Origin: Panorpa germanica
Taxonomy: Eukaryota; Arthropoda; Insecta; Mecoptera; Panorpidae
Direction of reading: 5' to 3'
NCBI GenBank assembly: GCA_963678705.1
Contig: OY783223.1
Location: 868,001 to 932,000, forward strand
Length of the DNA: 64,000 bases
Shown: positions 1 through 64,000 of the stretch, piece by piece
Layout of the letters: every line of letters starts with the position of its first letter
Numbering within the stretch: the stretch's first letter is position 1
Program-made: the position numbers and the translations under genes
The notes under the pieces: model-generated
Databases searched by the model: none
The model's input: the letters and a program-made list of their open reading frames with translations, nothing else
Told to the model about the DNA's origin: nothing

Positions 1-152
1 TTAACTTTATATTTATTCATGGCCACTACTGTTATAAATTTCATTCTCGCAATCAAAAAGGCGATGTTAACAGGAAGCGTCAGCGAAGTCCCTACGTCAT
101 TAATAAGTAGTGTAATATGTGGTTAAGAATATATCCGTATTTGCTAGCTTCA

Positions 153-892
153 AATGGGCTTGTGTCCTCATTTTTTAGTGGTCGATTTTTCAATTGTTGA
201 TTGAAATTGATGTTAATAAATGTGTATTGGCGTGTCTATTTTATTAAATATCTAAATATTGACGGAACTTGTGTCCTATGTCTTAATTTCTATAAAAGTG
301 TACTATATATTGATAAAGTGGGTTACTAGAACCTCAAATGTTCAATTATTTTTTAATAACTCCTTATATGTTAAGAGATATTAGCAATTAAAAAAGTCAT
401 TTTGTCTCTTTAATTATTAAAGGGATACAACGTTGTGCAACATTCCAATTGCATGTGACATCACAACCGCTGCTAACCTTACAGCTCATAAATCTCTACT
501 ATATATATTTATATATCAAAATATCAAATATTATTTACAGCTATTTCAAGGAACAATAAAATTCCAATATTATGTCTGCTTTAGCAGGGTTAAATAAAAT
601 AAAAACTTATTATTCTTTGACTTGACTTGATTATTTCGACTACCAACAACTACAAAACATTACCACAGCACTAACCTACTCAACAAATAACTGACGTTAA
701 AATGTATTTCATGTCATACAAATATGGCCGACCATTTCTAGCGCTAAAACTACAATTCAAACTTTTAATTGCTATATCTCTGTCAACATTTAGATATTTA
801 ATAAAATAGACACGCCAATACACATTTATTAACATCAATTTTAATCAACAATTGAAAAATCGGCCACTAAAAAATGAGGACACAAGCCCATT
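153..892. repeat. MITE-A: truncated + copy joined to a full - copy
   Basis: Positions 153-264 are the first ~112 bp of MITE-A in + orientation (starts AATGGGCTTGTGTCC). The sequence then switches, at a damaged terminus reading GAACTTGTGTCC, into a complete - orientation copy that ends AGGACACAAGCCCATT at 892. The right part matches full copies elsewhere in the window, for example 13806-14439. Either one copy inserted into another or a rearrangement between inverted copies would explain the join. No ORF is seen, so the element is non-autonomous. Confidence 0.85.
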
Positions 893-1297
893 ATATATAT
901 AGAGCGCATATACTATGACGGTGGATTTCTGTCCTAGCTACGTACCTACATACAAACAAAAACAAAATATTCTATAAAGATTCTTTTTACCAGAGGGACC
1001 CTTAATCCGTTACTCATGGTCTATATTTAGTTTCCAGTTTTGACATTTTACAAATTATTTGATTTATTTCTTGTATATTTATACAGCGTCATGTTGAGTA
1101 CCAACTTTATAAATATTTAGAAAATAAATGTAACGATTTGTTGAAATATTATATTTTACATATTTTGAAATTTAAAATATATTCGTTAAGAAAATAGAAG
1201 TGTGGTAAAATGACCGAATGTCTGAATTTATTATAAAGATGAAATATCTTATGTAAGAAAGTAATCTTTGAATTCGACACTGATTTTCAATAGGCTG

Positions 1298-2131
1298 CCC
1301 AGTAAACATTTTGGAGTAAATTCTACTTAATTTCTATTACATATCATGAGTTTTTTGTCTGGAACGTGTTCGTTTTCTATTCAGTCGTTCATAAGAAAGG
1401 CCCTTTTTATGACCTACATAGATCGCAACGACGGTTCACTGCTGAATTAAAAGCGGAGTCGGTTTATGATTTATGACCGGAGTTATAAACTTAAAACTAG
1501 CAGGGGTATAAAACTTAATTGAATTCTACTTTTCAGAGTCTGCAAAATATAAATAATGAAGAAATAAATAGATGTAATCTTTAGTACGGGTCGTGATTTT
1601 TTTAATGAATATTATTCATCTTCGTTATGAATATTATTCAATACTCGTTATATTAGTTTTTTACATTGTTTTGGTGATTCAAAAATCCACGATCGGCAGG
1701 TCTGCGTTAGGTTTAAAACCTCTGTCTTACCATCGCTGGATACTATCTTCGTTTATCTATGCGTCTGTCTATTACCATTAAAGAAATATTTGTTGAAAAA
1801 GGATAGCATATACTTTAAGCATACTGTACTGAACAAAATACTATACAAGTATACAAGTGTAACGGTGAAAAATATATTTTACTTGTCTAACCGCATCTCG
1901 TTTCTCTCTCACTTTGGAATAAATGAGATGAAAGTGAACTTAAAAAAAATATATCCATGTGGGAAAGAAACAGAAATATTTAATGAATGATGTTGGAAAA
2001 AGAAAGAATATTATTATGAAAAACTAACACAGAATCTGTGACAGGTAGAGAACTTGTAAAGCGTTAGAATAGAATTGTACGAGTGACTCGAACTTCACCA
2101 AATAGGGCACTTCACCAAATTGTTTACTGGG
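1298..2131. repeat. MITE with CCCAGTAAACA termini
   Basis: The segment starts CCCAGTAAACATTTTGGAG and ends with the imperfect inverse (CACCAAATTGTTTACTGGG). A shorter relative with the same tips lies at 7289-7543. The interior has no convincing coding capacity; the two short ORFs at 1593-1990 look incidental. No target-site duplication is clear. Superfamily unassigned. Confidence 0.55.
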
Positions 2132-2432
2132 TGGTGAGCTATTTTTTTATGTTCATTTCTTTTAAATTTTTATTGAAAAGTTGGTTAATAAGCGTATACC
2201 GTCGTTTTTATTTTATTAAATATCCAAAAATTAACGGATAAATTTTGTTTTACCGTTAATATTCCTGATGTTATCCTAGTAGTTCATGACGTCACGCACT
2301 GAATAAAATATAATAAGAAACTTATTTATTTTTAGTTTTTTGACGGTAAAGGTAGAGAAAGGGAATCCAAAAATAATGAGTTTAAAACCTAATTATAATT
2401 TCAACTTCAATTTTGAATTATTTATGTATATA

Positions 2433-3651
2433 CAGGGTGCGGCAGCATAACTTCCTTTTATCAAAACTTAATAAAACCCATTTAGCCCGGTCAAAATAAA
2501 CAATAAAATAGGGGTAAATTAGCTATAATTCGCATTGAGCTAAAAGTTGGTATAGACCTTGGGGCATTATTACAAATAAAATACTAAAAGTCCTCCCTGA
2601 TGGCACATCTGCATAAAAAGTTATTCAAGATCACAGGTCAATAAAAATAGTTTTTCCTATTTTTTAGGTAAACGGAGAGTTTTATCATAAAAATTGATTA
2701 GACAAAAATTTTAGATCATGAAATTTATTTCAGGAATGGTGATTCTTAGAAATAAAATGTATAACAACAATTTATGTAGATAATTTCATGATCTACAACT
2801 TTAGTCTGATCTATTTTTATGATAAAACTTACCGTTTACCGGAAAAATTGGAGAAACCATTTTTGTTTACCTTTGACCTTGAATACCTTTTTTTGCAGAT
2901 GTGCAATCGGTGAGGACTTTTAGTATTTTATTTGTAATAATGTCCCCAAGGTCTAGACCAACTTTCAGCTCTATGCGAAATATAGCGAATTGAAATGTTT
3001 ATTTGTTTTTTATAAGGTTGGTACATACATAAAGTTTTGTTTTAGTTAGTTTTGAAGATCAAATCAGCGAGGTGACGTTCCCTATTCTCCATACACTGAG
3101 TAAACCGATTTCTGGCTTGTCATGACTCGTGCCAGTATAGCAGGTCTTCAAATCTTGTATGGTTCTTGGAAGGTTCAAAGCGAAGGTTTGAAGCTTCAAA
3201 TGTGTGTCGTTGTACCGTCTTGTTGGAACCAAGTGTCCCCTAAGTCTAACCCATGTAGTCGTTTTATTCGTGTTGTTCGCATGCAGATGGTCGTGGTGAT
3301 CGCAACATTTAAGCTCTCACTGCCTCAATGCTCTCAGGTGGTCTAATGGGCCGAGGGACTCCAGTTCTTCGTCTTGTCGCAGTTGCAGTTTGTCTGAATG
3401 TAATGACCCACGTAACAATTGATTTCCGGTCCGGGGCAGGGGCCAACGGGGCTAAATTAAAGCGATTTCGAAAGGTGCGCTTTACATCCGCTTGAAAAGT
3501 AGGCCAAATGCACGCTTCTCACTGTTCCAACGCATGATGTGACAAAACTTTATTGTCCCGCCTCTCGAACGAGACCACTAGCTCGACGCTACGACATCAA
3601 TCGACTGAATGGCGCGCTTTTTAAAAAAGGACATTATGCTGCCGCACCCTG
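2433..3651 (-). mobile_element. Degraded mariner-like transposon (CAGGGTGCGGCAGCATAA tips)
   Basis: The tips are CAGGGTGCGGCAGCATAA and its exact inverse, flanked by TA at 2431-2432 and 3652-3653, which is the Tc1/mariner target duplication. On the minus strand near 3540-3290 a decayed reading frame begins with a peptide like SWNSEKRAF and continues, with frameshifts, into a region resembling the N-terminal helix-turn-helix part of a transposase common in insect genomes (DUF4817 type, from memory of the family). The catalytic part is not visible, so the element is dead. Its left half (about 2680-2880) holds an imperfect palindrome that also occurs in the TIRs of the element at 30180-39010. 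Confidence 0.7.
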
Positions 3652-4043
3652 TATTTACTTTTTCTATTTTTTCGTCCTGTCCTAAAATTAAATAATTAGG
3701 TCGGAGTTTAAATTTATCCGCAAAATGAGTCCGCATCACAGTTATAAAATAACAGTGTAATCTTCCCAAAATATCTCTGCTAGACCCAAGTATGGTCCTG
3801 ATTACAATGTTATCTTAGATAGGTGCCAATGGAATTAGTTTTATCTCTATTTCATAAGTAGCGTGCTGATAATTTTAAAGCCTTCTGTGGAAATCAAACA
3901 ATAATAATAATAAAACTGTTTCAGATTCTAGCCGCAGTGTACGGCATACAATCCGCACAAACCGAGACCGCAGACATAATGGCTGCCTTTACTAATTAAT
4001 CCCACTTAATTAGATTAAAATAATCTATCAAATGTAATAAGCT

Positions 4044-5625
4044 ATGATTATTGTAGTTCTGCTGGTGTCAGTTTTTGCAACGGGTGCGAAATCACAATAT
4101 TCACACGCAATTGGTAAGTTCTAATATAGCATATTTTCCAAGTAGTGCGTTATCTTTTAAATATTTCACGTAATCTATTTTAGGGTTATCTCGAGTTGAT
4201 GATAACGGAACTCGGTTGATTCAACATCCGGCGGGAAGAGAGGTGCGCATGAGATGCGCAGTTAGACAAGGTCATGTTGATTTGCAACAAAATTCACAAG
4301 TGCGCTGGGATTTTAAGGTTAGTTTTGTTTATTGTTTTACCCAAAAGATGCTGGTGGTCTAGCTATAGTCTTAGGCCTGTCTCAGTATGGCACCGTAATT
4401 CGACGAATTTTGGCCGGACGTATACGCGGCACTACGCTTTACCCATCCAAACACTGTAAATGTAATGAGACCTCTCACACTGCAAGCTACAAAGCAGTCC
4501 GAATACGGGCGGCACCTACATCTCACATTAGAACCGAATATCAGCGAATTTTAACCAAGCGTTTCTACTACTACAACGCTATCCTATCCGAACCTTTGTA
4601 AATGCAAACAGCCGCCTCAGACTGGAGGGGATACCTAAGAACGCTTGTTGTTTCGCTTCAATCCGGATCAAATGGGATCTATAGGCGACATCGCTTGTGA
4701 CGAGTATGTTCAGCATGCTTTAGTTTATGTTTGTATTTCAGTGAATCATGGACGCCGAAAATTTAATTCTTTTAATTGAAGAAAGAGAGAGTTTGTGGAA
4801 CCAGAAATATTTAAACTATCATTCGATATATATACAGGGTGTCCCAAAATTCAACAATAAGCCGGCACAAGAAGGTGGTCCTGCTTATGACTACACAAGA
4901 AAAAAAAAAAATTTATCTCATTTTGTTTAGGAATTAGAAAAAAAAAATCGAAAATTGAAACACCTTAAGATGTTTTTAACTACCATGACCACAATTTTTC
5001 AAATATTTCTGAATTTTTTTTTGTATCGGCAACCTAAATAGCACTGCTATCCATTACAACTATTAAAACTCCTAGAATGCTAGTAGTTTTTACACAAAAT
5101 TTAATCGAAATTATTATTTTCCCTAAAATTTTTAAAGATTTTTACTTTCAGTCAACTTTAACTCATCGTGGTGTAAAAAAAAGTATGAACACTACTATGG
5201 CAAGTTTTTTCAAAAATTGGCGCAACTCTTCAGGATTCCAAAATGGCATAATACTCCAGCAAAACTAGCAATAAAAAAAAATGATGCATACTATTTCTAA
5301 ACAAGAACCCAAATTTCATAAATTGTTGTTGTTGATATAGTATTAAATTTTGTGTAAAAACTACTAGCATTCTAGGAGTTTTAATAGTTGTAATGGATAG
5401 CAGTGCTATTTAGGTTGCCGGTACAAAAAGAAATTCAGAAATATTTGAAAAATTGTGGTCATGGTAGTTAAAAACATCTTAAGGTGTTTCAATTTTCAAA
5501 AAAAAATTATTTTTTTTTCTAATTCCTAAACAAAATGAGATATAATATTTTTTTCTGTTTTTCTTGTGTAGTCATGAGCAGGACCACCTTCTGGTGCCGG
5601 CTTATCGTTGAATTTTGGGACACCC

Positions 5626-5697
<72 letters not shown>

Positions 5698-8600
5698 AAA
5701 TTTTTGGTAAAAATAATTACAAAGTTGGCAAAAAAAGTCTTGAATTTTTCACGAACATCGTAAGCTTTTCCAGCAGCACGTTTTTCACCCGTAGTACTTG
5801 ATCGATTCGTGTCTGAGGTTTGTTGAGTTCCACTGTATGAGGAATCAAAATTTATGGGAAGGCCTTCACTATCCATTATAAAATTATGCAGTAAGCATAT
5901 GCGTTTGATTATGTTATCTGCTCGGTATCCAAATACATAATAAGATAATTTACCCTTATCTTATTATCCAGGCACACCAGATTTAAGACGTAAACAACAA
6001 CTGAATGCTGTATCAAAAATATAGATAAATAAATTAGTATAAATATGTATTGTGACACACATAGGCGGTTTGCTTTGTAGCTCATCCATCCCGCCGATTT
6101 ACGTCCGAATTCGCCGTCGCTTAAATACGGTTCCATACTGCGACAGGCCTTAGCGACTTGAAGAAGAACTCGTAAATTTGAAATGAAGTACCTGTCTCCT
6201 TTATCACAGAACTTCATTGATTTCGTTTTCGTTTTTTAAGTAACGTAACAATTTTGACCTATTAACTGTAACTTTTAATGTTAAATGATATATGATGTTC
6301 AGCAAATGCAAAAATGAACATTTATCTCGAATAGGGCTTCACATAAACACAAGACTTTTCTTGTCTCGTTTCGCTTTTCGTCTCTAAAAAGCGAGACGAA
6401 ACGAGACGAGACATTTCTGAAAACTATTGAGACCATATACGGCGAGTCACGAAACTTCGTTGCTCGGCTAATTTGCAATCAGTCGACTCGTGTGCAGAGG
6501 GACTTAATGTGAAACAAACATAAATGTCAAAGATACTTAGGCCATCCGGACACGAACCGACTGATTGCAAACTAGTCGTGCCGTGTTTCATGATTCTATA
6601 GAATTTTTAACAATAGCATAATAGGGAATTTTATTGTGTCGGATTTGTATTATTATTATTATTATTAATTGTTCGCCTTTCGGCTTTACAATCTACATTC
6701 TTAATACATTTCATATACTTCAACTTACAATTAAATTTTTTTTATTTACAAAAGTACTTTCTGCTTCTTCTTCTCCTGACCCTCTTCCTTCATTTTCCCT
6801 AGTCTTCCTTCTGGACAGGTCTATTCCCTAGTCTATTTTTCTGGGCTGAAGTTTAACTGTTTCCTCGCTACTTCTTTCTTTCTCCTGCTTCCCTTCACTG
6901 CCTCTTTTAGTACTTCCTCTCTCTTCCTGTTCCTTGTGTCGGATTTGTATGTATGTATGAATTTAAATACTTTTGAATAGCATTTATGATGCACCATCAA
7001 TAGCATGCCCTGCGACCAAGAAACACAGTCGCTCAAAACTGCCCAAAACCAATTTCAAATCAGTTTAGTTTCGTTCGTGCCGTGTGTGTTCTCTCACTCG
7101 TATACACGTGCATTCTCTCAGTAACAACAGAGTTGAATTCTCATTCGATTCGGGCAGATCGGTTTGCAATCAGTCGACCCGTGTGGGGACGGCCTTAATA
7201 TCAAACACCAGTACTCTTTGACACCGCAACTCGGGTCAACAAGACAGACAGAGATCTGATGTGTAATGTGAAACATAAACAAGTAATATCCCAGAAAACA
7301 ATTTGGTGAAGTGCCCTATTTAGTGACGTTTCTCTCACTATTTCACTTCAATTATAGTTCGCATATACTTTATCTTCATTTGTATTCCGACAAGTGGAGT
7401 AATTTCGCCATCTGTAGCCGATAAAGTAGACATTTTATATGAAAAAATGTGAGAAACTGAACTATAAATGAACTCTTTTATGACAAAAAAATCATGACGC
7501 ATCTTCAATATGATGTCAAAGTGACTCCAAAATGTTTACTGGGATTCAACTTTTCTTAAACAGACTATTTATCGGAATCGGAACTGATCGTGTAAGACCC
7601 CCTTAACAGTTTCAAAACTAGGGTTATTGAAAACCCTGTCACTATGTTTAATAGTTACCATAAAAGTTATGATGTATGATTATGATACCACTAAAATTTT
7701 GAGTCAGTATGCATTTGAATTATGTTTTCGATTCTCTACATTTCACGATAGTTTCATTATTTACTCCGTGTGAACACTATATTTTTCGAGTCATGGTGTG
7801 TACACTCGGTCTTTGACGGAACAGTTGAGTTTTAACAGTTTTCTAAGCTTTCAAAAAATCTGAAAAAATTCTGGATTACTTCTTGAAGTGCCTACTACAT
7901 GGTACAGAAGTTGCCAAAGTCCAAAGTTTGAAACCGTTGTAAATAAAAATTCACAAATAGTGAAAAACGCGGAAAAAATGGAATATTGTTAAAAAATTCG
8001 TAACTTTAGAACAAACAAATATTAAGAAAAACGGTTGTAGACTTTTTTATTTTAGACTATAACCTTTCGAAAGAATGTAGTGTCTTTGGCGTGGACTCGA
8101 AAAAATTGAATTATTTGTGTACCTGAAAGTTGGGAATATTTTACGGATTCAGGCATGTCATAATAAACGGAACGGTAATTAAACGGCACAAAATAAGTTT
8201 TTATTGATGAAAATACAAAAGTTGTGAAATAATAAATTATAATAGTTAATAATTAGTGTCAAAAAGAGAAGTTACGGTGCGCAACCTTTGAATTGTCACC
8301 CATCTTCAAAAACTTATTTTAGTAAAAAGATGACTAATAAAAAAAATCTATATATTTAATCTGAGAAATAATATATTAAATTACATCAAACATTTATCTT
8401 AACCATGAAAAAACTGTAAAACAACGAGAAAATAAAAAAAAAGGTCATTTACTAACTTTGGAAAATACAACGTCATTTGTAACCCTAACCCTTTTAACAA
8501 GTTTCACTGGCTCGCCTTTGCAAATAAACTGTCAGATCCGGACGCTGCTGGAACCTTCTGGCCCTAGCAGTACCTAGATTTTTTAGGGGGCTTAGGTGAA

Positions 8601-11343
8601 GCGCGCTCTGTACTCATGGCAGAGAAATAGTAGTTTGAAATTTCAACTGTTCCTTAAAAGACCCAGTGTACACACGCAGGCTTAAATAAAATTGATGTGA
8701 ATTCATGTTCAGCGAGTATTATTTGTTAATTTTGTTATGTTTTCAGCCCTGTGGAGAAGCATATAACAAAACTTCCTGTCGGGACATAATTAAAGAACTT
8801 CAAGAAGAAATGGATGACTCCGAGGTATAACATAAAATAAATAATTTTCAAACGTATCTGCTACGTTAATGTTCACCTTAACACTTTTGCTCATCAGGCT
8901 TGGAGTCCCGTGGATTGCGGTAAGCCCTGCAGGGCCACCTTGGTGATCCCCAATCCGACGGAAGCAGATTCCGGGCTCTACCGGTGTTCCATTCAGCCCT
9001 ATAGACCGGACAGCCACACTGTGCTGAATATACAAGTAGCGCGGTCATATGAACTGGAAGTCATAAGTGAGTAAGGCGCCTAATCTGGGGGTCTATGGGT
9101 TCAATACATACTCCTCTGGAATTTAATGTCTATAAAACCGAGAGCTATGTAAGAGTCGTGTAAGTCGTATAAGAGTCTTGAATTAAATTTCTTTATAATG
9201 GAATTTAAAACTTTTATACAAGAGTCGTATACGTGTATATGGTGCTAAAGGTTCAAAACATTCATTTTGATTACGTTTAACAACTTCGGAATTAAATTTC
9301 TAAATAACGGAATTTATAACTTCTATATAAGAGTCGTATATATAAGGTGCCATGAATTCAAGACATTCATTTTGATTAACTTTACTTGCTCTGGAATTAA
9401 ATTTCTATATAACGGAGTTTAAAACTTCTATATAAGAGTCGTATATATAAGATGCCAAGAGTTCAAGATATTCATTTTGATTAAATTTAACTGCTGTGGA
9501 ATTAAATTTCTATATAACGGAATTTAAAACTTCTATATAAGAGTCGTTTTCTCACCATGTGTTTCAGCAATAGGATTCCCTAATTAAGCAAAGTAACACT
9601 GTTAGGTGCGATAAAACAATTATGTTTTATAAATTAATGGCGTTTTACATTCAGAAAAAGGTAGCTCTCGTTTTTTTTTTAACTTGTTTTTGAACTGCCG
9701 GTACACAAGATGTTATTATCAATTAAACACTGATATCAAGATATCATTCACAATACAAAAGTCATGTTGCAACAGAACACAAAAATTACTTTCCTAATTT
9801 AAAGATAAGAATAGAAGTGCAACACATTGAATAGACAACGCCTTTTTGAAAATCTCTATAGTTACGCAAGCAGTAGCCAGAATCACACTTTATTAAATTT
9901 ATATTGGCGTGTCTATTTTATTAAATATCTAAATGTTGACGGAGATATAGCAATTAAAAATTTGAATTGTAGTTTTAGCGCTAGAAATGGTCGGCCATTT
10001 GTATGACGTGAATGCATTTTATACGTCAGTTATTTGTTGATTAGGTCAGTGCTGTGGTAATGTTTTGCAGGTGTTGGTAGTCGAAATAATCAAGTCAAGT
10101 CAAAGAATAATAAGTTTTTATTTTATTTAACCCTGTTACGGCAGACATGATATTGAAATTTGATTGTTCCTTGAAATAGCAGTAAATAATATTTGGTATT
10201 TTGATATATAAATACATATAGCAGAGATTTATGAGCTGTAAGGTTGGTAGCGGCTGTAATGTCACATGCATTTGGAATGTGTACAACGTTGAATTCTTCT
10301 AATAATTAATTTTTAATTGTTAATATCTCTTAACATATAACGAGTTATTAAAAAATAATTGAACATTTGAGGTTCTAGTAACCCACTTTATCAATATATA
10401 GTACACTTTTATAGAAATTGAGACTTAGGACACAATCCCATTAAGCTTGAATCCGGATTCCCTGACTGGTATAATTCCATACTAATCTTATCGAGTACCT
10501 TCATTTAGAAGCAGATGTTATATTAATGCTACATAAAAATATTTACCTTATTATATACACTAATGTTGATAAAGATTTATAAGTGAAAGGAATAATACAA
10601 ATTGAAATTTTAATAAGTTAAAAAGATTTCTTAAACATTTTATTCAGGCTTAGTTGCAGACGCCCCCCTCCTCCTTGACGGGTTGCCAGTGAATGCTACA
10701 ACATTTCAAGCAAATCAGGTAACACCATGATTTAACCTTTACTTAATGTAGTTCACTAGTAGTACCACTGTTCCACTGATGTAATTCATATTTCCAGGTA
10801 GTGCTGCAATGTAAAGTCTTGAGCAAAGTCCCTCCAACGATCCTCTGGCTGAAGCAGCTGGACAACGAAGCTCCTCCTCCGTCTGGACGGTTGGTCCAGT
10901 TCCTGAACAAAACCTACCAAGCTATCAACTCCAGCGGGGACATGTCCCTTACAGAGGACGTCTACCTCAGCAAATTAATCCTGCCTAGCGCTACAGAAAA
11001 GGACTCCGGTTTTTACGTATGCGTCGGCCTAAACTACCAAGGCTTTAGCAAACAGGGGGCTCACGTCCACATCATCGGTGGCAATCTGGAGCACCCAGGA
11101 ACCACTGACACATCGATGTACTATCTATTTTTAATTCCTGTAGCTCTAGCTGTTGTGCCTTTAACAGTTTGGTTGTGCTATACTTATAAGAAGAAGAAAT
11201 CTAGTGATGAACCAATCAGCGATGAGAATCGGCCCCGAAATAGGATCTGTGTTAACAAATCCAAACAGATTTTAAATAGTTATAATGTAAAGCAACATAA
11301 CAAAACGCAAGAATGTAGATATAAGCCTGTTCTAGTTGTTTGA
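4044..11343 (+). CDS. FGFRL1: FGFRL1-like receptor, two Ig domains, kinase-less
   Basis: Six exons join in frame to 355 residues: 4044-4113, 4184-4317, 8747-8824, 8898-9066, 10648-10718 and 10798-11343, all with GT/AG borders. Residues 1-18 are a signal peptide. Ig domain 1 spans about 30-145 (Cys48 to Cys124, with DSGLYRC at the second cysteine). Ig domain 2 spans about 155-268 (Cys179, WLK tryptophan region, DSGFYVC with Cys249). A membrane segment lies at about 282-303, followed by a basic tail of about 50 residues with no kinase. The NxT-rich linker and the second Ig (LQCKV...WLK...YLSKL...GFYVCVG) resemble the third Ig of FGFRL1, the FGF-binding decoy or adhesion receptor at the cell surface. 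Vertebrate FGFRL1 has three Ig domains; this has two unless an upstream exon is missing. The introns are packed with transposons. Another Ig-superfamily receptor is the alternative. Confidence 0.75.
4835..5627. repeat. Foldback MITE, mariner-like tips (CAGGGTGTCCCAAAATTCAAC)
   Basis: The element starts CAGGGTGTCCCAAAATTCAA and ends with the inverse. It is flanked by TA (4833-4834 and 5628-5629). The two arms are inverted copies of each other for roughly 270 bp, leaving a central loop of about 240 bp; the arms differ mainly in A-run lengths. No transposase is encoded. One arm of a third copy lies at 52773-53036. CAGGGTG tips and a TA duplication place it with mariner-derived MITEs. Confidence 0.8.
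5628..5695. repeat. (TA)n microsatellite
   Basis: About 65 bp of almost pure TA dinucleotides directly abut the right end of the foldback MITE. The target TA and the microsatellite merge, so insertion into a pre-existing TA tract or expansion after insertion are both possible. Confidence 0.95.
5697..5925 (-). pseudogene. Remnant of DDE_4 (Harbinger-type) transposase C-terminus
   Basis: On the minus strand the reading IxKRICLLHNFIMDSEG resembles the conserved C-terminal CVLHN region of PIF/Harbinger transposases. It is followed by a Ser/Thr-rich stretch and then an AYDVREKFKTFF motif near the end of the protein. Only the last ~75 residues survive; the catalytic DDE residues are absent. Its position inside inverted tips with a TTA duplication supports the assignment. 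Confidence 0.55.
6358..6414. repeat. GTCTC/GTTTC-rich near-palindrome
   Basis: A stretch rich in GTCTCGTTTCG is followed, after a TAAAAA loop, by its near-inverse (GCGAGACGAAACGAGACGAG). It could form a strong imperfect hairpin. It lies between two Harbinger-like elements in intron 2 of the FGFRL1-like gene; no function is evident. Confidence 0.6.
6540..7194. repeat. Harbinger-like MITE (GGCCATCCGGACACG tips)
   Basis: The left tip GGCC(A/G)TCC..CACACG or CGGACACG followed by CGACTGATTGCAAAC is inverted at the right end, and TTA flanks both sides (6537-6539 and 7195-7197). A solo right tip of the same family (TTTGCAATCAGTCGACTCG) lies at 6466-6502, also followed by TTA. A non-LTR fragment is inserted at 6651-6933. 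No ORF. Confidence 0.65.
6651..6933 (-). mobile_element. 5'-truncated non-LTR retrotransposon fragment
   Basis: The 283-bp insert is flanked by a perfect 17-bp duplication TTGTGTCGGATTTGTAT (6634-6650 and 6934-6950), the hallmark of target-primed insertion. It ends in a (TAA)n-type tail on the minus strand and shares its 3' region and the coding tail ([16 protein letters not shown]) with the copy at 25264-26006. Confidence 0.85.
7289..7543. repeat. Short MITE with CCCAG(T/A)AAACA tips
   Basis: The segment starts CCCAGAAAACAATTTGGTG and ends CTCCAAAATGTTTACTGGG. It is related to the longer element at 1298-2131, including the AAGTGCCCTATTTAGT subterminal stretch. No ORF. Confidence 0.6.
7796..8675. 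repeat. TIR element, GTGTGTACACT tips
   Basis: The left end reads GTGTGTACACTCGGTCTTT and the right end is the inverse with GTGTGTACACTGGGTCTTT. The imperfect similarity continues about 40 bp (GGAACAGTTGA). The 880-bp interior is AT-rich without a coding frame. No target duplication is certain. It ends 71 bp before exon 3 of the FGFRL1-like gene. Confidence 0.55.
9112..9546. repeat. 105-bp tandem repeat, about four copies
   Basis: A unit containing GGAATTAAATTTCTATATAA, then AAGAGTCGTATA, then GTTCAAGACATTCATTTTGA recurs with starts near 9180, 9289, 9394 and 9499 (spacing 109, 105, 105). A partial first unit begins near 9112. It lies in intron 4 of the FGFRL1-like gene and directly follows the exon 4 splice donor region. 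Confidence 0.9.
9902..10442 (+). repeat. MITE-A, left-truncated + copy
   Basis: It begins inside the element at TATTGGCGTGTCTATTTTA, lacking the first ~70 bp, and runs to a slightly decayed right terminus (GGACACAATCCCATT). It sits in intron 4 of the FGFRL1-like gene. Confidence 0.85.
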
Positions 11344-11373
11344 AATCAAATGTATTTCATTTATACTGTTCCA

Positions 11374-11379
11374 AATAAA
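11374..11379 (+). terminator. AATAAA polyadenylation signal of the FGFRL1-like gene
   Basis: AATAAA lies 31 bp after the TGA stop. A short 3' UTR is plausible; further signals are not excluded. Confidence 0.6.
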
Positions 11380-12312
11380 AAACCAAAGATTATTTTGAAT
11401 TTGTATTTCGTTTTTGTATGGGCATGTAGGACAAATAGACCATAAACCCTAAAACGAAATGGAAGTAGAAGTGAATTCATTGTTCTATTGAAAATGGCTT
11501 GACTTGGCGAAGTGTAGTCGCCTATAATCTAAGCTTAATGACGTTCCAGCGGGGTATAGTATAGTCAGAACCAGAGGTGTTTCACTGAAATCTTTTCATT
11601 GAAGAAGTAAAATCCCGAGTCGAAATTTTGACCCTATTGACGACCTAAAAGAAACCGTTTCGGGAATATTTTACATAGGAATTTTTGCTCTTTCTTTGGC
11701 AGTTATTGGACAAATTACGATGTTTAGGGTCAAATGAGGATGATATTTAAAACCTATTCAGCACTAGCTACGCCTTAGTTACGCCCTCAATTTTTAGTCA
11801 TATTATTATATTATATTGTTTACGTCAAAATAAAAAGGTCTTTTTTATATTGTCAGTTTAAAAATTTATTAATAAATGAATGATGAAATGAATATGCAAA
11901 GATCCTGAACTATAATGTTCCAACTGAAAGTTTATATGTTTATTTGTTTGTTTGTTTGTTTGTTTGTATGCGACCCCGATTTGTATGGTGGCTCGAAAAC
12001 GGCTCTGTGCACTTTACTGAAAATTGCCTATTTCGTAGAGAAAAAAATTTTAAGACTTTTTGCGTCCTCAGATTTTCCCCTGAATTTCCTGGAAACCCGT
12101 AATTTTGGAAAAACTAAAAAAACATTTTTTTCTTTTTGATCTATAACTTTCAATGTCGCGGTAGGAAACTTTGGAGAAAACTCAAATTTTGGATTACATA
12201 ATAATGAAATATGTTATTATTAAAAAAAAATTCAAAATTCAAGAAATGTATTTGGGGGCACGGGGCCAGTTTTGCCGAGCGTAAAAATTGGGCTAGAAAG
12301 TTGAAATTTTAT
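11380..12312. other. Intergenic stretch with (TTTG)n tract
   Basis: No gene is recognised. A (TTTG)n microsatellite of about 30 bp lies at 11938-11968. The following ~330 bp have the look of an old repeat (short ORF at 11915-12139, phenylalanine and lysine rich), with nothing assignable. Confidence 0.5.
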
Positions 12313-12555
12313 CATATAGCAGAGATTTATGAGCTGTAAGGTTGGCAGCGGTTGTGATGTCACATGCATTTGGAATGTGTACAACGTTGAATCCCTTTAA
12401 TAATTAAAGAGACTAAATGACTTTTTTAATTGTTAATATCTCTTAACATATAAGGAGTTATTAAAAAATAATTGAACATTTGAGGTTCTAGTAAACCACT
12501 TTATCAATATGTAGTACACTTTTATAGAAATTAAGACATAGGACACAAGCCCATT
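12313..12555 (+). repeat. MITE-A, right-end fragment (+)
   Basis: It starts at the internal CATATAGCAGAGATTTATGA and ends at GGACACAAGCCCATT. About 60% of the element is missing on the left. Confidence 0.85.
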
Positions 12556-13805
12556 GGCAAACATTTGGAATTCGTACACAAAGCCATACATTTCGCCCAA
12601 GTATTTGCTTCGGGCATCAAAACAAAACATAACTTAAAATATTATTTGAAGTATTTATGTCACCCAAGTTTGACAGTTGTCAACCACACAAACGAAAGTT
12701 AGGATGAATGTTTTGGGATTTGAATATTTGTCATATTGGCCATATTTTAGAAATAGGTGGTTCGATAAATAATCATGCACATCTTCTTGACATCAAATAA
12801 TCTGCAAAAGCAGAAATAATTGAACACGCAAGTGAGAAGTCGCCATTACTACACAAAATACTTAATAGCATTGCACACAAGTTAGCTATTTAAAAAACAA
12901 AAGCGCAACCCGTTAAAGAAATGTTTAGGCTTTCTTTTAAAATAGATTTTACATCTATTATCTAACGATATCTGGGATTTATAATTTCAATTTTGACATC
13001 GTATAAGTTTTATGTTGGTATACAACTTGAAAAAATGATAAATAGACATGGTTTGAATCCCGAACCTATTTGGTTTGAATCTCGAAATAGGTTCAAATGC
13101 AAATATATTCCTGAAGTTTATTAAAATAAAATGAAATACTTTATAAATGTAAAATTTGAAGTGTATGCTACAAAAACCAATTTACTGTTATATACAACAT
13201 TTCATTCTGAAAGAATTGCGCAGTCTGCTGGAAGTTGATTTGATCTATGTGAAAATTCAGATGCATTATAGAAAAAAGATTACCGGATTTATTCTCTTCA
13301 TATGTTATTTTTTATGTTTAGTGTAATATACTTATCTCTGCAAACTTTCATTACGAAAAAGATAGGGCACCCTGTGAATTTCAATACGTCAAAATATATT
13401 TAAACTACTAATATATCACTGTAAATGTTCATTTTCTGTTATTACATTCTGTATTTAGGTAAATACTACTAGAAATAACTGTTTAGTTTGCTTTGAACTC
13501 TATAATAGCAACATTTTGACAACTATGAACATTATAATAGGTAGATTACCAATAGTGTTGATCAGACTGCTAACTTATAAACACTAGTGTCGGTCAGACG
13601 TGCAAACCATACTTTATACATATGTCAATTATTGTCATCGAGGTATGGTGTGAAATTTGACATTTCAATGTGTTTATTAATCTCATTTACCTGCATATAT
13701 GAATGAAGCACTAACTTCAAAGTGGCGTACCTCCGAATCTAATATGTTTTCTTCTTTATTTGAAGGTAAATTATAAATATGCAAACCATATTTTATATAC
13801 ATGCC
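12556..13805. other. Intergenic, no gene recognised
   Basis: About 1.25 kb of AT-rich DNA without a convincing reading frame or splice structure. Only scattered short ORFs are present. Confidence 0.5.
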
Positions 13806-14439
13806 AATGGGATTGTGTCCTATGTCTTAATTCCTATAAAAGTGTATTATATATTGATAAAGTGGGTTACTAGAACCTCAAATGTTCAACTATTTTTTAA
13901 TAACTCCTTATATGTTAGGAGATATTAACAATTAAAAAAGTCATTTTGTCTCCTTAATTATTAAAGGGATTCAACGTTGTACACATTCCAAGTGCATGTG
14001 ACATCACAATCCTTGTGTAAGGTTACCAACCTTACACCTCATAAATCTCTGCTACATGTATTTATATATCAAATATTATTTACAGCTACTTCAAGGAACA
14101 ATCAAATTTAAATATTATGTCTGCCTTAGCAGGGTTAAATATAATAAAAACTTATTATTCTTTGACTTGACTTGATTATTTCGACTATCAACAGCTACAA
14201 AACATTACAGCAGCACTGGCCTGTACTCAACAAATAACTGACGTTAAAATGCATTTCACGTCATACAAATATGGTCGATCATTTCTAGCACTAAAACTAC
14301 AATTCAAACTTTTAATTGCTATATCTCCGTCAATATTTAGATATTTAATAAAATAGACACGCCAATACACATTTATTAACATCAATTTCAATCAACAATT
14401 GAAAAATCGAGCACTAAAAAATGAGGACACAAGCCCATT
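13806..14439 (-). repeat. MITE-A, full-length (-)
   Basis: Near-complete 634-bp copy, AATGGGATTGTGTCC to GGACACAAGCCCATT. The flanks (GCC left, ATTG right) show no clear target duplication beyond the A/T at the edges. Confidence 0.9.
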
Positions 14440-14845
14440 ATTGTCATCGATATATGATGCGAAATTACATTTGAACATTCTCTAAAATAATTGATTGTAT
14501 GGATGTTTATCTTCTCTTAGTGCTAATATATTATTGCAAATGTTTAATTTTACATATTTCATTCTGTATTCAATACACAAATTTAGATGCATAAGTTAGA
14601 ACAAAGTTCACTCCCTAGTATGTTGCTGGTGAGGGGAATTCCATTGAGAGTTGCAGGGGATTACAGCTTGCACCTAGTAGGTATGCAAGACACTAAGCAC
14701 TATTTAATTATAAAAAGAAGAAGAAGAATTTTAAGTAGTTCAATTAAAAAAAGATAGATAGTTTATAAATTATATTTATTTATCAAAAAAAAAATATATA
14801 GCAATATATAGTATACATAAACGGTAATCGTGGGTTACTCATCTT

Positions 14846-15343
14846 ATTTAACTTAAGAGTCTATCGACGAGTCTTGGATGTCTGCAAATTATTTTTGGTC
14901 TTCGTGTTTAACAACAGCAAGTTTCACGGAATCCTGCACTAATGGTGGTAGTGTTCCTGGATCTATGGCAACGTTTATTAACTTTTCTTTTAAATCACTG
15001 CTATGAACTCTACTTACACAAATGGAAAAATCAACATATTGTTTGACTGCATCAAAAATATCTGCAACCTGGCCATGATTTTGGCAGCATTTCAATTACA
15101 ATATTTTGTATTATTGGGATATTGCAAGTTTTGTTGTCCATTTAATTATCTTTTTACAATAAGTTTATGTATATCAACTGGACCATTTCCTGCAAGGGTG
15201 TTTAAGTATTGGCAACAATTCCTAATAACACAAAGACATTTTCGTCCACAAAATATGACATTTGATATTGGCATACTTGAATTAATTCATTGGCAGACTC
15301 TTTAAATATTAAGGCAGAATAAACGAAATCCTTTTCTATCATC
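14846..15343 (-). pseudogene. Decayed protein-coding fragment, family unknown
   Basis: On the minus strand two well-composed peptide stretches lie in different frames. One at about 15343-15195 contains FVYSALIFKESANELIQV; the other at 15095-14889 contains DIFDAVKQYVDFSICVSR and ends in a stop. Between them are stops and frameshifts. The amino-acid composition is like a helical protein rather than random AT-rich DNA, which suggests a gene relic or a processed pseudogene. I do not recognise the family. A MITE-A end (15346-15427) abuts its upstream side. Confidence 0.4.
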
Positions 15344-15345
15344 GC

Positions 15346-15427
15346 CACGCCAATACACATATATTAACATCAATTTCAATCAACAATTGAAAAATCGACC
15401 ACTAAAAAATGAGGACACAAGCCCATT
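15346..15427 (-). repeat. MITE-A, terminal fragment (-)
   Basis: The last ~82 bp of a - copy, from CACGCCAATACACAT to GGACACAAGCCCATT. Confidence 0.85.
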
Positions 15428-15802
15428 GATACATTTATCTGCTAGATACTCTTTTAATCTAACGTCACTTGAATACTAGTTCAAATGTGCTGATTATTCA
15501 TGTAATTTACAGTTCGATTTAATACCGAATGAATTTTTGTTGACAACACTAGTTCGAATAGACTGCGTACTTCACCGACGTCTACAAAATTATTTTGCGT
15601 CCACTATAAACTTTTTAAACACATGATTACTAAAATATCTGATAATCGAATAACTGATACGAAAAATATGATCCTAAAATTCCATTGTTTCAATTCGTAA
15701 TAGTATTAACAATTTTTTATAATCTACTTTTTAAAAAGTAATAAAAAGAGGAATTCCCCATCGTTCAATCGAACTCCCAACTATTTAATGTTTAATTTTC
15801 CT

Positions 15803-15987
15803 TATAGACGTACGTCGTTGCTACATCAGTAGATTGAATACATTTGGTTTTGCTAGCAAGCAAATGGGCTTGTGAACCTTTCTTTTATTAATTTCTACAA
15901 AACTATATATTAACTAGAGTTTACCCCCGTCGCAAAACGACGACTTTTTATTATGTATGATTTGAACAAACAAAATAATTAATTCGT
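15803..15987 (+). repeat. Diverged MITE-A-like end with flank, shared with 44093-44285
   Basis: The sequence from CCTTATAGACGTACGTCG to AATTAATTCGT is repeated in inverse orientation at 44093-44285 with few differences. It contains a diverged terminus (AATGGGCTTGTGAACC) whose next bases parallel the - start of MITE-A. Both copies are followed at the same base by a MITE-A, so the pair was copied as a unit. Confidence 0.75.
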
Positions 15988-16620
15988 AATGGGCTTGTGT
16001 CCTCATTTTTTAGTGGTCGATTTTTCAATTGTTGATTGAAATTGATGTTAATAAATGTGTATTGGCGTGTCTATTTTATTAAATATCTAAATGTTGAGGG
16101 AGATATAGCAATTAAAAGTTTGAATTGTGGTTTTAACGCTAGAAATGGTCGGCCATATTTGCATGACGTGAAATGCATTTTAACGTCAGTTATTTGTTGA
16201 GTAGGTCAGTGCTGTGGGAATGTTCTGTAGCTGTTGGTAGTCAAATAATCAAGTCAAGTCAAAGAATAATAAGTTTTTATTTTATTTAACCCTGCTAAGG
16301 CAGACATAATATTGAAATTTGATTGTTTCTTGAAATAGCTGTAAATAATATTTGATATTTTGATATATAAATACATATAGCAGAGATTTATGAACTGTAA
16401 GGTTGGTAGCGATTGTGATGTCAGGTCACATGCATTTGGAATGTGTACAACGTTGAATCCATTTAATAATTAAAGAGACAAAATGACTTTTTTAATTGTT
16501 AATATCTCCTAACATATAATGAGTTATTAAAAAGTAATTGGACATTTGAGGTTCTAGTAACCCACTTTATCAATATATGATACACTTTTATAGAAATTAA
16601 ACATAGGACACAAGCCCGTT
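15988..16620 (+). repeat. MITE-A, full-length (+)
   Basis: AATGGGCTTGTGTCC at the left; the right end reads GGACACAAGCCCGTT. Flank bases on the two sides both read GT, too short to call a target duplication. Confidence 0.9.
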
Positions 16621-16960
16621 GTAAGTTTATTAATTTAATAAACTATGGAATAAATCACAAATTTAATAATATAGAAGATACAATTAATTAACACTTAACA
16701 CATTAAAAGATGAATATTAATATAATAAAAATGGTGAGTAATCCGATTGAACCACAGATTAGTTAAGTTGATGTTTATGGTCTTCCTCAGGCATTCGGTG
16801 ATGGACTCTGCTTAGTGGAACAGTAATTGCTATTAAATAGCATTCCCGTGGTGAAGGAAAGACACAGACGAGACGAATATTGCCGATAATCAATATTCTT
16901 CGTATCTGTAGGGCAACCGTTTAGTTGCACCAAATAGACAAGTATATACATATACATTAA

Positions 16961-17660
16961 GGGGGACGGCGGTCTAGAATTTTCAAAAATTCGATTTTTG
17001 TTTTTTATGATATTTCGAAAGTATAGTCTTTTAAGAATATATAGTTATATTTTTGTAAGAATATTGCCAATAGTTTCGTTTCTACAGCCGTTTTAGCATA
17101 ACTTAAAACTTTAATCTTATTTATTTCAAAACTACTGCTTTTTTCGGCATGGTGTTGTAGAAAGAAAAGCTATTCAACCGAATCGTCTGAAATTTTAATA
17201 TGTTATTCACAACATGAAATTGGAACTAGAATCATTTCTTTATTTCATTAATTTCGTATCTTTTCATGAAATAACTGGTAAAAAAACCCAGTTATTAGAA
17301 TTTCAATTTCAAAAGCGCGCCATTTTGTCTATTTTTATATTTTTTTCTCTGTCTCTAGTTCCGACCATAACTGTACTCATACTAATTAATAATTTTCTTG
17401 GTTTTTATTTCTCAGATAAATAGAAGAGCCAAAATTGGCAACACCATCCAGGTTTAATTTTTTGACAGGGTCCATTTGAACGCCATTTTTAACATATTTA
17501 ACAATATTTTTAAATTTCAAAAAAGATTTTTTTGTATGTAGAATAAGTTTAATAATAAGCCTAAAGAATTAAAATATAGTTTTTCATTAATTTTATTATA
17601 AAATTACAATCCCCAAAATACTTTAAATTTTCGAGCTCTAGACCAACGTCCCGTCCCCAC
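16961..17660. repeat. piggyBac-like MITE (TTAA duplication)
   Basis: The sequence between TTAA at 16957-16960 and TTAA at 17661-17664 has inverted ends GGGGGACGGCGGTCTAGA and GTGGGGACGGGACGTTGGTC (read inward). The imperfect pair and the TTAA duplication fit piggyBac-type mobilisation. The 700-bp interior shows no transposase. Confidence 0.6.
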
Positions 17661-17664
17661 TTAA

Positions 17665-19252
17665 ACAAACAAAATGCTACAACCACGCAAGGTAAAAATG
17701 ATCGAAGAATATACAGATAAGAATTTTGCATACGCAAAGCATGTCGTGATCTATTTTTCTCCACGTATCCTAAATTATTATTTTTTTAAGCGCAGACAAA
17801 TGGTTTTCTACACATTATTAAATATATCTATTTATGTATATGTACATATAGTTTATCTTTTTCACTCAAATAGTCCCGTGTATTTTTGTCTTTGTCCAAC
17901 GCTACAACATGGAAGTGTTTGAGCATTTGTTGAATTGTTCACTGTGTTCAGCTGTATTCAATTGTATTATCTCTGCTGTGTTGATAGCAAAGTGATGTAT
18001 ATATAACCTTACTTTTTGTTTATTATTTTAGTTTGTGTATTATAATTAAATAAATATATATATAGTGGTTTACGTTTATAAAGTTTTGTTTTAAAAGTCA
18101 GGTATGTACCTATTTATTTTAATAGTAATACTATTTTAGAAGAAAACACTTCACTAGTTAAATTATTCTTAATCTAAAATTCTATTTATTATTGTTCTCT
18201 CGCTAAATTTAATTCAATTCACTGAAAGTATAGTCAATTGGGGTTCCTAGTAGTCCCTTTTCGATGCGTTAGCACTAGGTATACGTTTACTGAACATTTG
18301 ACATTAAAACCAAATACAAATAATTAAATAATTACAAATACAAATAATTAATAAAATAACGCACTACTTGTTAGCGCGTGATAAAAACTACCCCTTCGTC
18401 CATTTTACCATGTCTTTACGATTTTGCGCCCGACAAGAACGATGATTATCTCTGGAACGATGAGTATTAAAACTAAAATAACGTTGTAAAACAAATATTT
18501 GTTTGCCTTATGTAAAATGTTCTGTTTTTGCAGAATTATTGGTTACCTGTAAAATAGTCTTTTTTTAGAATTTTACGTTGGAAAAGGTCACTCAAACAAA
18601 AGGATTATGAACTTGAGATTATAGATGTAAAATTAAATATTGAAAATAAATTTACACAATTTTTTTTTTAAAGTTTTTCAGTCAGTAAAATACAGTAATC
18701 TCTCTTTAATCCGATACATTTAGAGCCACGGCCGTATAATCGAACGTCAATAGTTTTGTTCAAAATACCAAAGAGTGACTTCCTCGATATAAAAATGCAA
18801 ACATATGGCTGAACCTGTGCAAACGATATAAATACCCGAAAAAGTATTTCATTATTTTAACAAGTAGGAAGTTTACAGAAAAATATAGAGTATAAAACCT
18901 AATTCAAGCATTGATACTTTTTTAAACTTTTGAATGAAACACAGACTTATATTTAATTAAAATTAATTAATTATTTAAGTTAAATTCTAAAATTTCACGA
19001 AGATATATTTATTCAAAATTTCAATTTCTGGCTTGCCGCATCATTTTTAAGCAATCTGTTTAATTTTCTTTGTTCAGAACAATCATAATATCAAAATTTT
19101 ATGGGTTATACGAACCAAGTGTAAGCAGTAAGTAAAGTTTTATTACCATTAATAAAAGAGAGACATCTATTTACTTTTCTTTCTATAACTTTCTTAATTA
19201 CTACGTCGAAAATGACCATTTTATTTGTTAATATCTCCTATAATATTGCATC
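17665..19252. other. Intergenic, no gene recognised
   Basis: AT-rich, with several short ORFs that do not connect. The last ~45 bp before the MITE-A at 19253 resemble the MITE-A subterminal block (TTTGTTAATATCTCCTA), so an older related element may form the insertion site. Confidence 0.5.
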
Positions 19253-19897
19253 AATGGGCTTGTGTCCTATGTCTTAATTTCTATAAAAGTGTACTATAAA
19301 TTGATAAAGCAAAATGTTCAATTATTTTTTAATAACTCCTTATATGTTAAGAGATATTAACAATTAAAAAAGTCACTTTGTCTCTTTAATTATTAAAGGG
19401 ATTCAACGTTGTACACATTCCAAGTGCATGTGACATCACAATCCTTGTGTAAGGTAACCAACCTTACAGCTCATAAACCTCTGCTATATGTATTTATATA
19501 TCAAAATATTAAATATTATTTACAACTATTTCAAGGAACAATCAAATTTCAATATTATGTCTGCCTTAGCAGGGTTAAATAAAATAAAAACTTATTATTC
19601 TTTGTTTTGACTTGATTATTTGACTACCAACAGCTACGAAACATTATCACAGCACTGACATACTTAACTGCACTACATACATACTGAACAAATAACTTAC
19701 GTTAAAATGCATTTCACGTCATACAAATATGGCCTACCATTTCTAGCGCTAAAACTACAATTCAAACTTTTAATTGCTATATCTCCGTCAATATTTAGAT
19801 ATTTAATAAAATAGACACGCTAATACACATTTATTAACATCAATTTCAATCAACAATTGAAAAATCGACCACTACAAAATGAGGACACAAGCCCATT
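19253..19897 (-). repeat. MITE-A, full-length (-)
   Basis: AATGGGCTTGTGTCC to GGACACAAGCCCATT, 645 bp. It sits inside a diverged sequence that resembles MITE-A itself (right flank TTTTATAGAAATTAAGACAT), so this is a nested insertion into an older relative. Confidence 0.9.
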
Positions 19898-21410
19898 GTT
19901 ATATTATTATCTTGTAATAGTTTTATAGAAATTAAGACATGGTTCATTCTATAACTACCTTCGTGGCAAATTTTTTTTTAAATCATTGCCGGCTTACAGA
20001 ATATACCAAATTAAAGAGAGATTACTGTAATAATATTACCGTTGGTAAAGCTATGTTGGATAAAGAATGTGCAACAGCGTATTATACCCTTAAGAATGCA
20101 AGTCTTATCTTGTTTAGACTTGCGAATATTTGTAATAATAATAAAACATCTGCGTTTCCATAACCATAACAAAAAAAGTTGACATATTTTAACGGTTGTG
20201 CGATATAGATTATAAGTACATACTCGGTATGTATTTACAAACAGTGAAAACTGAAACCAAAACACGTATAAATTCAACAAATGGAATTGTTTGCATATTT
20301 AATTATTATACACGAAGAACAGTCGCGTAAAAAATGTCTACTTGAGCAAACAATACTTTTGCCTAATTGAATATTTAACGACTCTATTTTGTAACTTCTT
20401 TCCGACAACTTTTAACAATTAGACGGTTGTATTATTAGAATTTTAACTTTGTTCAAAAGAATACCATTTAATTTTAATTCAACAAAATAGTAATATTGTA
20501 GTTTTTGTTTTGGTACCTCAAGTGTTTAATTAGTCTTTTGATATGATAAAATAGCTTAAGACGAGAGAAGTTATCACGAAGAAAGAAATTATGTCATCAG
20601 TAAAATCCTAATGAGAGGTTATAATCTTAGTGTGGATATTTTAAATATACTGTCAGGATTCTAACTAATTTCTCTACTAATGATTTTAAAATGAAGAAAG
20701 TTGTAGTTAATTTTTTGAGCTCTGTAGAACTTGCTTATCTGCAACAGGAACTATCACTTTATATTAAACGCGACGAGACCGATAATATAGGATAACGATA
20801 ATTAAAACAAAATATATGTTAACACTTATAATTCTTTATTAAACATTCGACAATGTAATTTAACAATTGTATAGCAAAGTAACGTTGTATTTTAACAATT
20901 CTAGACTTTTCATATATTATCTTTAACCGAATAATTTTTCAAATATTTTTATCTTAGCCCGACTGTCAAAGTGACGTTAAATTTTAAGTTACAGGGGCGA
21001 CTCTCTATTTTTATCTCACAGTTACAGCGAGAAGAATATGTCATTTTAAAATTTTTGGAAAAATAATTTTGTGGGGGCCTTAAGGCAGAGAACAGAGTAT
21101 TTTTAGATACATCCGGCAATGCAAAAAAGTTATTTACGAACAAATTACAAGGTTCTGCTTCTAAAATAATTTATTTGTAATTGTGTAGCATATTTACGAA
21201 TATAATATGTTTGACAGCTGGGATATCTTATCTGATAAACAACAGATAAATCAAAATTTTAATTTATATTAAAGTGTGTCTATTTATATAAAGCCTGTGT
21301 AAACTAATAGCGCTTTAATTTTTAAGAAATATCTATCTATATATTTTTTAAATATATTATATGTCTATGAAAATTAAAAAAATTCCTTAATTGTTTACCT
21401 TTTCTTACAG
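19898..21410. other. Intergenic and upstream region of MOV10
   Basis: No gene is supported. Overlapping ORFs at 19939-20280 on both strands lack family features. A 3' splice acceptor (TTTTCTTACAG) ends at 21410, just before the MOV10 start exon, so a non-coding 5' exon probably lies somewhere upstream. Confidence 0.4.
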
Positions 21411-21426
21411 TTACTCTTATCCAGCC

Positions 21427-24400
21427 ATGGAGGATTTATACAATTGCCCGCTTTGTCATTTTTGTGGCAATTATAATGAAATGAAACAGCATAAATCAAC
21501 GCTATGGCATTATTTCAATTACTATTTGCAACAGTTCCAAATCCACAGGTATTGTGTTTTATAAATATTACTTTTATAAATTACAAACAATTTTAATTAT
21601 TGTAAATATTTATATTAAATCTGTTACTACTATTTATTTTTTAGGGGAAAACTTTGTCCTGATCGAAGAGGTGTCTCATTTAGGGCAAGTCTTAATGACG
21701 CGATTATACCTTACACCCCTGGAAGTGGTCAACACCTTGTTATTGTAAGTTATTTCTGTGAAGTTTAATTTTTCTACACAAGATTAGGCATTAGGGTCAG
21801 GTCATGTATAATATATTACATGGGGTAATGGGCTGAAAAAAATAGCTTGAATTTTTATATATCAAGATTCTGCCATTTTTTAATTTTTTCTTTAAATAAG
21901 AAAAACAAAATACTTGTCTAAATATATTTTCCAAATATCCAACATTATTTAAAGTACATATTCAATAAGATAATAATTATATTTCCAGGTGAATTATAAA
22001 GGACTGGGAATAAAAGTCAAGATGGACTTTAGATTAAGTAATAACAGCAACCGTGACGTATTTTTGATTCGGTGCTTCACGGTTCATCCTCATACATATT
22101 TCAAGTTGGACGATCTATTTAATTTTACTTCAAAAAAGACTCCAAATCCTATTCTCATAAAACCAGGTAATTCTAGTTAATCGTAAAGTATTTTTGTGCT
22201 TGTTTTTAAGCGGTTACATGGGTTTAAAAACTTCAAAAAATTATTGTCTTGTTATTAGAACAATGTCTCTCAAGTATTAAGTCAATTAAAGCAAAAGTCT
22301 AAGAGATTTTTCTTAAAACTATATTTTTGAAGTCAGTTGACATGATTTCTTAAAAAATAATGAACAAATCTGGTTCAAATTTTGCACACTTCTTCAAGAT
22401 AAGATTGACTAGTGCTTGAATGAAGGTTTTTTTTATTTTTGTCATAATAATTTCACAATACGTTGTGCAAATTATACCAAAAATAGTGCACAACTCTGTC
22501 AAAAATTCAAAGTTTATTTTTTTCCTCGTCTAAGCATGAGCTATATATATCTACACAGGAAATGAGGTCCCAATTACTGAATTTTCAATATTTTGAAATG
22601 AAAATTTCACAAAATATTTGTTAATCGTTTATCTTTGGTATGTTGAAAAATTTGAATAAAATATTTCATTTATTATATTAGAAAAGAATTCAATAAAATA
22701 TTTTTTACCCTTCGAAACCCATGTAACTGTTTAATGTATCATTAGTTTGCTAGTGGTTGTAACTGGCTAATCAGACATTTACCTTAGTAAAAATATTACG
22801 AATAATTTTTAAATGTGTCTTATTGCTCTTCTAGGTGAGGCCTTCATATTCTCTTTGACCTTCGAGGCTAACTCTAATGTGGGCATGTTTAAAATGCCTC
22901 TATGCGTCAATCTACAAATTGGTGAACGAAGTACTTTTACACTTCTTCGGGAAATGGTATGTCAAATAATATTCTTTATCTAAATACAGAAACTTATTAG
23001 CTGATTGGGGTTCTTGATTTCTTCAAAAGTATTTATTATGTAAATCAAAATATTTCTGTTGTACTACTGTATACCGGAAGATCAAAAAGAAGGCAACATT
23101 TTTCTTGGTAGTGAACTCAATTACTTATAAATCATTAATTATAAACATAATTTTAGGTTGTGAATGTTGTTGGGTTTTCCAAAGCTGACGAAAACTCAAA
23201 TGAAGAAGAATTAAGTCGAATAATCTACTCAGGGATTGCATGGAAGAATGTTCAGAAGAAGATTTCCTCACAAAATAAGTAATTAATTTCTTTCAATAAT
23301 GTAATGCTTAAAAACAAACTGCATTTCCCTAACCATGGTTATATGTATTTAAGGTGTATTTAACATAAAATATTACTTTAGCCCTACGAAAATAAAAATA
23401 ATAGGAAAACTATTTTTCCTATTATTCATCTGTTCATATCTTTAGAATCATAAATCATTTTAACGAAATGTAATCTTTTTGAAGAAAATATATGTAACTT
23501 TCGTTTAAGTAAAATACCCTTGCCAAATATTGCTTAAATACTTTTGTAAATTGCTTTCCTAAACATTTGAATTCTGTATTTAATGAAAAACATATTTTTA
23601 ACTCTTTGAAGATATGATTTTTTTTTAATTTGTTACATTATAAAAATCAAATATGTATCAACCATTATTTAATTTTCAGGAGTACTCCGGACTTAAAAGT
23701 GTGGGCTATTCCGTCAAAATACAAGAAACCACTACATGCTCTATTAGATCCAAAGAAAATTAATGACCTAAATAAAGAAGAAATGGATGTATTCTTGTAC
23801 ATACAGTAAGAGAAATAACATTGAATAAAATCACTAAATAATGAATTTTTTTATATAGTATTTGTTCATTTTTAGAATGACATTGGAAACAGGCCCTGTT
23901 ATGGAATCATATGTTGAGTTCTTCCAAATACTTATTTGGTTAGAGGAGTTGAAAGAGACAATTGATTTAAGAGTAAGTGATATTCTAAAGGCCATGAAAC
24001 ATTCTATAACAAATAGTAACATTATCACTTTTTTTTTTAGAAATACAACATGAATAGCGTAAACTTTTCAATATTCAAGTCAGCTTCAGGTCCTAGAAGA
24101 TCTGCTCAACTTACGGTGCCTGGTCTTGCAGAAAAGAGACCTTCTTTAGTGGTTGGTGATGTTGTATGGAGTAGATTGCATATGCCAGAGAGTAAAAGCA
24201 AAGAACTACCGCCTCCTTGTACCATTTATATGGGTACCATCACTAAAGTAGAGAATGATAAAATTATAATTGACGACTTTCATTCCAAGTAAGTTTGAAA
24301 CTTGCTATCGAAAAATTTCTAGTGCAAAACTGTTATAATTATGTTCTATTTTATAAAATTTTAGGTTTTTAAACCAAATAGATAGCAGTACTAAAGTTGA

Positions 24401-27400
24401 TGTTAGCTTTGCTTTATCACGACTTACGTATGTTCGAATGCATCGAGCACTTGAATTAGTAGCGAAAAATCTAATTAATAAATTTTTCCCCAAGAAATCA
24501 GCACCAGTTTTAACTGAAAATTTTCAGTAAGTTGAAACTAATCGTATTACATATATTACTTTGCTTCATAGGTAAATATTTGTATGATTACATGTATAAT
24601 ATTAATATAAATATGTCTTATATTTCAGAATGTTTAATAAAGATATGATAAACAATCTGGAACAGACACAAGCAGTAAGAAATATTGTCGCAAATACTTC
24701 AGGCACTGCTCCCTATATTGTTTTTGGTCCTCCTGGTACTGGAAAGACTGTAACTATTGTAGAAGCGATTAACCAGGTAATGTGAAAATTAATTATATAA
24801 TATATATATATTATCTTTTTCTTTTCCAACATTTCTTTTAAATAATATTTATGTTTAGATTATTGCTCGTAAACCAGAAGCAAGAGTATTGCTTTGTGCT
24901 CCATCTAACATGGCTTGTGATCTATTGACCAGTAAACTAACTGCAAGAATGAAACCTAATCAACTAATTCGTGTTCATACAAATCATCGTGACTGGTACG
25001 TTACTACATGGTTTATCACAAATTCGTTAATACATGAAAAATGTGGCCCACTTAAACTATAAATGATAATCTAATAATTCAAAAATTAGTGGATCATGTT
25101 TATATTTGATGGTAGTGACTCTTCTTTGTCTCCAAATATTAAATCACAACGCCATCGATCGTCAACAAAAATATTTGTTCAAATATGACATTTAGCGTCG
25201 AGGATTGATTGACGGATCACGCATTAATAATTGTAGTTGTTCCCCTTACACATATTACATTTTTTTTATTATTATATTAATTATTGTGTGCCTTTCGGCT
25301 TTACAATCTACATTATTATATTTCTTAATGCATTTCATATAAATTCAAAGTTAAAACTAAACTTAAACTATTCTAGACTATTACTACTTCGAATAGTACT
25401 TTCTGTTTCTTCTTTTCTTGATCCTCTCTCTTCATGTCCCCTACTCCTCCTTTATTCTCACCGTTTCCTGCTTCTCCTTCCTTATTGCCTGTATCTTCAT
25501 CTATCACCTCTTGCCTTCCTTGTCTCCTCTCGACAAACCCTCTATTATCTTTTCACTATCCTTCCTGCCTTCTCTCTTCGTTTTCACTTCTCCACTTATG
25601 TCTATTACAGGCATAAACGCTCTATCTTTACTATTTCCTCTTGACTCTCTTACTTTACTATTTCTTCTTGACTCTCTTCATTTACTATTTTATTATTGTC
25701 TCTATCTCCGTCATCCATCTCTTGTCCTTATCTCCTTTCAGCAAATCCTCTATTTTTCTGGACTGAAGTTTAACTGTTTCCTCGCTACTTCTTTCTTTCT
25801 TCTGCTTCCCTTCACTGCCACTTTTAGTACTTCCTCTCTCTTCATGTTCCTTATGCAACCCAGCTACGAGCTTATTTATTGTCCTGTTTTTTTCTATTTC
25901 CGCCATCCACCTCTTTCCTTCACTGCCTCCCTTTAATAGCTGGCCTATATTCATTTCGCTCACTACTTTTCCTTACACTCAAACTTAATGTGCTCCAGTG
26001 TTTCGTCACATATTACATTTTAGTTTCATTATTACAACGTTGAATTCATTTGTTTAGGTCAGCAGTTCCTAGTGACATTAAACCTTACAGCAACTATACT
26101 AAAGATAAAGGGTTTGACAATGTTACCCTCAGCCAGTTGAACGGGTATAAAGTTATTGTGTGCACACTAGTTCACGCAGGCAAATATGCCAAGTAAGTGC
26201 ACTTAAATATTATTCTATATAACATTCATATTTCATATCAATATTTTTTATATCTATGTATTTATTTTATCACAGGTTTGCTTCTGAAGGGGGCTCTTTC
26301 AATATTACGCATGTTTTTATCGATGAGGCAGGACAGGCGAAAGAACCGGAATGCTTAATTCCTCTAGGAGGGATAGCAAAGATGAAAACACAACTTGTGT
26401 TGGCGGGTGATCCTAAACAATTAGGTCCAGTTGTAAATTGCGCTGAAGCCAGTAATTGTGGACTAGGTAATCATAAAATTCAATCTAACATCATCAGAAA
26501 TGGAGAAAATATTGGATTGTGATTGGAGGATTGACTCTAAATGTTTTATTTTGCAGGAACTTCTTTATTAGAGCGTCTAATGTCTACATGTTCGTTGTAC
26601 GATGTTCATCCCAGTTCTAGAGATTCTAACTACATCACTAAATTAGTGAAGAATTTCCGTTCTCATCCTTTAATTCTTAAAATTTCAAACGACAAATTCT
26701 ATGATAATGAATTAGAAGTAAATAAATTTTCATTTATTATTAAAGATATATTTCCTGTCGAATTCATGAATTGTATTTTAAAAAAACTTTTTAAATTTCA
26801 GCCTTGCTCTAAAGAATCTAACACTGATTCCATCGTGCGACTGAATATTTTGGAAAATCATTTCAAAAATGGACAAGCTATTACGTTCCATGGCGTTAGT
26901 GGTGATGAAAGTAGATTAGGTTCCTCTCCAAGGTATACAATTTGTGTGTTTGAATGCAGGCATCTTCGGTAATTCATGCTTTTTAGCATTACCAACTCCA
27001 TTTCATAATGCTATTCTTTTTAATTTCAGTTACTTCAATTTAAAGGAAATAGATGTAGTTCTACAATATGTAAAAGCTTTGTTATCTGAAAAATGTCCAG
27101 TAAACGTACTCGCATCAGACATTGGTATTATTTCTCCATACATACGTCAGGTAAGACAATATTGTTATTTTAGTGTCGCGTTGAACTTTGTGATCGGCAT
27201 TTTATTAGTTTAACATTATGAAACTGTATATCTGTACAATCGTAAATTTAACCATTTTTCAAACTAGGTGTATAAACTAAAAGAAGGACTAAAAAAACTT
27301 AGAAATAGTGAAGGTGTTGAAATTGGAACCACTGAAGCTTTCCAAGGAAGAGAGAAGCGTATCATGATTATTAGTACCGTCCGTGGGTCCACCGAGCTGT

Positions 27401-28460
27401 TGTGGTATGACAGGAAATATAGGCTCGGATTCGTAGTTGACCAACGTGTAAGTATCTTATGATGTATACAAAACAGATCGTTGAGATCTATAATTAGCAG
27501 ACTTACGCCCATATTCATGTCTTAGCTGCTCTTTCGGGATATAATGGGCTTGTGCCTTATGTCTTAATTTCTATAAAAGTGTACTATATATTGATAAAGT
27601 GGGTTACTAGAACCTCAAATGTTCAATTATTTTTTAATAACTCCTTATATGTTAAGAGATATTAACAATTAAAAAAGTCATTTTATCTCTAATTATTAAA
27701 GGGATTCAACGTTGTACACATTCCAAGTGCATGTGACATCACAATCCTTGTGTAAGGTTACCAACCTTACAGCTCATAAATCTCCGCTATCTGAATATAT
27801 ATATATATCAAAATATCAAATATTATTTACAGCTATTTCAAGGAACACTCAAATTTCAATATTATGTCTGTCTTAGCAGGGTTAAATAAAATAAAAACTT
27901 ATTATTCTTTGATTTAACTTGATTATTCGACTACCAACAGAACTTTACCTACACCTACAACTTTAGCTACAGAACATTACCACAGCTGACCTACTCAACA
28001 AATAAATGACGTTAAAATGCATTTCACGTCATAAAAATATGGCCGAGCATTTCTAGCGCTAAAACTACAATTTAAACTTTTAATTACTATATCTCCGTCA
28101 ACATTTAGATATTTAATAAAATAAACATGCACAATACACATTTATTAATATCAATTTCAATCAAAAATTGAATAATCGACCACTAAAAAATGAGGACACA
28201 AGCCCATTACAACTCTTGAACGATAATAACAATATTTAATGTTTCAGAGATTCAACGTTGCTCTTACAAGAGCTAAGAGCAAGTTAGTCGTTGTTGGAAA
28301 TCCAAATTGCTTAATGACTGGAGAGAGGCAAAACTGCTGGCCCGATTATATTGATTTGTGCAGTAGTTATCAAAGTGTCATTGGATACAAATATCATGAG
28401 CGTGATGATAATATGAAGAAAGATGTCATTGATAAAGTCAAGATGGTCCAAATAAACTAA
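21427..28460 (+). CDS. MOV10: MOV10-type SF1 RNA helicase
   Basis: Eighteen exons join in frame to 897 residues: 21427-21548, 21645-21744, 21989-22166, 22835-22956, 23157-23278, 23680-23805, 23876-23972, 24041-24288, 24365-24526, 24629-24776, 24859-24995, 26058-26192, 26276-26466, 26557-26717, 26802-26932, 27030-27150, 27268-27447 and 28248-28460. An N-terminal CPLC..C..H..H finger-like motif is followed by the family signature [10 protein letters not shown] (315-324), Walker A GPPGTGKT (459-466), DEAGQ (582-586), GDPKQLGPV (610-618) and motif [12 protein letters not shown] (828-837). This is the UPF1-like 5'-3' helicase core of MOV10, MOV10L1 and Armitage, cytoplasmic RNA helicases in RNP remodelling, small-RNA silencing and retroelement control. 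Length fits MOV10 better than the longer Armitage. All helicase motifs are intact. Intron 11 carries a non-LTR insertion and intron 17 a MITE-A. Confidence 0.92.
25264..26006 (-). mobile_element. 5'-truncated non-LTR retrotransposon in MOV10 intron 11
   Basis: A 15-bp duplication CACATATTACATTTT flanks the insert (25249-25263 and 26007-26021). The minus strand carries the end of an ORF2-like frame (near 26000, [13 protein letters not shown], resembling the ...WEHVWEEC tail of insect non-LTR polymerases), a degenerate Glu/Lys-rich repeat region and a terminal A/TAA-rich tail at 25264. A related short copy is at 6651-6933. Confidence 0.85.
27543..28208 (-). repeat. MITE-A, full-length (-), in MOV10 intron 17
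   Basis: AATGGGCTTGTGCCTT to GGACACAAGCCCATT, 666 bp. It lies 39 bp upstream of the last coding exon of MOV10 and fills most of that intron. A roughly 30-bp internal expansion (GAACTTTACCTACACCTACA) is specific to this copy. Confidence 0.9.
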
Positions 28461-30177
28461 ACGTTAGCAAAATCTACACATTAGTTATTAAAATAACAAT
28501 ATAAACATTTTTTATGAGTTATGACGAAAATTAAAACTTTTACTATACATTTTACATATTTTAAAATTACGTGTTTTGGAAATATTCAGTTGCATAATCT
28601 GAATATCTAGTATATAAGAAAATCACATTTTTTATAATTGTTCATAGCTATAGCATAGCGGAGGTACTATAAAATACCATAAAAGCTGTGATTAAAGCTG
28701 TGTTTATTAGATATTAATTGAAACTCTCCTTCCATGGAGATGTCCAACCATTTTTAGATACAAATAAAAACTTGTTTCTAAACGAAGAATATAGTGAAAC
28801 AAAATATGAACATGAATTTAAAAACTATACGCTTATAATCGATTTGTGATTCGATTAAAATATTTTTTATTTCCTTATTTTTAATATTTAGATTATCTAT
28901 TTTATTTTAAAGAATATGTTTTATTAACATAAATATGAAGTCTTTTGTACTAAAGACAAAATCAATTCCTTCTTACGGTATCAATTAGGCAAATTGTAAC
29001 TCTTTTCTTTAGAGAATTAATTTTAATATAAAAATGTTTGTTTAGTTTTTCCTATCAATTTTATAAGACTGATGATATACAATATATACTTCAAATTACG
29101 ATAGTTTGTCGGCGACTCATACTTAAAACAAGTTGTTGGGGTAAACTGCCGATATAAATAAAATTCATTATCATATTATAGATTTAGCCCCCTTTTAAGT
29201 ATAAGTCGCCGCCGAACTATCGTGATTTGGACTATATATTTCATTTACCGAAAAAACGTTGTTAAAAAAAGATATTAATACTTAATTTTTATATTGTTTA
29301 TATATAATCACAGAAACACATTTGTGATGCATCTCAGGTTAAATTCTTTATTACAACTAACTTTTAAAGTGATAAACGGGGCCCTAAAATGTTTAAAATA
29401 ATCTAGAGCTATGTTATAATTAAATAAGACTCCTTTTTTTCAATATAAGGCCTCATGACTTTTACTTAGTTTATTTTAAGAAATATAGTAAACAGTTAAT
29501 ATTTCAAATACATTCAGTAGGGAATGTAGTTTTTTTTATAAAACGTTTATGTATAAGATAGTTTAATAAATAATACATGTTAAAATAATTGATTAAATGG
29601 TTGTGATACTTATGTAATAGTGCTATATATGTAATAAATGTATAACTATAAATAAAATATTTATGCTTTTTGTATTAACCCTGCACACATTGTTTCGTAT
29701 CGTAGTTATATTCAATATGTCTGATTTGAATTTGATTAAGATTGTTCGAAGCATGTTCTAAGCCACAGGTAGTAAATATATCCAGCAAAAGAAATTTCTT
29801 ATTTTTAACAGATTTTTTGTCATTTCCTACCGGCGTATCGCTGGCTGAAATAGTTTTTGTAGTGCAGATGTTAGTAATTAACAATTATTATGAATTCCGA
29901 AAATATTTTTTTAAACCCATTAGTTTTTTGTGTTACATCAGTCAGTATTGGGATCCCAATGGAATACGACGTAATCGGGCTATTGGCGTTTGAGAGGGGG
30001 CCAAATGTTTAACATTAACCAGTATTTGCAAAAAATATGTAACACATAAACAATTTTTCAAATTGAAAATAATTCAATTATTCAATCTAATCCCTAACAG
30101 CTCTAAAATTGAGAGCTGCAGTTAAGAAAACTTTTTGCTGCAGCTCTAAAATAGGGGTAGTATGACTCTGTTGTATA
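28461..30177. other. MOV10 3' region and intergenic DNA
   Basis: Likely 3' UTR followed by intergenic DNA; several AATAAA signals are present. Two overlapping ORFs at 29675-29993 have no recognisable family. A GAGAGCTGCAG/CTGCAGCTCT hairpin lies at about 30110-30150, just outside the left end of the large element. MITE-B sits at 29086-29235. Confidence 0.45.
29086..29235. repeat. MITE-B, internally deleted copy
   Basis: The ends are TTCAAATTACGATAGTTTG and the inverse CGAACTATCGTGATTTGGA. It lacks about 60 central bases compared with the copy at 40798-41012. Confidence 0.8.
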
Positions 30178-30861
30178 TAGACCGGTCAAATTAGACCAAA
30201 AAATAAGAGTAAAGTTACCTAAATTCCCACCAAGCTCAAAATCGGTAAGATTGTTTAAAATATCATTAAAAACAAAATTTGAAAGTTCCCCATTCAAGGT
30301 CAAAGGTAAAAAAAAAATGAGTTTTTCGCGATTTTCAGCAAAACGGTAAGTTTTATCATAAAAATACCTCAGACAAAAATTGTAGATCATAAAATTATCT
30401 ACAAAAAATTTATTAATACTTTTTTCTCTACGAGCTACCGTTTTTGAGATATAACGATTCAAAAAGTTGTAATCGTCATAATATGCATGAGTACGCCACG
30501 TATATATACATCTCTATAGTTGTAATATATGTTAAAATATTTTTCTATCGGTCGTTGTAACTTACACTACTAATATAAAATATACATAAGTTATAACTAT
30601 AAGGCCCGGTTTTATGGTTCGTCTTACTACCGAACTAAATAGCTAACTCCCGAATTAAACGAAAAATGAGTTTTATGGTCAAGGGTTAACGCTAACTCGG
30701 AACTAAAATCGCGGAGTAAGATATCCCGTCAAAAATCAAGGTTTAAATATTTAACTCCCGGAGTAAGTGTGCAACAGAGATAAAATATCATGCTATCTCA
30801 GCCAGTTTAGCTATCATTATTATAATATTTTAGGTTATAATATTAATAAATTAAATTATTT

Positions 30862-32023
30862 ATGATGAATTCTTTATTATTTGTGAGTGACCATAATCAA
30901 TTAGCAATAACAGATGATGAGGAAGACCAGCTCTTATACGAATATAGTATTAAGTTGAGAAATAAGAAAATTATTTAAAAAAAACCAAATTATTTGCATG
31001 ACTTAAATGACATTCATTTCTACGCAAAATTTCGCTTCCAAAAGGCAACTGTATTGAAGATTTTAGATCTAATTAATAACAAGTTGGAATTATGAAGTAG
31101 CAGGTAATATATAAAACACAGCTATATGTATATACTTATACTGTAAAATCACTTAAGCATAACCTTAAAATAATGCACACTAGTTATCTGTGTATGTGTT
31201 TCAGAAATGATACTACTTCTCTATCTCCAATGAATCAGTTGTTATTGACTCTGAGATATTATGCAACAGGGAGTTTTTTAATTGTGGTTGGAGATTTTTC
31301 TGGAGTGCATAAGTCAACAGCATCTAGAACAGTTCACCGAGTCACCACTGCAATAGCAGAATTAAGACCAGCGTATGTGAAAATGCCAACAACTGTCTCA
31401 GAAATACAAGCAGTAAATATGGGCTTTTACAACATAGCCAGCTTTCCAAGGGTAATAGGAGCCATAGACTGCACCCATGCTAAAATACAGTCTCCAGGAG
31501 GTGCCGATGCCGAAGTATATAGGAATAGAAAGGGATATTTCTCGTACAATGTACAAACAATATCTGATCATTCCTTGAAAATCCTAGATGTTGTAGCCAG
31601 ATGGCCTGGCTCAACTCATGATTCTACAATTTTTGAAAATTCAAGGATACAATCACAGTTTGAGTTAGGAGTATTTGGCAATAATGTATTATTGTGTATC
31701 TGAGGCATTGCACTTTACCTGAACATCAGTTGTGGAGAGACAATATGGTGTATTGAAAAGAAGATTCCCAGTCTTAGCTATGGGTATTCGGTTAAAAAAG
31801 ACATCAGTTCAAGGCATAATTGTATCGTGCAGTATTGCATAATATTGCTATAATGGAGAAAGAACAAGAGCCACCAGAAGATTCAGAAACAAGAGTATCA
31901 CTTGCAAGAGCTATTTCCGAAGGGAATATTCCTGCTACTGTTGAAGATAATGGAAGCCAGATTGGAAGCAGAAATGTATTTATTTCCTATTTTCGCGACA
32001 GAATTAGAAACAGGGATACCTAA
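30862..32023 (+). pseudogene. PIF/Harbinger (HARBI1-like) transposase, broken
   Basis: An N-terminal piece starts at 30862 (MMNSLLFVSD) and is damaged near 30975. An intron probably ends at about 31203. The main block (31203-31700) has the helix-turn-helix (SASRTVHRV), the first catalytic Asp in AIDCTHAKI and the second in WPGSTHDSTIFENS. The frame then stops at 31703. A later block has lost the frame but still reads the Glu motif (ERQYGVLKRRFP) and the C-terminal LHNIAI region up to 32023. The segment between the second Asp and the Glu is mostly deleted, so the enzyme cannot be active. The normal family length is about 350 residues. Confidence 0.85.
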
Positions 32024-32158
32024 TTGTCTAAATTAATATATAATATTATCTAATATATAAATATATATATATTTTTTTTGTACTATAGTTTATTATGTAT
32101 TAATTGTACAATTTATAATATATCATCTTAATTGAAATAATCTTTATAAAGTATTCTT

Positions 32159-33482
32159 TCATTTTTTATATTCAAGATTTTTTTTTAGTAATTTTAATTT
32201 AATGTTTTCACATTCTATTTCTATTTCTATTTTTTTTTTTTGTAATATATGTATTTCATTTCTCCTGTTCTCATTTTCACTGTGTTCTTTTTTTTGTAAT
32301 ATATGTATTTCATTTCTCCTGTTCTCATTTTCACTGTGTTCTTTTTTTTGTAACTCATGGAGTTCATTTTTTCTTTTCTCATTTTCACAGTGCTCCTTTT
32401 CGAGAAGATGTATTTGCGTTTCTGCTACACTTTCTCTCGTTTCAACCCATGAAGAAATTTTTTGCTTCTTCTTTGACTGCTTAATTGTCTTCATGGGCAA
32501 ACTGGGGAGTCTTCTTTTTAGTTGAAGAGCCTTCGTCGGTGTTGCTGCATCTTCGTTGCTGATCACTTTTGCTATAATTAATATGTTTATTATTGTATCT
32601 GTTATTGTTATAACATATATTATTATCAATGTTATTATTATTACACGTTGACGCTTCTACGTTTATTGGAGTTTGACTCAGCACATTATTTTCGTTGGGT
32701 TCTTTTAAAAAAGGATGCACCCTCATGGACAACATAGCTGGTGTATAATCATCCCAGCTATGTTGCTGTACAGGCTCTATAATGAAGTATAATAATTATT
32801 TATTCGTCTTCATCATTTTAAGTAAACATTTTCAAAACCACATAATATTTTTACTTTACCTTCAATATCCTCTTCTTTCATTAGTTCCCTAACATATGCT
32901 CCCTCATCTATTGCCATAAGAGACTCTTGGGAATGTGGTATCGGACCTTAAATTATATTTATATGCATAGAAATATCATATCGAGAATAAATGTATTGAG
33001 TACATGAGTTAAATTACATACCTGGTAAATTTATAATATCCGAATCTAATAAACCTTCTTCACCCTCAGCCGATAACTTAATGAAATCTTTAACTCTGTA
33101 CAGGACATCGTTCATTTGCGGATTTGTTGCCGGTCCACCTCCTGTACCAAATATTGATTTTCTATCTGCTGCTGATAATTTTCTGGCATCCTTTTTCATT
33201 GCCTTAAATTTAAGTTTGAGGTTTTCTTTAGACCTCTGCAAGACGCTTCTGGTATTAAACATAACCGTAATGTCATCCCAAGCCTTCTCCTAGTAATTAT
33301 TTTTCTTTATTTATATGAAATACTTGCAATAATATTAGACAATTAGTACATACCTTAATTCTGGAAGTGACTCCATCCGTTTTCGTGTTTAAAACAATTG
33401 ACTTGAAACTTTCCACCGCATCTATTAGGGCTTGGCAATCCACAATAGAGAAATTAAACGAACGTGCTCTCTTGTCAGACAT
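32159..33482 (-). pseudogene. Harbinger accessory Myb/SANT-like protein, C-terminal frameshift
   Basis: Four minus-strand exons fit: 33354-33482, 33022-33289, 32860-32946 and 32776 downwards. The first two encode a trihelix (Myb/SANT-like, Zeste-type) DNA-binding domain with EKAWDDITVMFN and a basic LKFKAMKKDARK segment. The third is acidic. The fourth is Asn-rich and ends at 32481. In another frame (32159-32525) follows a Lys/Glu coiled coil with an 18-residue tandem repeat (54-bp units at 32243-32353, KKEHSENENRRNEIHILQ). The coiled coil is typical of the C-terminus of these proteins, so I infer a frameshift near 32500. In PIF/Harbinger this protein partners the transposase for nuclear import and TIR binding. 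Confidence 0.7.
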
Positions 33483-33908
33483 TTTTAAAACAATAATTAA
33501 ACTGAATCTGACATTTACTAATGTAAACAAATATTCCAATTTCATAAATATTTAAATCTACGTACCACTTGCCTTGAATGAGTGGTTTACGTTACGGTTT
33601 ATTTATTTATTTCAGTATTAACTAACACGGGATTAAATTTGGATGATAAAACCCGATACAAAAATAAGTACCGAACTAAACTAACTCCGGGTTTCATAAC
33701 CCCGAAGTAAATAAAAAACCATAAAACCGGCCCTAAGAATATCAGGTCCCATCTGTCCCCTGTTCAATTTTGTGCGTGGGTAGGGTCTTATACCTGCTAT
33801 AATAACTGAAATACTGTTAGTCTTGAACACAGTCTTGAACGCCAGTTGGTAGTGAAAACACGTGTTTATCCTAACCTATATCGTGCTGTTTTGAGTTTTA
33901 TAACAAAA

Positions 33909-36900
33909 ATGTCAGAATATTGTTTTATTTGCGCTAAACTTTTAACTGAAAGTGAAATTGTTACTGTTGAACGTGGTATGAAGACATTAATTAATGCAAG
34001 TATCGAAAGAGCAGATGAATTTTCGGAGTATCTAAAAAATCAAAAATCTGTGACAATACATGAAAATTGTCGTAAAAATTATACTCGAAAGTCTTCTATT
34101 GCTGCAGCTAATAAAAGACAACGTGAAGAACAAGAAGCCAGTACATCCACAGAAAGTCCTCCTCGTACTAGATTACGTTCGAGTGAATCAGCTTTTTGTT
34201 CTAAAAAACAATGTCTATTTTGTGGCCAGGAATTGAATGAAGAGTATGAGAAAAGAAAACGCTCAGATATTCGCCGTCGAATCAGTCAAGTAAGTACACT
34301 TCAATTTAAAGTGTAGCCGCAGGTTACGCCAAAATAATAGCAAAAGTTCAATTGGTATTGACAGTGTAGACATTTGAATGAGAATCGGATTTTTTTTAAA
34401 TAATTACATCATTTTTTTTAACTGTGTACAATGTGTTAATCTTGGTTTATTTTACAGACGACTGTCGCCATGAAATTTAGGTTTAAGTTAGATATAAGAA
34501 TAATATAAATACATAATCTTTCAAATATATACAATGTTGCTATGTTAAAAATATAACTATATGAAATAAAATTTTAATTACTGTTAATAAATATATGATT
34601 GTTTTAACTCTATCTGAAATCAAATTTAAAATCAATGTTTAGTTTTAAGAAACTAGAACGCATGAAATAATAATAAAAACTTGCAACAAAGTAACAGCCA
34701 GAGATTGTCAGAAAATAATGACATGAATTTGATAAAATCCATAGATGTAAATTAAGATTAAAATTAACAGTTTGAGAATTCATGATCTAGCTTATAAAAC
34801 ACGTGGGGCATAGTTTAGAGTTAAAATCACGTTTATATACAACCATAAAAATTGCAATTAAAATTCGAACATAAGATTAAAGAAATAGAAATAACAAAAC
34901 GCACTTCCGTATTAAAACAAAGCATTGGCGATAGACTTATTGAACCCCAGAACGAAAGACAGAGAGAAAAGCATTACGCACTTAATACCATATACAAAAG
35001 TAAAAATGATGATGTCAGTGGTTCCAAACAAAGAATCAATGAGATCACCCTTTGGAAATATTAAATCAGAGTGGGAGATTTGCTTTACCTCCTTAGAATC
35101 ATTACATTATTAAAATCAGTCTAATTCTAGCCTCGGAAGGAGAGCTAATTGGTCTCACAATTGCAGAGCCTTTGCAAAGTTCAAAGTTAGTGTTAAGCAT
35201 TACTTTTCGAACACGCGGCAAAGTCTAAAAACAAGTTCAAGTTAAATTCAAACAGGAATTTAAGTCAGAAGTCTAAGTTCAAGTTCTAAGTTAAATTCAA
35301 AGAGGAATTTAAGTCTAAAGTCAAGTGCAAGCGTTTTGAAATCAAGTTTTGAAATCATTGCATGTAACCAAGTTCGAAGTTAAATTTAAAAGATAAATTT
35401 AAGTTAAAGTGTAAGAGAAAAGCATTGTAATTTCCCATTTAAATCGAATTAAATGTGAATAAAACAAGTGTAAACCTTAAACCCAAGTGTTTAAAATCCA
35501 ATTACCCGACTTATACCTTTACAGAGAGTAAAGAAAGCAGCTACAAGTCCAGTGCAGAACGACCCGGAAAGCTAGCAGAGATCTACACAGGATAAAAGCT
35601 AAGTAACATTTCATATAACAAAAACGTAGAAATCTAGATAAAACGACAGTGAGACTTGAGAACCACAGGGAACTCACACACAAACTATATAGACACAGGA
35701 GCGACCTGCACAGAAATCATCAGTTGCCGCCATATTGGAAACACACAGCTCGGAGCAACGCTCGTGACTACGAACGCATCGAACGAATGACAGACACCTA
35801 ACAAACATATGTTTTGACAAAATTGCAGCACTAACACAATTCAAGGTCATACGCAGAGTATCCAGGAACGATTGCAGATACGCATGGATACTAGAACAAC
35901 GTACTGAGAGACAGAGTCACGTCGTATAATGCATGTCATAGATTTAATTTTATGTATTTTACAGGAATTATAATTTTAAATCGTATGTCTTAATAACCAT
36001 TAACCCTTGATATAACAATTCCCAAAGGAACGCTCTAAAGAAAACGCTCGAGAATAGATGCATGTTTTGATATAGGTTTTACAGCTAAAGGTTAGGTACA
36101 AAATCGACGTCAAAATAACAAACATCTAAGGCCAAGGCTGATGTCAAACAAATTGCCGACACACAGACATCGGATATAGAAAGAGGTGACAGTGGTGAGA
36201 TCGCTGTGGACCTTTGGTAATATAAAAATTGGTGACGGCTGTAGGAAACAGTTGGTCACAGACGCAACGGTTATAAAAGATTCAATTCTGGAAATAGCTC
36301 GGACTCGTAACGATACTACAGCAAAAGCTGTTCTTGCTCGACTCGAATTTAAATATGATTTAGTTGCTGCAGAAGCTAAATATCATCACGATTGCTATGC
36401 TTCTTTCAAGAAACCTTCCACTGGACGTAAAATCGGTCGTCCTAAAGACGAAGCTACGAATCGGGCAATGGAGGAAATATTTACTTACATGCAAAATAGC
36501 GATGACTGTCAGTTTACTTTAAACGAATTAAAGAATATTTGCAAAACTAAGGCTTTAGATAACAGAACGATTAAGCTACGACTAAAAGTGAAGTATGGTG
36601 ATAAACTTATTATCACTGAGAAATCGGGAGCATCAACATTCATATGCTTAGTAGATAATCATCATACAGAAGGAAGGGATGCATGTTGATGCAAGTGATT
36701 CGCGAATGAAAAAAGATGCTAAAGATGTACGAAAACTTTTAGAGTGTTTCTCAACGCATGATCCTTTTCCAGACGTTAGCAAAATTGTTTCTATTGCGAG
36801 TGGTGTCGTTGGTGATGATAAAATCAATTGTTATAAAGCTCGTGAAGTTGGGCTTGCTTCTATGGCAAAAATGACAGGACTCACATTCAATAATATTAAA

Positions 36901-38496
36901 TTAAAATGCTCTGACAAAGTTGTTCCTCTTTTAGCTATGACTAGTACCATAAAAGTTCATGAAGAAAAAGTACCTGTTGACCCTGTATTGTTGTTCCAAC
37001 GCATGAGTATTACTGCAGCATTTCAAGATGAAATAGAAAACTATTTTGAATATGAACTATCTCCCTACCCTCTATCGTTATTTGATGACATCGGGATGCG
37101 TAAAACACAGAAGTCTGCAATTTACGATTGTTTCGAAAAGGTAGACTTTGATATTAACAACACAAATGCGACATACATCATTGACAGAGGATACTTACTA
37201 CGAGTACATCGCGTTGTGTGGGATAGTGAAGAAACATTCAACGTTATATTAGATAAATACTCGTACGTACAGTATGTACGTCGACATTTTGGTTCCCGAG
37301 TTACTGTCGTATTTGATGGCTATAATGATTGCACGAGAAATACCAAAGCTGCAGAACAGCGTCGTCGAACTTTAGCAACATCTTCATCAATTGATATTTT
37401 ATTTGATGAAAATATGACAGTTCCAACCAGCCAACAAAAATTTCTTTCTAATACTCACAACAAGTCTCGGTTCATTTCAATGTTGAAAGAAAGATTTACT
37501 ACGGAAAATATATTGGTAAGACAAGCTAATAATGATGCTGATGTATTGATAATTGAAACAGCAATTGAGCAATTCAATTTGACAAATACAACTATTGTTG
37601 TTGGTGAAGATATAGACTTACTCGTATTACTGACTGCTCGAACTCCAACTGAAAAAACTATTTTCTTCTTAAAACCAGGAAAAGCTCAACATCAATCGGA
37701 AATGTATTCATCAAAAAGTTTATCTACTTTTGCAAAGTGTCAAAATCATGTACTATTTTTACACGCAATAACTGGCTGGGATACGACATCTGCATTTTAC
37801 AGGAGGGGTAAAACAACAGTTTTCAAACTATTTGAGAAACAAAATTTAATTGAATGTGCTGAAGTTTTTAAAAATAGTAATTCTACTCGACAAGAAATTA
37901 TTACTAACGGCATTCGCTTTCTTCTTTCTATGTACGGAGCTCTTAAAAAAACTACCTGCTTAGATAAGTATAGATATGCATGTTTCGTTAAAAAAACCAA
38001 AAGTAAAAAACAAGTACAATTAGCTTGTCTTCCTCCAACCTCAGTTGCTGCTCATCAACATCTTTTTAGGGTATATTACCAAGTTCAAGTGTGGCTTGGT
38101 TATCAGCTAGACCCTACAGACTGGGGTTGGAAGTTAGTCAACAATTCATTAGAACCAGTGCACACTTTACTTCCACCTGCGCCGGAAAAACTGCTGAACT
38201 CGATTTTTTGCAACTGCAAAAAGGGATGCAGTGCTAAATGTGGTTGCAAAAAAGTCGGACTGTTCTGTTCTCCGGCATGTACACATTGTCAAGGCCGGTT
38301 GTGCTCTAATATTGAATCACCAACAGTAGAGGATCCGTTTGATTCCAACGAGGCAACATGCGATACATCGCTATTAACGCAGTTTACATGCACTCAGGAT
38401 GAAGATGAAGAAGAACAAGAACAAGACGAACAAGAACAAGAAGATCAAGAAGAAGAACAAGAAGAAGATTTTGAAAGTTACGACTCATACGATTAA
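33909..38496 (+). CDS. FEN1/XPG-like PIN nuclease with CXC tail (mobile family)
   Basis: Exon 1 (33909-34289, MSEYCFICAK...) has two CxxC-type cysteine clusters and ends at a GTAAGT donor. The next exon fits from 36252 in phase (LVTDATVIKD...). The frame stops at 36689 and the main block (36679-38496) starts in the +1 frame, so a frameshift, internal deletion or second start is needed. The main block carries FEN1-like acidic motifs in order: YIIDRGYLL, VTVVFDGY followed by an Arg-rich helix, NDADVLIIETAIE, VVGEDIDLLVLL and HAITGWDTTSAF. Next comes a DWGW motif, then CNCKKGCSAKCGCKK..C..AC..C, a CXC (tesmin/TSO1-like) zinc-binding tail, and a Glu/Gln/Asp-rich end. I recognise it as a multi-copy metazoan family of unknown biochemistry; nuclease function is inferred from the motif order. 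Confidence 0.7.
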
Positions 38497-39111
38497 ATTT
38501 CACTACTTTTTTTTTAACTTAAATTGCTTTTATCTTTTCAATCTCTGCTAATATCCATTATTTTTCAATAGTTTCAAATTAAACAGGATCAAAACTGACC
38601 CGTGGAATAGGCCTACTGAGGAAACCACGTTAAAAAAAACGCGCTAAGTACACTACCTCATAGGTGGCGAGGAAACGTGTGCATATTATGACGATTACAA
38701 CTTTTACAACTTTTTGAATCGTTATATCTCAAAAACAGTGGCTCGTAGAAAAAAAAGTATTAATAAATTTCTTGTAGATAATTTTATGATCTACAATTTT
38801 TGTCTGAGGTATTTTTATGATAAAACTTACCGTTTTGCTGAAAATCGCGAAATACTCATTTTTTTACCTTTGACCTTGAATAAAATTTTTTCCTTACAGG
38901 GGAAAGATGGAGAACTTTCAAATTTTGTTTTTAATGATATTTCAAACAATCTTACCGATTTTCAGCTTGGTGGGAATTTAGGTAACTTCGAATGTCTAAA
39001 TTGACCGGACTAATAAAAGAGTTGGAAAACCAGCGAACGTGAATTACCATACTTTTAAATTTTCTATAAGGTTGGATCCCTTTAATAATCAAAGACGCAA
39101 AATAACTTTTT

Positions 39112-39748
39112 AATGGTCTTGTGTCCTCATTTTTTAGTGGTCGATTTTTCAATTGTTGATTGAAATTGATGTTAATAAATGTGTATTGGCGTGTCTATTT
39201 TATTAAATATCTAAATATTGACGGATATATAGCAATTAAAAGTTTGAATTGTAGTTTTAGCTCTAGAATAGGTCGGCCATATTTGTATGACGTAAAATGC
39301 ATTTTAACGTCAGTTTGCGTCAGTTATTTGTTGAGTAGGTCAGTGCTGTGGTTATGTTCTCTAGCTGTTGGTAGTCAAATAATCAAGTCAAGTCAAAGAA
39401 TAATAAGTTTTTATTTTATTTAACCCTGCTAAGGCAGACATAATATTTAAATTTGATTGTTTCTTAAAATATTTTCATATTTTGATATATAAATACATAT
39501 AGCAGAGATTTATGAGCTGTAAGGTTGGTAACCTTACACAAGGATTGTGATGTCACATGCACTTGGAATGTGTACAACGTTGAATCCTTTTAATAATTAA
39601 AGAGACAAAATGACTTTTTTAATTGTTAATATCTCTTAACATATAAGGAGTTATTAAAAAATAATTGAACATTTGAGGTTCTAGTAACCCACTTTATCAA
39701 TATATAGTACACTTTAATAGAAATTAAGACATAGGACACAAGCCATTG
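39112..39748 (+). repeat. MITE-A, full-length (+)
   Basis: AATGGTCTTGTGTCC (GC lost from the tip) to GGACACAAGCCATT. The left flank (CCCTTTAATAATCAAAGA) and right flank (GTTAATATCTCG...) join to give a sequence resembling the interior of an older, diverged MITE-A relative, with insertion inside TTTTTAATTGTTAA. Confidence 0.9.
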
Positions 39749-39795
39749 TTAATATCTCGTAAAACAGTTTTATATAAATAAAGACATGGTTCTTG

Positions 39796-40432
39796 AATGG
39801 GCTTGTGTCCTCATTTTTTAGTGGTCGATTTTTCAATTGTTGATTGAAATTGATGTTAATAAATATGTATTGGCGTGTCTATTTTATTAAATATCTAAAT
39901 ATTGACGGAGATATAGCAATTAAAAATTTGAATTGTTGTTTTAGCGCTAGAAATGGTCGCCCATATTTGTATGACATGCAATGCATTTTAACGTCAGTTA
40001 TTTGTTGAGTAGGTCAGTGTTGTGGTAATGTTTTGTAGCTGTTGGTACTCAAATAATCAAGTCAAGTCAAAGAATAATAAGTTTTTACTTTATTTAACCC
40101 TGTTAAGGCAGACATAATATTGAAATTTGATTGTTCCTTGAAATAACTGTAAATAATATTTGATATTTTGATATATAAATACATATAGCAGAGATTTATG
40201 ATCTGTAAGGTTGGTAACCTTACACAAGGATTGTGATGTCACATGCACTTGGAGTTTGTACAACGTTGAATCCCTTTAATAATTAAAGAGACAAAATGAC
40301 TTTTTTAATTGTTAATATCTCCTAACATATAAGGAGTTATTAAAAAATAATTGAACATTTGAGGTTCTAGTAAACCACTTTATCAATTATGTACACTTTT
40401 ATAGAAATTAAGACATAGGACACAAGCCCATT
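39796..40432 (+). repeat. MITE-A, full-length (+)
   Basis: AATGGGCTTGTGTCC to GGACACAAGCCCATT, 637 bp. It lies 47 bp after the previous copy in the same orientation, at the edge of the same diverged older element (AAAGACATGGTTC). Confidence 0.92.
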
Positions 40433-40797
40433 TCACTGGAAAGACTAGTCGTTCACAGCAAGTTCTGTAAGTATTTATTTGTTTCTTGACTATAGTTTGT
40501 TTCCCAGGTAGGTACACAAGTTTTTATGATTTGACATCTGACAGTGGCTGACAGATCAACATGTTTTAGTGATTAATACATTTCAATTCTTACTTTTAAT
40601 AATACATAACGTAATTATTAATATTTCACGAATTAAATAAAGGTATTACAGTATTTCATTTCATCATTGGCTTTGTTTTATTAAAATGATAAAACCAGAA
40701 TTTCAAATTATAACGAATCTTCTTATACAGAAATAATAATAATATCTGCAGTAAATAGCTATATCTTCGGCGCGGTAAAAATCTATCGATCATTAAT

Positions 40798-41012
40798 TGT
40801 TCAAATTACGAGAGTTCGGCGGCAACTTATACTTAAAACAAGTTGTGGGGTATAAACTGCCGATATAACTAAAAAGCACTGACTCACTTATTTTTCTATA
40901 ATGTGCATAGAAACGAATAAGATAAAATTCATTATCGTATTATAGATTTTTACCGCTCTTATAACCTCTTTTAAGTAAAAGTCACCGCCAAACTATCGTG
41001 ATTTGGACTATA
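40798..41012. repeat. MITE-B, full-length
   Basis: The termini TTCAAATTACGAGAGTTCGG and, inverted, TCCAAATCACGATAGTTTGG give a ~215-bp element with TA-rich edges. Its right end lies 75 bp before the first coding exon identified for the zinc-finger gene. Confidence 0.85.
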
Positions 41013-41087
41013 GTGCTATTTTTAACATATTACCATATATAATTATCCATTTTAAAATAACACAAGAACGTCAATGTTTATTTACAG

Positions 41088-42427
41088 AAACTGGCCATGA
41101 TTTTGGTAAGAAAACGACAGAGAATCAATTGCACCAAATAAAAACAGATGTTGAAATAGGTGCAGACGCTATGAATACCGCCATCACTGTAAAACTGGAA
41201 GCCAATGAAGACTCCTTTATAGAAAATGAATCGTTGTGCGAAGTTCCAAATGTAACAATAAAATTACAACCAGTTGAGGATTCGCAGGAGCCTACAGATT
41301 ATCTACAAAATGGAGATGACTTTATAAATAAACCTTACAGCAAGATTAGCAATACATTACAACCTTTATCACAAACGTATATGTGTGATGTTTGTAATAA
41401 AGTATTTTCAAAAGTTAAAGGATTACTGCAACATTTGCGGTTGCACCTTGATAGAGAATTATATTCTTGTACGGAATGTAATAAATCATATTTCCACAAA
41501 GTCAGTTTAATAGTACACAAGCGAACACATACCGGTGACAAGCCGTATTCCTGTGAACAATGTCGTAAGAGCTTCGCAAGTGCTAATCGTTTACAAAAAC
41601 ACACCCATACGCATTTAAGGGTAAAGAAACATCCTTGTGACCTGTGCGGTAAGACTTATTCACAGTTTTACCTTCTAAAAAGGCATAAAATAACACATCT
41701 TGACGAAAAGCCATTCTCTTGTGATACAAAAGAGTGTAACAAAACTTTTGCAACGCTACACCAATTAAAATATCATAAGAATAAACATTTAGATCAAAAA
41801 CCTTATCACTGCGAAACCTGCAATAAAAGTTATAGAAGTCCAAATGATTTAAAAAGACACAAGAGCACGCATTTAATTAATAAACCTTATTCTTGTGACT
41901 TATGTACCATGTCTTACACAGAATTATATAAGTTAAAACAGCATAAGAATATACATCTAAAACATAAACCTTTTTCTTGTAATGAATGTAACAAATCTTT
42001 TGTAAGGTTGCTGGAGTTAAAACAACATAAAAATACTCACTTGAAAGAAAAACCATTTAATTGCAAACATTGTAAGAAAAGATTTTCAAGTTCTGGCGCT
42101 TTAAGACGACACAATAATAATATTCATTTAGATGAAAATCTGTTTCGTTGTAAAACTTGCTTCAAGTCTTTTGGAAGTTTGGACACATTAAGACGACACG
42201 AGCAGAGCCATGTAGTAAAGAAGCCTTTTCAATGTGATTACTGCAGTAAAGATTTTGTAAGCGAAAATTGTTTAGTTAGACATAAGAGGATACATTTAAA
42301 AAGAAAGTCATTTAATTGTGATATGTGCTGTAAAACGTTTGCCACTTCTGGAACTTTAGAAAGACACAATCGCAAATCTTGTCGAAGTTTAAGAAAATCG
42401 TTTGCAGAAGCTCATCAATTGAACTAG
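41088..42427 (+). CDS. C2H2 zinc-finger protein, 12 fingers; 5' end not found
   Basis: An acceptor (TTTATTTACAG) precedes the exon at 41088. The open frame upstream uses no ATG; the first in-frame ATG is 41171, which would give 418 residues. An upstream coding exon is therefore likely and not identified. The N-terminal ~100 residues are acidic with TVKLEANEDS and TIKLQPVEDS repeats. From 41380 to 42395 twelve C2H2 fingers follow in tandem, mostly with xxKP(Y/F) linkers (examples YSCEQCRKSF, FNCKHCKKRF). The finger starting at 41716 has an extra residue pair in its cysteine loop (CDTKEC) and the last ends in Cys (C2HC). This suits a nuclear DNA-binding regulator; no ZAD or other named domain is seen. 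A TAG stop ends at 42427, with AATAAA signals near 42490-42515. Confidence 0.85.
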
Positions 42428-43340
42428 ATGTTTAAATAGTACTACGAACTTAGACAATAAGCATTCAACTATGTTAAGAAATCTAAATCAATAAAGAAAT
42501 CAATTATGAAATAAAGATATACTTGTATTATTTACAGAAAGTATTTTAGTATGTTTAAAATCTATATAAATTTGATAAGCACAACATATTTAGAAAATAG
42601 AGTTTAATCTTCCATAAGAATTGTTGATTTGGTTTGTGCGTCTGGAGATAACACGTGTGGCACCAACAGGATACACCATGCTGCCCGGATATAGTGCGAG
42701 GGGATAAAGACGAAGTATCAACTGATAACACAGATGAGACCCTTGCAAATGCAGGTGTAAGGTAGGCTCCAGAAGAAGTGAAAACGCATAGGATGGTATT
42801 GATATGATTCTAAAACAATTTATATATTCCTCCAGACATTATAGAGTTCCCTCCACTGAAAAATAGCAATTATTGATAATGGTTTCATTAATTCATTGAT
42901 ATATAGAAATTCAAATTACCCAGCTCTGGAGTCTCGACAATAATTTTTAATGTTATATATATATTTTTTGCAGTAAACTAATATTTTAATTTTGTGTTAA
43001 CTAATAAAAATTATACCTAGAATTTTGTTTTTTGTAAAACATCATGATTATATACACTAGTCAACTCTAGTAGTCTATTCATATGTTTATTAAAAGTCTA
43101 TTACATTTCAAAAAAATATTTAATTTTTAGTAAAACTCCTTTTAAATATATTTTCAAATAATTTTTTTTAATAAAAATTGACAAGAGCTTAATTTTTAAT
43201 CATCTTTTAATGTCACGGATCAAGTCTGTAGACTAATAAGTAATCAATTTCATTTACTTTGTTTACAACGTTCATAATATCAAAACTTTATATGTTGCAC
43301 CAGCGAGCTCTAAGTTATAGATCACCTTTGACTAGGTAGC
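42428..43340. other. 3' region and intergenic DNA
   Basis: 3' UTR with two AATAAAG signals, then AT-rich DNA. A GC-richer patch at 42640-42770 has no ORF of note. Nothing else is recognised. Confidence 0.5.
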
Positions 43341-44092
43341 AATAGGCTTGTGTCCTATGTCTTAATTTCTATAAAAGTGTACTATATATTGATAAAGTGG
43401 GTTACTAGAACCTCAAATGTTCAATTCCTTTATAATAACTCCTTATATTTCAGGAGATATTAACAATTTATTAAGCGCTAGAAATGGTCGGCCATATTTG
43501 TATGACGTGAAATGCATTTTAACGTCAGTTATTTGTTGATTAGGTCAGTGCTGTGGTAATGTTTTGTAGACGTTGGTAGTCAAATAATCAAGTCAAGTCA
43601 AAGAATAATAAGTTTTTATTTTATTTAACTCTGTTGGCTGGCTGACATAATATTGAAATTTTATTGTTCCTTGAAATAGTTGTAAATAATATTTGATATT
43701 TTTATATATTAATACATATAGCAGAGATTTATGAGCTGTAAGGTTGGCAGCGATTGTGATGTCACATGCACTTGGAATGTGTACAACGTTGAATCCCTTT
43801 AATAATTAAAAAGACAAAATGACTTTTTTAATTGTTAATATCTCTTAACATATAAGGAGTTATTAAAAAATAATTGAACATTAGACGTTCTAGTAACCCA
43901 CTTTATCAATATATAGTACACTTTTATAGAAATTAAGACATAGGACACAAGCCCATTCAAATTTTTAATTGCTATATCTCCGTCAACATTTAGATATTTA
44001 ATAAAATAGAAACGCCAATATACATTTATTAACATCAATTTCAATCAACAATTGAAAAATCGACCACTAAAAAATGAGGACACAAGCCCATT
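43341..44092. repeat. Rearranged MITE-A composite (-/+/-)
   Basis: 43341-43470 is the start of a - copy and 43958-44092 is the end of a - copy. Between them 43471-43957 is a + fragment running from AGCGCTAGAAATGGTCG to an intact right terminus (CACAAGCCCATT at 43957). It reads as a - copy whose middle was replaced by a left-truncated + copy. The break lies near the palindrome TAGCGCTA. Confidence 0.85.
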
Positions 44093-44285
44093 ACGAATTA
44101 ATTATTTTGTATGTTCAAATCATACATAACAAAAAGTCGTCGTTTTGCGGCGTGAGTAAACTCTAGTTAATATATAGTTTTGTAGAAATTAATAAAAGGC
44201 AAGGTTCACAAGCCCATTTGCTTGCTAGCAAAACCAAATGTATTCAATCTACTTATGTAGCAACGACGTACGTCTATAAGGAAAT
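44093..44285 (-). repeat. Inverse copy of the 15803-15987 flank
   Basis: ACGAATTAATTATTTTGTAT through CGTACGTCTATAAGG is the inverse of 15803-15987 and contains GGTTCACAAGCCCATT, a diverged MITE-A-like terminus. It abuts MITE-A at the same base as the other copy. Confidence 0.75.
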
Positions 44286-44708
44286 GGGGAAGCCCATTTT
44301 TATGCATCTTTATTTTTTACAATCTCTTTTTAATTAAACACTCTTTCTAAACTCTTATCTAAAAAACTACTACTCTATCTAAAAAAATGTACCAGACTCA
44401 AGAGACTAGTGCTTACAGAGTTATTCCCAATATAGATACCGACAAATTCTTATTCTTATATATAATATTACTGGATCCACTGGTAAGATATTAAGTTTAT
44501 ATCGTGTAAATTCTCATAGTTAATTTCATTGCACATTTCCCAGTTTTTGTCTTTTTAATTGTATATTTCCCAAAAATAAGTGCTTATAGAATTTTTATCG
44601 CATATAAAATCTTGCTCTGCTAAGTATGAAACAGAAGTATATTTTGTTTTTTATTATACTTTAATTTTTTTTAAAGTATTTTAATAGAAAAATATTCGTC
44701 TTACCCAC

Positions 44709-45200
44709 TGCGGCGCTTGTGTACTCATTTTTTAGGGGTTGATTTTTCAATTGTAGATTGAACCAGGATTGAACTTGATGTTAATAAAAGTGTATAGGCA
44801 TTTCTATTTTATTAAATATCTAAATGTTCACCGAGATATAGCAATTCAAAATTTCTTCAAAACAGCTGTAAATAATATTTGATATATAAATACATTTAGT
44901 ATTTATACCTGTACACTTATCAGATTCTGTCATGAATATGCTATCTCTTTTACGCTCTGTTGTATAAAAGAGATAGCAACATAGTGGACGTGATATCACA
45001 TGTCTTCGAATGTTCTACAACGTTGAATCCCTATAATAATTAAAGAGATAAATAAAAAAATGACTTTTTTAATTGTTAATATCTCCTAACATATAAGGAG
45101 TTATTACAAAGTAATTATAGACATTTGAGGTTTTAGTAACCAACTTTATCAATATATAGTACACTTTTGTAAAAATTGAAACATAAGACACAAGTCCAGT
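44709..45200 (+). repeat. Diverged, internally deleted MITE-A relative (+)
   Basis: It starts GCGCTTGTGTACTCATTTTT and ends AAGACACAAGTCCAGTT. Internal blocks (TATTTTATTAAATATCTAAA, AACATATAAGGAGTTATTA) match MITE-A with many substitutions, so this is an older copy or a sister subfamily. Confidence 0.75.
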
Positions 45201-45324
45201 TATGGCCTGTATCATCATCGGTTTTATCACAAGCGTAAAAAGATGATTATAAAATATACCCAAACAAAAAACATGTATATTTTCAAGTATGTTTATTAAA
45301 AAAGTTTCTTATTCAAGGAACGTG

Positions 45325-46591
45325 TTACTGAAACGCAAGTATTTGATCTTTATAGCTAAAGTTAGTACAAATATCCATGTGATTACTTGAACCAGCAATA
45401 GACATAATCTTGTATGGCGATGTTTGATGAACTATTGAATAAACAGTTGTTGCTGAAACAGGTATTTCAGCTACAACATCTCCTCCATATGATAGCTGAT
45501 ACGCATGTTTAGAAGCACCGCCCGCGATTATGTTTTCATCCAGGAAGTGAGCAACATGGATTCCGTTATCAGGTATACCAAATATTGTAGATACATCCAG
45601 GGAGCGTAGATGCCACAGTGATAGACGTGGGCCTCCACCACACAGCTAAAAATAATGTAATTGTTAATATCTCGTAGTGACTTTCGTGTAGACTTAACCA
45701 AATGGGACTCACTATCCAATCTTCGCTGAGGGAGACAGCACCGATCCATTTACCGATTTCAGATCGAGCTAGTTTATCCTTTTTGTAAGGAACGATTTCA
45801 TTTGTACTTTCCTTCTGACGGATATCCCATAGCTTAATTATACCATCTTCACCAGCACTAGCTATTTGATTTCCACTAGATAATATGAAATGAGATTATA
45901 TTACTATTAGTTTTTTGTTATATATGTAATGCAGATAATGTAAACATGGAACCTACACTCCGCTGATTTGATGAATATAATCTGTATGACCTGAGAAGGT
46001 GTGCAATATTTGACCGTCTTCGAGGCTTATAACATGGATTTTGTTATCACCACATCCGGCATATAAGCGTTCATCTTGATTGTTGTACCATAATGTATTG
46101 ACATCAACGTCTAAGCTATCTCTATAACAAAATCAGTAACTGTCAGTAAAATACATGGATTATTAAAATGATGTGATGTTTCAATCTATTCACTTTGTTG
46201 CAGGTATATGTATATTCCAGGAGGGCTTTACAGTGTTAGAAGAGATAACAGACTTTAAATTCCAACCTGATATTTCATTAACTGTGCCAATAATTAAAAA
46301 AGTGTCAGTTGTTATAACACTGCTTATCGGATGATCTTTATGAGCTGTAAAAGTATGCGCTGGTTTTCTAAATTCGGTAGTGGGCCGATCCGTAGGACTT
46401 AGAACTTTATCCAAGCTATAATACAACAGATATGCTTATAAAAATAAAGGAAAAATTAAATATTACTGATACAGAAATAAAACTTACTCGAATATAGATA
46501 TATCTCCATAAACATTGCCAGCTATTAAATATTTGCCGCAAGCTGAAAATGTTTGCGAGGAAACTGTGTTGTAATATAATTTATTAACCAT
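45325..46591 (-). CDS. THOC6: THO complex subunit 6 (WD40)
   Basis: Five exons on the minus strand join in frame to 324 residues: 46488-46591, 46194-46415, 45957-46121, 45713-45875 and 45325-45645. The protein starts MVNKLYYNTVSSQTFSACGK, close to the SQSVSPCGK region of THOC6, then GNVYGDISIF. Later blocks FTAHKDHPI, GHTDYIHQI, SAGEDGIIKLWDIR, KWIGAVSLSEDW and LCGGGPRLSLWHLR follow the THOC6 order. THOC6 is a WD40 propeller subunit of the nuclear THO/TREX complex, which couples transcription to mRNA export. Length is near the human 341. The gene is divergent from Vav across a 473-bp spacer. No damage is seen. Confidence 0.92.
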
Positions 46592-47064
46592 TATTAACTA
46601 AATTATAATTAAAAAATTACACTATTGTTTATTAATTAGGTTAGAACCAGTTAGAACATAAATTGACATAATTTAAAACCGGCATTGTCAAATTAGATGA
46701 ACTTCTTATTATTCTTCTTAGATCTCTTTTTCTTAGTGAACAATTGGTACAGGATTTGTAATATAGATGGCTATAAAAGTATTGTCATTCTTCAATAAAT
46801 ACTTTTCTTTTGTATGTTTTTTAACAAATCATTTTATTTTCCAACGAATTTCTTTCAACGTTGAATCATAAATAATTCAATAAATTCATTTCAACTTTCT
46901 TGTTTTATCAAATATATACAGCATCCATTCCATGTAATGACAAGAGCCTATCTTCGGTATGCATTGTGGATAAGATCAATCAAGAGGAAGTCAAGTGTCA
47001 AAGTCTGAATTAAATGTAGTAAATGTTTTATTTATAAAAGTGTAGTGATATAAAAAATAATATA
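46592..47064. promoter_or_regulatory. Shared spacer between THOC6 (-) and Vav (+)
   Basis: Start codons of two divergent genes lie 473 bp apart, so both promoters and 5' UTRs must fit here unless non-coding exons lie further away. No TATA box is obvious; the spacer is AT-rich throughout. Confidence 0.5.
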
Positions 47065-50000
47065 ATGGATACATCAGGAGAATTATGGCGCCAATGTGCT
47101 AACTGGTTAACACGTTGTAAAATACTTAGAGAAGATCATAAAGCAAATTGGACACAAAGTTCAATAAGTGACCTAGCCTACACCCTACGGGATGGGGTGC
47201 TTCTATGTCACCTACTTAATATACTAGATCCAGGATGTATTGACATGAAAGAAGTTAATCATAAACCCCAAATGGCACAGGTTGGTTATATCTCATTAGT
47301 ACATATTTGTATTAATACATCTAATATCTGACAACTCTTCCTTGTTTTTCATACAGTTCTTGTGCCTGAGGAATATAAAATTCTTCTTACAAAATTGTAG
47401 AGAATTTTTTGCTTTACGGGAATCTGATTTATTTGAACCACCTATGCTATTCGACTTAACAAATTTTCATCGAGTACTTTGTACTTTGTCAAAACTTTCA
47501 CAATGTCCAAAAGTACTACAGCAGAAAAATATACCGTAAGTTTAATTTATATACATTACAGTTATGATTAAAAATACAGCTCTTACATTAATTAACTTAA
47601 ATTGTGTTATCTTTACGATAATGTTAAAGAAAATTGATAACCAATATGTTTTATATATTTTTAGTGGGTTTTCTGCTCATCCCGAAAGGAGCGAATCACA
47701 AGAGGATATTTATAAACACCTACAGTCAAAGTAAGTTTATGCAGTTAATTTATAAATTAAGTATCAATATTATGATTTTATCTTATCTAATTTGAGCACA
47801 TTGCTTAAAACATTTTAAGTATCATTGAAGATATATTTAGCAACTTTCAATTTTACAAATTACATTTATCAACTATTTCAAAATCCAAATGTTTTTTATT
47901 AACCGTTTTAAGATAAATGTGTTGTAAGCATTGTGTCCATATTACAGAAGCAACAAGTATTTCGTATTACCCAGTTTTTGGTTCGTATATTCCCTTAGTT
48001 AGTCGATATTCAAATTTTACAGTAATGAGAATATCACCCAGAATGAAGGCCCAGATAGCTGGGTTCAATTTACAATAAAATGTCCCCAATTAGAAGAATC
48101 TGTGGAAGATATTTATGAAGATCTGTGCTACGTTACTTTCTCAGCACATCTTCCGGAGGTAGCCCCCTTTGTAACAAACCTATTATTTGGAAAAGAGTTA
48201 TTTTTGCTTCAAATTTATTTATATTTGTGCGTTCTGCTTTTATTTTCACTTAGATTTTTTTGTAGTTATAATCCGATAAAGGTTTGAAATGAACTTTGTG
48301 AGTAGCACGTTTGGAAATTTGAGAAAATGATGTCATTAAATCTCTAGTAATATGGAAAAGTTCGCAATTTCCACATTAAAACCACCCCAAAAATTCTTTT
48401 TTCGTGTATAACTAGAAAACGAACAAAGATACTACTACTTCCAGCTTACTGCTCACAACGTTGATTTCAGACGTTCATTCATCACTTTTTGAGCCTTACC
48501 CTATATAAGTTATCGATTACCACTAGATATATAATAAATTTATACAATAAATTAGACATGTTTTAGTAGAATCACTTGTATTTTAATATGTTTTTATTCA
48601 AAGCTCTTACTTTTTTATTTATTTATATTGTTTTTAATTTGTATTGTGTTTGGGTTGTGTCTTGTTGCATGGCATGTTAGTGCGGAGGGTCATGTCAGAG
48701 GTGCTAGAACATTCTCAGAGGACGAGAATTTCGCAGATTATTCACGCGTAAAAGATGAAGAAACATATCAGGATTTATGCTCTATAAATCGATCTACTCT
48801 GAGACAAAGCCAACAGGTATGTAGAAGACAAACACAGTTATCCGCTAAACACAGTTACAGGGTGGCCACAGACCTGGAAATCCAGGAATTAGCAAAGAAT
48901 TTAATGCAACCTGGAAATATCATGAAAGTATCAGGGAATTTCAGGAAATTTTAATAAATATCAGAGAATGGGCTTGTGTCCTCATTTTTTAGTGGTCGAT
49001 TTTTCAATTGTTGATTGAAATTGATGTTAATAAATGTGCATTGGCGTGTCTATTTTACTAAATATCTAAATATTGACGGAGATATAGCAATTAAAAGTTT
49101 GAATTGTAGTTTTAGCGCTAGAAATGGTCGGCCATATTTGTATGACGTGAAATGCATTTTAACGTCAGTTATTTGTTGAGTAGGTCAGTGCTGTGGTAAT
49201 GTTTTGTAACTGTTGGTAGTCGAAATTTCAAGTCAAGTCAAAGAATAATAAGTTTTTATATTATTTAACCCTGCTAAGGCAGACATAATATTGAAGTTTG
49301 ATTGTTACTTGAAATAGCTGTTTATAATATTAGATATTTTGATATATAAATACATATAGCAGAAATTTATGAGCTGTAAGGTTGGTAACCTTACACAAGG
49401 ATTGTGATGTCACATGCACTTGGAATGTGTACAACGTTGAATCCCTTTAATAATTAAAGAGACAAAATGACTTATTTAATTGTTAATATCTCTTAACATA
49501 TAAGTAGTTATTAAAAAATAATTGAACATTTGAGGTTCTAGTAACCCACTTTATCAATATATAGTACACTTTTGTAGAAATTAAGACATAGGACACTAAC
49601 CCATTTGATTGCGGCAACTATTTCATATATAGTATATTATATTTCATTTAAAAATCGCAATGAAATGAATCAGTAAATTTAAAAAGAAAACGTGTAGCTA
49701 ATGAAAAAAAAAAATTAGCGTGAAAAGAGCTAAACTGTTAGCTGAAATTCAAGTTATAGATGATCAATTTAAAAAATTTAAATAATTTTATCTATTAAAT
49801 ATAGAGATAATTTGTTCTAGTTTATTCTAGAAAACTTTAAATTTTTAAGTGATACGAATAACATTTCTATATCAGGGAAAAATACGAAAAAGTTTACTGG
49901 AAAACCTGGAATTATCAAGGAAATTTGAAATAATTTTTTTGTGGCCACCCTTAGTTACATGGTTTATTTAACATAAACAGTACATAACACCTCTTATATA

Positions 50001-53000
50001 ACACTTTTTTAGTTAATATAATGTAAGATTACATAACAAAAATTATGAACGTTAATAAAGCTTTTTATGCAAAAATATATAATACATATTATACAAGTTA
50101 TTAGTACAAAGATTTTGAATATCTTTTATTTATTTAATTATAATGTAAAAGAATTATAATAAATTTCGTTAGGTAAAAAATATTACGTTAAATAATACAG
50201 GAGTTATGTTTTGTGTTTGGAGGGTTAGAATTACAATGAAATTAAACATAAATGAAAAACGCATTTCTGAAGGTAAGACTTGCTATAAATGCTGTATTTA
50301 GATTTCCATTCATTTTCTTCATTTTGTTGGTCGCTTTAATTTATGTCTATTTCTTATTTATAAAATTTTTATTTTTCCTTAGCTGGCTGGTGCTGTACAA
50401 AGTCTGGAAAAACGAGATTATGTTATAAAAGAATTGGTTGATACAGAAAGCAATTATTGCGAAGTATTAGTAGTACTCGTAAATAAATTTATGAAACCCC
50501 TAAGTAGTTTAATGCAACCCGAAGATCACAAAAGAATATTTAGTAGAGTTAAGGTAAAAACAAACAAAATAATAAAACAAGGGGGTGAGATACACATATA
50601 ATTAACCCTGCTTCTTTAAACTTATATTTTCAGGAACTATGTGATATACATGCTGATTTTTTAAGCGATTTAAGGAGAGCCACTATGAATGATACTGAAT
50701 ATAAATTAAGTGAAGTTTTTATGAATTGGAAAGAAAAATTTCTTATTTATGGTGAATATTGCGCTAATTTAACAAAAGCACAAGAAATTTTAAGAGAAGT
50801 TACAACTAATGATGAAATTGTAAACCAACAAATTAATGTACGTATGTAATTTAATAATTTGTTGTTATAAAATAAGTGCAATACTTATGTAAGTTAATAT
50901 TGTTATCAGAGGTGTCAAAAGGAACATAGCGGAGGGCGAATTCAGCTCAGAGATGTTTTATCTGTCCCGATGCAAAGGGTGCTGAAATATCCTTTACTTT
51001 TAGATAAATTAGTATCAGAAACATCTCAAGTAAGTAGTGTATCCATACGATATATTTTCAGTGGTCCATTTAACATTCACATAATAACAATACATTTGTT
51101 TTTTGTAGAGTCATCCGGATTACAGAGGACTGGACCGATCCAAAGAAGCAATGGTTGATGTTGCTCAGTACATAAATGAAGTAAAACGAGATAGTGAATT
51201 ATTTGTTATATTAAGTCAAATTCAGGTACATTTTGATGAACATTGAAATAAGTTTATTCATCTTTAGTGTTAGTAAAATATAATTTTATTTTAGGATGGT
51301 ATATCAGATATATGTCTTCCTGAAGGATCAGATTTAAAAAATTATGGTAGATTATTAATGGATGGTGAATTAAAGATAAAAGCACACGATGATCAAAAAA
51401 TGAAAACAAGATATGTTTTCATATTTGATAGAATAATGATTTTATGTAAAAATTCAAAAGTTGGTGATAGCCAATATAGTTATCGAAATTCATTACCATT
51501 AAATAAATTTAGAGTAGATGACCAAAGCAGCACTAGAAGAATATTGAATAAAGAATCAAGATGGTGCTACCAGTGGTATCTTGTTGAGAAGTAAATATTT
51601 ATAAAATCATTAGACTAAATTACTTTCAGAAGCATTTTATTTAATCAATTTTAATTTTTAGATCATCGGACATGAGAACTAAAGGTGAAGTATACACGCT
51701 GTATGCTCGAACTGAAGAGAAAAAGGAATCTTGGAAACGGGCGTTGCAGCAAGCTATGTAAGTATCATACTTATTTAACACAGGATATATTAATGATGAT
51801 ATTTGTTATAGATTTTAGTTGCTTTCTAGAAGTATTCGTTTTAAAAGTTCAACAGTTCGGACGGTGTGTCACATATATGAAATTTAGTTAATTTTCTTTC
51901 TCCTTTTAACGGTTTAGCATAAAAACCATCTAAATTTGCGCAACTATTATCAGATGCATCTTCATTAAATTTTTTGATCTCATCTGGTATTTCTATAGTG
52001 GTATTCATCAAAATATCCCTATAAGCAGATAAATCGATGTCCCAGCACCTGCTGTCCTCACAATTATAGACAGTTGTTATTGAACTATTCGAACCTCGTT
52101 CCTTTTTAATTTGCTGATGGTTGTAATCTCCGGAAAACTCATTTGTGTCAGATATCCAAGGGTGCCATTGATTACAATACCCTACTTGTAATTTTGGTGG
52201 AGTTTCGGGTTCTCTAGTTTCAGGTGCGAGGTCACACCAATATCTATTATAGCTTGTACTTCTTTTCTTATGTCTTACGCGTCTATTCTTTTTGTTTGTT
52301 TTATTAATTTTATCATAATTATATGAATATAATTCTTTCTCTGATAATTCTGTTTCTTGATCCGGTTTAGTTTCTAATACTGTCTTGAGAGATTGATCCA
52401 TTAAAGGTTTTTTAATCGTTGTTTTGTCGATTTTTGTTTTATTTCTAATTACTTTTTGTACATTTTTAGTATGTTTCGGGTTTCGAATACCTAAACCACC
52501 AAAATATGAAGCTAGTGAAGGGTTATGATTCTGATTGGAATTTGTATTCATTTTAAACTGGAATTTTATACAATTTAATGTTTCATATGAATTTTTTATA
52601 CGATCTCATTTTTTTTTTCATTTGTTTTGTTTTAAATAGTAACTCGATGAAAAAGACTGAATATACTAGCGCGTTAAAAGTGGATAAGTGGTATATAAGG
52701 TTTCAATAATTTATTTTAATGAATGTAAGTTTTAGTATCTGAAAAAGGTTTAGAAATGTGACTAACTATATACATGGTGTCCCAATATTCAACGATAAGC
52801 GAGAACCAGAGGGTGGTCCTGCTCATGACTACACAAGAAAAAAAGAAAAAAAAAAATTATCTCAATTTGTTTAGGAATTGAAAAAAAAATATTTTTTTCG
52901 AAAATTGAAACACCTTAAGATGTTTTTAACTACCATGACCACAATTTTTTAAATATTTCCGATTTTTTTTGTATCGGCAACCTAAATAGCACTGCTATCC

Positions 53001-55033
53001 ACCACAACCATTAAGAATCCCAGAATGCTAGTAGTTTATGCTAGTGATTAGGCACTACATTCTTCCGCCTTAAATTATTAAATTACATATCATTGTGCTT
53101 AATTACATACTATCTACCCATTCTCACTCCTTCAAAAAGAAACAATAAAAATACAAACAAAACAGATCAATTTAAACCTCAGTATTTCACAGTATCTGCT
53201 GCCTTTCTCTTTGTTTTCCAATCTAAATCTTGCCATTCTTGTTATGTTTCTTGTCTCTTTTTCTCGTATGTATTCCGGTATCTCTCTCTCTCTCTCCCAA
53301 ATCCTCTTGTATCTTTCATTATATTTGCTATTATGAATTTTTCCATTATTTCCTGCTGCTGTATACACTTCTGCCTTGTGTACACTTGCACCTTCTTCTC
53401 TCTGCCTCTGTCGCCATTCTGTTCCTTTCAAAGTACTCTTTTGTTCCTTTTCCTGGCTCCCTCCTCCACGCTCATTTCTACTCTCCTCGATTGATTTGAA
53501 GAGTATTTTATATGTCTATACTTGAATAGTTATTTGTAATAACAAATACTTTACAAGGGATACTATGGAGCCGCCAGCGTGCAAAAATACGGATCACAAA
53601 TTCTGCCTGAAAACATTTGATAAACCAACAACTTGTCACACTTGCTCCAAATTTTTGAAAGGAAGCATATTTCAGGTATTATAATTTATTAACTTGTTAA
53701 TTATATATTACTAATTATTATTTCCATCACTGTTAATGATTTTGAATTGTTTTTCAGGGCTACAGATGTGAATCTTGTGGTATAGCAGTACACAAAGATT
53801 GTATAGCTCCTTCCGGACGATGTCTTCCTCCTCCGCCACCACCGCCTCCCACACAACCTGGAGACAGACAACTGAGTGAATATTTATGGTAAGTTAAGAG
53901 TAATAATATTGCAGCAATGTGTAAACAATTTATTTTTATGTGTGATCTTCGATTTTCAGGTTTGTAGGGGAAATGGGCCGAGATTTAGCTACCAGCAATC
54001 TTGATAGAAGGATGGATGGAACCTACCTCCTGCGGGTTCGTCCATTAGGGCCCACCCATTCTAATGAAACCCCTTACGCACTTAGTTTAAAGTAAGAATG
54101 CAAAAATAGTTACTCATTGCCAAATGGGCTTATGTTCTATGTCTTAATTTCTATAAAAGTGTACTATATATTGATAAAGTGGGTTACTAGAACCTCAAAT
54201 GTTCAATAATTTTTTTAAAAACCCCTTATATGTTAAGAGATATTAACAATTAAAAAACTGACGTTAAAATGCATTTCGCTAAAATCGCAAGCGCTAAAAC
54301 TAAATTTCAAATTTTTAATTGCTATATCTCCGTCAACATTTGGATATTTAATAAAATAGACACGCCAATACACATTTATTAACATCAATTTCAATCAACA
54401 ATTGAAAAATCGACCACTAAAGAAGACCACAAGCCCCATATTACACTTATTGAAATTTACATTGAATATTTTTTTTAGAACTGACGATAAAGTAAAGCAT
54501 ATGAAGGTTTATAAGAAGAACGTTGATTCGACACCGCACTATTATCTATCAGAAGCAAGATACTTCAGAAGTGTTGTAGATCTAGTGGCATACTATGAAA
54601 GAACAAGTCTTGGTGAAAATTTTGTTGGGTTCGTTTACCATATATACTCCTTTAATATCTCAGTAAAAGTCTGAAATCGTTTGTTTTAATTTTATTTTTA
54701 ACGAACTTTTGCTATTTAATTTTTTCAGATTGAATGTTAGCCTACAATGGCCGTATCGACGAATTGTCGTCGTAGCAGAATATAATTTTACACCTGTGGA
54801 AACGAATCAATTGCCCTTGCAGCAAGGCAACCGTGTTGTAGTTCTAAGTAAAGAAGGTGACGAACGGGGTTGGTGGAGAGGGCGGTGCCAAGAAAGAGTA
54901 ATGATTTATATACCGTATAATTATTGGTATGTTTTAAGATCGCAGCGTTACTAAATAATCATTCTATTAATTTCAGGTTGGATTTTTTCCAAGAGATTAC
55001 GTTCGTGAAGAAAGAGTTTCTGTAACTGACTGA
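47065..55033 (+). CDS. Vav: Vav Rho-family guanine nucleotide exchange factor
   Basis: Seventeen exons give 828 residues: 47065-47280, 47357-47535, 47665-47730, 48023-48158, 48688-48816, 50383-50553, 50634-50837, 50910-51029, 51109-51225, 51295-51590, 51662-51757, 53558-53675, 53758-53888, 53960-54091, 54479-54628, 54729-54897 and 54977-55033. Domains in order: CH (LWRQCANWL, LRDGVLLCHLLN), acidic region with EDIYEDLCY and YQDLCS tyrosine motifs, DH from about 243 (VPMQRVLKYPLLLDKLV), PH (DGELKIKAHDDQ), C1 (HKFCLKTFDKPTTCHTC..C..HKDC), Pro-rich linker, SH2 (GTYLLRVRP) and one SH3 from about 767 (GDERGWWRGRC, VGFFPRDYV). A single C-terminal SH3 is the insect layout; vertebrate Vav has two. It activates Rac/Rho downstream of tyrosine kinases. 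The exon-5 acceptor (48687) was chosen for phase and is the weakest border. Confidence 0.93.
48967..49605 (+). repeat. MITE-A, full-length (+), in a Vav intron
   Basis: AATGGGCTTGTGTCC to GGACACTAACCCATT, in the intron between exons 5 and 6. Confidence 0.9.
51841..52551 (-). CDS. Intronless antisense gene inside Vav intron 11, function unknown
   Basis: An uninterrupted 236-residue frame lies antisense in the Vav intron between exons 11 and 12. Its composition is not that of the AT-rich intron around it: Asn/Ser-rich N-terminus with SLASYFGGLGIRNP, a basic stretch NKKNRRVRHKKR, then a well-formed tryptophan-containing segment (YNRYWCDLAPETREPE, YCNQWHPWIS, SRCWDIDLSAYRDI) and a C-terminus FHICDTPSELLNF. 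No membrane segment or named domain is seen. The upstream ~60 bp are T/A-rich and could hold a short promoter. I do not recognise the family; a nested host gene or a fixed retrocopy are the likely explanations. Length and non-random composition are the main support. Confidence 0.65.
   Translation of the reverse strand: MNTNSNQNHNPSLASYFGGLGIRNPKHTKNVQKVIRNKTKIDKTTIKKPLMDQSLKTVLETKPDQETELSEKELYSYNYDKINKTNKKNRRVRHKKRSTSYNRYWCDLAPETREPETPPKLQVGYCNQWHPWISDTNEFSGDYNHQQIKKERGSNSSITTVYNCEDSRCWDIDLSAYRDILMNTTIEIPDEIKKFNEDASDNSCANLDGFYAKPLKGERKLTKFHICDTPSELLNF
52773..53036. repeat. Single arm of the mariner-like foldback MITE
   Basis: It starts CATGGTGTCCCAATATTC after TA and matches the left arm of 4835-5627 up to GAATGCTAGTAGTTT; the loop and second arm are missing. 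It lies in Vav intron 11. Confidence 0.8.
53100..53500 (-). mobile_element. Non-LTR retrotransposon ORF2 remnant in Vav intron 11
   Basis: The minus strand reads an open frame (about 53431-53132) with EVYTAAGNNGKIHNSKYNER, IPEYIREKETRN and MARFRLENKEKGSRYCE. This is a pattern I know from the C-terminal part of insect non-LTR polymerases, upstream of the cysteine-rich end. No target duplication was found, and the poly-A end was not located with certainty. Confidence 0.65.
54123..54440 (-). repeat. MITE-A, internally deleted (-), in a Vav intron
   Basis: AATGGGCTTATGTTC at the left and CACAAGCCCCATA at the right, 318 bp. About half of the interior is missing, with the junction at AATTAAAAAACTGACGTTAA. 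It lies in the intron before the exon encoding the second half of SH2. Confidence 0.85.
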
Positions 55034-57587
55034 AGATTTAATTTATAATGAGAAGTAGGTCCAGTGGTTTAAAACACTGGTTCAAGAAATTCAGGTGGTA
55101 TATATGATCTGTCTAGTTTTAATCAGAAATGAAATAATACTTAAATTCAAATTGTTAAATGTATACTTGTTATAAATGAATATCTTGATAGTATATGTTC
55201 TATGCATTAAATAATTAGAATCTCCCAATAAGTGCCAATATGAATTAATTTATAAAAACATTTTGATTATTTCATTTCTGTTATTTAACATTAATTTTAT
55301 ATTTCTAGACAGTTCGAACTGACATTAAATATGTACAATATTTTATTTTTATTATAAATGTTTATTAGTTATATATGTAAAAATCAATTATTATTAATTA
55401 TGTAAATCTACATATTTATTTTAAATGTATAAGCCATGGTCATGTACACAACTCTGACAACAATGGAATGATCTTGAAAAAAAGTGACGCCTTTAACGAC
55501 ACAATCCGCTTCCATACGAAGTCCCAAAATGACTGAAACACTTTCTTTTTTGCGTTTTTGATATTATTGTTTAAATGAAAATATTAAAAATGTTATTACA
55601 TCTAAAACAGGAACGCTTTTGTTTGACACATTAAAAGTAAAAAGTAAGTTTTTTAGTAAAAAACTTTCGGCAAGCATGTTCATGTGCAAAACCGAAGCTG
55701 AGCTGACGCTAACCCAAGGATTAAAAACTCCCATGAATATTGTTTCTTTAAACTTTTCCATTGCCAGACATGTATACAGGACCCATGGTATCAAGCACCA
55801 ACTCTAGCTCTAAATTTCATTACAATAATTGAATTGAGTTTACCTGAATTCAGTCTTTTGCACAAATCAAATTCTTTCACGGTGACTCAATTCAATTAAA
55901 AGTAAGTTAATCTCGATACCAACTGAGTTTTAATTTAAAATGTAAGTTTCACCTTGTGAAATAGAAAGAAATAAAAAAGTTTATAACAGTAATATATTAC
56001 TGACAAACGACCTATGATTTCACAAGCTGAAACTTTCTTTTGATGTTAAATCTGCCTATATTACAAATTGATTATGAAATATGAAAATGTATTTCAATTA
56101 TTTGTGACATGGGTTCAAAAATGTTAAAGAGCACCTACTAGAGGTCTTCGCACTTTATTTTTTATATTGTGACAAAAATATGATATATATTTTTTAAATA
56201 TTTTATATTTTTAACTTATAAAGCAACTGGCATATAATTATTTTTATATACTGATATCAAATCCGCCATGACATAATTTTTTTTACCATTAGTTATTATT
56301 ATTTAAGAAAGAAAACAATATGTATTATTAACTAGCATTCCAGATTGGTAAAGAAAACAATTTTCTTTAATTTATTTTCAAAATATTTTTGTCTCGATAT
56401 AATATTTCTGTATTTATTTTATTAGTTTTATGCAGTAGATGAAAATTATACTTTGTATATAATATAATAATCTATATTAATGTTAAGTTTATGTAAATCT
56501 GTATTAAAATATGTATTTTATCGTAAAAATTGCACAAAATGCCTTTGTTGATTGTTCAAAGAATTTATATTAGCTTTCGACACGCATTAGTTACATATTT
56601 TCTTAGTCCACAAGATTTGTCAACCTCTTAAACATTGTATGGCATAGCAAGATAGAGAGATTGGGAGAGTGCATTTCACTCTGTACCTTATCACCGCGTC
56701 CGATATTTAGTTTGCTTCGCAAATTTCTTTTATTCAAAACTAAAGCAATACTGAAATTTGTTCAATGTTCTATTGTATCTCAAACAATGCTTCAGATTAT
56801 TGCTATTTAAAATTGAAATAGTGCTTACCACTGATTATATAGATTTAAGCTAAAAATTTGAATCAAATCTGTCTTCTACTTATGCTTAACTATCCAGGAA
56901 TCACAAATATAGCATTTACTTAACATTTATATATCGTATGTGTAAAAGTAAAGCTATTTAAATGTGATAATGGATAAATTTAATTTAGAAAAATTATTTC
57001 AGAAAATGTGTTCAATTTTACAACGAAATAAATTGTATGCAGGGTGTCATTTGATACAAAGATTGCGGGTGAGAGAGGTAAACTATAATAAATATTTTTC
57101 TGTTGAAATAAACCGTCCTCTCACTCACCTCATCAATAGCAAGATAAATAAATGTATTTTTAATTAAAATATAGATGGAATTAAAAATAAATATAAGATA
57201 TACCTCAATAGCCTGATTACTTTTAGTTTTTTTTTAGGGATCAAATTTATTAGCATTTTCTTTGACATTACGTTCTGTATGTATTATTTATCATGTAATA
57301 CTATGTACTTGTTTAATAAAATACTATATATTATTAATGCGAATATTGTATTTTTAATATAGTCTCAATAAGTTGTATGATAAAAACCAAAATAATATTT
57401 TATGGCGTTTTGTATTCAGAAAAATGTGTGTGCACTCATTTCACAGAAGAACAGTAATTTCACAACAAAGACTAAAGATTGTGTAAGAAAGCAACCAAAT
57501 CGAATGCAACATTCTTTTCTGAATAGACACATATGTCTAAAAACTAAACTAATAATTGGGCTGTACAGTTTGATTAGGGCCTATAAA
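55034..57587. other. Vav 3' UTR and intergenic DNA
   Basis: The first part is presumably 3' UTR. No gene is supported in the rest; ORFs at 55564-55807 (both strands) and 56964-57167 are short and lack family features. Extensive AT-rich sequence. Confidence 0.5.
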
Positions 57588-58222
57588 AATGAGCATGTAT
57601 CCTATGTCTTAATTTCTATAAAAGTGTACTATATATTGATAAAGTGGGTTACTAGAACCTCAAATGTTCAATTATTTTTTAATAACTCCTTATATGTTAG
57701 GAGATATTAACAATTAAAAAAGTCATTTTGTCTCTTTAATTATTAAAGGGATTCAACGTTGTATACATTCCAAGTGCATGTGACATCACAATCCTTGTGT
57801 AAGGTTACCTTACAGATCATAAATCTCTGCTATTTGTATTTATATATCAAAATATCAAATATTATTTACAGCTATTTCAAGGAATAATAAAATTTAAATA
57901 TTATGTCTGCCTTAGCAGGGTTAAATAAAATAAAAACTTATTATTCTTTGACTTAACTTCATTATTTGACTACCAACAGCTACAAAACATTACCACAGCA
58001 CTGACCTACTCAACAAATAACTGACGTTAAAATGCATTTCACGTCATACAAATATGGTCAAACATTTCTAGCGCTAAAACTACAATTTAAGCTTTTAATT
58101 GCTATATCTCCGTCAACATTTAGATATTTAATAAAATAGACACGTCAATACATATTTATTAACATCAATTTCAATCAACAATTGAAAAATCGAGCACTAA
58201 AAAATGAGGACACAAGCACATT
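57588..58222 (-). repeat. MITE-A, full-length (-)
   Basis: AATGAGCATGTATCC (decayed tip) to GGACACAAGCACATT, 635 bp. Confidence 0.88.
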
Positions 58223-58930
58223 ATTAAAGGCGATTTACTACTTTTTTTTACATACAGCACCTCGCTGAAAGGCAATCAAAAGTCTGTAGACAATACAATT
58301 GATTTTTCGGAAACGCAAAATCAAATTTTTGTGATTAGAATTAGCTCCTTAGCAAGCTAAAAAAAATTGGTTAACATGTAGTTTTATGCTTCATTTAAAA
58401 TTTTAAACCCTTGGGCATTCACCTACCTGAATCTACCATTGTATAAAAGTGTTAGTCAAACTGTATTTATTTGTTTTACCTGGCACTGCTGCAATACATA
58501 AAGTTTTATTATTATTATGACGTTCTGAACCAAAATAAAATAAGTTAATTACTTATTAGTATATAGACTTAAATCTTACCGTGATGTCGAAAAATTAAAT
58601 TTAGTCAACTTTAGGATATTTAGATAAATAAAAAAAACAATATAATTAATATAATTAATTCACGTAAAGCAAACATTAAAAAATATTTAAATAAATTAAA
58701 AATTCCTACGCTTTTTGACTTCTTTTTTTTAAATATAGATGGCGGTAGAGTTGATTTTATTTTTGTTTTCAATCTCAATCACAGATCATTTTTCAACATA
58801 TTCAATCAAAATTCTTGCAATACTACTTTCACACTTCAGATCAATTCTGAATTTCAATTAAATTCATCTGATCATTCAGATTTATTCTTTTAAAAGTAAT
58901 TTTAAGTTCTAATTAAACAAATTATATAAA

Positions 58931-59386
58931 ATGGCTAGCAAAGAAAGTCAGTCTTCTATCTTAGGTAAATTAGGTCTTAGACCAATAACGAGATCAAGTA
59001 TTATTAATTTTTATTTACCAGTGCAAGGCTTTGTAAGTTATAGTGCATTATCGGTAAATGTCATAAACCCAAAATTGGGGTTAACTTTTTTGCCGAAACG
59101 AGATGTAACAAATATCTTGTTATTTAACACCATTGTTGGAAGTGGATTATATATTTATGGAAGAAAGCATATGGAAAACCTGGATAAGGATAAAAGATTG
59201 TTATACAGTGCATTTGGAGCTGTTATATTCAGTTTGGGTTCTGTACTCTTTTGGGCTGTTCTTCGAGGATCTATTCCAGTACAGAGTACAGGTTTTGGAA
59301 TTTCTCTAGGACTTTTAACAAGCGTTGGACTTGTCAAACTTGGTACTGGATATCTGCAAGAAATGGACAGGATCACCAAGAAGTAG
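58931..59386 (+). CDS. Small intronless multi-pass membrane protein, unknown
   Basis: A 151-residue single-exon frame starts MASKESQSSILGKLGLRP after an AT-rich leader. Hydrophobic segments lie at about 59-77 (NILLFNTIVGSGLYIYG), 90-113 (LLYSAFGAVIFSLGSVLFWA) and 119-141 (TGFGISLGLLTSVGLVKLG), followed by a charged tail ending RITKK. A further weakly hydrophobic stretch lies near residue 28-45. A membrane protein with three helices is the simplest reading. The Gly-rich helices and the lack of a signal peptide would fit an organelle membrane, but that is a guess. I do not recognise the family. An AATAAA lies near 59670. Confidence 0.7.
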   Translation: MASKESQSSILGKLGLRPITRSSIINFYLPVQGFVSYSALSVNVINPKLGLTFLPKRDVTNILLFNTIVGSGLYIYGRKHMENLDKDKRLLYSAFGAVIFSLGSVLFWAVLRGSIPVQSTGFGISLGLLTSVGLVKLGTGYLQEMDRITKK

Positions 59387-60247
59387 ACCTTTCTTTTAAA
59401 AAGATTAGTAATGACATGCAATAATTGATATGCTGTTGTCGTTTTGGGAAGCAGCTACATAAAGAGTGTGTAATTAATCCTTAGTAATGTAATTTGTAGA
59501 GTTAAGAATTTTTACAAACATTTGTTAAATCAGTCTGGACAGGTATTCTTTTAAGAAAACATTTGTAAATTTGATTTATTAGTTCATTTACGTCAGTTAC
59601 GTAAGTAATGGATTGAATTTAGTTTTATTTTTTTGGCTCTGTTATTTCACATATAATATTTGTATAACGAATAAACTGTTTGAAACGTAATATTTGTTTT
59701 ATTTATAATTAAAAATAAAGAAAAATTCATATAATTAGCATATTTGGCTCAGATTAAATTTGTCATATAATATAGAGCGAGCGGTCTTTTAGAAAAAAAC
59801 TGTGATTTCCTTAATAAATAATTACAAATTTGATGGAGTATAACAAAAAAATATCATTGAATTGCAATTATTATATAATGAGGTATATTATTGCAAATAA
59901 TTTAACAGAGATCATATGTGGTTCTGATTTGAGAGCCCGGGCCTGTCACCAGCAGAAATTGCTAGAAATGGATAATGATAATATAACCCAGATTTCAGAG
60001 ATGTCACAAGATCTGGCAACACGGTCTGTCACAGCCTGTCACATTATCTTTGGCTATGTTTTTGTTTATGTCAAAAATACCATTTTATTTTTATCAGATA
60101 TAAAGGTGTTTATATATTTGTTACACTGTGCAAAAATTTAGTTATTTATACACGTATTAGCGTGTGATTTATACTTGATAATTTCTCTTGAATCTATGTA
60201 TTATTGTGTGTAAATATTTCTTCATCATATAACCTAAAAACTATACA

Positions 60248-61453
60248 ATGGATAAATGTGTAAGAACAATTGCAGACAAAGGTAGAGATTTGAAATTACA
60301 TGAAAAACAAATTTTGGCCGCTTTAAAAAATATACAAGATGAAATTGAGATAGTTACTGTAAGTGTTATACTTAACTTAAAACTTAATATAGTTCAAATT
60401 ACGAGAGTTCGGCGGCGACTCATACTTAAAAAAAGTTGTGGGGTATAAACTGCCGATATAACTAAAAAGCGCTGACTCACTTATTTTTCTATAATGTATA
60501 TAGAAACGAATAAGATAAAATTCATTATCGTATTATAGATTTAGGTAATTATGAGATATGACTATACCCTTTTCTTTTCACTTTGTAAAAAAAACTACTG
60601 CATTTTTGTATGTTTTATTATGCTTATTGTATTCTCAAAACATGTCAAAATCACTACGTAATATTTATTTTACCACGTTTTATTAATAAATAGGAGATAT
60701 TGAGGGTTAAAGTTAAAAATTCAAAATTGAGGTTATGTCACCACTGTGTTATGTGTATCAATTGACAGATTTTTTGCATAATTGCTTATTTGGATTCAAA
60801 CCAAATCAATTTATTAGGATTCGTACCATATGGTATAAAAAAAAAGCGCGGTGTTTTTAAATACTTAATTTTACATGTTTCTAATTTAGTAATTATATAG
60901 ATGTAGGGTTTACACTACTTCAATAAAAAGATATAAATAAAGATAGATATATATAATTACTAAATTAGAAACATATAAAATTAAGTATTTAGAGAGAGAA
61001 AAATTTTTGTTATAAGAAAGGCGGTTTTGGTATAAAAAAAAGCGCCGCGAGAATGCAATAAGCATAATAAAACATACAAAAATGCAGTAGTTTTTTTTAC
61101 AAAGTGAAAAGAAAAGGGTATAGTCATATCTCATAATTACCTAGATTTATACCGCTCTTATAACCTCTTTTAAGTATAACGCGCCGCCGAACTATCGTGA
61201 TTTGGATTATAACTGAAAACTATATATTTATTGCAATTTATATTTTCAGATGGAACAATTAAATATAAAGCATATGATAGAAACGAAAGAGGAACAAAAT
61301 ATTAGTAAACAAGTAATTGAAAAACGTGCCCCTGTTTTCATCAATTTAGATGACCATCTTAGTATCAATAAACAACAAATGGATTTAGATATACCTGTAC
61401 ATAAAGGATCGCAAAGAGAAAATCAAGAAGAAGAAGAAGAGGATAGTGATTAA
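60248..61453 (+). CDS. Small acidic-tailed coiled-coil protein, two exons, unknown
   Basis: Exons 60248-60358 and 61250-61453 join in phase 0 to 104 residues. The N-terminal half is a predicted amphipathic helix (EKQILAALKNIQDEIEIV). The middle has RAPVFINLDDHLSI and the tail is acidic (ENQEEEEEDSD). The donor (ACTGTAAGTG) and acceptor (TATATTTTCAG) are good. The intron is almost entirely transposon: MITE-B interrupted by a hAT-like MITE. No family is recognised. The gene is convergent with CPSF6, whose stop is 181 bp away. Confidence 0.6.
60389..61211. repeat. MITE-B interrupted by a second MITE
   Basis: Left part 60389-60543 and right part 61142-61211 together form a MITE-B with ends TTCAAATTACGAGAGTTCGG and, inverted, TCCAAATCACGATAGTTCGG. 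The interruption is at 60544-61141. Confidence 0.85.
60544..61141. repeat. hAT-like palindromic MITE with 8-bp duplication
   Basis: The ends GGTAATTATGAGATATGACT are perfectly inverted, and similarity continues about 100 bp inward (AAAACTACTGCATTTTTGTA). TAGATTTA flanks both sides (60536-60543 and 61142-61149), an 8-bp duplication as made by hAT-type transposases. A second inverted pair sits inside (TTTCTAATTTAGTAATTATA and its inverse, about 60880-60980). No ORF. Confidence 0.85.
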
Positions 61454-61633
61454 CAAATAGTTTGTTATATATTTAATGTTCTGTTAAACAGTTACATTTT
61501 ATTTTATTCTTATAGAATCTATAAAGTATTGTTAAATCTGTACTAATTAATCTGTTACATTAATAAAAGTGATTTCAATAGTAACAATATATGGTGGTTC
61601 TTGTCCTTCATAAATAAATTCATGCAAAGGATA

Positions 61634-63322
61634 CTAGCACCTTGTTCTAGATCTTCTTCCTTTTGCAATTCGTCGTTCGCGCTCCTTATCATCGTAGCGC
61701 TCCTTTTCCTTGCTGTCGTAATACATCCTCTTCGATTGTTTGGAGCTCCATTCATCGCTATCATCTGGAGATTTATTGCGGGTTCGACGCCTATCTCCCA
61801 TTCTTCTTTCTTCGTAATCCCTGTAGTAATCAGATCGTTGTCTTGATTTTTCTGGAGTGTCTCGATCATGACTCCTGTCCCTTTCGTGGCAGATCAATGA
61901 TCGCTCCCTGTAGCGGTTAACAGATCGTTCTCGAGGACTCCTAGTGAAGTCTCTTGACCGGGATCGTCTTCTATTAGATAAAGCGTATCCTTTGTTTTCT
62001 ATACCATGCAAGGTATCACGAAGAGAACTAATCAGTATTTTGCAGCGGTCGTCTTGAGCAACTCGTGATTGTTGGATCAGGGAAATGGCGGTGCCTAGGG
62101 TTTCTATGGCACTCTCGTACTGTCCAGCTGCTGTGTCTGATACAGCGCGTGAAATTGCAGTGCTGCTGATGGTCCGATTGTTGCTCATCGTTTTATCAAA
62201 GTCTCGTTCGCTCAAAGGGGACGTTGTCGGTGGTTGTTGGTACCCCATCTCCGATTTACTGCTCCATTGATCATCGCCACCACCCTGATAATGTGGCACA
62301 CCATGGGGCGAGACCATATGCGGCTGCATTTGTCTTGGAGGGGGTCCCAAACTGCCATTAGAAGTACCAGGAACTCCTGGTTGATTAAATGGAATTTTTT
62401 GTGGATCTTGAGGCGTTGACATTCTGGGTCCGTAGGGGCCCATTGGTCTTGGTAATACAGGTGGAGGACCGTTAATATGAGACGGTCCTTGTGGAGGAGG
62501 GAAGTTATGGTAAGGAGGCCGCATGTGTGGTGGTCGATTCCAATCCGGCCTAGGTGCACGCAGATCCATTCTGGGTGGTGCTTGGTACATTGGACGCATT
62601 GGGGGAGTTTGCGGCATTTGGATTCGTGGGGGACCGTACCGCATCGGAATTCCATGCTGTGAGATCATCGAAGGGTTGCCATGCACCGACTGATTTTGTG
62701 GGATTCCTGGAGGACCCATTACAGGTCTCGGCATCATCCGCTGCTGGTTCGATAATGGCGTATGCATATAAGGCATAGGATGTGGAATTCTGACACTTTG
62801 ATTCAACTGTGGCACAGGTCGGGTTTTAGATTGGCTTTCAAATAAATTAAGCGCTTGTTTAGTAGGCAAAGTGACAACTGGTTTTCGACCATGTAAATCT
62901 ATCTTCGGCAGTTCGTCCATGCATATTTGAATCGAATGCTCAGATTTCATTGATATTACACAATAACCTTTTGACTGACCGTTAATGCGGTTCTCGAAAA
63001 ACTTCACTTCAATAAAATCAGTAACGCCGGCATCTTCGACAGCGTTTGTAATATCCTGATCCGTGGTCCACCAGGTTAAATTACCAATGTAAAGTTGATG
63101 CCTTCTACCAAAAACTTCATGTGATACATCACCTGGGACATCAATAGATGTAATTTTTTCTGAACAATGGTCGCTCCGATGTTTGGTTTGGTTTCCATTA
63201 GGAGATTCCGCTGCTGGTGCGGAAAGAACATCCTCATATAAATCAACATGCTCCTTATAATAGTCATCTTCAACAAATGCTGAATCTATATCATCAGCGT
63301 ATAGATCAATACCTTCCGACAT
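61634..63322 (-). CDS. CPSF6: Cleavage and polyadenylation specificity factor subunit 6
   Basis: An intronless coding frame of 562 residues; the chosen start MSEGIDLYADDID (63322) matches the acidic N-terminus of CPSF6, although the frame extends 19 residues upstream. An RRM lies at about 75-155 (LYIGNLTWWTTDQDI, KSKGY-like GQSKGYCVI). A long Pro/Gly/Met-rich middle (185-380) is followed by a helical segment and an RS/RE-rich tail (RRRSRSRD, DRRRTRNKSP) ending GRRSRTRC. This is the larger subunit of nuclear CFIm, which with CPSF5 selects poly(A) sites. Human CPSF6 is 551 residues. A TTTTGTAG acceptor at about 63418 (minus strand) suggests a 5' UTR intron. CPSF7 is the close paralogue; the RS tail and length favour CPSF6. 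Confidence 0.92.
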   Translation of the reverse strand: MSEGIDLYADDIDSAFVEDDYYKEHVDLYEDVLSAPAAESPNGNQTKHRSDHCSEKITSIDVPGDVSHEVFGRRHQLYIGNLTWWTTDQDITNAVEDAGVTDFIEVKFFENRINGQSKGYCVISMKSEHSIQICMDELPKIDLHGRKPVVTLPTKQALNLFESQSKTRPVPQLNQSVRIPHPMPYMHTPLSNQQRMMPRPVMGPPGIPQNQSVHGNPSMISQHGIPMRYGPPRIQMPQTPPMRPMYQAPPRMDLRAPRPDWNRPPHMRPPYHNFPPPQGPSHINGPPPVLPRPMGPYGPRMSTPQDPQKIPFNQPGVPGTSNGSLGPPPRQMQPHMVSPHGVPHYQGGGDDQWSSKSEMGYQQPPTTSPLSERDFDKTMSNNRTISSTAISRAVSDTAAGQYESAIETLGTAISLIQQSRVAQDDRCKILISSLRDTLHGIENKGYALSNRRRSRSRDFTRSPRERSVNRYRERSLICHERDRSHDRDTPEKSRQRSDYYRDYEERRMGDRRRTRNKSPDDSDEWSSKQSKRMYYDSKEKERYDDKERERRIAKGRRSRTRC

Positions 63323-63651
63323 TTCTGTAATTTTATCTCCGCTACAATAAACACTACTAACATATAACACTGACTGCAATTGCAGCTTGTTTAGAGATCT
63401 GATCAGAACTACTTCCTACAAAACACTTAAGAAAATTAAATACAGATGTCGTCTTAAATGGAAAAATTTTAAATATAATTTTTTAGATATAAAATGTTAA
63501 AATATACAAATAAAAACAATTACAACATTATAATAAAATAAAAACAAACATTTTATATATCACAACATCATTTATTGCACAAATATTTTATTTTATTCAT
63601 TTATTATATAATGAATATGAAAACAATATTTAAATTTTCAAATTTTGAAAA

Positions 63652-64000
63652 TTAAAATGGCGAGTTCATTCCTAACTTCGTACCAAAGTCCAAACGCGCT
63701 CGCCTTTGGTATCTTGAATTTGCTCTGAAAAATAAAATAAACAATTTCATTTTATGATAAAATTACATTCTAAGTTATAAGGATTTATCTTTTTTACATA
63801 AACAGCTAGAGCTAAATATATCAATGTATTTAATTATGTAATATTCTTGCTAGTGCTGTTAGTATTCGATTGATTGTATATTACTTAATTTCCTGCCATT
63901 TGATGAATTCACCGATTGCGAAAACAAAAAATGGCGACGTCAAGCAGATTACCCATGGAAGCCAATCGTTGGTCATGTCGTTGTAGATGATGTCATTTTC
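63652..64000 (-). CDS. TMEM94: TMEM94-like protein, last two exons (partial)
   Basis: Minus-strand exons 63885-64000 (continuing beyond the window) and 63652-63724 join in phase. They encode a C-terminus with one membrane segment (WLPWVICLTSPFFVFAIG), then FIKWQEIKANSRYQRRARLD and the ending FGTKLGMNSPF. From memory, vertebrate TMEM94, an ER P-type-ATPase-like magnesium transporter, ends in KLGMNSPF after a basic YQKRQK-type helix, which is the basis of the call. The donor reads AAGTAATA and the acceptor TTTTTCAG. Only the last ~62 residues are in view. Confidence 0.65.

Follow-up and report, generated by a model that had tools for sequence, protein, structure and literature searches.

A gene that encodes a FEN1-like nuclease and lies between long inverted repeats raises the question of whether a DNA transposon can move with a flap nuclease in place of a transposase. 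Such an arrangement is present in the window, a stretch of 64,000 nucleotides from Panorpa germanica that was analyzed here along with a search of 464 Mb of genome sequence. A preliminary description, made from the letters of the window, proposed a transposon class that may use a structure-specific flap nuclease and not a DDE enzyme, or that pairs such a nuclease with a transposase supplied in trans. Our comparison of the element with its relatives makes it probable that the window instead holds a decayed AcademX-like DNA transposon that is non-autonomous and whose parent gene encoded zinc-binding-type motifs, a central region, the nuclease, and a CXC-like tail.

Element borders, copies, and empty sites

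The long inverted repeats reported previously are indeed present, wherein positions 30212-30487 match 38680-38988 in ungapped pieces that are 95-100% complementary, and a gapped alignment of the two repeats yields 265 identical columns out of 312. A TA target duplication, considered because TA lies on both sides of these repeats, had to be given up. Copy comparison and empty sites place the terminal TA inside the element, whose termini are TAG and CTA, and the target duplication is the 3-bp sequence ATA. We compared 29 non-redundant copies among the loci examined that carry both ends with no more than 5 mismatches from the window tips, a count that omits loci with a single end and copies whose flanks are repeated. 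In all 29 of them TA lies directly outside the ends originally proposed, nearly always as part of TAG[A/C]CCGG; the terminal TA is missing from L030, a locus with one unpaired end. An exact 3-bp duplication outside the terminal TA was found in 25 of the 29 copies (the exceptions are L014, L024, L036, and L039), compared with a mean of 4.05 and a maximum of 11 matches when the flank pairs were shuffled 2000 times.

Further copies with the same ends and their empty sites, which the preliminary description had suggested comparing, were thus available. The joined flanks of 39 copies (redundancy kept) were compared with the loci examined, giving 30 matches across the junction, and seven junctions from four insertions (L034, L007, L016, and L018) were inspected. 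Paralogous empty sites for all four insertions carry the target once. The empty site of L034 has a single ATA (94.6% identity; another match for this insertion is gapped and uninformative at the junction), that of L007 has a single ATA (80.5% identity) and is located in the window itself at 8274-8491, and that of L016 has a single AAA (77% identity). For L018, the ATA of the filled site corresponds to AAA in three empty copies. The joined flanks of the window copy gave only 73% matches among the loci examined. On the basis of the copy comparison and the empty sites, we moved the borders of the window element to those listed in Table 1. The many copies with 3-bp duplications, together with the empty sites, demonstrate the mobility of this element family.

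Table 1. Features of the element in the window (coordinates are positions in the window).
Feature	Position	Strand	Remarks
Left 3-bp target site duplication, ATA	30175..30177	.	
Whole element, TAGACCGG...CCGGACTA	30178..39012	+	8835 bp including two later insertions
Left terminal inverted repeat	30178..30487	+	
Nested PIF/Harbinger element	30603..33733	+	TAA duplications 30600-30602 and 33734-33736; DDE_Tnp_4 match in ORF 31173-31703
First gene part, Cys/His zinc-binding-type motifs (by eye)	33909..34311	+	Continuous with 36276-36665 in L039 and L053
1964-bp insertion splitting the gene	34312..36275	.	AAAG duplications; starts TGTAGCC
Second part of N-terminal region, HHDCYASF motif	36276..36665	+	
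Internal deletion point	36666..36680	.	About 2.7 kb in L039 here, including the central transposase-like region
605-aa open frame with FEN1-like nuclease and CXC-like tail (3′ part of the gene)	36679..38496	+	
FEN1-like domain: IIDRG, VVFDGY, DADVLI, EDIDLLV, TGWDTTSAF	37141..37998	+	
Nine-cysteine CXC-like motif	38209..38304	+	
Right terminal inverted repeat	38680..39012	-	
Right 3-bp target site duplication, ATA	39013..39015	.	

Matches to the protein were found at no fewer than 73 places in the genome (72 of 711 candidates scored), wherein 61 show at least 77% identity, five show 48-50%, and seven show 38-39%. Elements of the more distant families end in TAGACCAGGG (L044 and L045) or TAGCCCA (L046 and L054), and by eye a matching 3-bp duplication flanks four of the five elements compared (L044, L045, L046, and L054, not L047). 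Four copies clustered on one contig (L031, L033, L037, and L038; contig C3, 13.38-13.47 Mb) have identical 16-bp flanks on both sides and were probably multiplied by regional duplication, such that transposition would not be the sole route by which these copies have increased. The window also contains a related short foldback at 2483-2991, which begins with the tip TAGCCCGGTCAA and includes, at 2517-2991, a palindrome (83%). Parts of this foldback are 78-80% alike to the repeats of the element, and a search for its right tip found none.

The gene in the window copy and in its longer relatives

The notion that the inverted repeats enclose one gene proved too simple. The element harbors a nested PIF/Harbinger transposon, whose DDE_Tnp_4 match has a Pfam E value of 9.9e-16, and a 1964-bp insertion, and the 605-aa frame with the nuclease represents no more than the 3′ portion of a longer gene. 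Once the insertions are set aside, this gene starts at 33909 and continues into 36276-36665. An intron at 34290-36186 was considered and rejected because L039 and L053 are continuous there, which identifies the interruption as an insertion, possibly a solo LTR. Judged against its relatives, the window copy is a decayed, internally deleted derivative from which the middle of the gene is gone.

What the window copy has lost can be seen in L039, a copy of 6374 bp in which a single 638-aa frame extends from the central region through IIDGG and VVFDGY, and the next frame holds the motifs from DAD to TGCD. L053 is arranged likewise: a single frame there covers 552 aa, leading from the central region almost up to the first acidic motif. 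In both copies, zinc motifs and the central region precede the nuclease. L054, which belongs to another family, has the zinc part, a central region, and the CXC tail between 590-bp inverted repeats, and it is a longer sibling of the L046-type copies, with which it shares the CXC tail. Each of the longer copies examined (L039, L052, L053, L054, and L055) is interrupted or incomplete, and no intact autonomous copy was found among them. The length of L039 is near the average of 5565 bp that is given for curated bivalve Academ elements in the passage concerned (PMC10294476).

The central region is represented by 45 rows in the genome, eight of which (from seven places) cover 140 or more of the 365 aa at an identity of 88% or higher. 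Residues 161-743 of L052 align with the corresponding region of L053 at 25% identity (E 2.8e-28). DUF6589, which we take to be the Academ-type transposase and which had been named as a candidate before L052 was compared with Pfam, is the sole Pfam match of L052 at E values up to 10 (residues 544-638, E 0.0054), with a score of 15.9 bits that is below the Pfam cut-off of 27. The central pieces of L039, L053, L054, and L055 gave no DUF6589 match in Pfam, and the central region of the window family gave neither this nor any other meaningful Pfam match. A genome search for PF20231/DUF6589 by its motifs returned no match, and its control was silent too; no mention of DUF6589 was found in the literature searched. 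A profile of the central region revealed no meaningful relative in the PDB, the only matches being interleukin-22 chains at E 0.45 or worse. By motif reading, DN-x-D, T-[FY]-D, LG-x-FH, and a late D-x-V-[IL]-E-Q are candidates for a DDE center. We infer that the central region is probably a DDE-type transposase of the Academ type.

The FEN1-like nuclease and the CXC-like tail

The five acidic motifs described for the 605-aa frame are present in the order given, and they are conserved in proteins of the related families that are 38-51% identical, where they read IIDGG or VVDGG, VFDGY, DAD, DID, and SGCD. Within the window family, we aligned 33 rows, of which 15 cover the first motif and 30 cover the last aspartate. 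The aspartate of the first motif is present in 14 of 15 rows (the other has valine) and the last aspartate in 30 of 30. The forms IIDRG and TGWDTT are unique to the window copy, as glycine replaces the arginine in 14 of 15 covering rows and cysteine replaces the tryptophan in 29 of 30. The window copy also has two 2-residue insertions that are absent from the other compared proteins covering these sites.

The assignment to the FEN1/XPG group was examined by profile comparison. From 80 listed loci (out of at least 120 matches), 62 were retained by length and 57 of these by an E-x-E-A filter, yielding a set of archaeal-type FEN1 proteins. With hhalign, a profile of five transposon proteins aligned with this set over 190 columns with a score of 32.0 (P 0.0028) and a probability of 10.9%, a value limited by the thinness of the transposon profile (Neff 1.9). 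The register pairs VFDGY with VFDGKPP, DAD with E-x-E, GQDIDLL with SQDYDSLL, and SGCDTTS..GKGKK with GTDFN..GIGPK; the first acidic motif (IIDGG) is located outside the local match. The real score exceeds those of all 420 shuffles, for which the maxima were 24.2 (n = 60) and 26.0 (n = 240) with column shuffles and 26.5 (n = 120) with block shuffles, and the reversed FEN1 profile reached 19.8. Other routes did not add to this result. Pfam XPG_N and XPG_I (PF00752/PF00867) gave no match at E values up to 1, and the only Pfam matches of L045 were NYN (0.034) and 5_3_exonuc_N (0.051). Single-sequence AlphaFold2 modeling of window positions 37141-38340 gave a mean pLDDT of 39.4, which is too poor to use; PDB sequence searches gave no useful match, and no relatives were confirmed in viral and prokaryote contigs. 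The FEN1-like assignment is supported by the profile comparison with its controls.

The element protein resembles FEN1/XPG (Rad2) nucleases in the order and register of VFDG, an acidic pair, DxDxL, and G-x-D, and of the GKGKKT-like stretch that comes next. It differs in having DAD where FEN1 has E-x-E and in its CXC-like tail, which to our knowledge FEN1 does not carry. The nuclease of AcademX we take to be of the XPG type; the published passage on that lineage says only "nuclease".

The tail had been likened to the tesmin/TSO1 CXC domain, and this comparison holds for its nine cysteines, which follow the spacing rule of CXC motifs, but not for Pfam, wherein PF03638 gave no match at E values up to 1. 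Moreover, the tail differs from tesmin/TSO1-like proteins in having a single motif that is placed at the end of a nuclease. The nine cysteines are unchanged in the 21-22 of the 33 window-family rows that cover them and are also present in L045, L046, and L047; L044 has tyrosine at the third.

Selection, rival readings, and a proposed mechanism

Nuclease-only copies are frequent, and they speak for a genuine class of transposons that have no DDE enzyme and use the FEN1-like/CXC protein by itself as the transposase. In other families, the long inverted repeats of L044, L045, L046, and L047 enclose the nuclease/CXC frame and nothing else of the gene. L044 (4190-5893) and L045 (3800-5458) reside in elements of about 3.5 kb with inverted repeats of 714-746 bp and have single open frames of 568 and 553 aa, respectively; they differ by 12 nonsynonymous and six synonymous changes, too few to judge selection. 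In the window family, many copies of 2.0-2.6 kb retain much of this frame, although nine copies of the 2386-bp type are without its C-terminal part. Against this reading, longer relatives have the large central region in the same gene, the L046-type copies have the longer sibling L054, and changes among the window-family copies are near neutral. For 30 window-family rows (three short fragments were dropped), the singletons comprise 75 nonsynonymous and 29 synonymous changes, six stops, and five multiple changes, where the expected ratio of nonsynonymous to synonymous changes is 3.1 or 2.79. Shared changes (18 nonsynonymous, one synonymous, and one stop) have, if anything, more nonsynonymous changes than expected, and these numbers can be inflated by copies that were duplicated together with their flanks, each of which entered the count separately. 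Selection that retains the nuclease within the window family was therefore rejected; the near-neutral pattern is what would be expected for derivatives moved in trans. Since longer siblings are in hand for both the window and L046 families, their nuclease-only copies are best seen as deletion derivatives; for L044/L045, no such sibling was seen. A class that uses a flap nuclease without a DDE enzyme is thus unsupported, and we regard it as highly improbable. The transposon that seemingly lacks a transposase would then be a by-product of decay and not a new class.

It is also unlikely that the element is AcademX-like with the nuclease as a passenger or repair aid that has no step in transposition. 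The short derivatives L003, L007, and L008 (487-661 bp, with 3-bp duplications) have spread without the nuclease, from which one can conclude no more than that it is dispensable in cis. Between families, however, constraint is strong: the nuclease/CXC frames of L046 and L047 have dN 0.18 and dS 1.6, a ratio of 0.11 (one stop codon set aside), which indicates that this protein was kept working in the parents, and in L039 the nuclease shares one frame with the central region. A pairing of the nuclease with a non-Academ transposase, from another or an unnamed superfamily, we consider rather unlikely. In its favor, the link to Academ consists of the sub-threshold DUF6589 match and the equation of DUF6589 with the Academ transposase, and AcademX is known here by description. 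Nevertheless, both features reported for AcademX, a nuclease and a 3-4 bp duplication, are found in our elements.

Within the Academ superfamily, the AcademX lineage (Kojima 2020) is described as encoding a nuclease and making 3- or 4-bp duplications, whereas AcademH makes 9- or 10-bp duplications, and the author links this difference to nuclease versus helicase (PMC10045372). A nuclease-encoding DNA transposon with 3-bp duplications is what we observe, and the likeness to AcademX is drawn from the published description. In the present elements, zinc motifs, central region, FEN1-like nuclease, and CXC-like tail follow one another in a single protein. The window copy differs in being without the central region and in being broken by two insertions. 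No sequence-level account of AcademX was found in the portions of the literature searched. The best reading is of an AcademX-like element, since transposons that combine a nuclease with duplications of 3-4 bp are already in print under that name (PMC10045372). Accessory nucleases are also carried by the DDE transposons KolobokP and KolobokD, although theirs are described as His-Me finger and DEDDh enzymes, which are not FEN1-like (PMC9587614).

Building on the observed ends, 3-bp duplications, empty sites, copy family, internal deletion, and nuclease-FEN1 kinship, the AcademX-like reading suggests a mechanism. In the parent, a single chain would combine zinc-binding-type motifs, the central region, the FEN1-like nuclease, and a CXC-like tail for DNA binding, and this protein would act on TAG..CTA ends to give 3-bp duplications. 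Its transposase would cut and join with a 3-bp stagger, the nuclease may trim flaps or 5′ strands at the ends of the element while it is being excised or joined, and the CXC-like tail and the zinc motifs would bind DNA. Lacking the central region, the window copy would be movable only by protein from longer copies. The earlier suggestion of a nuclease paired with a transposase fits in this respect, as this copy would need supply in trans, except that the pairing appears to exist within one gene.

These findings correct the tempting reading of a transposon without a transposase and establish the true ends, the gene order, and a 3-bp duplication backed by empty sites. They do so for a group of transposons in which none of the element's own gene pieces scored above the Pfam cut-off in our scans. 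The kinship with FEN1, supported by controls, makes it a testable question whether the 5′ strands are cut by a flap nuclease during transposition of this kind. By analogy with TnsA in Tn7, we offer the tentative and somewhat doubtful proposal that a DDE center joins the 3′ ends and that a flap nuclease aimed by the CXC-like tail cuts the 5′ strands. If true, this would be a eukaryotic transposon in which each of the two strand cuts is made by a different nuclease fold of the same protein.
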